A stretch of DNA of 40,872 nt from Sphingomonadales bacterium (GTDB lineage: Bacteria; Pseudomonadota; Alphaproteobacteria; Sphingomonadales; Sphingomonadaceae), in the NCBI GenBank assembly GCA_025360285.1, contig JANYCM010000228.1, forward strand, positions 1-40,872, given 5' to 3'. Positions 1-40,872 of the stretch are shown here, piece by piece. Both the position numbers and the translations under genes were made by a program. The notes below the pieces were generated by a model, which made no database searches, had not been told where the DNA came from, and worked only from the letters and a program-made list of their open reading frames with translations. Each line of letters begins with the position of its first letter. The stretch's first letter is position 1.

Positions 1-203
1 ATGCCAGTGCCTTCCAGACCCAGCAGGGTGATGGCCGGTGATTGCGGCGGCCCGAAGTCATAATCGAACAGGTTCTGATCACCCTTGGCTTGGTTGATGA
101 TGGTGACCAGCGATGGCGTTGCCGGCGCGTCGACCGCGGCGGCCGGCGCCGTGAGTATGGCCGTCAGGACGGAGGCGGCCCAGGGCTTCAACCCCGCGCT
201 CAT
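1..203 (-). CDS. Secreted protein of unknown function, N-terminal part (runs off left edge)
   Basis: This reading frame is absent from the ORF track because its stop lies outside the window. It starts at ATG 203-201, sharing an ATGA overlap with the stop of the gene upstream (TGA 202-200), so the two are probably translationally coupled. The first residues (MSAGLKPWAASVLTAILTAP) are a typical Sec signal peptide: one Lys, a hydrophobic core and an Ala-rich end. Only 67 codons are present, with no stop in frame. The mature part contains a segment reading NQAKGDQNLFDYDFGPPQS, in which I recognise no family. The product is probably exported. Function unknown. Confidence 0.7.
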   Translation of the reverse strand, partial: MSAGLKPWAASVLTAILTAPAAAVDAPATPSLVTIINQAKGDQNLFDYDFGPPQSPAITLLGLEGTG

Positions 204-592
204 GACTTCACCCGAAAATCAGTGCCGAAGAAAGTCGCGTTGGCCAGTGTTCCGATCAACACACCCTGCGCCGTGATCGGCAGATCGTCGCCGTTCTTGT
301 CAAAACACTTCAGGTTGCGCGCGCCCTGCTGCACAAGCAGGAATCTCTGTGCCGGGACACCCGTAACCAATCCGCAATAGCAACCAAGCTCATAGCGAAT
401 GCTTTGGTCTGGACCGGCTATCCGGCCGCGGCGTGTCGACAAAAGACCGCCGGAAAGCAGCGGGTCGATAACCGTTATGTTAGGGCCATGCGCAACGCTG
501 CCCACCACTGAAATAACGCCGGCGGCATTTTCGAGTGTGACAATGACGTCCATGGGATCGTCAGTTGCGCCGTAGAATGTAAAGCTTGCCAT
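200..592 (-). CDS. Hypothetical protein, 130 aa
   Basis: The track starts this ORF at 661, but ATG 592 is preceded by a strong ribosome binding site (AGGAGGAAT) at the right distance, so I place the start there (MASFTFYGATDDP). The protein has no signal peptide or membrane segment. It is rich in small and beta-prone residues, ends in TFFGTDFRVKS and contains three Cys. I do not recognise a family. Its stop overlaps the start of the secreted protein at 203, so the two are likely expressed together. It follows riboflavin synthase by 85 nt and a hairpin, so it may be a separate transcript. Confidence 0.65.
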   Translation of the reverse strand: MASFTFYGATDDPMDVIVTLENAAGVISVVGSVAHGPNITVIDPLLSGGLLSTRRGRIAGPDQSIRYELGCYCGLVTGVPAQRFLLVQQGARNLKCFDKNGDDLPITAQGVLIGTLANATFFGTDFRVKS

Positions 593-642
593 AACCGATT
601 CCTCCTGTTGAGGATTCAGCCATAGGCTTGGTGGGCATGCCC

Positions 643-666
643 CACGCGTGACGGCCATCACGCCAG
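643..666 (-). terminator. Possible terminator after the rib genes
   Basis: A perfect 6-bp inverted repeat (GCGTGA, 6-nt loop, TCACGC; 646-663) lies just past the riboflavin synthase stop. A second palindrome, GGGCATGCCC, follows it. There is no T-run, so this is only a plausible stop for the rib transcript. Confidence 0.3.
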
Positions 667-677
667 GGCGGCAGCAA

Positions 678-1286
678 TTAATTCGTCAGGGATGCGGCCT
701 GCATCCGCGCCAGATAGCGCGCCAGCACGTCGATCTCGATGTTGATTGCGTCGCCAGGCCGCGTCGTGCCAAAAGTCGTCCACTGCGCCGTATGCGGGAT
801 GATGTTGATGGTGAATTCGGCGCCTGCCGCATTGTCCGTCACACTGTTCACCGTCAGCGAGACGCCATCGAGGCAGACGCTGCCCTTGGCGGCGATGAAC
901 GGCGCGATGGCCTTGGGCACCTGCACGGCGATCCGCGTCGAATCGCCCTCGGCATCCATGGCCTGGATGTGCCCCATCGCATCGACATGGCCAGTGACGA
1001 TATGGCCGCCAAGTTCATCGCCGACTTTCAGCGCACGCTCCAGGTTGAGCCGGCGGCCGACGCTCCATTGTGCCGGCGGTGTGCGACTTTGGGTTTCACC
1101 TGAGACATCGACGCTGAACTGGCCGGGAGCCTTGCTGACAACCGTGAGGCAGACGCCCGAACAGGCGACCGAGGCGCCTATAGCCAACCCGGCGGTATCA
1201 AAGCCGCAGGCGATGATGACGCGCAGATCGCCGCGCGGCTCCACCGCGGTAATGGTGCCGATGTCGGTGATGATGCCGGTGAACAT
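678..1286 (-). CDS. ribE: Riboflavin synthase, alpha subunit
   Basis: Catalyses the last step of riboflavin synthesis, dismutation of two 6,7-dimethyl-8-ribityllumazine molecules. At 202 aa it has the usual length and the characteristic start MFTGII. The two lumazine-binding repeats are visible: the first over residues 1 to about 97 (with SVACSGVCLTV) and the second from about 98 onward (GHIVTGHVDAMG, then GSVCLDGVSLTVN). AGGG lies 7 nt before the ATG. It sits 9 nt after ribD on the same strand, the common ribD-ribE order. The ribB/ribA and ribH genes are not in the window. The symbol varies between ribE and ribC in different organisms. Confidence 0.95.
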   Translation of the reverse strand: MFTGIITDIGTITAVEPRGDLRVIIACGFDTAGLAIGASVACSGVCLTVVSKAPGQFSVDVSGETQSRTPPAQWSVGRRLNLERALKVGDELGGHIVTGHVDAMGHIQAMDAEGDSTRIAVQVPKAIAPFIAAKGSVCLDGVSLTVNSVTDNAAGAEFTINIIPHTAQWTTFGTTRPGDAINIEIDVLARYLARMQAASLTN

Positions 1287-1295
1287 GCACCGACC

Positions 1296-2243
1296 CTATC
1301 GGATGCGCGTATAGGTCTCAAGCCGGTCGGGGGCGAGATCGATCACCCGCTCCGCCCGCCAGCGGCCATGGGCGGTGGCGAGGTCGGTCAGGCCCATATC
1401 AGCGATGCCGGGCTTGCCGCCGATGATGATGGGCGCGCGATAGAGCAGCAGGCGATCGACCAGATCGGCCTTGAGCAAACTCGCCGCCACGCCGGCGCCG
1501 CCTTCGACCAGCACCAGATCATGGGCCACCGCCGCCAGCGCCGCCGGGCTGTCGATGTCCCGCCCCTGCCCCATCACCGCTATCTCCGGGCGGCGGCTCT
1601 CCAGCCCGGCCAGTCGCACATCGAGCGTCGGCGCATCGGCAGCCCAGGTGCCGCTGCCGACAACGATCAATTCGCTGCGGGCGCGTTCGAGATGCGCATG
1701 GGCGCGGGCGCGCGGCCCGGTGATCCAACGGCTGGCCCCCGAAGCGAGCGCGATGCAGCCATCGAGCGAAACGGCCAGTTTCAGCGTGATATGCGGTCGG
1801 CCGCGCAATTGCCGGCTGAAGAACCCCGCCATCACGGCGCGTGCCGCCTCGGCCTCGACGCCTTGGGTCACCGCGATGCCGGCGGCACGCAGGCGGGCGG
1901 TGCCGCGCCCGTTGGTGCGCGGATCGGGATCACCGGCGGCGATGACGACGCGCGCCACGCCGGCGGCGATCAGGCCATCGGCACAGGCCGGGCCGCGCTG
2001 GCTGGCATGAGCGCAGGGTTCCAGGGTGACATAGGCGGTGGCCCCGAGGGCATCAGCAACGAGCGCCATTTGTTCGGCGTGGGGGCGGCCTCCTGGCTGG
2101 GTCCAGCCGCGGCTGATGACGCAGCCATCCTGCACGATCACGCAGCCGACCGGCGGATTGGGCCCGGTCTGGCCGACACCGCGCTGCGCCAGCGCCAGCG
2201 CTGCTGCCATCCAGCGGGCGTCGTCGGCGCGGCTGGCAGTCAC
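1296..2243 (-). CDS. ribD: Bifunctional pyrimidine deaminase/reductase RibD
   Basis: Carries out the second and third steps of riboflavin synthesis: deamination of the GTP cyclohydrolase II product, then NADPH-dependent reduction of its ribosyl group. The N-terminal deaminase domain (about residues 1-145) has the zinc motif HAEQMAL and the Cys pair in LEPCAHASQRGPAC. The reductase domain follows, starting with RPHITLKLAVSLDG and including VVGSGTWAADAPTLDVR. At 315 aa it is somewhat shorter than many RibD proteins, mainly in the reductase half, but no core motif is obviously missing. It starts with GTG at 2243, forming a GTGA overlap with the membrane protein gene upstream. Riboflavin synthase follows after 9 nt. 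Confidence 0.95.
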   Translation of the reverse strand: MTASRADDARWMAAALALAQRGVGQTGPNPPVGCVIVQDGCVISRGWTQPGGRPHAEQMALVADALGATAYVTLEPCAHASQRGPACADGLIAAGVARVVIAAGDPDPRTNGRGTARLRAAGIAVTQGVEAEAARAVMAGFFSRQLRGRPHITLKLAVSLDGCIALASGASRWITGPRARAHAHLERARSELIVVGSGTWAADAPTLDVRLAGLESRRPEIAVMGQGRDIDSPAALAAVAHDLVLVEGGAGVAASLLKADLVDRLLLYRAPIIIGGKPGIADMGLTDLATAHGRWRAERVIDLAPDRLETYTRIR

Positions 2244-2632
2244 AATACCGGTGGTTCGGCAGGGATCGCGGCAGCCTTGGCGCTGACATAGGGAATTTCG
2301 GCGGCGCCACCGTTACCGGCGACATATTTGTCATATTGTTCCTGGGCCTTGATCCGCGCCGGGCCGGTCAGTGTGGCGATATAGGCGCGCGATTCGACGA
2401 GTTTCGCTTCGCGCGCCGCCTCGGTCGCCTTGTTGTCGGCCAGGGTTTCGGCGCGGCTGCGATCGGCACGCCAGCTTTGAAAGAAGATGATTTTCGCGTC
2501 GGGCTTCATATAGCCCCAGCGCGATTCGACCAGAAACGCCGTCATCACGATCGCCGTGATGACCAGCGAGGCCAGCCCGACCACCAGACGCGTGCGCCGC
2601 ACCTCAGCCGCCGGCGGATTAAGAAAGGACAT
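2240..2632 (-). CDS. Small single-pass membrane protein, unknown function
   Basis: A 130-aa protein with one membrane segment near its N-terminus (LVVGLASLVITAIVMTAFLV, about residues 16-35). A charged, probably helical region follows (ADRSRAETLADNKATEAAREAK), with a Pro/Ala-rich tail. Basic residues just before the segment suggest the N-terminus is cytoplasmic and the C-terminal domain periplasmic. The track begins at a TTG (2659). I prefer ATG 2632 because the TTG has no ribosome binding site, although the GGAG before the ATG is rather close. It is coupled by GTGA to ribD and lies 51 nt after gloB. I do not recognise the family. Confidence 0.6.
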   Translation of the reverse strand: MSFLNPPAAEVRRTRLVVGLASLVITAIVMTAFLVESRWGYMKPDAKIIFFQSWRADRSRAETLADNKATEAAREAKLVESRAYIATLTGPARIKAQEQYDKYVAGNGGAAEIPYVSAKAAAIPAEPPVL

Positions 2633-2683
2633 GCGCGCTCCGTGTAAGACAACCGCCAATATAAGGTGGAGCGGCGCCAGCCG

Positions 2684-3415
2684 CTAGCCGCGAAAGCCAT
2701 CCTTCGCAGCGCGCCGCACCCCCAGTTCGGCGGCATCGCGTGCCCGCACGAACGGGTTGCTCGCGGCTTCTTGCGCCAAAGTGAACGGAACCGTCGGCAG
2801 GCCCTGTGCTCGCGCTGCATCAATCGCGACCACCCGCGCCTTCAGCGCCGCATTGTCCGTTTCCACCGTCACCGCAAAGCGCGCGTTGGATTGCGTATAT
2901 TCATGCGCGCAATAGACCAGGGTTTCCGGAGCCAGCGCCATCAGCTTGCCCAGCGCCGCAAACATATCAGCGGGCGTGCCCTCGAACAGCCGGCCACAGC
3001 CGAGCGCGAACAGGGTGTCGCCGGGAAACAGCACCCGGTCGGCCTCAAAGGCATAGGCGATATGCCCGGCGGTATGCGCGCCAACGCCGATCACCCGCGC
3101 CGTCGAGGCGCCGACCGCGATACTATCCCCCGCAGCCACCGCGCGGCTAATGCCGGGAATCCGCTCCGCCTCATCCCTTGGCCCGGTGACTTTTGCCCCC
3201 GTCGCCGTAACGATCGCCGCATTGCCGCCGACATGATCGGGGTGCCAATGGGTGTTCAAGATCTGGGTAATCGTCCAGCCGCGCGCCGCCGCTGCCGCCA
3301 GCACCGGTTCGGCAACGGCGGGATCGATCACCGCCGTCTCGCCGCTCGCCGCATCATGCGCCAGATAGACATAATTGTCGGTCAGCACCGGGACCTGGAC
3401 GACCTCGAGCATCAC
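2684..3415 (-). CDS. gloB: Hydroxyacylglutathione hydrolase (glyoxalase II)
   Basis: Second enzyme of methylglyoxal detoxification; it hydrolyses S-D-lactoylglutathione to D-lactate and glutathione. The metallo-beta-lactamase fold is shown by THWHPDH (residues 55-61), the later ligands His118, Asp133 (FPGDTLF) and His171, and the substrate-binding CAHEYTQSNARF, which is typical of GloB rather than of generic hydrolases. Length 243 aa is close to the family norm. Its ATG overlaps the stop of gloA (ATGA), so both glyoxalase steps are made from one message in reaction order. Confidence 0.95.
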   Translation of the reverse strand: MMLEVVQVPVLTDNYVYLAHDAASGETAVIDPAVAEPVLAAAAARGWTITQILNTHWHPDHVGGNAAIVTATGAKVTGPRDEAERIPGISRAVAAGDSIAVGASTARVIGVGAHTAGHIAYAFEADRVLFPGDTLFALGCGRLFEGTPADMFAALGKLMALAPETLVYCAHEYTQSNARFAVTVETDNAALKARVVAIDAARAQGLPTVPFTLAQEAASNPFVRARDAAELGVRRAAKDGFRG

Positions 3416-3828
3416 CAGACGCCCGTATTGACCATCGACGCCCAGGGTTCCGCCGGTGCCAGCCGGCCGCCGGCCTGCAGCAATTCGACCGAAATCCCGT
3501 CGGGTGAACGCACGAACGCCATATGGCCATCACGCGGCGGCCGGTTGATGGTGACGCCGCCGTCCATCAGCCGCTGGCACACGGCGTAAATGTCATCGAC
3601 GGCATAGGCGAGATGGCCGAAATTACGCCCGCCGCTATAGCCGGCCTCATCCCAATTATGCGTCAGTTCGACCTGGGCATCCTCGTCCCCCGGCGCCGCC
3701 AGGAAGATCAGGGTGAAGCGCCCGGCTTCATTGTCAAAGCGCCGCACTTCCTTCAGCCCGAGCAATTCAAAAAAGTTCAGCGTTGCCGCTACATCGGACA
3801 CGCGGATCATGGTGTGCAGATATTTCAC
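3412..3828 (-). CDS. gloA: Lactoylglutathione lyase (glyoxalase I), VOC fold
   Basis: Isomerises the methylglyoxal-glutathione hemithioacetal to S-D-lactoylglutathione. At 138 aa it has the two-module VOC fold. The four metal ligands are in the expected places: His5, Glu54 (QVELTHNW), His72 (FGHLAYAV) and Glu115 (GISVELLQ). NWDEAGYSGGRNFGHLAY resembles the glyoxalase I signature. The start is GTG at 3828, overlapping the thioesterase stop (GTGA). The immediate coupling to gloB supports a true glyoxalase I rather than a generic VOC enzyme. Confidence 0.9.
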   Translation of the reverse strand: MKYLHTMIRVSDVAATLNFFELLGLKEVRRFDNEAGRFTLIFLAAPGDEDAQVELTHNWDEAGYSGGRNFGHLAYAVDDIYAVCQRLMDGGVTINRPPRDGHMAFVRSPDGISVELLQAGGRLAPAEPWASMVNTGVW

Positions 3829-4277
3829 TTCGGCGTCCTCAGGTTACGGCCTTCATAGGCTTCAAACTTGGCGATGACGTCGGGCGGCACCGGCACCGGC
3901 CGGCCGCGCACTTCGCCGACGACGACATGCACTTCCTCGCCGGTGGCGCGCAAATCATCGCCTCCCGCGGCGGTGTTTCCGTGGATTTCCAGCACAAATG
4001 TCATCGATGTCGTGCCGATACGGGCACAGCGGATGCAGACGCTGACCAGTTCATCGAGCAATATCGGCGCGCGATATTCGACCAGCGCCTTGGCCAGATG
4101 CACCTCCGGCCCGCCGGCCAGGCCGGCGCCCGAATATAGTCCCGCGGCGCGCCAATATTCCACCAGGCCGATATCGAAATATTCGAGATAGCGCGAATTG
4201 AAGACGACCGACTGGCCATCAACCTCGGCAAAGCGCACGCGTTTGGGGAAGGCGAAGCGGAAATCGGAACGGGGCAT
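3825..4277 (-). CDS. Acyl-CoA thioesterase, hotdog fold (4HBT/YbgC-like)
   Basis: A 150-aa single hotdog domain. The segment RVRFAEVDGQSVVFNSRYLEYFD matches the 4-hydroxybenzoyl-CoA thioesterase/YbgC signature, with the active-site Asp in EVD. It probably hydrolyses short or aromatic acyl-CoA esters in the cytoplasm; the substrate is unknown. The track starts at 4403, but the extra 42 residues lack family similarity, so I use ATG 4277 (MPRSDFRF). It is first in a tightly coupled chain with gloA and gloB, and the likely promoter lies in 4278-4378. Confidence 0.85.
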   Translation of the reverse strand: MPRSDFRFAFPKRVRFAEVDGQSVVFNSRYLEYFDIGLVEYWRAAGLYSGAGLAGGPEVHLAKALVEYRAPILLDELVSVCIRCARIGTTSMTFVLEIHGNTAAGGDDLRATGEEVHVVVGEVRGRPVPVPPDVIAKFEAYEGRNLRTPK

Positions 4278-4341
4278 GGGCGGTCTTATAGGGCGTCCGC
4301 CGCCGGTGCGGAAGCTGGTCAAAAGGGCGCTTGGCACAGAC

Positions 4342-4359
4342 TGACGTGATGAAACGTCA
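4342..4359. promoter_or_regulatory. TGACGT/ACGTCA inverted repeat upstream of the thioesterase-glyoxalase operon
   Basis: A perfect 6-bp inverted repeat (TGACGT-N6-ACGTCA) lies in the 101-nt gap between the secreted hydrolase and the thioesterase. On the minus strand it contains TTGACG, which could be a -35 element, although I see no convincing -10. It could be an operator for the operon or a weak transcript-end hairpin for 4379-6139. Confidence 0.25.
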
Positions 4360-4378
4360 ATTTGCGCGGCCCGCCCTT

Positions 4379-6139
4379 TCAGGGAAAGCGCTTGCGCATC
4401 CAATTGGCCACGTCCGCCGCCAGGCGATCCTTGTTTTCGCGCAGGCCGTGGGTGCCATTGTCATAGCGGATGGTATCCAGCTTGCCCTTGTAGGCAGCGC
4501 TGAAGTCCTTGACGAAATCCGGCGTCATCAGCCCGTCGCGATTGCCGGTGATGGAAAGCCCCGGCAGACTGAATTCACGCACCCTGGCGGTGTGGACAGT
4601 GTCCGCGTCTGGGCCGTTGTTGTCCAGAAACGCCTGGGCCGACATCAGCCCGATGACATCGTCCATGCCGCGGCCATCGGCGACGGCCGCCCGGGCCTCG
4701 GCAACTTCGGCGTCATATCGGCCGGGCGGTTCATGGTCGCGTGCATAGCTGGGGCTGTCGCGGGTCGGGGCAATGTAGATGGTGCCGACAACGCGCTTGT
4801 CCTGCGTCTTGGCGATATAATTGGACAGCCAGATGCCGCCGTTGGAATGGCCGGCGAGGACGACGCGCTGCCAGCCCAGGGCCTGCGCCTTGTCCACCCA
4901 ATGGCCGACATCTTCCTTGACCTCGGCCAGTGTTGACGAATTGAAGCCGGTGGCACCGGAAATCCGCATGCCGGGTGCGATGACGGTATAGCCCTGCTGG
5001 GCCAGCCGCCAGCCGATCCAGTGCGTCGATGACTGGATGCTGTCGGCGGCGCGGCCTGACAGCAGCAGGATCACCGGTTTGTGGCGGTCATTGCCAGTGG
5101 CATATTCGACGCCCTGCAGGATGCGGCCGCCGCCGGTGGTGACATCAAGCGTAGTCACGGTGACTTTCGGGCGGATGCCGAGGCCGTGGCTGGCCAGCCA
5201 GGTGGCGATGGCGTTGCTGGCGGCGTCTTCGGCACCGGTGAAGCGCCCGGCGTCCGTGTCGAAGCGCACGATGTCGAGGCTGCTGCCGGTCTTGACACTG
5301 GCCGAGGTGGCGTGGTCGCCGCCGCTGATCAGCGCGACGCCGGGCACCGTGATCCTGCCGAGCAGCGCCATATTGCGCGCCTGCGCTTCCGGCCCCCAAT
5401 AGGCGAGAAAGGCTTCAGCCGGTTGGGCAAAGGCGCCGGCGGCAATCCAGGGGTCGGTGGCGGTGCTGGCGCCCTGGCCGGGCTCAAGATTGGTCGGATA
5501 CAGCCCGCGGCCGCTGGCGACCGACGCACGCGCGGCGGCGACCTTGGCATCATAGCCCTGCGGGCCGAAAGCGATTCGCGGGAAGGCGCGCACATCGGTC
5601 AGCGGGTTGATGAGGACGACCGCCTTGACGCGTTTTTCGCCGCCATTGTCGAGCAATTGGTCGGGCTGAGTGGCCAGATATTGCGCGGCAGCGATGGCGC
5701 CATAGCTTTGGCCGGCGAGAACGAAATCCTCGTAACCGTTCATTTCGAGATAATCGAACGCCGCCTTGATCGACCAAATATTGTCGGGAAAGGCAATTAG
5801 CGGATAGCCGCGTTCCTGAAAGCCATAAAGGCTGAGCACCGTGTAGCCGCGCGCCGCCAGCCGCTCGGCGGCAAAGCGCGTCGCCTGGCCGGCCTCGAGC
5901 GGGTGCGCGCCGGGGCCGCTGTCCAGCATGACGATCGCCGGGCCATGGACATTGGCGCCGGTGGCCGGCGTGTAGAGCAGTCCCGAGGCGAGGACGCGGC
6001 CGCCGCCGGGTGCCTCCCGCACATGGCCGGGCGGATCGGCGGGCAGTTGCAGGACTTCGAGTTTGAAGCCGGCGGCGAGGGCCGGCATGGCCAGCCCGAC
6101 AGCCAGCGCCATCAGCAGCGATTTTGCCATACGCATCAT
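4379..6139 (-). CDS. Secreted tandem alpha/beta-hydrolase protein
   Basis: A 586-aa exported protein with a signal peptide (residues 1-23, ending MPALAA) followed by two alpha/beta-hydrolase domains. Domain 1 (about 45-320) has the nucleophile elbow GQSYG (Ser145) and an acid candidate in GGDHAT (Asp275). Domain 2 (about 330-586) has GHSNG (Ser432), GNRDG (Asp535) and GTHGL (His564). The halves are clearly duplicated: GYDAKVAAARASVASGRG in domain 1 mirrors RYDAEVAEARAAVADGRG in domain 2. Where domain 2 has its catalytic His, domain 1 appears to have AGRFT, so domain 1 may be inactive. It starts at ATG 6139 with an ATGA overlap with the symporter and AGGTGG just upstream. An ester- or lactone-cleaving role in the periplasm is likely; the substrate is unknown. 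Confidence 0.85.
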   Translation of the reverse strand: MMRMAKSLLMALAVGLAMPALAAGFKLEVLQLPADPPGHVREAPGGGRVLASGLLYTPATGANVHGPAIVMLDSGPGAHPLEAGQATRFAAERLAARGYTVLSLYGFQERGYPLIAFPDNIWSIKAAFDYLEMNGYEDFVLAGQSYGAIAAAQYLATQPDQLLDNGGEKRVKAVVLINPLTDVRAFPRIAFGPQGYDAKVAAARASVASGRGLYPTNLEPGQGASTATDPWIAAGAFAQPAEAFLAYWGPEAQARNMALLGRITVPGVALISGGDHATSASVKTGSSLDIVRFDTDAGRFTGAEDAASNAIATWLASHGLGIRPKVTVTTLDVTTGGGRILQGVEYATGNDRHKPVILLLSGRAADSIQSSTHWIGWRLAQQGYTVIAPGMRISGATGFNSSTLAEVKEDVGHWVDKAQALGWQRVVLAGHSNGGIWLSNYIAKTQDKRVVGTIYIAPTRDSPSYARDHEPPGRYDAEVAEARAAVADGRGMDDVIGLMSAQAFLDNNGPDADTVHTARVREFSLPGLSITGNRDGLMTPDFVKDFSAAYKGKLDTIRYDNGTHGLRENKDRLAADVANWMRKRFP

Positions 6140-7491
6140 ATTACCACCTGCGTTGCTTTCAGCCGGGCTTCGCTCAGATCGTAGAAAAGCAGGCCGATGA
6201 TGCCCAGGACGCTGATCGCCGCTGGCAATATGCCCATGATCAGATAGATGGCGTGGATCGCCGATTTGGGCTGGGCCGCCTCGCCGCCGCGCGCCGCGAC
6301 ATAGCCCGCAGCGCTGAGCACCGCGCCGACAAAGGCGACGCCAACGGCACCCGACAGCTTTTCGACGGTGGTGTAGAAACCGGCGAAAATGCCCTCGCGG
6401 CGCAGGCCGGTGCGGCGGTAATCATATTCCATCGTGTCGGGCAGCAGTGACTGCCCCATCAGCAGCGCGCCGCCGCCGGCAAAGCCGCTGATGCTGGCAC
6501 GCAGGTAGAGCAGGATGGCGGGATCACCGGGCGCCGCCAGCAGCCAGCTGAGAAACGCCGGCACCGACAGCGCCAGCGCGATCATATAGACGGTCTTCTT
6601 GTCACCGATGCGGCGCAGCAGCCACAGCCAGGCGGGTTGTGAGACGATCAGCGCCAGCGACGAGAAGAGGAAATAACTGCCGAGCGCGCTGCTCGGCAGT
6701 TTCAGCACATGTGCGAAGAAAAAGGCGAAGACAGCCTGCACGCCAAGGCCCATCAGAGTGAGGAATTTGACAAGGATCAGCACCAGGAACGGCCGGTTCG
6801 AGGCGACCGAGGCGATCTGCTGCTTGAGTGGATAATGTACATGCAGTGCCGGGCGGGTGAAGGGCGCGTCGCGCGTCGTGGCAAAGGCGATCCCAGACGA
6901 CATGAGGATCACCGGCACGAAGACCAGCGCCATCATCATATAGGCTGCCTCCCCGCCGCCGAACCAGGTGAGCAGTATCGGACCCAGCACTGCCGCGACG
7001 ATCTGCGACACGCCGACGCCATAGACCCGCCAGCTCATCAGCCGCGACCTATCCTGATAATTGGCGGTCATTTCGGCGGGCATCGACAGATAGGGGATGT
7101 TGAACACTGTGTAGGCGACGGCATAGAACAGCAGAAGCGCGCCAACATAGGCGACACGGGTGGACGTTTCGGCGAAGTCCGGCACGGCGAACATGCCGAC
7201 CACCGCCACCGCCAGCAGTGCCCCGCCGAGCAGCAGATAGGGCCGCCGCCGACCCCAGCGGCTGGCGGTGCGATCACTCAGCACGCCCATCGCCGGATCG
7301 AGAAACGCGTCGAAAATCTTGGAAAAGGCGATCAGCGAGGCAGCGACGCTGGCGGCGATGCCGACGTAATCAGTAAGGTAACGCAGCAGCACGACATTGG
7401 TCGCGGTGAGCACCGTCACCGGGCCGAGCGTGCCGATGCCCCAGCCGGCACAGATGCGGATCGGCAGTGGCTGTTCAGGGCTGTTGGTCAT
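6136..7491 (-). CDS. MFS symporter, GPH (MelB-like) family
   Basis: A 451-aa inner-membrane carrier with about 12 hydrophobic segments. The N-terminal part matches the glycoside-pentoside-hexuronide family: RYLTDYVGIAASVAASLIAF, then KIFDAFLDPAMGVLSDRT followed by RWGRRRPYLL. The family moves sugars, glycosides and some other compounds together with a cation; in sphingomonads it often sits beside TonB receptors and hydrolases. It is ATGA-coupled at both ends, to the tandem hydrolase upstream and the secreted hydrolase downstream, which argues for shared substrate handling. The transported compound is unknown. Confidence 0.85.
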   Translation of the reverse strand: MTNSPEQPLPIRICAGWGIGTLGPVTVLTATNVVLLRYLTDYVGIAASVAASLIAFSKIFDAFLDPAMGVLSDRTASRWGRRRPYLLLGGALLAVAVVGMFAVPDFAETSTRVAYVGALLLFYAVAYTVFNIPYLSMPAEMTANYQDRSRLMSWRVYGVGVSQIVAAVLGPILLTWFGGGEAAYMMMALVFVPVILMSSGIAFATTRDAPFTRPALHVHYPLKQQIASVASNRPFLVLILVKFLTLMGLGVQAVFAFFFAHVLKLPSSALGSYFLFSSLALIVSQPAWLWLLRRIGDKKTVYMIALALSVPAFLSWLLAAPGDPAILLYLRASISGFAGGGALLMGQSLLPDTMEYDYRRTGLRREGIFAGFYTTVEKLSGAVGVAFVGAVLSAAGYVAARGGEAAQPKSAIHAIYLIMGILPAAISVLGIIGLLFYDLSEARLKATQVVI

Positions 7492-9131
7492 AGCGCTGCG
7501 GCCAGTTCGTTGAGGGGCACGGGCCGCGCACCGGGCAGGGCGGCGATTTCAGCCCGGAACGCCGTCGCCAATGGTGTCAGCGAATCTGACACGGCGAAGA
7601 GGGTGCCGGTGAAGCGCGCCAGTTCGGCCAGGGCATCATGGTTGAGCGCGGCCAGGATCGGCCCGGCATAGCTTTCCGGCTGGCGCAGCACCTCCCGCGT
7701 CCAGTCGTGCAGCGCCGCGGCGCCGAAATCGGCATCGACGCGGCGCAGGGCAGCGCGGGACGGGGTGAACCAGGGCCACCAGATCAGACTGTCACGCAGC
7801 ATCAGCCAGGTACGATACCAATGGCTGCCATCGGCAGCGATGGTGATCGGCGGCCCATAATGTTCGGCCAGCGCCGCGCGTGCCGCCCTGTCGGCGGCGA
7901 GCAGGCCTTCGATGACCAGCACCGGCGCAGCGGTGGCGACGGCAAGGGCGATGGCGATCGAACTGCCAAAGCCGACGCCCCAGACCGCCGCCGGGGTGAC
8001 GCCGATGGCGCGGCAACCCGAGGCGATGGCGGCGGCAAGGCCGACGATGCCGGTGTCGGCGATGGGCGTGGATTCGCCGCAGCCGGGCAGGTCGAAGGCC
8101 AGAACGAAATGCGTTGCAGCCAGCGCGGCCATGCGATCCGCCAGCCGGCCACCGGCGCCGGGGCTGTCATGGATGATCAGCACCGCGGGCTTTGCGGGAT
8201 CACCGATGCTGCGCAGCAACAACTGCCCCTCGGCAATATCGATGAACTGGCGGGTGATACGGTCGGATGGTTGTGGTGGCTGATCGAGCCGCGGCGCGGT
8301 GCCGGGGCTGCCGTAGCGATCAAAGGCCTCGCCCGTCAGGGCACGGCGCGCCGCCAGGTCATTGCCGATACGGCGGATGACATGTTGGCCGCCGCCGGAT
8401 GGCACGCGATCGAGATGCGGATACAGCATGTCACTTTCGATCGCTGTCAGCACCGCCGGCACGCGCAGTGCCGCCAACTGGGCCGGGCCGTCGCGATAGG
8501 CCAGCGCGGCGCGATAGGCGGGGGCATAGCTGCTGGCGGCATCGAAAAACATCGTCACCCAGATATTGGTGGCGCCCGGCGAACTCAAATCCGATTCATT
8601 GACTGCCCGGTATTCGCGCGAAAACCACGGAAACCAAGTCGATTGGTCGCGAAATCGCGTCCAGCACTGGCTGAAATGCCCGCCCAGCGGATCGGGCGCG
8701 AAGGGCGGGAAATAGCCGCTGACCAGATGTTGAAATTCGGCCTCGGTGAAGCTGGCCAGCCCATCGAGCACCAGCCCGGTGACGCGATCGGGGTGGCGAA
8801 TGGCCAGTTCCAGCGCGATGGCAGCGCCGGTATGGGTGCCGAACACCGGGCAGGGCGGCATGGCGATGGCAGCAAGGTTGGCGGCAAGCGCGTCGGCAAG
8901 GTCGGGGACGGTAAGCGGGTCGCCGGGTAAGGCGTCGGATTGGCCAAAGCCCGGCGTGTCAAAGGCATAACAGGTGTAGCGATCGGCGACCGTCGCCATT
9001 TCATTGACGACAAAGGCCGAATTGGCCGGCGAGGAATGCACGAACAGCGCCGGCGGCCCGTTGCCCATGATCCTGACATGCGCCGCCCGTCCGGCGACAT
9101 CGACAAAATAGCGGCGGACGGGCGGTTGCAT
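7488..9131 (-). CDS. Tandem alpha/beta-hydrolase-fold protein lacking both nucleophile serines
   Basis: A 547-aa cytoplasmic protein (no signal peptide) with two alpha/beta-hydrolase-fold halves. Half 1 has HSSPANS, FDTPGFGQSD and, at the nucleophile elbow, GTHTG with His100 in place of Ser. Half 2 has HDSPGAGG, FDLPGCGES and the elbow GVGFG with Gly387 in place of Ser. The usual C-terminal Gly-His motif is not evident in half 2, which ends NELAAAL. Shared cap elements (STWFPWF and LIWWPWF at matching places) show an internal duplication. I use ATG 9131; the track's GTG 9164 lies inside a hairpin. The protein may be non-catalytic or use different chemistry. It is third in the cupin-receptor operon. 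Confidence 0.8.
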   Translation of the reverse strand: MQPPVRRYFVDVAGRAAHVRIMGNGPPALFVHSSPANSAFVVNEMATVADRYTCYAFDTPGFGQSDALPGDPLTVPDLADALAANLAAIAMPPCPVFGTHTGAAIALELAIRHPDRVTGLVLDGLASFTEAEFQHLVSGYFPPFAPDPLGGHFSQCWTRFRDQSTWFPWFSREYRAVNESDLSSPGATNIWVTMFFDAASSYAPAYRAALAYRDGPAQLAALRVPAVLTAIESDMLYPHLDRVPSGGGQHVIRRIGNDLAARRALTGEAFDRYGSPGTAPRLDQPPQPSDRITRQFIDIAEGQLLLRSIGDPAKPAVLIIHDSPGAGGRLADRMAALAATHFVLAFDLPGCGESTPIADTGIVGLAAAIASGCRAIGVTPAAVWGVGFGSSIAIALAVATAAPVLVIEGLLAADRAARAALAEHYGPPITIAADGSHWYRTWLMLRDSLIWWPWFTPSRAALRRVDADFGAAALHDWTREVLRQPESYAGPILAALNHDALAELARFTGTLFAVSDSLTPLATAFRAEIAALPGARPVPLNELAAAL

Positions 9132-9139
9132 GATTGGTT

Positions 9140-9177
9140 TATCCCGCCACGGGGGGCGAAACACCAGTGGCGGGATA
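9140..9177 (-). terminator. Perfect 11-bp hairpin between receptor and tandem hydrolase
   Basis: TATCCCGCCAC (9140-9150) and GTGGCGGGATA (9167-9177) form a perfect 11-bp stem with a 16-nt loop, 6 nt after the receptor stop. No T-run follows on the minus strand. The 3' arm contains GGCGGGAT, the only ribosome-binding-like sequence before the next ATG (9131). The hairpin may therefore attenuate expression between the abundant receptor and the downstream enzymes, or protect the receptor mRNA end. Confidence 0.6.
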
Positions 9178-9182
9178 CGACA

Positions 9183-11696
9183 TCAGAATTTCACCCCGCC
9201 CGTGACGCCAAACATGCGGCCGAGCGGCAAGTAACCGTCGAGATCGCCGCCAAAGTCGCTGAGGCGGGCATTGACAGAAACGATTTCCGGCGTGTGGTCG
9301 TTGGTCAGATTGTTGCAGAAGGCCGACAGGGTGTAGCTGTCAGTCTCGATCCCGACGCGGATGTTGACGATCGTGCGCGGGCCATAGGTGCTGATATTAT
9401 TGTTGAAGGCATATTGCTTGTCTTCGAAGCGGAAATTGGCGGTGGCGTTCCAGCGCATCGTGTCGCTGATCGCCCCGTCAAGGTCGAGCCCGCCGGTCAG
9501 TTGCAGGCGCGGCGTGCGCGGCAGGTGGAGACCGGCCAGGCTGAGCACATTCTTGTTGGTGGTATTGACACCATTGGGCGGCGGCAGTGCTGGGTTGAGC
9601 GCGGTGCCCGGTGCCGCGACGATGACGCGCGCGGCGCATTGCGGGATTGAAAGGCAGGCGGTGCCGGCGCCATAATCATAGGCGTCGGAGCCGAACTTGG
9701 GGTTGGCATAGGAAACGCCGGCGGAAAGCTTGACGCCGGTTGCCACCTTGGCGGCGCCTTCCAGTTCAAAGCCGGTGGTGTGGACGCTGCCGAAGTTCTT
9801 GGTGACCAGACCGGGGTTGGTCGGCACGCTCGATGGCCCCGAAATCTGGATGCTCTTGGTATCGATATGATAGATGGCGAGGTTCAGCTGCAGATGATTG
9901 TCGAGCAGGCTGTTCTTCAGGCCGATTTCATAGGTGACGTTGGTTTCCGGCTGGAATTCCAGATCAGGTTGCGAGCCATCGGCGGCCGCCACGGCGCGCT
10001 GGTTGAACCCGCCGGCCTTGGTGCCGTTGGCAACGCTGGCATAGGTATTGATACCGGGCGCGATGACATATTTCAGCGTGCCGCGATAATTGTTGAAGTT
10101 GAACGACCCAGCGACCGGGTTCGGGCCATTGGGGTAGAGATAGGGTGTCGGCAAGGCACCGTTGCAGCTCGCGGTATTGACCGTCAGATTGCCGGGGCAA
10201 CCGGTATTGCGGATGACCAGCTGGTCCTTGCGCTGGTTGGTATGGCGGAATTCCGCCGAAGCCGTCAGCCCTTCGGTCAGATCCCAATCGACCCCGATGA
10301 ATTCGGAATATTGCCGGTCATGCGAGGCGGTCTGGCCGATGATGTTGCTGCTGACCGCGCCGCCGTTGGTCAGCGAATTGGCCGGAAAGCCGGGATTCAG
10401 CGTCTGTCCGGCGGGTAGTGCCGAGGCATCCAGGCTCAACAGCGTCGTGGTGAAGAACTTGCCCTTGTAATAAAAGGCGCCGGCCTGGACCCGGAACGGC
10501 TTGTCCTGCGGCGTTGCGACGCGGATTTCCTGGCTGAAATCCTCGTTATTGGTGTTGGAGCCGAACAATTCGATCAGATTGACCGTGCCGGGCCCCGGAT
10601 TGAGGAAGAACGGAATGCCGTTGCGGCGCCCGATGAAGTCGGTCAGGCGTTGTTGGGTGACCTTGGTATAGCCGGTCAGCGAGGTGATCTTCACCGGGCC
10701 GACATCCCAGCTGAGATTGAGGCTGGCCAGGTTGACCTTGCGGCTGTTGCCGCTGGCATTCGACAGCGCCGGGGTGCCAGGCACTTCGACCGGATGGGCG
10801 TCGGGATCGAAGCGGCCGCAGAATTGCGAAAAGCCCAGGCCACTGGGGTCCTGCGCCGAAACCACTGCGGCGCGCGACCCGCAATTGTTGACATTATAGG
10901 CGATCGCCGAATATCCGAATTTGTCATTGCCGTAATAATAGGAACCTGTCGCGGTGAAATCGGTCGATGGCGTCAGGATGAATGTCCCCTGCACGTCGCG
11001 CTTTTCATAGCCGCCGGCGCGGTTGCCGTTGACCTCGTCCTTGTAGCTGCCGCCGAAATGTTCAAAGCCGCCGGCAATGCGGACCGCGAAGATGTCCTTG
11101 ACGATCGGCACGTTGATCGAACCCTGCACGCCATATTGGCTGTCGTTGCCAACGGTGCCCTGGATGCGGCCGCTCAAAGTGGTGGTCGAGGGCTTTTTAG
11201 AGACATAGTTGATGGCGCCGGCAAAGGCGTTGCGGCCGTACAGCGCGCTGACCGGGCCCTTGACGACTTCGATACGTTCAATGTCGGTCAGACCGACGTT
11301 GATGGCGGTATTGTTCGAGATATAGATGCCATCGATGAACACCGCGACATTGGGATCGCCGGAACCGCCATTGAGGTTGGTCTGGCCGCGGATGATCGGG
11401 TTCACTCCGAATTCGGAACCGCCGCTGGTGATCGACAGGCCCGGGGTCAGAAAGGCGATGTCGTTGAGGTTGCGGACGTGATTGCGTTCTAGCGCGGCGG
11501 CATCGAAGGTGGTGATAGCCAGCGGCACATCCTGAAGCCTTTCGGTCCGGTTGCGCGCCGTGACGATGATCTCGGCGTCCGCCGCAGCTTCGGTTTTGGC
11601 GGCAGCCACAGCGCTGGTCTGGGCCGCGGCCGGGAAGGCCAGAACGGCGGCGGCAGCAACACCTGAAAGCAGTCCGGCAGTATAAATCCTGGTCAT
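9183..11696 (-). CDS. TonB-dependent outer-membrane receptor
   Basis: An 837-aa outer-membrane active transporter. The signal peptide covers about residues 1-25 (ending FPAAAQ). A TonB-box-like segment (EIIVTARNRTERLQDVP) follows, then the plug domain (LNDIAFLTPGLSI, IIRGQ, VFIDGIYI, IERIEVVKGPVSALYGRNAFAGAINYVSKKP) and a beta-barrel ending in Phe (MFGVTGGVKF), as barrel proteins usually do. There is no FecA-type N-terminal signalling extension. AGGGGA lies 7 nt before the ATG. It belongs to the sphingomonad group that imports carbohydrates, aromatics and other organics, not only iron complexes. Neighbouring hydrolases and a symporter favour an organic substrate. Confidence 0.95.
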   Translation of the reverse strand: MTRIYTAGLLSGVAAAAVLAFPAAAQTSAVAAAKTEAAADAEIIVTARNRTERLQDVPLAITTFDAAALERNHVRNLNDIAFLTPGLSITSGGSEFGVNPIIRGQTNLNGGSGDPNVAVFIDGIYISNNTAINVGLTDIERIEVVKGPVSALYGRNAFAGAINYVSKKPSTTTLSGRIQGTVGNDSQYGVQGSINVPIVKDIFAVRIAGGFEHFGGSYKDEVNGNRAGGYEKRDVQGTFILTPSTDFTATGSYYYGNDKFGYSAIAYNVNNCGSRAAVVSAQDPSGLGFSQFCGRFDPDAHPVEVPGTPALSNASGNSRKVNLASLNLSWDVGPVKITSLTGYTKVTQQRLTDFIGRRNGIPFFLNPGPGTVNLIELFGSNTNNEDFSQEIRVATPQDKPFRVQAGAFYYKGKFFTTTLLSLDASALPAGQTLNPGFPANSLTNGGAVSSNIIGQTASHDRQYSEFIGVDWDLTEGLTASAEFRHTNQRKDQLVIRNTGCPGNLTVNTASCNGALPTPYLYPNGPNPVAGSFNFNNYRGTLKYVIAPGINTYASVANGTKAGGFNQRAVAAADGSQPDLEFQPETNVTYEIGLKNSLLDNHLQLNLAIYHIDTKSIQISGPSSVPTNPGLVTKNFGSVHTTGFELEGAAKVATGVKLSAGVSYANPKFGSDAYDYGAGTACLSIPQCAARVIVAAPGTALNPALPPPNGVNTTNKNVLSLAGLHLPRTPRLQLTGGLDLDGAISDTMRWNATANFRFEDKQYAFNNNISTYGPRTIVNIRVGIETDSYTLSAFCNNLTNDHTPEIVSVNARLSDFGGDLDGYLPLGRMFGVTGGVKF

Positions 11697-11738
11697 TTCA
11701 ATTCCCCTCTTGTTGACTTGACTTACGCTTGACTGGCG

Positions 11739-12245
11739 TCACTTGGCGGACGCCTCCTTGAATTGCAGATCGATGGCCACATAACCGCAGGGCCCCGCCT
11801 TGCCCCCTCGCCCCGTCGATCCCATGTCCTCGGCAATCAGCATCGAACCCGGGCCCAGCGGATAGATTTTCCCGTCCGCCAGCCGGATTTCCGACGAGCC
11901 GCTGAGCAGGATGAAAATTTCCCGATACGGGGCCGGATGAACCGGGATGTCGATATTGGGATGGCCATAGACCAGCGTGACTTGGCTCGGATCACCGAGC
12001 GGAAACTGGGTCAGCTTGACCGAACCGCCATAATAGGCGCCCTCGGTGCCGGGGATTTCGGCGGGTTCGATATGGCTGGCGCCATCGGCGCCCTTGAAAG
12101 CGCGAAGCGCCTTGACCACCGTGACGCCGCGCGCGAGATCGAGTTTGGCCGACGCGCAGTTCTTTGCCGCCGCAACACCAGGCAGCGCCAGCGCCGCCAC
12201 GGCGACCGTGCTGGCCAGGACAGTAAGGCAGCGAAAGATCGACAC
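11739..12245 (-). CDS. Secreted cupin-domain protein
   Basis: A 168-aa protein with a signal peptide (SIFRCLTVLASTVAVAALALPGVAAA) and a cupin fold: HPAPYREIFILLSGSSEIRL contains a His/Glu metal-ligand pattern and YPLGPGSMLIAED the second motif. The track begins at 12308 and another ATG is at 12278, but GTG 12245 has GAGGAG 9 nt upstream and gives a normal short n-region, so I prefer it. A role in binding or converting a ligand in the periplasm is possible; enzymatic activity cannot be told from sequence. It is first in the minus-strand uptake operon, 42 nt before the receptor gene. Confidence 0.75.
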   Translation of the reverse strand: MSIFRCLTVLASTVAVAALALPGVAAAKNCASAKLDLARGVTVVKALRAFKGADGASHIEPAEIPGTEGAYYGGSVKLTQFPLGDPSQVTLVYGHPNIDIPVHPAPYREIFILLSGSSEIRLADGKIYPLGPGSMLIAEDMGSTGRGGKAGPCGYVAIDLQFKEASAK

Positions 12246-12322
12246 GGATGCAATCTCCTCGTGGTTGAACCGCGACATCAGGACACGCCGCGTCGTAACG
12301 AACGGCAAGTTGACCCGGATCG

Positions 12323-12343
12323 GACAACCGGAATCCGGTTGTC
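12323..12343. promoter_or_regulatory. 21-bp near-perfect palindrome, candidate operator
   Basis: GACAACCGGA-A-TCCGGTTGTC has two perfect 10-bp arms around one central base. It lies midway in the 218-nt gap between two divergent operons, the cupin-receptor operon and the EthD-like/PrpD operon. Size and symmetry suit a dimeric repressor or activator. The two regulators in the window (LysR at 21263, IclR at 24798) are candidates, but nothing in the sequence ties either to the site. Confidence 0.55.
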
Positions 12344-12463
12344 AAAACGGTGACCGGAGCAAAATGCCGTCAACCGTGCCTTTTGCGCATACCAAAGCGT
12401 AATTAGTTGCGTGTGGCGCAGCAGCCTCGCAATCAGCGCGGGTCAGGGCAAGCTGAGGACCGC

Positions 12464-13384
12464 ATGAACGATCTCGCCGAAACTGAAAATCGCGCCTGGT
12501 TGGGGCGGGTGACCTGCGGCTGGAAAAAGCCGGGTCTGCCGCTGGAGGATGTGCTGCGCTATTGGCGCGATGTGCACAGCCCGGCGATCGCGCGGCGGCC
12601 CGGCATATGGGAATATCGGCATTTTCAGTTTTCGGCGGTTGATGGCAGCGACTTTGCGTCGGTCGCGGGCGTGGCATTCGATTGCCCGGCGGTTGAGCAA
12701 CTGATGTGGACATCGGACGTGCGTTACGCCGGGCCGGACGAACTGGCGGCCTTTGGCGCCGATCCCGATCCGGCGACGCGGGCGCATCTGCTCGGCGATA
12801 TTGATCTGATTGTGGACCAGAGCACGACCTATCGCGTGGTCGCGGAACTGGGCCACACATTTGTCGACAAAAGTGGCGACCCCGCGCCGCAAGGGGCGCC
12901 CAAGGCGCACACTGTCTCACTGTTCTTGCGCCGCCGCAGCGAAGAGGCGCCGTTTCGTGGCTGGCTGACAGCGCTGGCCGCTGACTGGGCGGCCGACCCT
13001 GCGGTGATCCGCCTGCGCCTCAGCCTGTTTGAAGCGCCGGACATGGAGGCCGAGCGCGCCTCCGGCTATCCGATCAAGACGCATCCGGTGGAACGCCAGT
13101 ATCAGGCCTGGATCGATATCACGGCGGCGGACGCAGCGGCACTGACCCGGCTCGTCGATGCGGTGGATCTTGCTGCGCATGTGACGGCCCTGCACGCCTA
13201 TCCGGTGCGGGCTATTTACACCTCCAATCGTGACGGGCGACCGACTTTCGTGGGCCTGCGCGGATTTCCGGCATATGCGGCGCTAACGGCGATCAGCGGC
13301 TATAACCAGGCGCATCCGCTGCTGCTCGAATGGATGTACGGTGACGTCGCCAGGGGCGTTACCCTCGCACCGGTGGCGGCATGA
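12464..13384 (+). CDS. EthD-domain-like protein (dimeric alpha/beta barrel)
   Basis: A 306-aa protein that appears to contain two ferredoxin-like modules. The N-terminal one has YWRDVHSPAIARRPGIWEYRHFQF, the W-x-x-x-H pattern of EthD-type proteins. The second half carries VSLFLRRR and QAWIDITAADAAAL. EthD-like proteins recur in catabolic clusters, often without a known reaction. The track start at 12407 is too early: ATG 12464 is preceded by TGAGGA and begins MNDLAETENRAWLG. Its stop overlaps the start of the MmgE/PrpD gene (ATGA). Family call moderately sure, function unknown. Confidence 0.65.
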   Translation: MNDLAETENRAWLGRVTCGWKKPGLPLEDVLRYWRDVHSPAIARRPGIWEYRHFQFSAVDGSDFASVAGVAFDCPAVEQLMWTSDVRYAGPDELAAFGADPDPATRAHLLGDIDLIVDQSTTYRVVAELGHTFVDKSGDPAPQGAPKAHTVSLFLRRRSEEAPFRGWLTALAADWAADPAVIRLRLSLFEAPDMEAERASGYPIKTHPVERQYQAWIDITAADAAALTRLVDAVDLAAHVTALHAYPVRAIYTSNRDGRPTFVGLRGFPAYAALTAISGYNQAHPLLLEWMYGDVARGVTLAPVAA

Positions 13385-14742
13385 CCAGCGTTTCCGCCCG
13401 GTTGACCGAGTTCCTGCTGGCCGGCGACGTACCGGGTGCGGTGCTTCACGAGGCCAAGCGGCTGCTGCTCAACCAGCTGAAGGCCTCGGTAGGCGCGACC
13501 GACCACCCGGCGATCCGCATTCTCCGCGATTGGGCGGTGGCGCAGGGGCCGGGCCCAGCCCTGGGCAACGCCGCGCATATCAATTGGCTGGGCACCGAAG
13601 TCGCGCCCGCCCAGGCGGCGATGGTCAATGGCGCGCTGTACGAGGTGCTGGATTTTCACGACACTTATATCCCCTGTTTCATGCACGCCGTATCGGCGGT
13701 GCTGCCCGCCGTGCTGGCGCTGGCCGAGGCGCGCGGCAGCAGTGGCAAATTGTTCCTGACAGCGCTGGCGCGCGGGGTGGAGGCCGAACTGGCCATCGCC
13801 ACCTGCCTGATGCCGACCGCCTATTTCCGCGGCGCGGTGCCGGCGGGCCTGACCGGCGGGGTCGGCGCGGCGGCGGCGTGCGCGGTGCTGGCCGGGCTGG
13901 ATGCGGAACGCACGCAGAATGCCCTGGGCATCGCCATGTGCACGGCTTTCGGGCTGTATGTGTCGGTCGGCAGCAATACCTTGCCCTATATCAGCGGCGC
14001 GACGGCGCGATCGGGCCTGACGGCGTTCGAACTGGCAGAGCGCGGCTTCACCGCTCCCCCGACGGCATTCGAAGGCGACAAGGGCATGTTCGTGACCCAT
14101 AGCGACGAAGATGCCGCCAAGATCGCCGGTGCGCTGGCGACACTCGGGCATGACTGGCGGCTGTTCGGCCAGACTTACAAGGTGGTGCCGACCGAAACCA
14201 TCACCCATGGCCCCGTCGAGGCCGTGCTGGCGCTATTGCCGGGTGCGGCGGGCCGCAGCGTTGACCGGCTGAGCTTTGCCGTGTCGCCGATTGTCCAGAG
14301 CATTGCCGATGAGCGCCGTGACCGCATTGGTTATCCGCAGACGCAAAGCGAGGCGACCTTCGATCTCCGCTATTGCGCCGCCGCCGCCTGGGTGCGCGGG
14401 CGCTTCACTACGGCGGAAACCGCCGATGCAGCGCGCACCGACCTGGCCATTGCAGCGCTGCGTGATCGGGTTGAGCTGATCCCGGACCCGGCGCGGCCGA
14501 CATTCGAGGGCTGTGCGCTGACGGTGCATTACACCGATGGTTCGATGGCCTTTCACAATATCGATCATTTCCTCGGCACGCCGGGCGCCCGGGTGCCTGA
14601 TGCCATGCTTGGTGATCTGCTGGCGCAATATGCCGCCGGCGTGCTGCCCGATGGCCGCGCCGCGCTGATCGCCGAGGCAGTGTGGGGCCTTGATAGTGCG
14701 CCGGACCTTTCGGGCCTTGTTGCCTTGCTCAGGATGGATTGA
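13381..14742 (+). CDS. MmgE/PrpD family protein
   Basis: A 453-aa member of the MmgE/PrpD family, which includes 2-methylcitrate dehydratase and cis-aconitate decarboxylase as well as many uncharacterised members. Supporting features are the all-helical N-terminal region with AAMVNGALYEVLDFHDTYIP (related to the family's AN-x-x-x-H-x-x-DFDD segment), HAVSAVLPAVLALAE, and the second-domain segment FGQTYKVVPTETITHGPVEA. No methylcitrate-cycle partners are nearby, so a housekeeping PrpD role is unlikely; a dehydratase, decarboxylase or isomerase step of the local pathway is more plausible. Coupled to the EthD-like gene upstream and 2 nt from the hydrolase start downstream. Confidence 0.85.
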   Translation: MTSVSARLTEFLLAGDVPGAVLHEAKRLLLNQLKASVGATDHPAIRILRDWAVAQGPGPALGNAAHINWLGTEVAPAQAAMVNGALYEVLDFHDTYIPCFMHAVSAVLPAVLALAEARGSSGKLFLTALARGVEAELAIATCLMPTAYFRGAVPAGLTGGVGAAAACAVLAGLDAERTQNALGIAMCTAFGLYVSVGSNTLPYISGATARSGLTAFELAERGFTAPPTAFEGDKGMFVTHSDEDAAKIAGALATLGHDWRLFGQTYKVVPTETITHGPVEAVLALLPGAAGRSVDRLSFAVSPIVQSIADERRDRIGYPQTQSEATFDLRYCAAAAWVRGRFTTAETADAARTDLAIAALRDRVELIPDPARPTFEGCALTVHYTDGSMAFHNIDHFLGTPGARVPDAMLGDLLAQYAAGVLPDGRAALIAEAVWGLDSAPDLSGLVALLRMD

Positions 14743-14744
14743 TC

Positions 14745-15557
14745 ATGCCGACCGTGACACTGCCGAAGGGCGAAACGATCTGGTACAAGGTGACGGGCAG
14801 CGGGCCGTTGTTCCTGCAGCTTCACGGCTCGGCCTTCGGCCACAAGAATTTCGCCGCCATGACGCCGCTGATGGCGCAGCATTTCACCGTTATCGACATG
14901 GACTTGCCCGGCTATGGCGAAAGCACCGGCAGCCCGCGTCCCGGCGGCATGGAGGGGCTGGCGGGCCAGGTTTACGACTTCGTCCGCGCCGCGGGGTATG
15001 ATCGCATCAACCTGCACGGCACGTCGTTCGGGGCGATGATAGGCCTGACCCTGGCGGCGCGGCATCCGGAAATCATCGACCGGCTGGTGCTCAGTTGCTT
15101 CCTGGCCAAATATGATCTGGCGGCGCGGATGATGCGCAAGACCTGGAAACGCGCCGCGCTCGACAGCGGCATGACGGCGGTGACGGACCTGACATCGGTG
15201 GCCGGCTTCGCCCGCGGCTATTATGAGCGGCCCGAGGCGACGGCGATGTTCGAGACAATGTACGCGGCGTTTGCGGCGACCAGGCCCGAGGCGTTCATCG
15301 CTGGCACCGAGACCATCGAGAAAACCGACCTTAGCCCATTGTTGCCGCTGATCAAGGCGCCGACGCTGCTGCTGGCCGGCGCCGAGGACAATATGACGCC
15401 GTTCAACCCGGCGCCTTCAGGGGTAGGATTTTCGACAATTGCGAAAGTGATTCCGGGCGCCGAGATGCATGTGCTGGCCGATTGCGGGCATTATCTGGTG
15501 CTGGAGCAGCCGGAGGTGGCGACGGGGTTGATTGTGGAGTTTATGGCCAAGCATTGA
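14745..15557 (+). CDS. Alpha/beta hydrolase
   Basis: A 270-aa cytoplasmic hydrolase with a complete triad pattern: oxyanion-hole HGSAFGHKN, DLPGYGES, nucleophile elbow GTSFG, acid in AGAEDNMTP and His in DCGHYLVLEQP. The last resembles C-C bond hydrolases and esterases of aromatic catabolism (MhpC-like); the substrate is not identifiable. The track starts at TTG 14739, overlapping the PrpD stop; ATG 14745 (MPTVTLPKGE) is more likely. Unlike two other hydrolases in this island it keeps the catalytic Ser, so it may supply the actual hydrolysis. It ends the plus-strand operon 12464-15557. Confidence 0.85.
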   Translation: MPTVTLPKGETIWYKVTGSGPLFLQLHGSAFGHKNFAAMTPLMAQHFTVIDMDLPGYGESTGSPRPGGMEGLAGQVYDFVRAAGYDRINLHGTSFGAMIGLTLAARHPEIIDRLVLSCFLAKYDLAARMMRKTWKRAALDSGMTAVTDLTSVAGFARGYYERPEATAMFETMYAAFAATRPEAFIAGTETIEKTDLSPLLPLIKAPTLLLAGAEDNMTPFNPAPSGVGFSTIAKVIPGAEMHVLADCGHYLVLEQPEVATGLIVEFMAKH

Positions 15558-15627
15558 GGTCGTCCACTAACTGGGGCGTGCTGGCGCTGCCACTTGTTGC
15601 GGTCAGGCGTAACATGTTGCTGACGCT

Positions 15628-16971
15628 TCAAGCCAATTGCCGCGCCTCCGGCGGTCGTAGTGCCCCGCCCATAGCCGCCTCCCACGCCCCCGCTGCCGCG
15701 AAAACTGCCGCCTCCTCCCCCCGCCGCCCCACAAACTGCACCGACAGCGGTAACCCGCCCTCCGATACCCCGCTCATCATCGCGAGCGCCGGGTGGCTGG
15801 TCAGGTTGAAGGGGCCACGGGCCTGCATCATGTAGGTGCGGTCGATCTCGGCGGGGTCGTCAATGCGGCAGGCGGGGGTCATGCTGCTGGCGGTGAGCAA
15901 TACGTCGAAACTGCCGAACGCCGTATCGACCGCCTCGGTCAGGCGGCGCTGGTGGCGTTTGGCATTTATATAATCCTCCGCCGACAGGAAGGCGCCGGGT
16001 AGCAGGGCGGTACGGGTGCGGGCGGCGAACAGTTCGGGGGTGTCGCGCAGCGCCTGGCCGTGGATGGCGAAACTTTCGGCTTGCAGGACGATGCGATTGA
16101 CCAGGACGAAATCGCCGAGCGGCGGCAGGGTGACATCGACCGCCCCCAATGTCGCAGCGACGCAGTCGAGCGCGGCGGCAACCTCCGGGTCGGCGGACAT
16201 GTCGTGTTCGTGCCAGTGCCGGACGTAACCGATGCGCAGGCCCGCGACCGGAACCGGCGCGGTGGCGGCACTCGTCAGCACGTCGAACACGATCGCCGCA
16301 TCACCTACCGAGCGCGTCAGCGGCCCGACATGATCGAGGCTCCAGGCCAGGGGAAACACGCCGCGCCGCGATACGGCCTCATAACTTGGCTTCAGTCCGA
16401 CAATGCCGCAGCAGCTCGCCGGGTTGCGGATCGAACCCGCCGTGTCGCTGCCAATCGCCGCCGGAATCAGGCCGGCCGCCACCGCCGCGCCGGCGCCGGA
16501 TGATGAGCCGCCGGGGTGATGATCGCGGTTCCAGGGGTTGCGCGCTGGTGGGAAGGGCAGGTCGAAACTCGGGCCACCAATAGCGAATTCATGCGTCGCC
16601 AGCTTGCCGATGATGATCGCGCCGGCGCGGCGCAGGGTGGCGATAACATCGGCGTCCGCAGCCGCCACCAGGCCGAGGCGGGTGCGCGAATGGCATGTGG
16701 TCGGCATGCCGGCGACGTCGATGACGTCCTTGATGCCGAAGGGAACGCCGTGCAGTGGGCCGCGATCCCGCCCCGCCTCAAGTTCGGCGGTCGCGACCGC
16801 CGCCGCCGCGACGGCGCCCGCTGAATCAAGATGGACAAAACTGTGCAACTCGCCATCGAGCGCGGCGATGCGCGCCAGCAGGGCCGCCACCAAACAGTCC
16901 GGTGTGAGGCTGCTATTACGATAGGCAGCACCGATGTCGGCGACGCCCAGCCAGTGCAGGTCCTCGCTCAT
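15628..16971 (-). CDS. Amidase (amidase-signature family)
   Basis: A 447-aa amidase-signature enzyme. The Ser-cisSer-Lys triad is intact: Lys81 in FGIKDVID, the cis-Ser in GGSSSGAG (about 157) and nucleophile Ser180 in GSDTAGSIR. Ala179 replaces the more common Gly of the DTGGS motif. It would hydrolyse an amide or a related linkage in the cytoplasm. No GatB or GatC gene is nearby, so it is unlikely to be the tRNA amidotransferase subunit. A 51-aa ORF directly upstream overlaps its ATG (ATGA) and may be a partner. It faces the alpha/beta hydrolase across a 70-nt convergent gap. Confidence 0.9.
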   Translation of the reverse strand: MSEDLHWLGVADIGAAYRNSSLTPDCLVAALLARIAALDGELHSFVHLDSAGAVAAAAVATAELEAGRDRGPLHGVPFGIKDVIDVAGMPTTCHSRTRLGLVAAADADVIATLRRAGAIIIGKLATHEFAIGGPSFDLPFPPARNPWNRDHHPGGSSSGAGAAVAAGLIPAAIGSDTAGSIRNPASCCGIVGLKPSYEAVSRRGVFPLAWSLDHVGPLTRSVGDAAIVFDVLTSAATAPVPVAGLRIGYVRHWHEHDMSADPEVAAALDCVAATLGAVDVTLPPLGDFVLVNRIVLQAESFAIHGQALRDTPELFAARTRTALLPGAFLSAEDYINAKRHQRRLTEAVDTAFGSFDVLLTASSMTPACRIDDPAEIDRTYMMQARGPFNLTSHPALAMMSGVSEGGLPLSVQFVGRRGEEAAVFAAAGAWEAAMGGALRPPEARQLA

Positions 16972-17123
16972 GCTGGCTCGGCAGCGGGATCATCGACGCG
17001 CCCGAGCGCCGCGCGTTCTTCGGCAGCAGTCTGCTGAGCGGCGCGAAGTTCATCGGGGAATAGCGCCGCAAGGCGGTCCAGCCCGAGCGCAGCGTATCGA
17101 TCGGGGCGGGAGTCATCGGCCAT
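16968..17123 (-). CDS. Small protein (51 aa) coupled to the amidase
   Basis: This short frame (MADDSRPDRYAALGLDRLAA...) ends with a TGA that overlaps the amidase ATG in an ATGA junction, the same coupling used by genuine gene pairs throughout the window. It looks helical and acidic/alanine-rich, with no signal peptide. The track shows it with a longer N-terminus from 17183; ATG 17123 is the better start because the extension runs into the divergent promoter region. Size and position recall small partner subunits of other amidase-signature enzymes (GatC, AtzG/HpxX), but I see no sequence motif proving this. No strong ribosome binding site. Confidence 0.5.
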   Translation of the reverse strand: MADDSRPDRYAALGLDRLAALFPDELRAAQQTAAEERAALGRVDDPAAEPA

Positions 17124-17170
17124 TCTGCGTTTCTGGCAGCCAGCGAGCGCCATGCCAACGCCCGGTGTTT

Positions 17171-17210
17171 CCGATACCCGCACATCGGTCGCCCTGCGGA
17201 TCGGTATTGG
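17171..17210. promoter_or_regulatory. Imperfect inverted repeat in divergent amidase/acyl-CoA dehydrogenase promoter
   Basis: CCGATACC (17171-17178) and GGTATTGG (17203-17210) form an 8-bp inverted repeat with one mismatch, centred in the 118-nt divergent gap. The spacing of 24 nt between arms could suit a tetrameric regulator such as a LysR protein. The match is short and could arise by chance. Confidence 0.2.
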
Positions 17211-17241
17211 CGATCGTCGTCGCCATGGTCATAAGGCGCGC

Positions 17242-18411
17242 ATGATGACGAATTCGCCGCACGCCGAGAGCTTTCCCGAAATCCGCGACTCGGTGCGCCG
17301 GCTGTGTGCTGCGTTTCCCGGCCCCTATTGGCAGGCCAAGGATCGCGACCGGACCTACCCCAGCGACTTCGTCGAGACCCTGACGCGCGATGGCTATCTG
17401 TCGGTGCTGATCCCCGAGGCATATGGCGGTTCGGGGCTGGGCATTGGCGCAGCGACAGCGATTTTGGAGGAAGTGCATCGCTCGGGCTGCAATGGCGGCG
17501 CAGCGCATGCGCAGATGTACACGATGGGGACGCTGCTGCGCCACGGTTCGGCGGAACAGAAAGCCCAATATCTGCCACGCATTGCCGCGGGCGAACTGCG
17601 CCTCCAGGCCTTTGGCGTCACCGAACCGGGCAGCGGCACGGATACCACCCGCATTGCCACTTTCGCCCGGCGTGACGGGGATGATTTTATCGTCAATGGC
17701 CAGAAAATCTGGATCAGCCGGGCCGAATACAGTGACCTGCTGATCCTGCTCGTCCGCACCACGCCGCGCGAGGCGACGGTGCGATCGAGTGATGGCATGA
17801 GCGTGCTGATCGTCGATCTGAAGACTGCCGTGGGTAATGGCCTGACGATCAGGCCGATCCGCACCATGCTCAACCATGCGACGACCGAGCTGTTCTTCGA
17901 CAATCTTCGGGTGCCGGCGGTCAATCTGATCGGCGCCGAAGGCCAGGGGTTTCGCACCATCCTGTCGGGCATGAACGCCGAACGCATCCTGATCGCGGCC
18001 GAATGTATCGGCGATGGCAAATTCTTCATTGATCGCGCTGCCGCCTATGCCCGCGACCGCCAGGTGTTCGGCCGCGCCATCGGCGAAAACCAGGGCATCC
18101 AGTTCCCCATCGCCCGTGCCCATGTGCAATTGTCGGCGGCGGCCTTGATGGTTGACCGCGCGGCGGCGCTGTATGACGCCGGCGAGCCCTGTGGCACCGA
18201 GGCCAACATGGCCAAGATGCTGGCCTCCGAAGCCAGCTGGTACGCCGCCGACATGTGCGTGCAGACGCACGGCGGCTTCGGCTTTGCCGAGGAATATGAC
18301 ATCGAGCGCAAGTTCCGCGAGACACGGCTGTACCAGGTGGCGCCGATTTCAACCAACCTGATCCTCAGCCACGTCGCAACCCATGCGCTTGGCCTGCCGA
18401 AGTCCTTCTGA
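17242..18411 (+). CDS. Acyl-CoA dehydrogenase family protein
   Basis: A 389-aa flavoprotein of the acyl-CoA dehydrogenase fold. Helical N-terminal domain, then the FAD/substrate motif FGVTEPGSGTDTT, the middle beta-domain (DFIVNGQKIWISRAEYSD) and the C-terminal helical domain with DRQVFGRAIGENQGIQF and QTHGGFGFAEEYDIER. Near the C-terminus the usual YEGT catalytic-glutamate motif is replaced by LYQVAPIST, so the base must lie elsewhere or the chemistry differs. I place the start at ATG 17242 (AAGG 6 nt upstream; 17245 is an alternative) rather than 17152. Its stop overlaps the CoA-transferase start (TGATG). Likely desaturates a CoA ester made by that enzyme or by the ligase at 32238. Confidence 0.9.
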   Translation: MMTNSPHAESFPEIRDSVRRLCAAFPGPYWQAKDRDRTYPSDFVETLTRDGYLSVLIPEAYGGSGLGIGAATAILEEVHRSGCNGGAAHAQMYTMGTLLRHGSAEQKAQYLPRIAAGELRLQAFGVTEPGSGTDTTRIATFARRDGDDFIVNGQKIWISRAEYSDLLILLVRTTPREATVRSSDGMSVLIVDLKTAVGNGLTIRPIRTMLNHATTELFFDNLRVPAVNLIGAEGQGFRTILSGMNAERILIAAECIGDGKFFIDRAAAYARDRQVFGRAIGENQGIQFPIARAHVQLSAAALMVDRAAALYDAGEPCGTEANMAKMLASEASWYAADMCVQTHGGFGFAEEYDIERKFRETRLYQVAPISTNLILSHVATHALGLPKSF

Positions 18412-19535
18412 TGGCCGGCGCCCTGGACGGCATTCTGGTGGTGGCCGTTGAACAGGCGGTCGCTGCGCCCCTGGCAACCGCGCGGCTGGCGGCGGGGGGC
18501 GCGCGGGTCATCAAGATCGAACGCGCCGAAGGTGATTTCGCTCGCGACTATGACCATGTCGTAAATGGCGAAAGCGCCTATTTCGTCTGGCTGAACCAGG
18601 GCAAGGAATCGCTGGTTCTCGATATCAAACAGGCCTGCGATGCGGCGCTGCTGGCGCGGATCATCGCCCGCGCCGATGTCTTTGTACAGAATCTGGCACC
18701 GGCAGCGGCGGCGCGCGCCGGCTTTGGCGCGGCGGATCTGCGCGCGCGGCATCCGCGGCTGATCACCTGCGATATTTCGGGCTATGGTTCATCCGGCCCG
18801 GCACGCGACATGAAGGCCTATGATCTGTTGATCCAGTGCGAAACCGGGCTGGCGGCGATCACCGGCAGCGCCAGCGAGGCCGGGCGTGTCGGCGTGTCGG
18901 TCGCCGATATCGCCTGCGGCATGAACGCCCATGCGGCGATCCTGGAAGCGCTGATCGCCCGCGGTCGCACCGGCGAGGGCCGGACTATTGAGGTATCGCT
19001 TTTCGATGCCATTGCCGATTGGATGACGGTGCCGCTGCTGCACTACGAACATGGGGGCGCGGCGCCCAGGCGGGCGGGGCTCAATCACCCCTCGATCGCG
19101 CCCTATGGGGCGTTTGGCTGTGGCGATGGGCGGCGGATCGTGCTGGCGGTGCAGAATGAACGCGAATGGCAACGGCTGTGCGCGATTGCACTGGAACAGC
19201 CACAACTGGCGGCCGACGCCCGCTTTTTGTCGAACAGCCTGCGTGTGGCCAACCGGCCGGCGCTTGATGCGGCCGTCGCGGCGGTGTTCGCGGGGCTGAA
19301 CCGTGACCAGGCGATTGCGCGCCTTGCGGCCGCCGGCATCGCCTATGCCGCGGTCAATGAGGTTGCCGACCTGTCTCGCCATTCGCAGTTACGGCGGCAG
19401 ACCATCGACACGCCGGGCGGGCCGGTGGCATTGCCTGCGTTGCCAGCGATTGCCGGCGCTCCTGAAGTGTCGCGCACTGTGCCTGCCATCGGCGCGCACA
19501 GCGTTGCGATACGTGCGGAGTTCGCCACCGAATAG
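18411..19535 (+). CDS. Class III CoA-transferase (CaiB/BaiF family)
   Basis: A 374-aa family III CoA-transferase, which moves CoA between carboxylic acids and so activates a substrate without ATP. The catalytic Asp is Asp138 in AYDLLIQCETG. Other family segments are GARVIKIERAEGDFAR, LNQGKESLVLDIK, ITCDISGYGSSGP and VSLFDAIADWM. At 374 aa it is slightly short of the typical 400. It overlaps the acyl-CoA dehydrogenase stop by one base, so the two products are probably used consecutively on the same acid. Specific donors and acceptors cannot be read from sequence. Confidence 0.9.
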   Translation: MAGALDGILVVAVEQAVAAPLATARLAAGGARVIKIERAEGDFARDYDHVVNGESAYFVWLNQGKESLVLDIKQACDAALLARIIARADVFVQNLAPAAAARAGFGAADLRARHPRLITCDISGYGSSGPARDMKAYDLLIQCETGLAAITGSASEAGRVGVSVADIACGMNAHAAILEALIARGRTGEGRTIEVSLFDAIADWMTVPLLHYEHGGAAPRRAGLNHPSIAPYGAFGCGDGRRIVLAVQNEREWQRLCAIALEQPQLAADARFLSNSLRVANRPALDAAVAAVFAGLNRDQAIARLAAAGIAYAAVNEVADLSRHSQLRRQTIDTPGGPVALPALPAIAGAPEVSRTVPAIGAHSVAIRAEFATE

Positions 19536-19592
19536 CGGTGCGTCTTGCCCGAGCGCTTTGCGCGTCAGCAGTGGCCGGCGTCTCATGCCGGC

Positions 19593-21248
19593 ATGATCAC
19601 CCCGCCATCCGATACTGACGATACGGCCATCATCGCGGCACTCGCCGACCTTCTCGGCGCCGATGCCGTGACGCTTGGCCTGGAAAAACGCACCTTTTTT
19701 TCGACCGACATCAGCCGCCGCGGTGAAACTGCACTTGCCATTGTCGCCCCGGCCAACGCCGAACTTGTGGCGCAGACGGTGGCGCTGTGTACTGGAGCCG
19801 GCATCGCCGTCATCCCGCGCGGCGGCGGCTTTTCCTATACCGGCGGCTATGTACCGGTCAGCAAGCGCAGCGTCACCATCGACATGCGCCGCCTCGATGC
19901 CATCGACATCCGCCGCGACGATATGCTGGTCATCGTCGATGCCGGCGTCACATGGGCCAATCTGTATGAGGCGCTCAAGGCCCAGGGGCTGCGTACCCCC
20001 TATTTCGGGCCGATGTCGGGCTATAGCGCCACAGTTGGCGGGGCGCTGTCGCAGGGGTCATTCTTTCTCGGCTCGACGCAATATGGCCAGGCGGCGGAAT
20101 CGGTGCTGGCGGTGGAGGTTGTGCTGGCCGACGGCAGCCTGGTGCGCACCGGAAGCTGGGGTGGGGCGGGCGATGCCTCGCCATTTTTGCGCAACTATGG
20201 CCCGGATCTTACCGGGCTGTTTCTCAATGATACCGGCGCGCTCGGCTTCAAGACGCGGGCGGTGCTCAAGCTGATCGCGTTCCCGCCGCATCAGGAATAT
20301 GCCAGCATTGCCTTTGCCGATGGCGCCGCTGCGCTTGCCGCGCTTTCCGATATCGCGCGCGCCGGACTGGCCGCCGAATGCTATTTGTGGGACCCGTATT
20401 TTGTGAAGATCATGGCGGGCGCCAGCCTTGGCTTTGGCGAGGACTTGAAATTCCTGGCGGGCGTCGCGCGCGGCGGCGGTTCATTGCTCGGCGGGCTGAA
20501 GAACGCCGGCCGTATCGCGCTGGCCGGGCGCAGCGCCTTTGCCGCCGATACTTTCGTGCTCAACGTCACCATCGATGATTTCAGTGCGGCCGGGGCCGGT
20601 GCCAAGCTCGCCGCTGTCCATGAACTCGCCGCCGGCCATGGCGGGGCCGCGGTAACTCCCACAGCGCCGATGGCGATGCGCGGCACGCCGTTCATCAATT
20701 TCAACAGCCCCGAACGCCGCGCGCCGCGCCGTAACCTGCCGGTGCACGGTCTGATCAATCACAGCGGCGCCCAAGCGCTCAACCAGCGCATTCGCGCTGT
20801 CATTGCTGAAAACGGCGCAGCGCGGGCGGCGCTGGGCGTCGAATGCGGGGTCATATGCTTTGCCGTTGGCAGCCAGGCCGTCGGCATCGAACCGTTGATC
20901 TATTGGGATGACCAGCAGCAATTCCTGCACGACCGCACGCGCGAAACCAGCGATCTGGCGGGCCTGGCCGGTTTTGCTGCGCCGCCGGCCGCCACGGTCG
21001 CCGCCATGGCGATGCGCGCTGAGATCGCCGCCGTATTCACCGAAAGCGGCGCTGCGCATATGCAGATTGGCAAAAGCTATCCGTGGCTGGCGACGCGCAG
21101 CCCCGGCATCGCGCGCCTCGCCGCGCAGTTGAAACTCGCGCTCGATCCGGCTGGCCTGGTCAACCCCGGTTCCTTGGGTTTCAGCCCTATGACAGACTTG
21201 CGTAAAAGTGATATCAACTCCGAAATGATTGCGCATGCCGCATCATGA
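19593..21248 (+). CDS. FAD-linked oxidoreductase (VAO/PCMH-type)
   Basis: A 551-aa flavoenzyme of the vanillyl-alcohol-oxidase/PCMH superfamily. FAD-binding parts are visible: VIPRGGGFSYTGGYVP, then SGYSATVGGALSQGSFFLGSTQYGQAAESVLAVEVVLADG, split here by eye. The C-terminal segment KLALDPAGLVNPGSLGF is shared with D-lactate and glycolate oxidase relatives. Members oxidise phenols, alcohols or hydroxyacids; the substrate is not evident. ATG 19593 (MITPPSDTDD) is preferred over the TTG at 19545, although neither has a clear ribosome binding site. It lies 57 nt after the CoA-transferase, and its stop overlaps a possible ATG of the LysR gene. Confidence 0.8.
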   Translation: MITPPSDTDDTAIIAALADLLGADAVTLGLEKRTFFSTDISRRGETALAIVAPANAELVAQTVALCTGAGIAVIPRGGGFSYTGGYVPVSKRSVTIDMRRLDAIDIRRDDMLVIVDAGVTWANLYEALKAQGLRTPYFGPMSGYSATVGGALSQGSFFLGSTQYGQAAESVLAVEVVLADGSLVRTGSWGGAGDASPFLRNYGPDLTGLFLNDTGALGFKTRAVLKLIAFPPHQEYASIAFADGAAALAALSDIARAGLAAECYLWDPYFVKIMAGASLGFGEDLKFLAGVARGGGSLLGGLKNAGRIALAGRSAFAADTFVLNVTIDDFSAAGAGAKLAAVHELAAGHGGAAVTPTAPMAMRGTPFINFNSPERRAPRRNLPVHGLINHSGAQALNQRIRAVIAENGAARAALGVECGVICFAVGSQAVGIEPLIYWDDQQQFLHDRTRETSDLAGLAGFAAPPAATVAAMAMRAEIAAVFTESGAAHMQIGKSYPWLATRSPGIARLAAQLKLALDPAGLVNPGSLGFSPMTDLRKSDINSEMIAHAAS

Positions 21249-21262
21249 CAGGAGTCGCCGTT

Positions 21263-22171
21263 GTGGAAATTCAGCAGCTCAAGCATCTGATGGCGGCCGT
21301 CGAGCATCGTAACCTGCTGAAAGCCGCCGATTCGACCTTCATCTCGCAGTCGGGGTTGAGCCGCAGCATCAAGAGCCTGGAAACCCGGCTGGGGGTGCCT
21401 TTGCTGATCCGCGGACCCAAGGGGGTCGAACCCACGGTCTATGGCCAAAGCGTGCTGCGCCGCGCCAGGGTCATCCTTAACGAGGTTGCCAAGGCGGTCG
21501 ATGAAGTGCGCGCCATCGAACAGGCGCGCGTCGGTGAAGTCACCTTCGGGATCACCCAGAACTACGGCACCTATCTGGTGCCGGAACTGCTCGCCGATCT
21601 GCACCGTGAACGGCCGGACCTGAAGGTCACGGTGATCGCCGATGGCTTCATGGAACTGCTTGAGCGCGTAAAAACCGAATCGATCGATTTCGCCTTTGGC
21701 CTGATCGGGCAGATCCGCCGCAGCGACGGCGTGGTCATCGAACCACTGCGCTCGCACCGGTCGCGTGTCATGGCCGGGCGCGGGCATCCGTTCGCCGCCA
21801 TCGGTGCCGCCAGCCGGGCGCAGCTTGCCGATGCCGATTGGGCGATGCTGTCGAGCGAAGGCGTGCAGCGCGGCTTCGGGCTGTTCTTTGAAAGTCGCGG
21901 GCTGAGCGTGCCGCGCCAGGTGCTGCGCACCAACTCGATTTCGCTGATCCGATCGATGGTCAAGACCAGCGACACATTGACCATCCTGCCCGAAGATGTG
22001 GTGCGGGACGATATTCAGATCGGCGATATTGTGCCGCTGGAATGTGAAACCCCCATTGAACAGACCAAGGTCGGGCTGTTCTTTCGCGAAGGCGGCCTGC
22101 TGACACCGCAGGCGCAACTGGTCATCGAACGCTTCCGCCGCGCGGCGACGCCCGGCGCATCCTATAGTTGA
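21263..22171 (+). CDS. LysR-type transcriptional regulator
   Basis: A 302-aa DNA-binding regulator. The N-terminal winged helix-turn-helix reads EIQQLKHLMAAVEHRN, AADSTFISQSGLSRSIKSLE and RLGVPLLIRG; the effector domain follows from about residue 90 (GEVTFGITQNYGTYLVPELL). The track starts at ATG 21245 (ATGA overlap), but GTG 21263 has AGGAG exactly 8 nt upstream and gives the usual LysR N-terminus, so I choose it. It is embedded inside the operon with the oxidoreductase and the DUF1838-like gene rather than divergent, so it may regulate its own transcript. The inducer is probably a pathway intermediate. Confidence 0.9.
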   Translation: MEIQQLKHLMAAVEHRNLLKAADSTFISQSGLSRSIKSLETRLGVPLLIRGPKGVEPTVYGQSVLRRARVILNEVAKAVDEVRAIEQARVGEVTFGITQNYGTYLVPELLADLHRERPDLKVTVIADGFMELLERVKTESIDFAFGLIGQIRRSDGVVIEPLRSHRSRVMAGRGHPFAAIGAASRAQLADADWAMLSSEGVQRGFGLFFESRGLSVPRQVLRTNSISLIRSMVKTSDTLTILPEDVVRDDIQIGDIVPLECETPIEQTKVGLFFREGGLLTPQAQLVIERFRRAATPGASYS

Positions 22172-22180
22172 GGAACCGCC

Positions 22181-22939
22181 ATGCGCCCGCTCGATATCTA
22201 CCGGAAAACGCTGGGCTCGCTCGATGAAGCCGACAGCGCCTGGTGGTATCTTGGCACGACGACGGCGCAGGCCGAGGGTCATCCCGAATTGATCGTCAAC
22301 CATGTCGAAACGGTGATGATCTACCGGACGCAGACGCTGGACCCAGACAGTTTCCGGGTGCCCTGGTGGGAAATCGGCCTGTTCCGCGACGCCATCACCG
22401 GGGAATTGCCGGGCCCATGGACCAACCCGATCACCGGCGTCACATCGGACCACCCCAAGACCTTCGAGGAAGGGCCATCGGGGTTCAGCCTGCGCGAAAC
22501 CGGCACGGGCCTCGCCATGTTCGACGTGGTGCAAGCCTTTGCCGCGCTCGAATCAGCGACGATCGACATCGCCACCATCGGCAATCGCATCTGCATCACC
22601 CAGACCGAGGTGAAGACCCGGGCTTTCCCCGGTCTTGACGGCATTCCTGATCTCGACAGTGGCCAGGCCACAAAATCACGCACCGTGCTTCAATGGCTCG
22701 CCGATGCCGATGCTGTTGCCTCTAATGCCCCGTCGGTGCCGGCAACCGGCACATACAGCTTTGAAATCGGGGCACCGGCCTGGCTGGGTTTTGGCGATAT
22801 GCCGTGTCGATTCATGGTCAAGGGCCTGATGGTCAAGGCTGAGCTGGCGCCGCCGCTCAATCCACGCGGCTGGCGGGATTTGCAGCAGATGTTCCCGCAA
22901 TATTTTGGCGCGGGCATGATCCAGCCGCGCTGGTGTTAA
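22181..22939 (+). CDS. DUF1838-like protein
   Basis: A 252-aa protein with segments I associate with the uncharacterised DUF1838 family: AWWYLGTTTAQAEG, VPWWEIGLFRDAITGE and WTNPITG. No signal peptide and no membrane segment. AGGA precedes the ATG 9 nt after the LysR stop, so it is part of the same operon. Members of this group recur in degradation clusters of sphingomonads and related bacteria (recollection, not checked here), but no reaction is known to me. The family assignment is from memory of the pattern and should be taken as moderate. Confidence 0.6.
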   Translation: MRPLDIYRKTLGSLDEADSAWWYLGTTTAQAEGHPELIVNHVETVMIYRTQTLDPDSFRVPWWEIGLFRDAITGELPGPWTNPITGVTSDHPKTFEEGPSGFSLRETGTGLAMFDVVQAFAALESATIDIATIGNRICITQTEVKTRAFPGLDGIPDLDSGQATKSRTVLQWLADADAVASNAPSVPATGTYSFEIGAPAWLGFGDMPCRFMVKGLMVKAELAPPLNPRGWRDLQQMFPQYFGAGMIQPRWC

Positions 22940-22944
22940 GGGAT

Positions 22945-23796
22945 TTATGCCCTTGCCCAAGGGCTGTGCTCGCAACCGAGAAAGTGGCCCGTCAACGCTG
23001 CGATCTCCGCTGGGGCTGTTTCGAGTACGGCCCCCGACAAATGCCTGAGCTCCGTCACGTCTGAATTCGGCATCAGGCTGGCTACCGCCCGCGATGGCTC
23101 GGCGAGATGGCCCTGCGGGTTGAGGATTAAGGTTGGTTGGCTGATCAGCGGCAGGCGGCCATCGGCATCCCAACCGAACAGGGCGGCATGGGCCCACGAG
23201 CCGTTTGGCCAGGCCTTGAGTTCATCGACGAAATTGCCAAAGCCGCGTTCCAGGCTGACCCCATCGGAACGGCTGGTCACTAGATAGTCCCAGCGTTCGT
23301 CGAATTGTGACAGCGCGGCGCCAAGGCTATGTTCGCCCGCCAGCCGCTGCCGCCAGGCCTCGAAATTCAGTGCCTGGAAATAGGGCACGCCGAGCCACAC
23401 CATGCGCCGCACCAGCCCCGGCGCGGCAATCGCAATTTCGGCCGCCATGGCCACGCCTGTGTGATAGCCAAAAATGTCGAACGGCGTGCCGGTGCCGATT
23501 ACGCCGGCAATCGACTGGGCGATGGTGTCGGCATAGCCCGCGATGTCGGGGCGGTGGGTCGGGGCATCGGACTCGCCATAGCCGGGCGCATCCACGGCGA
23601 TGAGATGGTGCCGGTCCCCGAACGCCCTCATCAGCGGCGTGAAACTGCGCGACGAATAGGCGGTGGCGTGGAGGCAGACCAAAGGCACACCGCCAGCGCG
23701 CCAGCCGCTTTCCCGGAGATGAATCTGGCCGCCTCCGGCATCAACATAGCGTCTACGTATCATGGGTGCGGCACCGCCGGTTCCGGCCTCAGCCAT
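22945..23796 (-). CDS. Alpha/beta-hydrolase-fold protein with His at the nucleophile position
   Basis: A 283-aa protein with the alpha/beta-hydrolase layout: LHATAYSSRSF at the oxyanion-hole position, VDAPGYGESD, and an elbow reading GYHTG, in which His112 replaces the nucleophilic Ser. The expected C-terminal Gly-His appears as HLSGAVLETAP, so the catalytic His is also doubtful. The same G-x-HTG elbow is seen in half 1 of 7488-9131. I use ATG 23796, which overlaps the end of the upstream hydrolase (ATGGCTGA); ATG 23763 is an alternative. Possibly a non-hydrolytic member. Its 3' end is 5 nt from that of the DUF1838-like gene. Confidence 0.75.
   Translation of the reverse strand: MAEAGTGGAAPMIRRRYVDAGGGQIHLRESGWRAGGVPLVCLHATAYSSRSFTPLMRAFGDRHHLIAVDAPGYGESDAPTHRPDIAGYADTIAQSIAGVIGTGTPFDIFGYHTGVAMAAEIAIAAPGLVRRMVWLGVPYFQALNFEAWRQRLAGEHSLGAALSQFDERWDYLVTSRSDGVSLERGFGNFVDELKAWPNGSWAHAALFGWDADGRLPLISQPTLILNPQGHLAEPSRAVASLMPNSDVTELRHLSGAVLETAPAEIAALTGHFLGCEHSPWARA
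22949..22964. terminator. Bidirectional hairpin at the convergent gene ends
   Basis: GCCCTT-GCCC-AAGGGC forms a perfect 6-bp stem just after the DUF1838-like stop on the plus strand and inside the last codons of the minus-strand hydrolase. There is no T-run. It may block converging transcription. Confidence 0.3.
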
Positions 23797-24637
23797 CCAG
23801 GAAGTCCGCCACTGTCTTCCAGATGCGGTGCCGGGCGTTCTGCAGATGGCCATAATCGCCGCCATCCGGTACGATCACCAAGGCTTTGTCATGGCTGGGC
23901 AGGGTTTCGAAGAAGCTGGCGCGCGCCGATCCGCCCTGCATGTAATTCTGCATGCCGGCGGCAAAGCCATAGAGCATCAGCGTGGGGTTGCCTATCTTCG
24001 CCGCATCGGCAGCGATGCTGCCCCTTTCATTTTCCACCCTGATGCCGTTTGGCGCGCGCGGTTCGCGCGCTTCAGCTTGCACCGCCAGTTGCTCATGGGC
24101 CGCCGCGTCCATGAATTCCAGCTCCAGCCGATCACGGAAATAGGCGGCGGTGTTCAGCCACCAATCGGTCGGTGCCGGAAACGGCACCTTGTTGCCGCCG
24201 CCGATCGCCGGATCGAGCAGCACAAGCCGGCCGATCTTGTCGCCGTTGGTTTCGGCATAGCGCCCGGCGATGCGGCCACCCCAGGACCAGCCTAGCAGGT
24301 GTGGCCGGGCGAACCCTTGTGCGATGGCCCAGTCGATGACCGCCGCTGTGTCCTCGATAGCCTGATCGGTCTGGACGCCATGCGGATGCCCGGACAATTC
24401 TGAATCGCGATAGCCGCGGATGGAAAAGGTGATGGCGCCAAAGCGGCGTGCCACCAGCGCATCCATGAACGAATAGTCGCTGCCGCCCGAAAAACTGAAA
24501 TCATAGCCTAGCTGCCCCGACAAATTGGCGCCCTGGATAAGGATGACAATGTGCCGGGGCCGGGCTTCCAGCCCTTTGCTGCGCAGGGACAGACGGCCGG
24601 CCGGGCCAGTGATGAAGAAATCGTTCGCCGCTGCCAT
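23789..24637 (-). CDS. Alpha/beta hydrolase
   Basis: A 282-aa hydrolase with its nucleophile elbow intact (LLGWSWGGRIAG). Upstream are IQGANLSGQLGYD at the oxyanion-hole position and FSIRGYRDSELSG, and a DGGDYGHLQNAR segment near the C-terminus supplies the likely His. The track start at 24736 is too long; ATG 24637 has AAGGGG at good spacing (MAAANDFFITGPAG). It is divergent from the IclR regulator and the first of a coupled pair with the GYHTG protein, so an active and a Ser-less hydrolase are co-produced. Probable ester or lactone cleavage; substrate unknown. Confidence 0.85.
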   Translation of the reverse strand: MAAANDFFITGPAGRLSLRSKGLEARPRHIVILIQGANLSGQLGYDFSFSGGSDYSFMDALVARRFGAITFSIRGYRDSELSGHPHGVQTDQAIEDTAAVIDWAIAQGFARPHLLGWSWGGRIAGRYAETNGDKIGRLVLLDPAIGGGNKVPFPAPTDWWLNTAAYFRDRLELEFMDAAAHEQLAVQAEAREPRAPNGIRVENERGSIAADAAKIGNPTLMLYGFAAGMQNYMQGGSARASFFETLPSHDKALVIVPDGGDYGHLQNARHRIWKTVADFLDG

Positions 24638-24716
24638 GCCCGTGCCCCTTGTCGCCACAGCGCATCTGAATGCACCAAGCCAGCTATGCTTGCCACAGCG
24701 GTTTGCGCATCCAGGG

Positions 24717-24731
24717 TTGCGTCTGACGCAA
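24717..24731. promoter_or_regulatory. 15-bp palindrome, candidate IclR operator
   Basis: TTGCGTC-T-GACGCAA is a perfect palindrome with 7-bp arms about one central base. It lies in the 160-nt divergent gap between the hydrolase (24637) and the IclR-family regulator (24798), where a local regulator would be expected to bind. IclR proteins bind short palindromes of about this size in their own divergent promoters. Confidence 0.5.
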
Positions 24732-24797
24732 GCCATCTTGTCATTGCGCCCCGCGGGACCGACACTTGCTGCAGGGTCAGAACAGGCGGGACAGGCT

Positions 24798-25580
24798 TTG
24801 GACAGCGATCAGGAACTCAAATCGCTGAAGCGCGGGTTGAAGGCGATGGCGCTGATCAACCTGCAAGGTTCGATCACGATTTCGGAACTCAGCCGATCGC
24901 AGGAGCTGCCGCGCACCACCGCCGAGCGGGTATTGATGACGCTTCTGGCCGAAGGTTTTGTCGCGCGAGACCCGGAAACGAAACGCTATTTCCTCACATC
25001 CCGCGTGCGTGCGCTCAGTGGCGGCTTTTCGGATGAAAGCTGGATCGCGCATGTGGCGACGCCGTTGTTGTTCGAAACGACGCGGTCGATCGGCTGGCCG
25101 CTGTGCATCGCCACGCCGACCGGCGAATATATGAGCCTGCGGGTGACCACCGATCCATCGACGTCGCTGCGGCTGCACCGCCGCCACATTGGTTCCGAGA
25201 TTGCCATGGCGGTATCGAGCAGCGGGATCACCCATTTGGCCTTTGTCGATGCCGAACAGCGGCGCATCATGCTCGATATCCTGGGCGCGTCCAATGATCC
25301 CGCCCAAGCGCCGGCGCGCGATATCAGCCGCATCAGCCATGCCATCGCCGAGGCCCAGGCCCATGGTTACAGCTTTGGCCTTGATCATGGCCGCGAACGC
25401 AGCGTTAGCGTGCCGATCATGGCGCACGGCCAGGTCAGGGCCGTGCTGCTGATGGTGTTCATGGCGGCTGGGTTGACCCATGAGCGCGTGGTGCGGGACT
25501 TTGTGCCGCGGTTGAAAGCCATGGCCGCCGAGATAGAGCGGCTGGCTTTTGCTGGTGAGGTGACGCAGGTCACGATCTGA
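24798..25580 (+). CDS. IclR-family transcriptional regulator
   Basis: A regulator of about 260 aa with an N-terminal winged helix (LKRGLKAMALINLQGSITIS, ELSRSQELPRTTAERVLMTL) and a C-terminal effector-binding GAF-like domain (IGSEIAMAVSSSGITHLAF, SVPIMAHGQVRAVLLMVF). The ORF is open back to 24525, but the upstream residues are unlike the family. TTG 24798 gives a normal IclR N-terminus; TTG 24735 or 24741 are alternatives, so the start is uncertain. It is followed at once by the aldehyde dehydrogenase and is divergent from two hydrolases, and it probably controls both directions via the nearby palindrome. Confidence 0.85.
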   Translation: MDSDQELKSLKRGLKAMALINLQGSITISELSRSQELPRTTAERVLMTLLAEGFVARDPETKRYFLTSRVRALSGGFSDESWIAHVATPLLFETTRSIGWPLCIATPTGEYMSLRVTTDPSTSLRLHRRHIGSEIAMAVSSSGITHLAFVDAEQRRIMLDILGASNDPAQAPARDISRISHAIAEAQAHGYSFGLDHGRERSVSVPIMAHGQVRAVLLMVFMAAGLTHERVVRDFVPRLKAMAAEIERLAFAGEVTQVTI

Positions 25581-25687
25581 TGCCGCCCGCACTTCGGTTA
25601 GCCGGATGGCCCGGTCTGGCTGCCCGGCGGCGGATCGGTGCACATCACCGCCGCAGCGGCCCGGCCGCGACCCGGAGGCGGCGATCG

Positions 25688-27202
25688 GTGCAAACCCATA
25701 CATTTCAATCGGTTGAACCGAGAGAGGCGGCGTTGGCCTTTCTCGCTGGCCGGCATGACCTGCTGATTGGTGGTGAATTTGTGGCCGGTGCCGGGCGGCG
25801 GATTATTGTGGAAAATCCGGCCACTGCGGTACAGATCGCCGACGTGGGGGCGGCATCGCTGGATCAGCTGGATGCGGCGGTGTCGGCGGCGCGGGCGGCG
25901 GCGAACGGCGCCTGGGGGCGCATGTCAGGGCGCGATCGCGGCGTCATTCTTGCCCGTTTTGCCGATCTGCTGGAGGCCAATCTGGACCTGGTTGCCGAGA
26001 TCATGACGCTCGACAATGGCTCGCCGCTGTCGTCATCGCGCATGGTGGTGAAGTATTTGGCCGTTGAATTGTTTCGCTATTATGCCGGCTGGGCGACGAA
26101 AATCAGCGGCGACAGCTTCGCCCCCACTATCGGCGCGCGGCCCGGCCAGGATTTTTTGGTGGCGACAATCCGCGAACCCATCGGCGTCGTTGGCGCCATC
26201 GTGCCGTGGAATGCCCCGCCGGGGATGATGGCGATGAAGATGGCGCCGGCGCTGGCCGCGGGCTGCACGATGGTGATGAAAACCGCCGAACTGGCGCCGC
26301 TGACCGGGGAGATTTTCGGGCGTTTATGGGGCGAAGCGGGGGGTACGGCCGGGGCTTTCAACCTTGTGCACGGGTTCGGCGAGGACATTGGCGGGGCGAT
26401 GGCGGGCCATGCCGGGATCGACAAGATCGCGTTCACCGGATCGACTGCCGTCGGTCGCAAGATTGTCGAAGCGGCGACCGGCAATCTGAAGCGTGTCACG
26501 CTCGAACTTGGCGGCAAATCGCCGGTCGTCATTTTTCCCGATGCCGATATGGCGGCGGCGATTCCGGCCGCGGCGATGGCCTGCTTCCTGTCAACGGGGC
26601 AGCAATGCATGGCCGGTTCGCGGCTGTTCGTTCATGCCGATGTGCATGACCAGGTTGCCGAGGGCGTCGCACGGTTTGCGGCGTCCCTCAAGATCGGCGA
26701 CGGCCTGCAACCCGATACCGTGCTCGGCCCGGCGATTTCGGCGCGGCAAAAGGCGCGGATTGAAGCCTATGCTGCCATCGCCAAGGCAGAAGGCGCGGTG
26801 CCGCTGCTGGAAACCCCGGCGATTGATTCGCCCGGCCATTTCATCGGTCCCAGCATCTTTACCGGCGTCACCCCCGACATGCGCATCGCCCAGGAGGAGG
26901 TGTTCGGCCCGGTTCTCAGCATCCTGCACTTTGATGATGAGGATGAACTGATCGCCGCGATCAACGGCACGCCCTATGGCCTGTCGGGGTCGGTGTGGAC
27001 CTCGCACATCCAGACAGCGCTGCGCGTTGCCAAACGAATTGATTCGGGCCAGGTCGGCATCAACATCCATGGCGCGATGAGCCCGGAAACCCCCTTCGGC
27101 GGCAACCGCCAATCCGGCTGGGGCCGCGAACTGGGCCGCGAGGGGCTTGATGCCTATCTGAAAACCAAGGCGATCAGCTTTGCCATCGGGGTCAAGCCAT
27201 GA
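25688..27202 (+). CDS. NAD(P)-dependent aldehyde dehydrogenase
   Basis: A 504-aa member of the aldehyde dehydrogenase superfamily; it oxidises an aldehyde to the acid. Key residues are in place: Asn175 in VPWNAP, the cofactor-loop FTGSTAVGRKI, the general base Glu273 in LELGGKSP and catalytic Cys307 in GQQCMAGS. EEVFGPVLSI and SPETPFGGNRQSGWGRE are further family segments. The track starts at 25580, but GTG 25688 has GGAGG 9 nt upstream and gives a standard length, so the start is fairly secure. It lies between the IclR regulator and a FAD monooxygenase. The likely substrate is an aldehyde released in the local pathway. Confidence 0.92.
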   Translation: MQTHTFQSVEPREAALAFLAGRHDLLIGGEFVAGAGRRIIVENPATAVQIADVGAASLDQLDAAVSAARAAANGAWGRMSGRDRGVILARFADLLEANLDLVAEIMTLDNGSPLSSSRMVVKYLAVELFRYYAGWATKISGDSFAPTIGARPGQDFLVATIREPIGVVGAIVPWNAPPGMMAMKMAPALAAGCTMVMKTAELAPLTGEIFGRLWGEAGGTAGAFNLVHGFGEDIGGAMAGHAGIDKIAFTGSTAVGRKIVEAATGNLKRVTLELGGKSPVVIFPDADMAAAIPAAAMACFLSTGQQCMAGSRLFVHADVHDQVAEGVARFAASLKIGDGLQPDTVLGPAISARQKARIEAYAAIAKAEGAVPLLETPAIDSPGHFIGPSIFTGVTPDMRIAQEEVFGPVLSILHFDDEDELIAAINGTPYGLSGSVWTSHIQTALRVAKRIDSGQVGINIHGAMSPETPFGGNRQSGWGRELGREGLDAYLKTKAISFAIGVKP

Positions 27203-27212
27203 GTTTTGGGCC

Positions 27213-28367
27213 ATGAAAATCCTCATCATCGGCGCCGGCCTCGGCGGCCTGGTCGCCGGCATCGCGCTGCGCCGCGCCGGTTTTGATGCGGATATCCATG
27301 AACAGGCCGATCGCCTGGGCGAAGTCGGCGCCGGCCTGACACTAAGCCGCGGTGCGCAATCGGTGTTCCGGGCGCTGGGCGTGCAGGACCAGGTTGCACC
27401 CTTCGCCTGCCGCAGCTCAGCCTTTCCCTTCCTGCATTATGCCAGTGCGCGGTTGCTCGCCGGCGCGCCGGATTTCGGTTCGGGGGAGCCCGATGATGGC
27501 GTCGCCGATATCGGCCGCCAGATTCACCGCGCCGACCTGCACGCCGTCCTGGTCGCGGCTTTCGAGGAATTGGGGCCGCCGGTCCGCCTCGGCCATTCGC
27601 TCGCCGCGATCGACCAAAGCGCCGACACTGTGCACGCCGCCTTCACCAATGGCGACAGCGCCGTAGGCAAGGCGCTGATCGGCGCCGATGGCGTGCGCTC
27701 GGTGGTGCGCGGAATCATCGCTGGCGCCGATTCGCCGCGCTTCACCGGGCAAATTGCCTATCGCTTCCTGGTGCCGGCGGAAATCGCCCGGCCGTTCATG
27801 GCGCAAGGCCGCGGCGCCGTCTGGCTGGGGCCGCGCCGCACCTTCAACCGCTACACTTTGCGCGGCGGCGCCATCGTCAATTGCGTGGGGATTGCGGCGA
27901 CGGATGTGTGGATCGGCGATGGTTGGTCAACGCCGGCCAGCGTCGCCGAAATGCGCGCCGATTTTGCAGGCTTCCACCCCGATGTGCTCGGCTTGATCGA
28001 TCACGCCACCGGCGCCATCAAATGGGGCCTGTTCGACCGCGCGCCGCTGGACGCCTGGACGCACGGCCGGGTGACGCTGCTCGGTGACGCCGCGCACGCC
28101 ATGCTGCCCTTCCTCGGCCTGGGCGCCGCCATGGCCATCGAAGACGGCATGATCCTGGCCCGGGCGTTTGCGTCGGAAGGCGCCGTTGCCCCGGCCCTCG
28201 CGCGCTATGAAGCCGCCCGCCGCCCGCGCACCGCGCTGATCCACGCCAAATCGATCGAACAGGGCGAATTGACCCAGGCGCGCGACCCGGACAATTATGA
28301 TGGCGCGGCGGCGCCTTCGAGCGATCCGGCGATCATTGGCTATGACCCTGTGACGGCGGGGATTTAG
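27213..28367 (+). CDS. FAD-dependent monooxygenase (salicylate/3-hydroxybenzoate hydroxylase-like)
   Basis: A 384-aa class A flavin hydroxylase. The N-terminal dinucleotide motif is IIGAGLGGLVAGIALRRAG, the middle DG motif is IGADGVRSVVRG, and the late FAD motif is LLGDAAHAMLPFLGLGAAMAIEDG. Enzymes of this group hydroxylate aromatic rings using NAD(P)H and oxygen. Salicylate 1-monooxygenase and 3-hydroxybenzoate 6-hydroxylase are the nearest well-known types, but the substrate here is not resolved. ATG 27213 (MKILIIGAG) is the obvious start; the track start at 27180 lies in the previous gene. It strengthens the case that the island handles an aromatic or related ring. Confidence 0.9.
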   Translation: MKILIIGAGLGGLVAGIALRRAGFDADIHEQADRLGEVGAGLTLSRGAQSVFRALGVQDQVAPFACRSSAFPFLHYASARLLAGAPDFGSGEPDDGVADIGRQIHRADLHAVLVAAFEELGPPVRLGHSLAAIDQSADTVHAAFTNGDSAVGKALIGADGVRSVVRGIIAGADSPRFTGQIAYRFLVPAEIARPFMAQGRGAVWLGPRRTFNRYTLRGGAIVNCVGIAATDVWIGDGWSTPASVAEMRADFAGFHPDVLGLIDHATGAIKWGLFDRAPLDAWTHGRVTLLGDAAHAMLPFLGLGAAMAIEDGMILARAFASEGAVAPALARYEAARRPRTALIHAKSIEQGELTQARDPDNYDGAAAPSSDPAIIGYDPVTAGI

Positions 28368-28519
28368 ACTCGTTTTGCAGTGCGAAAGGAAAGATCCGTC
28401 CGGTCGCCCGTTACGCCTGATCCTCACCCTTATACCCGAATGCCGGGCTATACCGCGCACATCGCTGGCGCCGCGCTATCACCACCGGCAACCATCGCGC
28501 CACTTCCGGGGAGTGCTGC

Positions 28520-29305
28520 ATGAATTTTTCGACGCTGCGCTATGACAAGGCCGATCACATTGCGGTGGCGACCTTTGCCACGCCCGGCAATCTGAATGCC
28601 ATTACTGAGGCGCGGCTGGATGATATCGAGGCGGTGCTGGAGGATTGCGAAAGTGATGAGTCGATCGGCGCGTTGATCCTGACCGGGGAGGGGCGGGCGT
28701 TTTGTGTGGGGCTGGATCTTGATCTGCTTGACCGGGCGTTTGCTAATCTGGATTTCTTCGATCGGATTGTCGCCCGGATAAACGCCATCATCACCCGGAT
28801 CGAAAATCTGCCGATCCCGACGATCGTGGCCAATAATGGCTTCACCCGCGCCGGCGGGTTCGAAATCTCGCTGGGGTGTGATTTCATGATTGTCGCCGAT
28901 GAGGCCAAGGTGGGCGATGTCCATACCGATGCCGGGGTGGTGCCGGCGTGTGTCACCCTGCGGCTGCGGCGCCGCGTGGGCGACATGCGCGCCAAGCAGA
29001 TTTTATGGACGGCGCAATGGTATCAGGGGCAGGCGGCGGTGGACATCGGCCTTGCCATCAAGTCTGTGCCGCTGGCGAATTTGCTCGATGAAGCGCGGGC
29101 CTTTGCCAGGACGCTGGTGGACAAGCCGCGGCCCGCTCTGGCGGCGCTGAAGGCGATCATGCGCGACGGCGACGGGTTGAGCGTTGCCGACGGGGCGGCG
29201 CTCGAACTGCGGGCGTTTGCGCATTATAACCGCACCCAGCCATTTGGCCGCGAAGGCTATCGTGCCTTTCGGGAGAAAAGGGTGCCGGCGTGGAAGGCGG
29301 GGTGA
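28520..29305 (+). CDS. Enoyl-CoA hydratase/isomerase family protein
   Basis: A 261-aa crotonase-fold protein. The first oxyanion-hole segment is GRAFCVGLDLDLL and the second NNGFTRAGGFEISLGCDFMIVADEAKVG; the family's glutamate-containing segment appears as DAGVVPACVTLRLRRRVG, without the usual PE pair, so the exact reaction (hydration, isomerisation or hydrolysis) is uncertain. GGGGAG stands before the ATG. It begins the plus-strand series toward the tannase and CoA ligase, 152 nt after the monooxygenase; that gap shows nothing beyond a weak inverted repeat around TATACCCG. Expected role: a beta-oxidation-like step on a CoA ester of the pathway. Confidence 0.88.
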   Translation: MNFSTLRYDKADHIAVATFATPGNLNAITEARLDDIEAVLEDCESDESIGALILTGEGRAFCVGLDLDLLDRAFANLDFFDRIVARINAIITRIENLPIPTIVANNGFTRAGGFEISLGCDFMIVADEAKVGDVHTDAGVVPACVTLRLRRRVGDMRAKQILWTAQWYQGQAAVDIGLAIKSVPLANLLDEARAFARTLVDKPRPALAALKAIMRDGDGLSVADGAALELRAFAHYNRTQPFGREGYRAFREKRVPAWKAG

Positions 29306-29319
29306 CGGCTGACCATCTG

Positions 29320-29461
29320 CTCCCTCCCCCCCCGCGCAGCGGCGAGTGGGGATGGCCGGGGTGGGTGTTGCGCCACCACGCGCAAACCCGGCGGCAAAGG
29401 CGCGCCCCCACCCCGACCCTCCCTACTCTCGGTTCGCAAGGGCGAATCGGGGGGGTGGGAG
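29320..29461. repeat. REP-like palindromic intergenic element
   Basis: The gap between the hydratase and the tannase-family gene is almost entirely a nested inverted repeat. Outer arms are CTCCCTC8 (29320-29333) and G7TGGGAG (29449-29461). Inner arms are about 29342-29373 and 29399-29432 (GGATGGCCGGGGTGGG against CCCACCCCGACCCTCC). A small perfect hairpin, TTCGC-AAGG-GCGAA, lies in the right part. The style resembles the GC-rich dispersed palindromes common between genes in alphaproteobacteria. It is fused in frame to the next ORF, explaining that ORF's odd N-terminal extension in the track. Confidence 0.6.
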
Positions 29462-31182
29462 ACGTAAGGCAGGTCGTCGCGGTGCTGTCCCTGGTGCTGG
29501 GCCTGCTGTTGTGGCCTGTTGCTGCCACTGCCCAAACCGCCGCCCCGCCCGCCGCTGAACGCTGCCAGGCGCTGGCCGGGGATCGCTTTGCCGGGCTGCC
29601 GGGGGCGCCGACGCAGATTGTCAGCGCTACCTACCGCGCTGCTGCAAACGGCAAGGTCGCGGCGTGCGTTGTCGAGGGCTATGTCGCCCCCACCGTCAAT
29701 TTTGCCATGTTGCTGCCGGCGGACAATTGGAACGGCCGCTATCTGGTGCGCGGCTGCGGCGGCAGTTGCGGGACGGTGGCGGTGGAACTCGCCTGTGCCA
29801 GCCATTTGCGCGATGGCTATGCCTGTCTGCACACCGACATGGGGCACCGGTCGACGCTGATCGACAATATCTGGGTGAAGGATAACCTTCAGGGCCTGGT
29901 TGATTTCGGCTATCGTGCCACGCATGTGACGACCGTTGCCGGGCGCGCCGTGCTGCGGGCGTTTTACGGGGCGGATGCGCGCAAAAGCTATTTCTTCGCC
30001 TGTTCGACCGGCGGGCGGCAGGGGCTGATCGAGGCGCAGCGTTTCCCGGAGGATTTTGACGGGATCGTGGCCATCGCGCCGGCCAGCATGGCGCCGTTCG
30101 GCAACCGCAAGGCCGCAAGCGTTGCCGATGTCGATGGCTTCAACACCGGCGTGAACGGGCTGCCGACCCTGCCCAACCGCAAGACCCTGCTGCTCCACCG
30201 CGGCGCCGTCGCGGCGTGTGACAAGGGTGACGGGATCATGGACGGCCTGATCGGCGACCCGGAACAGTGCGGCTTCAAGCCGGCGGCGTTGCTGTGCAAA
30301 ACGGGAGACAGCGCTGATTGCCTGACCGCGGCGCAGGTTGCGGTCGCCGACAAGATTTACCGGCTGCACGGCGCCATGCCGGGCAGCGAATTCAACTGGA
30401 TCGGCAATTATCTGCGCAACGCGACATTGCCCGGCGAAACCTCGCAGCCAGTGTTCGACCTGGCCATCGGCCGCGGCGACCCGGCGACGATCGAAACGCT
30501 CAACACGCCGAACAACCCCGATCTGCGGCCGTTCCGCGATAATGGCGGCAAATTGATCCTGGTCCACGGCTGGGCCGATCACAGTGTCATGCCGCCGCCG
30601 ACGCTGGATTATTATCAGACGGTGGAGCGCACCATGGGCGGGCCGGCGCCGACGCGGGCCTTTGCGCGGCTGTTCATGATCCCCGGCATGGACCATTGTG
30701 CCGGCGGGGAAGGCGCCTATGCGATCAATTACATGGCGGCGATCACCGATTGGGTGGAGGGCGGCAAAGCCCCGGAAGCGCTGCGCGGTATCCACCCGGT
30801 GGCAGGGGCACCGCTGGACTATTTCGGCGTCGATCTGCCGTTTCTGGACCCGAAATACATCGCCTTTCAGCGCGACCATCAGGCCTATCCGGGGCGCAGC
30901 GTGGCGGTGAAGGGTGCTGCCGTTGTCGCCGCGCCGCTGCCCGCCAGGCCATTGGCGCAGGCACTGGCCGAGGCGGCGATCAATGGCGAGCGCACCGGCA
31001 CCGCGGCGGGCTTTCCGCGCCGCAGCGTGCTCAATTTGGTGCTCAAATCGATGTGGGAGGTGCTTTATCGCTCACCCGCGACGCTGGCTGAACAACAGGC
31101 GGCGTTGGCGGCGCTGACCGGCCTGCCACCGGTTGCGGCCGAGGCGGTGCTGCGCATGCGCGCCGAACTGGCACTGAATTAG
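29455..31182 (+). CDS. Secreted tannase/feruloyl esterase family protein
   Basis: An esterase of about 575 aa in the tannase/feruloyl esterase family. A signal peptide (VVAVLSLVLGLLLWPVAATAQ) directs export. The family's CS-D-HC arrangement is complete: nucleophile Ser next to Cys in ACSTGGRQG, Asp in HGWADHSVMPP and His next to Cys in PGMDHCAGG. Several further Cys fit disulphides in the periplasm. Such enzymes cleave ester bonds of phenolic acids. The track's first 55 residues come from the repeat element. GTG 29455 keeps a positively charged n-region, while GTG 29482 has a better ribosome binding site (AAGGCAGG), so the start is unsettled. It likely releases an aromatic acid for import. 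Confidence 0.88.
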   Translation: MGDVRQVVAVLSLVLGLLLWPVAATAQTAAPPAAERCQALAGDRFAGLPGAPTQIVSATYRAAANGKVAACVVEGYVAPTVNFAMLLPADNWNGRYLVRGCGGSCGTVAVELACASHLRDGYACLHTDMGHRSTLIDNIWVKDNLQGLVDFGYRATHVTTVAGRAVLRAFYGADARKSYFFACSTGGRQGLIEAQRFPEDFDGIVAIAPASMAPFGNRKAASVADVDGFNTGVNGLPTLPNRKTLLLHRGAVAACDKGDGIMDGLIGDPEQCGFKPAALLCKTGDSADCLTAAQVAVADKIYRLHGAMPGSEFNWIGNYLRNATLPGETSQPVFDLAIGRGDPATIETLNTPNNPDLRPFRDNGGKLILVHGWADHSVMPPPTLDYYQTVERTMGGPAPTRAFARLFMIPGMDHCAGGEGAYAINYMAAITDWVEGGKAPEALRGIHPVAGAPLDYFGVDLPFLDPKYIAFQRDHQAYPGRSVAVKGAAVVAAPLPARPLAQALAEAAINGERTGTAAGFPRRSVLNLVLKSMWEVLYRSPATLAEQQAALAALTGLPPVAAEAVLRMRAELALN

Positions 31183-31184
31183 AA

Positions 31185-31367
31185 CGCGATGACGTCAGAT
31201 GGCACCACCATGATTGCCCTGCGGGCAACTCCTTCGGGGCGGTGCTGCTTTCGGCGCGTGGCAGCGTCACTCGTCGGCGGCGATGGGCTGCATCGACGCT
31301 TTCCTCGCTCCTCGCCACGCACCAAAATCAGCACCGTCCTGGCGATCCCATCTAACGTCATCACGCT
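31185..31367. repeat. 183-bp MITE-like long palindrome
   Basis: A non-coding element bounded by imperfect 17-19 bp inverted termini (GCGATGACGTCAGATGG at 31186-31202 and CCATCTAACGTCATCACGC at 31348-31366). A second pair of arms lies inside (31239-31268 and 31314-31339: GGTGCTGCTTTCGGCGCGTGGC against GCCACGCACCAAAATCAGCACC), then AGCGTC/GACGCT around the central loop. The left side carries an extra perfect hairpin, TTGCCC-TGC-GGGCAA. The whole can fold into one long stem. No transposase gene is present. The right end is 4 nt before the AGGGGA of the amidohydrolase. Confidence 0.65.
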
Positions 31368-31380
31368 CCAGGGGACATAA

Positions 31381-32241
31381 GTGACCGGCTATATCGACAT
31401 CGTCTGCAACATCTACACGCCAGAAGCTGTCGCCAATGGCTGGACCGGGCTGGATGATGATTTCAAGCGCCAGGTGCGCATGGCGCCCGCCATGTTCGGC
31501 GGGGTCAGCACCGATGATTATCTGCGCAAGATGGACCGTGCCGGGATCGAACGATCGCTGCTGATCGCGGTGCGCGCCGGCGATTTGCGGGTTCGCGGGT
31601 CATGGGAGATTCCCTATCAGGTCATCGCCGACATGGTGGCGGAACATCCGGACCGCTTTTCGGGGCTGGCGGGGATCGACCAGACGCGGGGCATGGAACA
31701 GCTCCGCGACCTGGAGTGGGCGGTGAGCGAACTCGGCTTTGTCGGCGCGCACTGGTATCCGCATTGGTTCGGCTGCCCACCCGACGCGGCGCAGATCTAC
31801 CCGGTCTATGCCAAATGCTGCGAGCTGGATGTGCCGATCATGATGCAGGTCGGCCAGAATCTGGTCTATTCCAAGGAACGCCGCCTGCCTTCGGTGGCGC
31901 GGCCGATCCTGCTCGATCAGGTCGCCATCGATTTTCCGGAACTGAAGATCATCGGCATCCATATCGGCGTGCCCTGGACCGATGAAATGATCGCCATGTG
32001 CTGGAAGCATGACAATATCTTTTCGGCTGGCGACGCCTATGCGCCGAAGCACTGGCCGCCCGCCTATGTCCGCTATGCCGACAGCTATGGCAGCCACAAG
32101 ATATTGTTCGGCACCGATTGGCCGGTAATCGACCCCGAACGCGCGGTGGCCGAAGTCGCGGCGCTGGGTCTGCGGCCGGCGAGCCATGCAAGGCTGATGC
32201 GCGAAAACGCCCTGGCGGTATTCAGCCGGTTGCCGCGATGA
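31381..32241 (+). CDS. Amidohydrolase family 2 protein (ACMSD-like TIM barrel)
   Basis: A 286-aa protein of the amidohydrolase 2 group, which includes metal-dependent decarboxylases of aromatic acids and hydrolases. Supporting segments are KIIGIHIGVPW, the strand-8 Asp in LFGTDWP, and the terminal RENALAVFSRL, typical of the family. The N-terminal HxH metal motif is missing: strand 1 reads IDIVCNIYTP. It may therefore bind metal differently or act as a non-metal member. It starts at GTG 31381 with AGGGGA upstream. Its end overlaps the CoA ligase start (ATGA), so ring decarboxylation or hydrolysis next to CoA activation is plausible. Confidence 0.8.
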   Translation: MTGYIDIVCNIYTPEAVANGWTGLDDDFKRQVRMAPAMFGGVSTDDYLRKMDRAGIERSLLIAVRAGDLRVRGSWEIPYQVIADMVAEHPDRFSGLAGIDQTRGMEQLRDLEWAVSELGFVGAHWYPHWFGCPPDAAQIYPVYAKCCELDVPIMMQVGQNLVYSKERRLPSVARPILLDQVAIDFPELKIIGIHIGVPWTDEMIAMCWKHDNIFSAGDAYAPKHWPPAYVRYADSYGSHKILFGTDWPVIDPERAVAEVAALGLRPASHARLMRENALAVFSRLPR

Positions 32242-33740
32242 AGCCGGCGACCTTTCGCTCGATGACCTTTGGCGACGCGATCCGCGCGGCGGCGGGGCGC
32301 GATCCCGGCAAGACGGCGATTATCTATGGGGCCGAGACCCGAACCTTCGGCGAACTGGCGTCGCGCATCGCGGCGCTGCGCGACGCCGCCATCACGGCAT
32401 TGGGCGTCGCCAGGGGTGACAATGTCGCCATTATTTCGCGCAACGCCATCGAGTTCATCGAGATCGTCGCCGGGCTGCCCGATGCCGGCGCCGCCGTTGC
32501 CACCATCAACCCGCGTCTCGCCGCGCCGGAGATTGCCGCCCATCTGGAAGATTGCGGCGCCGGCATCGTATTTGTCGATGCAGCGTCGCGTGCTGCCGTC
32601 GAGGCCGCTGCGCCCGGCGCCCGCATCGTCGAAATAGGCGCGGGCTATGAAGCGTTGCTCGCGGCCAGTGCCGCACCGCCATCCCTGCCGCAAATCAATG
32701 AATGGGACGCCTGGACCATCCCCTATACCAGCGGCACCACCGGCAAGCCCAAGGGCGTCATCCTGTCCCACCGCTCACGGATGCTGGTCGGGCTGATCTG
32801 CGCCTCGGAATTCGGCTGTTTCGGGCCCGACGACCGCTTCCTCGCCATGACGCCGATGAACCATGGCGGCGGGCTGGGCTTTCCGGCGGGTATCTTGTCG
32901 TTGGGCGGCTCGATCGAAATCCTCGACAAATTCGAACCCGAACTGGTGCTGGACCGGTTGAAGCATGGCGGCATCACCGGCGTCTTCATGGTGCCGACGC
33001 ATTTCCAGATGATTTTCGCGCTCCCCCCCGAAGTGTTGGCCACATACGCCCAGCCACCGATCAAAGCGATCCTCGCCAACGCGGCGCCGCTGCCGCAGGC
33101 GATGAAGGAGAAGATCATTCCTTATTTTGGCGCGACTGTGCTCAATGAACTTTATGCCGCCACCGAAACCGGTCTGGTCTGCAACCTGCGGCCCGCCGAC
33201 CAGTTGCGCAAGGAACGCTGCGTCGGCACCACCTTTGCCCATGTCGAGGCCGAAGTGCGCCGCGCGGACGGCAGCCTCTGCGACGCGGACGAGGTCGGCG
33301 AACTCTGGTCGCGCTCGCCGGTCCTGTTCAGTGGCTATTGGAACCGGCCCGAGGAGACCGCGAAGGCGGTCAATGACGGCTGGGTGTCGGTCGGCGACAT
33401 GGCACGGCGCGACAGCGAGGGCTTCCTCTATATCGTTGACCGGCTGAAGGACATGGTCATCTCGGGCGGGGTCAACATCTACCCGCGCGAGATCGAGGAA
33501 GTGCTGTTCACCCACCCGGACATCGCCGATGTCGCGGTGATCGGCGTCCCCGACGAAACCTGGGGCGAGCGCCTGAAGGCCTATGCCGTCGCGCCGGGGC
33601 TGACGTTGGCGGCGCTGACGGCGCATTGCACCGGCAAGATCGCCGCCTATAAAATCCCGCGCGAACTGGCACTTGTCGAAACCCTGCCGCGCAATGCCAA
33701 TGGCAAGGTGCTGAAGACCGAATTGCGCGCCCGTGGCTGA
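32238..33740 (+). CDS. Acyl-CoA synthetase (AMP-forming, ANL superfamily)
   Basis: A 500-aa ATP-dependent ligase that activates a carboxylic acid to its CoA thioester through an acyl-AMP. The phosphate-binding motif is YTSGTTGKPKG (residues 163-173). Later motifs are LYAATETG, GWVSVGDMARRD, VDRLKDMVISGGVNIYPREIEEVL and the C-terminal Lys in PRNANGKVLKTEL. It begins at ATG 32238 inside the amidohydrolase stop, not at the track's 32118. The acid could be aromatic, cinnamic-type or fatty; the tannase-family esterase nearby favours a phenolic acid. The MFS gene overlaps its end by 8 nt. Confidence 0.93.
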   Translation: MKPATFRSMTFGDAIRAAAGRDPGKTAIIYGAETRTFGELASRIAALRDAAITALGVARGDNVAIISRNAIEFIEIVAGLPDAGAAVATINPRLAAPEIAAHLEDCGAGIVFVDAASRAAVEAAAPGARIVEIGAGYEALLAASAAPPSLPQINEWDAWTIPYTSGTTGKPKGVILSHRSRMLVGLICASEFGCFGPDDRFLAMTPMNHGGGLGFPAGILSLGGSIEILDKFEPELVLDRLKHGGITGVFMVPTHFQMIFALPPEVLATYAQPPIKAILANAAPLPQAMKEKIIPYFGATVLNELYAATETGLVCNLRPADQLRKERCVGTTFAHVEAEVRRADGSLCDADEVGELWSRSPVLFSGYWNRPEETAKAVNDGWVSVGDMARRDSEGFLYIVDRLKDMVISGGVNIYPREIEEVLFTHPDIADVAVIGVPDETWGERLKAYAVAPGLTLAALTAHCTGKIAAYKIPRELALVETLPRNANGKVLKTELRARG

Positions 33741-35055
33741 TGACAGCGCCGCGCCGGCTGGCCGCTATGGTTGGTACGTCGTCTTCGTCCTCATCATCGC
33801 CTATAGCTTTGCCTATATCGATCGCACCATTCTCACCCTGATGGTGGCGCCGATCCGGGCCTCGCTGCAGATCAGCGATGTCCAGCTCAGCTTGCTGCAT
33901 GGCCTGGCCTTTGCGGTCTTCTACACCGTGCTCGGCATCCCCATTGGCCGGCTGGTCGATCGCCGCCGGCGCACCACGATCATTGCCGTCGGCATCGCGC
34001 TGTGGAGCGTGATGACCGCGCTGGGCGGCCTCGCCCGCAGTTTCGGCACCATGTTCGCGGCGCGCATCGGCGTCGGCGTTGGCGAGGCGGCGCTGTCACC
34101 GGCGGCCTATTCGATGCTCAGCGACTGGTTCCAAGGCAAGGCGCTGACGCGGGCGCTCAGCTGCTATTCCGCCGCTATCTATATGGGTGGCGGGCTGGCG
34201 CTGATGGCCGGCGGCACCCTGATCGCCCATGTATCGGCCATTCCGATGCCGGGACTCGATGATGCCGAACCGTGGCGCAAGGTCTTCGTCCTCGTCGGGC
34301 TGCCGGGGCTGGTCGTTGCGCTGCTGGTGCTGACCTTGCGTGAACCGCCGCGCCGCGGTGTCACCGATGCCGCCATCCCGGCCTTTGGCGATGTGTTGCG
34401 CTATCTGCGCCAAAACGGTGCGGCCTATGGCTGGCTGATCGCCGGCCTGTCGATTGCCAGCATCATGTGGAATGGCGTCGCCGCCTGGGTGCCGTCGCAC
34501 TTCATCCGCAACCATGGTTGGACCGCCACCGATGTCGGGCTGCGCTATGGGGCGGCGCTGTTCGTCTTCGGCACGTCGGGCATCATATCGGGGGGCTGGC
34601 TGGCGGGCCGTTGGCGCGATGCCGGGCACCAGGACGCCAATGTACGGGTCGGCATCGTGTCGGCGCTGGCAGCATTGCCGTTCGGCGTGGCGGCGATGAC
34701 GATGGCTGGTCCCTGGGCTTGTCTGGCGCTGCTGTGTCCCTATCTGTTCGCCGGGGCCATGCCCTATGGCGCCGCTGCGGCGGCGTTTCAGGAAATTACG
34801 CCGAACCGCATGCGCGGCCAGATCTCGGCGATCTACCTGTTCGCGCTCAACCTTGCCGGCATCGGCCTCGGGCCGACGCTGGCCGCTCTGATGACCGAGC
34901 ATCTGTTCGGGGCGGACACCGCCGTGCGCTGGTCGCTTGTCGTGCTGATAGCGGTCGCGGCACCGCTGTCGGCGCTGTGCCTGTGGCGGGCCTGTGCGCC
35001 CTATCGCCGGGCGCTTGTCGCGCGTCTTATTCCTGGGCCGCCTCCCGCGCCATGA
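33733..35055 (+). CDS. MFS transporter (spinster-like)
   Basis: A 440-aa inner-membrane carrier with about 12 hydrophobic segments. The start region RYGWYVVFVLIIAYSFAYIDR, GIPIGRLVDRRRRTT and RIGVGVGEAALSPAAYSMLSDWF match the spinster-like MFS subgroup common in sphingomonad catabolic clusters. It starts with GTG 33733 inside the ligase gene, so it is translationally tied to it. Import of the acid used by the ligase is the simplest reading; export of an intermediate is possible. Its 3' end overlaps the convergent DUF2721 gene by 29 nt. It ends the island. Confidence 0.9.
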   Translation: MADDSAAPAGRYGWYVVFVLIIAYSFAYIDRTILTLMVAPIRASLQISDVQLSLLHGLAFAVFYTVLGIPIGRLVDRRRRTTIIAVGIALWSVMTALGGLARSFGTMFAARIGVGVGEAALSPAAYSMLSDWFQGKALTRALSCYSAAIYMGGGLALMAGGTLIAHVSAIPMPGLDDAEPWRKVFVLVGLPGLVVALLVLTLREPPRRGVTDAAIPAFGDVLRYLRQNGAAYGWLIAGLSIASIMWNGVAAWVPSHFIRNHGWTATDVGLRYGAALFVFGTSGIISGGWLAGRWRDAGHQDANVRVGIVSALAALPFGVAAMTMAGPWACLALLCPYLFAGAMPYGAAAAAFQEITPNRMRGQISAIYLFALNLAGIGLGPTLAALMTEHLFGADTAVRWSLVVLIAVAAPLSALCLWRACAPYRRALVARLIPGPPPAP

Positions 35056-35494
35056 CGGCCGCCTTGATCCGCACCGATCTCAGCGCGATCTGCACTTCAT
35101 ACAGGAACAGCATCAGACCGGCGATCAGCAGCGCCATGGCGGTGATGAACAGGATCGCCACCACCCCGGTCCAGCGCATCGGCATCAGATCGCCGATGAA
35201 CAGCACGGCGACGACAACACAGACCAGCAGCGCCGACAGGGTGCACAGCGCAATGGCGCGGTTGGTCGCGCCCATGCGCTTGTCGAGCACGCCGAGTTCG
35301 GCAATCGCTTCCTGGCGGCGCAGTGACGGATAGCCCGGTATATCGGCCTCCAGCTTGCGGGCGCGATCGGTGACGCGGCCAAGCCGCGCCGCCAGCACAT
35401 TCAAAATGGCGCCGATGCCCGACAGCAGGAACACCGGCGCCACTGCTAACTGGATGTTGTGGGCAATATCGTTGACGGGTCCGAAAATGGCCAT
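35027..35494 (-). CDS. DUF2721-family membrane protein
   Basis: A 155-aa membrane protein with an N-terminal hydrophobic segment (IQLAVAPVFLLSGIGAILNVL), a basic cytoplasmic stretch (RLGRVTDRARKLEAD), and two adjacent membrane segments (ALCTLSALLVCVVVAVLFI and VVAILFITAMALLIAGLMLFLY). The pattern matches the uncharacterised DUF2721 family. The track starts at 35602, but ATG 35494 (MAIFGPVNDIAH) is the family-like start; the extra N-terminus is Cys-rich and unlikely. No strong ribosome binding site. It converges with the MFS gene and has no evident link to the catabolic island. Confidence 0.8.
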   Translation of the reverse strand: MAIFGPVNDIAHNIQLAVAPVFLLSGIGAILNVLAARLGRVTDRARKLEADIPGYPSLRRQEAIAELGVLDKRMGATNRAIALCTLSALLVCVVVAVLFIGDLMPMRWTGVVAILFITAMALLIAGLMLFLYEVQIALRSVRIKAAVMAREAAQE

Positions 35495-35814
35495 GCTTTC
35501 GAATGGCGCAAGCGCGGGATGCGCACAAGCCGGACACGGGAGAATCCGCCAGCAAATCGCCGTCCCGGTGGCGCCGGCGCCGCGCGTCTGTAGCGCGATC
35601 ATGCCGACCCTGCGCTGTTGCGGAAAATTAATGTCCGAAATGCTAAGGCTGCAATGTCAGTCGGATAGGGCACCCACCGGCGATCACGCCCTGCTGGCCA
35701 TGGCCGGCTAGATCGGCCATTGTAACAAAAATCTCACATACCGGTGCAAACGAGCCGGTAACCGGTCGCGATCGCCCCGCCCCATATGCTCCGTCTCGAC
35801 TATAAGGACTTTTG
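35495..35814. other. Divergent intergenic region between DUF2721 gene and pstS
   Basis: This 320-nt gap holds no convincing gene; the short track ORFs crossing it lack ribosome binding sites and are shadows. It contains an inverted repeat (ATGGCC-N9-GGCCAT, 35700-35720), a Pho-box-like stretch next to it (35720-35739), CCGGT repeats at about 35741-35765, and the pstS ribosome binding site AAGGA before ATG 35815. Confidence 0.6.
35720..35739 (+). promoter_or_regulatory. Possible Pho box upstream of pstS
   Basis: TTGTAACAAAAATCTCACAT resembles two 7-base half-sites 11 bases apart, as in a PhoB binding site (consensus near CTGTCAT-N4-CTGTCAT), with several mismatches. It is the most AT-rich stretch of the gap and lies 76 nt before the pstS start. 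Control by PhoB is what one expects for pstS; the site itself is a weak match. Confidence 0.35.
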
Positions 35815-36846
35815 ATGATCAGCTTTTTCAAACGCGCCGCGCCCGTTCTGCTGCTGGCTGCCGGCGCTGCCTCCGGGGTCCCGGCCCTGGCCGCCGACAT
35901 CACCGGGGCTGGTGCGTCGTTTCCGGCACCGCTGTATGCCAAATGGGGATCGGCCTATAAGGCTGCGACCGGCAACACGCTGAATTACCAGTCGATCGGT
36001 TCGGGCGGCGGGCAGACGCAGATCAAGGCGCGCACCGTTGATTTCGGTGCCAGCGATGATCCGATGAAGCAGGAAGACATTGTCGCCAATGGCCTGGTGC
36101 AGTTCCCGGCTGTGATCGGTTCGGAAGTGCTGATCGTCAACCTGCCCGGCCTCGCCAGCAACCAGTTGAAGCTGACCCCCGATCTGGTCGCCGCTATCTA
36201 CCAGGGCAAGATCAGCAAGTGGAATGATCCCGCCATTCTCGCCGCCAATCCCGGCATCAAGCTGCGGCCGATGCCGATCACCCCGGTCTACCGGTCGGAT
36301 TCGTCGGGCACCACAGCGATCTTCACCAATTATCTGGTCAAGACTGCCGCCGGCTGGACCCTGGGCGCCGGCAAGGCAATCAGCTGGCCGGTCGGCCAGG
36401 GCGGCAAAGGCAATGACGGTGTTGCCGGCAACGTCAAGAACACCTCGGGCGCGATCGGCTATGTCGAATATAATTATGCCGCGGCCAACAAGCTGACGAC
36501 CACCAAGCTTAGCAATGCGGATGGCAAGTTCATTGATCCGACGCCGGTGTCCTTCAATGCCGCCGCGGCGCAGGCTGATTGGAGCAAGGCCAAGCACGGG
36601 GTGGTCAACATGCTGGCGCTGCCGGGTGCCAATACCTGGCCGATCGTCAGCTCGACGTATATTCTGGTGCCCGCCAAGCCGGCTGATCCGGCCAAGATCA
36701 AGGAAGCGCTCAGCTTCTTCAGCTGGGCCTTCAAGAATGGCGACAAGCTGGCCACGGAACTGGGCTATATCCCGCTGCCGCAGATCGCTGTTGACCAGGC
36801 GCAGGCCAGCTGGGCCGGCGTTAAGGGCGTTTCCATAGCGAAGTAA
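35815..36846 (+). CDS. pstS: Phosphate ABC transporter substrate-binding protein PstS
   Basis: A 343-aa periplasmic phosphate-binding protein with a signal peptide ending PALAA. Phosphate-contact segments are clear: ITGAGASFPAPLYAKW near the mature N-terminus, YQSIGSGGGQTQI, VDFGASDDPM and the RSDSSGTTAIFTNYL loop. Length and motifs fit classical PstS. The track starts at TTG 35812; ATG 35815 with AAGGA upstream is better. The usual pstC, pstA and pstB are not next to it; instead a phosphate-type porin follows after a terminator hairpin. Expression is presumably induced by phosphate starvation. Confidence 0.95.
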   Translation: MISFFKRAAPVLLLAAGAASGVPALAADITGAGASFPAPLYAKWGSAYKAATGNTLNYQSIGSGGGQTQIKARTVDFGASDDPMKQEDIVANGLVQFPAVIGSEVLIVNLPGLASNQLKLTPDLVAAIYQGKISKWNDPAILAANPGIKLRPMPITPVYRSDSSGTTAIFTNYLVKTAAGWTLGAGKAISWPVGQGGKGNDGVAGNVKNTSGAIGYVEYNYAAANKLTTTKLSNADGKFIDPTPVSFNAAAAQADWSKAKHGVVNMLALPGANTWPIVSSTYILVPAKPADPAKIKEALSFFSWAFKNGDKLATELGYIPLPQIAVDQAQASWAGVKGVSIAK

Positions 36847-36853
36847 GGCTGAA

Positions 36854-36890
36854 CGGCCGGGGCTGGGGTGATGTAGCCCCAGCATGGCCG
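36854..36890 (+). terminator. Hairpin after pstS
   Basis: CGGCC / GGCCG (36854-36858 and 36886-36890) encloses a perfect GCTGGGG / CCCCAGC stem (36862-36868 and 36877-36883). A stem of about 12 bp begins 8 nt after the pstS stop, with no T-run. It may terminate, or partially attenuate, transcription into the porin gene. Confidence 0.5.
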
Positions 36891-36952
36891 CCAACCGATC
36901 CAAGCGTCGCCAGAGCCGATGTTCCGGCGAACCGAGTTTTCAAACCAGCCGG

Positions 36953-36971
36953 GGGGCATGGCAATTGCCCC
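36953..36971 (+). promoter_or_regulatory. Hairpin before the porin ribosome binding site
   Basis: GGGGCA-TGGCAAT-TGCCCC, containing the 10-base palindrome GGCAATTGCC, ends 11 nt before the GAGGGG ribosome binding site of the porin gene. It could stabilise the 5' end of the message or act in regulation. No T-run. Confidence 0.3.
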
Positions 36972-36996
36972 AGCGTCTGAATGAGGGGTTATGACC

Positions 36997-38343
36997 GTGT
37001 CACATATGAAGACCATCTTGCTTTGCGCCAGTGCCATCGCCCTGTCGATCACGCCCTTCGCCGCCAATGCCACGGCCAAGCACAAGGTAAAGCCTGCCGG
37101 CCCGTCGGCGGCTTCCATCCAGGCCCAGGAGATTCGTGAGCTGCGCGCCCAGCTTCTGGCCCTGACGGCGAGGCTCGACGCCCAAGCCGCCGCGACCCAG
37201 CAGGCGGCCGCGCAAGCCAGCGACGCTCAGGTCAAAGTCCAGTCGGTTGTCGAAGACGCACAGGCGACCCAGGCTCAGGTCAATGCCCAGGCCCAGGCGA
37301 TGCCCGATCAGGTCAAGATGGCGCTGGCCACCCAGCCCAAACCCAAGGCGCAATGGTTTGATGAGACCAAGATCAGCGGCCGCATGTATTATAATTTTAC
37401 GACGATCAGCCGCTTTTCGAATGGCGTCAAAAACGAAGGTGATGGCGACCTGGCGATCAAGCGCCTCTACATCGGCATCGATCACAAATTCGATGATATT
37501 TTCTCGGTGAACTTCACTACCGATATAGACAATGTTGTCGGCCAGACGGGCAATCTGGTCGGCAAGGGCCTGTATGTGAAAAAGGCCTTTGTCGAAGCCC
37601 GGCTTGATCCGGCGCTGATCATCCGGCTTGGCGCCGCCGATATGCCCTGGGTGCCGTTTGCCGAAGCAAATTACGGTTATCGGCACGTTGAAAATGTCCT
37701 TATCGACCGCACCCGGTTTGGCACCTCCACCGACTGGGGCATCCATGCGCTGGGCAGTTTTGCTGATGGCATTATCAGCTATCAGGTCTCGGTCATCGAT
37801 GGCGCCGGCTATCGCGATGTCCATGTGTCCAAGACATTGGATGTCGAAGGCCGGGTATCGGCACAATATCATGGCTTCACCGTGGCGGTGGGCGGTTATA
37901 CCGGCAAGCTGGGCAAGGATATCCAGGGTGCCACTTTGCTGCATACTGCCGAGCGCCAGGATGCGCTGATCGGCTATCAAGGCAAGATTTTTTCGGTCGG
38001 TGCCGAATATTACCATGCCAAGAACTGGACGCAGGTGACGGCGGTGCCCAGCGATTCGGCCAATGGCTATTCGCTGTTCGGGACCGTCACGCCGATCAAG
38101 AAGATCAGCATTTTCGGCCGCTATGACTGGGTCAAGCCGAAGAATGATACGGCCAATGGTTTCAAGGACGAATATTACAACATTGGTATTCAGTACAGCC
38201 CGGCCAAGATTGTGGATTTTGCGCTGGTCTACAAACATGAAAAGGCGTTGGGCGGCGTGTTGCTGACCAGCAATGGCAGCATCGGCGGCAGCGTTGATGG
38301 CAGTTATGACGAATTCGGGCTGTTCGGCCAGGTGCGCTTCTGA
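36997..38343 (+). CDS. Phosphate-selective porin, OprO/OprP-like
   Basis: A 448-aa outer-membrane porin. Signal peptide (ILLCASAIALSITPFAANA), then an N-terminal coiled-coil-like stretch rich in Ala and Gln (about residues 40-105: RELRAQLLALTARLDAQAA), then a beta-barrel with alternating residues and a C-terminal Phe (GLFGQVRF). KISGRMYYNF and LAIKRLYIGIDHKFDDIFSVNF resemble the phosphate/pyrophosphate porins OprO and OprP. GTG 36997 has GAGGGG 8 nt upstream; ATG 36991 is too close to it and ATG 37006 too far. Position after pstS suggests outer-membrane passage of phosphate. Confidence 0.88.
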   Translation: MSHMKTILLCASAIALSITPFAANATAKHKVKPAGPSAASIQAQEIRELRAQLLALTARLDAQAAATQQAAAQASDAQVKVQSVVEDAQATQAQVNAQAQAMPDQVKMALATQPKPKAQWFDETKISGRMYYNFTTISRFSNGVKNEGDGDLAIKRLYIGIDHKFDDIFSVNFTTDIDNVVGQTGNLVGKGLYVKKAFVEARLDPALIIRLGAADMPWVPFAEANYGYRHVENVLIDRTRFGTSTDWGIHALGSFADGIISYQVSVIDGAGYRDVHVSKTLDVEGRVSAQYHGFTVAVGGYTGKLGKDIQGATLLHTAERQDALIGYQGKIFSVGAEYYHAKNWTQVTAVPSDSANGYSLFGTVTPIKKISIFGRYDWVKPKNDTANGFKDEYYNIGIQYSPAKIVDFALVYKHEKALGGVLLTSNGSIGGSVDGSYDEFGLFGQVRF

Positions 38344-38355
38344 TCGGATGACAGG

Positions 38356-38386
38356 AACGGGGGCGCCACTGGGTGCTCCCGTTTCT
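38356..38386 (+). terminator. Rho-independent terminator after the porin gene
   Basis: AACGGGGGCGCC (38356-38367) pairs with GGGTGCTCCCGTT (38371-38383) in a GC-rich stem with a bulge, and TTT follows within GTTTCT. It begins 12 nt after the porin stop. Confidence 0.65.
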
Positions 38387-38459
38387 CTGGACCATTTGGT
38401 CTGACACAGGCATGCCAGCGCGGTTTCTCGGGCTGGACAATCACAATCGCCGCGGGCAT

Positions 38460-38513
38460 ATGAGCGTCATGCAGCTTGTGGCCCTCCTGCTTCTGCGACT
38501 TACGCGCCCTTAG
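38460..38513 (+). CDS. leuL: Leucine-rich leader peptide of leuA
   Basis: A 17-codon frame missing from the ORF track reads MSVMQLVALLLLRLTRP and stops at TAG 38511. Six of its codons are Leu, four of them consecutive (CTC CTG CTT CTG). It lies 98 nt before leuA, directly ahead of mutually exclusive RNA stems. This is the hallmark of a leader peptide sensing leucyl-tRNA through ribosome stalling. The ribosome binding site is weak (GCGGGCAT), and ATG 38469 is an alternative start. The peptide itself needs no function. Confidence 0.8.
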   Translation: MSVMQLVALLLLRLTRP

Positions 38514-38594
38514 GCGCGACGTATTTGTTCGCCCTGATGGGCTTGAGCCACCGCGCCTGAGGGACCTTCCGCTACCATATCGGAACCCAATTTT
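38503..38594 (+). promoter_or_regulatory. Leucine attenuator upstream of leuA
   Basis: Three competing stems are visible. Pause stem 1:2 is CGCGCC (38503-38508) with GGCGCG (38513-38518). Antiterminator 2:3 is CCCTTAGGCGCG (38507-38518) with CGCGCCTGAGGG (38552-38563), 12 pairs including one G-U. Terminator 3:4 is GGG...TTCCG (38561-38571) with CGGAACCC (38581-38588), followed by AATTTT. The GGG at 38561-38563 is shared by the last two, so they exclude each other. A ribosome stalled on the Leu codons would cover segment 1 and allow 2:3; one reaching the stop would cover segment 2 and allow termination. The terminator stem is short with a 3-nt bulge. Confidence 0.72.
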
Positions 38595-38611
38595 CAGACA
38601 GGCACCATATC

Positions 38612-40150
38612 ATGACCGACCATATCCGAATTTTCGACACGACCCTGCGTGACGGTGAGCAATCGCCGGGCTGTTCGATGAACCTTGAAGAAAAATTGAA
38701 GGTCGCGGCGCAGCTGGAAACACTGGGCGTCGATATCATTGAAGCCGGCTTTGCCATCGCCAGCCAAGGCGATTTCGAAGCGGTTACTGCCGTCGCCAAG
38801 CAGTGCGATACGGCGATCGTCGCCAGCCTGGCGCGCGCCGCCATGCCCGATATCGATCGCGCCTGGGCCGCCGTCCGCCATGCCCGGCGCCCGCGCATCC
38901 ACACGTTCATTGCCACCTCGCCGCTGCATATGCGGGCGAAACTCAACAAGACGCCGGAGGAAGTGCTCGACGCCATTGCTGCGTCGGTCACCCATGCCCG
39001 CAACCTGTGCGAGGACGTCGAATGGTCGGCGGAGGATGCGACGCGCAGCGACCCCGATTTCCTGTGCCGCGCCGTTGAAACCGCGATCCGCGCCGGGGCG
39101 ACGACGATCAACCTGCCCGATACGGTCGGCTATGCGACGCCCGACACCTATGGCGCGATGTTCCGTGATGTCATCAACCGCGTCCCCGATGCCGACAAGG
39201 CGATATTTTCGACGCATTGCCACAATGATCTCGGTCTCGCCGTTGCCAATACGCTGGCGGCGATCATGGCGGGCGCGCGCCAGTGCGAAGCGACGATCAA
39301 CGGCATCGGTGAACGCGCCGGCAATGCCGCGGTGGAGGAAATCGCCATGGCGATCCGCGTGCGCCATGATGTGTTGCCGGTGCGCACCGGCATCGTGACG
39401 ACCGAAATCACCAAAGCATCGCGGTTGATCAGCGGGATCACCGGCATGGCGGTGCAGGCCAACAAGGCGATCGTCGGCGCCAACGCCTTTGCCCATGAAA
39501 GCGGCATCCACCAGGACGGTATGCTGAAGGATTCGAGCACCTATGAGATCATGACGCCCGAAAGCGTCGGCATGGGCGCAACGAACCTGGTGCTGGGCAA
39601 GCATTCGGGGCGCGCCGCCTTCCGCCAGAAGCTCGGCGAGATGGGTTATGATCTCAGCGACAATGAATTCGGCGATGCCTTCAAGCGCTTCAAGGATCTG
39701 GCCGACGCCAAGAAGCAGGTGTTCGATGAGGATATCGTCGCGCTGGTTGATGACGAAGTGCTGCGCGGGCATGATCGCATCCAGGTCGTCGAAGTCGAGG
39801 TCTATTGCGGATCGAATGGCCCGCAGCGTGCCATTCTGACGCTGAGCATCGATGGTGAGGAACATACCGCCGCAGTGCGCGGCAATGGCCCGGTTGATGC
39901 GCTGTTCAACGCGGTGCGCAAGCTGGTGCCGCACGATGGCGCGACCTTGCAGCTGTACCAGGTCCATGCGGTGACGGCGGGGACGGATGCACAGGCGGAA
40001 GTGTCGGTTACGCTGTCGGAAGACGGCCGGATGGCGCGCGGTGCCGGGGCGCATACCGACACGCTGGTGGCGAGTGCGCGGGCGTATGTGAATGCGCTCA
40101 ACAAGCTGGTGGTCAAGCGCGGCCGGAGCGCGCTGGCGGCGGCGGGGTAG
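38612..40150 (+). CDS. leuA: 2-isopropylmalate synthase
   Basis: First committed enzyme of leucine synthesis; condenses acetyl-CoA with 2-oxoisovalerate. At 512 aa it is the LeuA type 1 length. The catalytic barrel opens with IRIFDTTLRDGEQSPG, carries the metal motif STHCHNDLGLAVAN, then GERAGNAAVEEIAMA, and the HESGIHQDG segment. The C-terminal regulatory domain (about 390-512, including VEVYCGSNGPQRAILTLSIDGEE) would bind leucine for feedback inhibition. It is thus controlled at two levels, by the leader attenuator just upstream and allosterically. No other leu gene is present in the window. Confidence 0.96.
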   Translation: MTDHIRIFDTTLRDGEQSPGCSMNLEEKLKVAAQLETLGVDIIEAGFAIASQGDFEAVTAVAKQCDTAIVASLARAAMPDIDRAWAAVRHARRPRIHTFIATSPLHMRAKLNKTPEEVLDAIAASVTHARNLCEDVEWSAEDATRSDPDFLCRAVETAIRAGATTINLPDTVGYATPDTYGAMFRDVINRVPDADKAIFSTHCHNDLGLAVANTLAAIMAGARQCEATINGIGERAGNAAVEEIAMAIRVRHDVLPVRTGIVTTEITKASRLISGITGMAVQANKAIVGANAFAHESGIHQDGMLKDSSTYEIMTPESVGMGATNLVLGKHSGRAAFRQKLGEMGYDLSDNEFGDAFKRFKDLADAKKQVFDEDIVALVDDEVLRGHDRIQVVEVEVYCGSNGPQRAILTLSIDGEEHTAAVRGNGPVDALFNAVRKLVPHDGATLQLYQVHAVTAGTDAQAEVSVTLSEDGRMARGAGAHTDTLVASARAYVNALNKLVVKRGRSALAAAG

Positions 40151-40185
40151 GGTTGCCGATGTCATTGGTTACCCACGATATTGCC

Positions 40186-40872
40186 CTATTCCGGCTTGCC
40201 GGCAGTCATCCTGGCCTTGATCAGGCCAACCAATTGCCGCCGCTGACGATCACCGTTGCGGTTGGGGGTCATTTTGGTCAACGCTGCCAGATAGGCCCGG
40301 TCCCACTCGCTTAATTGGCTGTCGCCGCCGGTGAACAGCCCCAGGATTGACGGTACACCCGGCGGATCGGGGGGCAGGCGGGTCGGCGCCAGCGTCACCA
40401 TGGCGACATGGTCGGCGACGGCGTCGAGTGATTTGCCGGTGGCCAGCATCACATCGACGATCGCTGTCGCGCTGGTCACACCGATGGTCAGATTGCTGTC
40501 GATCAGGCTGGAATTATAGCCGCTGGTCACCACCGCATCGGGGCCGATCGGCATCACCGAGTCCAGCGGCGGCCCGCCTGCCGTGCCCGCCGATGTCAGC
40601 GCCGCCGCCCCGCTGGCGCCGGCACCCGTCGCACCGCCATGGCCGTCACCAGCGGTCATGCCATACCACCAGCGCACCGGCAGCGCCGCTTCTGTCAGCC
40701 GCGCCTGTTCTGCCACGGGCAGTTTTTCCACCAGCCCCGGCCGCTTCTGCAAGATGAAGCTGGCGGTGCGGCGGCCGTCTTCGCTGAAGATGATGTTGAG
40801 GTTGGGGCGGCAGGCTTCGGGGGCGATCGCCATGCCGGCGCCCGCCGCCACCGCCCGCACCCGCGCCGTCAC
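40186..40872 (-). CDS. Hypothetical protein, C-terminal part (runs off right edge)
   Basis: The frame is open to the window edge, so the 228 residues shown are the C-terminal part of a longer protein. It includes CRPNLNIIFSEDG near the visible start, an aromatic WWYGM, an Ala/Gly-rich low-complexity stretch (about residues 75-100), and VTSATAIVDVMLATGKSLDAVADHVAMVTLA, a helical segment. I do not recognise a named family, though I recall similar hypothetical proteins in sphingomonads. The upstream part probably has a signal peptide, which cannot be checked. It converges on leuA with a 35-nt gap. Confidence 0.65.
   Translation of the reverse strand: MTARVRAVAAGAGMAIAPEACRPNLNIIFSEDGRRTASFILQKRPGLVEKLPVAEQARLTEAALPVRWWYGMTAGDGHGGATGAGASGAAALTSAGTAGGPPLDSVMPIGPDAVVTSGYNSSLIDSNLTIGVTSATAIVDVMLATGKSLDAVADHVAMVTLAPTRLPPDPPGVPSILGLFTGGDSQLSEWDRAYLAALTKMTPNRNGDRQRRQLVGLIKARMTAGKPE

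Follow-up and report, generated by a model that had tools for sequence, protein, structure and literature searches.

A conserved, putatively leucine-responsive leader RNA upstream of leuA in Sphingomonads and other Alphaproteobacteria

The 40,872-nucleotide stretch of DNA analysed here (the window) carries a leuA gene preceded by a short open reading frame with consecutive Leu codons, which raises the question of whether leuA is under ribosome-dependent leucine control and, if so, how such a signal would be read out. An initial annotation of the window had proposed a leucine leader peptide followed by a complete attenuator composed of a pause stem, a 12 bp antiterminator and a terminator. The genome is that of a Polymorphobacter-like Sphingomonad, and its nearest named relative is Polymorphobacter glacialis, whose LeuA is 95% identical to that of the window. 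From comparison with related genomes the element is real and conserved, almost surely leucine-responsive, and very probably a ribosome-dependent leader of leuA; the coordinates of its features are listed in the table.

Table. Features of the leuA leader region in the window, in order of position
Feature	Coordinates	Strand	Remarks
Predicted -35 element TGGACA	38434-38439	+	CTGGAC(A/T) ~17 nt before a -10-like hexamer, conserved in most Sphingomonad leaders; prediction only
Predicted -10 element CATATG	38457-38462	+	Aligns with CATAGT, CATAAA or TATGxx in relatives; leader ATG follows 6-9 nt later
ORF upstream of leuA, initial annotation	38460-38513	+	MSVMQLVALLLLRLTRP, then stop
Leader ORF, probable corrected start	38469-38513	+	MQLVALLLLRLTRP, then stop; 14 aa; start aligned on relatives, in-frame Leu codons conserved in 147 leaders
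Putative regulatory codons Leu-Leu-Leu-Leu-Arg(CGA)-Leu, CTC CTG CTT CTG CGA CTT	38484-38501	+	Leu in 57-100% of Sphingomonad leaders at these places; CGA before the last CTT in 81/81
1:2 stem ('pause' stem) CGCGCC-CTTA-GGCGCG	38503-38518	+	-10.3 kcal/mol; in 29 Sphingomonads 99.4% of cells are paired, and six of these have AU for GC at one pair
Region 2, 5' arm of 2:3 helix	38507-38518	+	Contains the stop codon together with the 3' part of the Pro codon
Region 3, 3' arm of 2:3 helix	38552-38563	+	97.5% of cells paired class-wide (biased upward, see text); 24 double-change cells vs 7.6 in shuffles
Weak hairpin GGG-acc-TTCCG/CGGAA-CCC (terminator stem of the initial annotation)	38561-38588	+	-6.1 kcal/mol; 3-nt bulge; in ~10/24 genus members
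AATTTT tail	38589-38594	+	Starts AA, holds 4 T; not conserved
CAGGC around the leuA Shine-Dalgarno	38599-38603	+	Available for pairing with GCCTG 38555-38559 once region 2 is covered; ACAGGC or a close variant across the genus
leuA, 2-isopropylmalate synthase	38612-40150	+	TIGR00973 leuA_bact, 697.8 bits (cut-off 598.7)

Alignment of the upstream DNA of relatives on the nearest in-frame ATG revealed a recurrent CTGGAC(A/T) located ~17 nt 5' of a -10-like hexamer, with mostly 6-9 nt between the hexamer and the ATG, and the predicted promoter at the window leader has the corresponding arrangement TGGACA-17-CATATG. The leader ORF of the initial annotation is present in the DNA, but its start was probably placed 9 nt too early. 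The ATG at 38460 forms the second half of the predicted -10 hexamer, and is doubtful as a start codon because it falls within this conserved box; the ATG at 38469 agrees with the leaders of the relatives in the upstream alignment and is probably the true start. The position of the first ATG within the -10 box also indicates that the leader mRNA is probably leaderless, with transcription beginning at about the ATG at 38469 as judged from the spacing of the predicted promoter. Farther upstream, a G+C-rich hairpin followed by GTTTCTCT (38357-38390) lies 3' of the preceding gene, the ORF of which ends at 38343, and looks like that gene's own terminator.

We assembled 147 distinct leaders, 81 from Sphingomonads and 66 from other Alphaproteobacteria. 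Their Leu codons occupy fixed places in a single frame, the other two frames holding few once the anchor itself is set aside, and the linkage to leuA is constant; the proposed leucine leader peptide, a predicted short ORF with conserved in-frame codons for the product amino acid, is thus strongly supported. At ~43 distinct Sphingomonad loci upstream of leuA nearly all leaders end in a Leu run followed by RLTRP and a stop, or RLTRPxA and a stop, and the RLTRP tail is present in 78 of the 81 Sphingomonad leaders. The Sphingomonad leaders use CTT for 201 of their 358 Leu codons, versus 7 of 92 in three window genes, and CGA, which is invariant in the Sphingomonad leader, accounts for 1 of 54 Arg codons in the same three genes. 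This preference for the rare codons CTT and CGA would fit a stalling site. In one subclade of the genus (among L169-L183) the leader stop has been lost (CCT CGG GCG TGA, reading RLTRPRA and then a stop), and the 1:2 loop and region 3 are altered alongside. Two leuA upstream regions depart further: L040, with a LeuA of 86% identity, has a decayed leader (MIDLRLTRR and a stop), and L051, with a LeuA of 78% identity, has none, both being apparent losses of the control.

The RNA can form two helices, 1:2 and 2:3, which are mutually exclusive in that bases 38507-38508 and 38513-38518 are common to both; both covary, and the position of a ribosome could select between them. The pause stem lies where the initial annotation had placed it and shows double changes in relatives; it is a Sphingomonad feature, with a third type, CTCGCC/GGCGAG, in L154. 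The 12 bp helix was likewise correctly located, pairing region 2 with region 3, and is found in all 147 leaders with 8-11 of 11 possible pairs, whereas the best place in shuffled sequence mostly gives 7-8. Its double changes in the class-wide alignment of 28 leaders were not reached by any of 500 shuffles; these 28 were chosen for good pairing, which inflates the proportion of paired cells and affects the double changes less. Both covariation and conservation of the Leu codons in related genomes, which had been suggested as checks on the attenuator, were therefore found. The fold of the 141-nt region is beaten by only 6 of 200 shuffles, and free leader RNA favours the 2:3 helix in predicted folding, so that the ground state depends on folding kinetics.

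The heptamer CGACTTA (38496-38502 and homologues) is invariant in Sphingomonad leaders, synonymous positions included, lacks a pairing partner there, and must be explained by codon choice or by an unseen contact. At leuA upstream regions in other Alphaproteobacteria (L062, L063, L068, L072, L075, L085, L089, L104 and L111) the partner of region 1 (CGACTTAGGTG, CCTTATCAG) is a segment past region 3 (CACCTAAGTC, CTGATAAGG), a pairing that encloses the 2:3 helix and, in L111, overlaps the leuA Shine-Dalgarno. This 1:4 helix (CGACTTAGGTG with CACCTAAGTC, and variants) is enriched in the other Alphaproteobacteria, with 17 of 67 at p<0.05 and nine at the lowest possible p. It was rejected as the cause of the invariant CGACTTA in Sphingomonads, of which 3 of 81 reach p<0.05, showing no enrichment.

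A covariance model of the Sphingomonad core gave one significant match in the window's own genome, and located the element in all 24 genomes of the genus and in 335 of 401 genomes of the family, nearly always once per genome. With a class-wide model the element was found in 90 of 289 sampled Alphaproteobacteria, and in the phylum sample all matches fell within the class except one marginal hit (E=0.002). leuA adjoins the element in each of the 38 class or phylum loci that were fetched. Twenty loci were also fetched, most of them from genomes in which the window LeuA has no close homologue, and in 17 (L143-L158 and L162) the element stands before a LeuA of ~560 aa; that of L147 scores 811.5 bits against TIGR00970 leuA_yeast (cut-off 697.4) and 176.7 bits against leuA_bact. 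The leader thus stayed, or was reused, when leuA gave way to a non-orthologous gene of the leuA_yeast type in many Sphingomonadaceae. Its presence before these non-orthologous LeuA genes as well ties the element to the synthesis of leucine and not to a single gene.

These positions suggest a scheme in which stalling, the direction of the response and the off-step are all inferred. When leucyl-tRNA is scarce, a ribosome would stall on the Leu codons and cover region 1, keeping the 1:2 stem open and allowing region 2 to pair with region 3. When leucine is plentiful the ribosome would reach the stop codon inside region 2, which would prevent 2:3 pairing, and with region 3 free leuA would presumably be turned down. 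Because there is no clear terminator, the link between the choice of helix and the expression of leuA is missing.

Three ways of closing this gap are about equally likely. Classical attenuation, in which with leucine the hairpin at 38561-38588 and its AATTTT would terminate transcription and 2:3 would serve as the antiterminator, is doubtful. The hairpin and T-run do lie where the initial annotation had them, GGG at 38561-38563 is common to the 2:3 helix and the hairpin as it had said, and one subclade of the genus keeps the hairpin with some compensating length change. As a terminator, however, the structure is weak and bulged with a poor tail, and a terminator scan of the window leader listed only the 1:2 stem and not this hairpin. 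It is confined to that one subclade and absent from the rest of the genus, and the T-tract is not conserved even in the nearest relatives; members of the genus have GATTC, GATTTAG, GAATTC, GCTCAACG or GAAACCG at the position of the tail. In a scored terminator search (threshold 12) the hairpin scores zero, and 17 of 147 leaders have terminator-like sites versus 9 of 147 shuffles, as compared with 36 of 100 flanks just after leuA at the same loci; the search therefore finds terminators where they are expected, and the leaders show no clear enrichment. A stable hairpin with a T-tract competing with the antiterminator was thus not found, and we rejected an intrinsic terminator as a feature of the family, given that leaders are barely above shuffles and the T-tract is not conserved. 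The claim of a complete attenuator with all of its components visible is not supported on this point and should be withdrawn, as the terminator is its weakest part and most relatives lack it although they retain all the others. In the window's own genome the hairpin may nonetheless work as a weak terminator, but the off-step in the family is probably not a canonical intrinsic terminator; Rho acting on a C-rich, G-poor stretch, or masking of the leuA Shine-Dalgarno, fits the conservation at least as well.

Masking, in which free region 3 would pair with the leuA Shine-Dalgarno and 2:3 pairing would release it, is unlikely but tenable. With a ribosome at the stop codon, the optimum predicted fold of the leader in the window has the GCCTG/CAGGC pairing, with similar folds in most of the genus, and predicted accessibility of the Shine-Dalgarno in the window is 0.59 with a stalled ribosome versus 0.28 with the ribosome at the stop; in 17 of 26 near relatives, too, stalling gives the higher value. 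Over 116 leaders, however, there is no systematic effect on accessibility (p=0.21), and masking as a general output was rejected on these grounds; the stretch running from region 3 up to the start codon is no more stable than shuffles, and the pairing bases are invariant in the genus, so that no covariation signal is possible there. In close relatives masking remains suggestive. Rho-dependent attenuation, in which without the 2:3 helix the C-rich, G-poor RNA past region 3 would let Rho load and end transcription, is a tentative candidate: between region 3 and the Shine-Dalgarno all 64 Sphingomonad leaders before leuA_bact have more C than G, as do 17 of 18 before the other type of LeuA, and C and G are equal in the corresponding stretches before 238 other predicted genes. 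Against this, composition is indirect evidence, the stretch has a median length of just ~30 nt in Sphingomonads, the C-runs might be there simply to pair with region 3, and the bias is weaker in other orders (41 with C>G, 13 with C<G). The peptide itself could also stall the ribosome by nascent-peptide arrest. TnaC stalls the ribosome at Pro-stop, and the near-constant RLTRP tail of the Sphingomonad leaders, read as RLTRP-stop, would be compatible with similar arrest. The ORF, however, extends 2-3 codons beyond the Pro in 20 of 81 Sphingomonad leaders with the helices retained, and outside the Sphingomonads the residues before the Pro vary (RCP, ICP, TSP, ISP, TGP) while the RNA core CTTANNNGCCCCT is kept; with its stop moved and its residues variable the peptide does not qualify as a TnaC-like arrest peptide, and such arrest is very unlikely and was rejected. 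The constraint at the end of the leader looks like one acting on the RNA. Short ORFs with Leu runs are individually not rare in G+C-rich DNA, and a chance ORF with functionless hairpins would account for these, but it is refuted by the conservation, covariation and synteny across many families and is hardly credible.

The leu operon attenuator of enterobacteria, with its leader peptide leuL and the Rfam family Leu_leader, shares with the element described here a Leu-rich peptide before leuA, consecutive Leu codons and ribosome-timed alternative helices. The alphaproteobacterial element differs in having about half the length, a 2:3 arm in the stop codon, no conserved T-tract terminator and a probably leaderless mRNA, and it was found only in Alphaproteobacteria in our sample. 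An Rfam search with the window and 12 related loci returned no relevant family, and the Leu_leader covariance model matched the window neither at the gathering threshold nor at E up to 10 and matched none of the related loci. By function the element groups with leader-peptide attenuators; by sequence it is distinct from the enterobacterial leu leader.

Within the class, an alphaproteobacterial ilvB(N) leader peptide has been reported (Vitreschak 2004, as cited in PMC1273637), as has one for Caulobacter ilvBN (PMC4117421). The ilvB(N) leader is also a branched-chain amino acid leader peptide of the same class but concerns another gene and other codons, and the leuA-leader models match before leuA only. 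Sinorhizobium meliloti trpL/rnTrpL is an alphaproteobacterial attenuator that also has a 14-aa leader peptide encoded by a leaderless ORF at the transcript start, an arrangement predicted for the leuA leader, but with Trp codons and trpE (PMC10117765). The uORFC-8-2 motif of Rhodobacterales, judged to be ribosome-mediated attenuation, is likewise an alphaproteobacterial leader ORF with regulatory codons, but these are Cys codons before cysS and in one order (PMC8632094). No report of an alphaproteobacterial leuA leader was found in the open literature searched, and some members may have been predicted in Vitreschak 2004, a comparative study of proteobacterial attenuation.

We consider the chances about even that this is a class-wide, unnamed alphaproteobacterial leucine leader in which the helix choice made by the stalled ribosome acts on leuA through Rho or through initiation of leuA translation, with no intrinsic terminator involved, and that this switch persisted when a non-orthologous leuA took the place of the original gene. 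With no Rfam family for it, genome annotation is likely to miss both the peptide and the RNA, and leucine control of leuA in Alphaproteobacteria would gain a single RNA element with a name that can be searched for. Should the off-step prove not to be an intrinsic terminator, the leader would provide a testable variant of textbook attenuation. The presence of one leader before two unrelated types of LeuA clearly exemplifies a regulator that survives the replacement of its gene or is reused by the new one.
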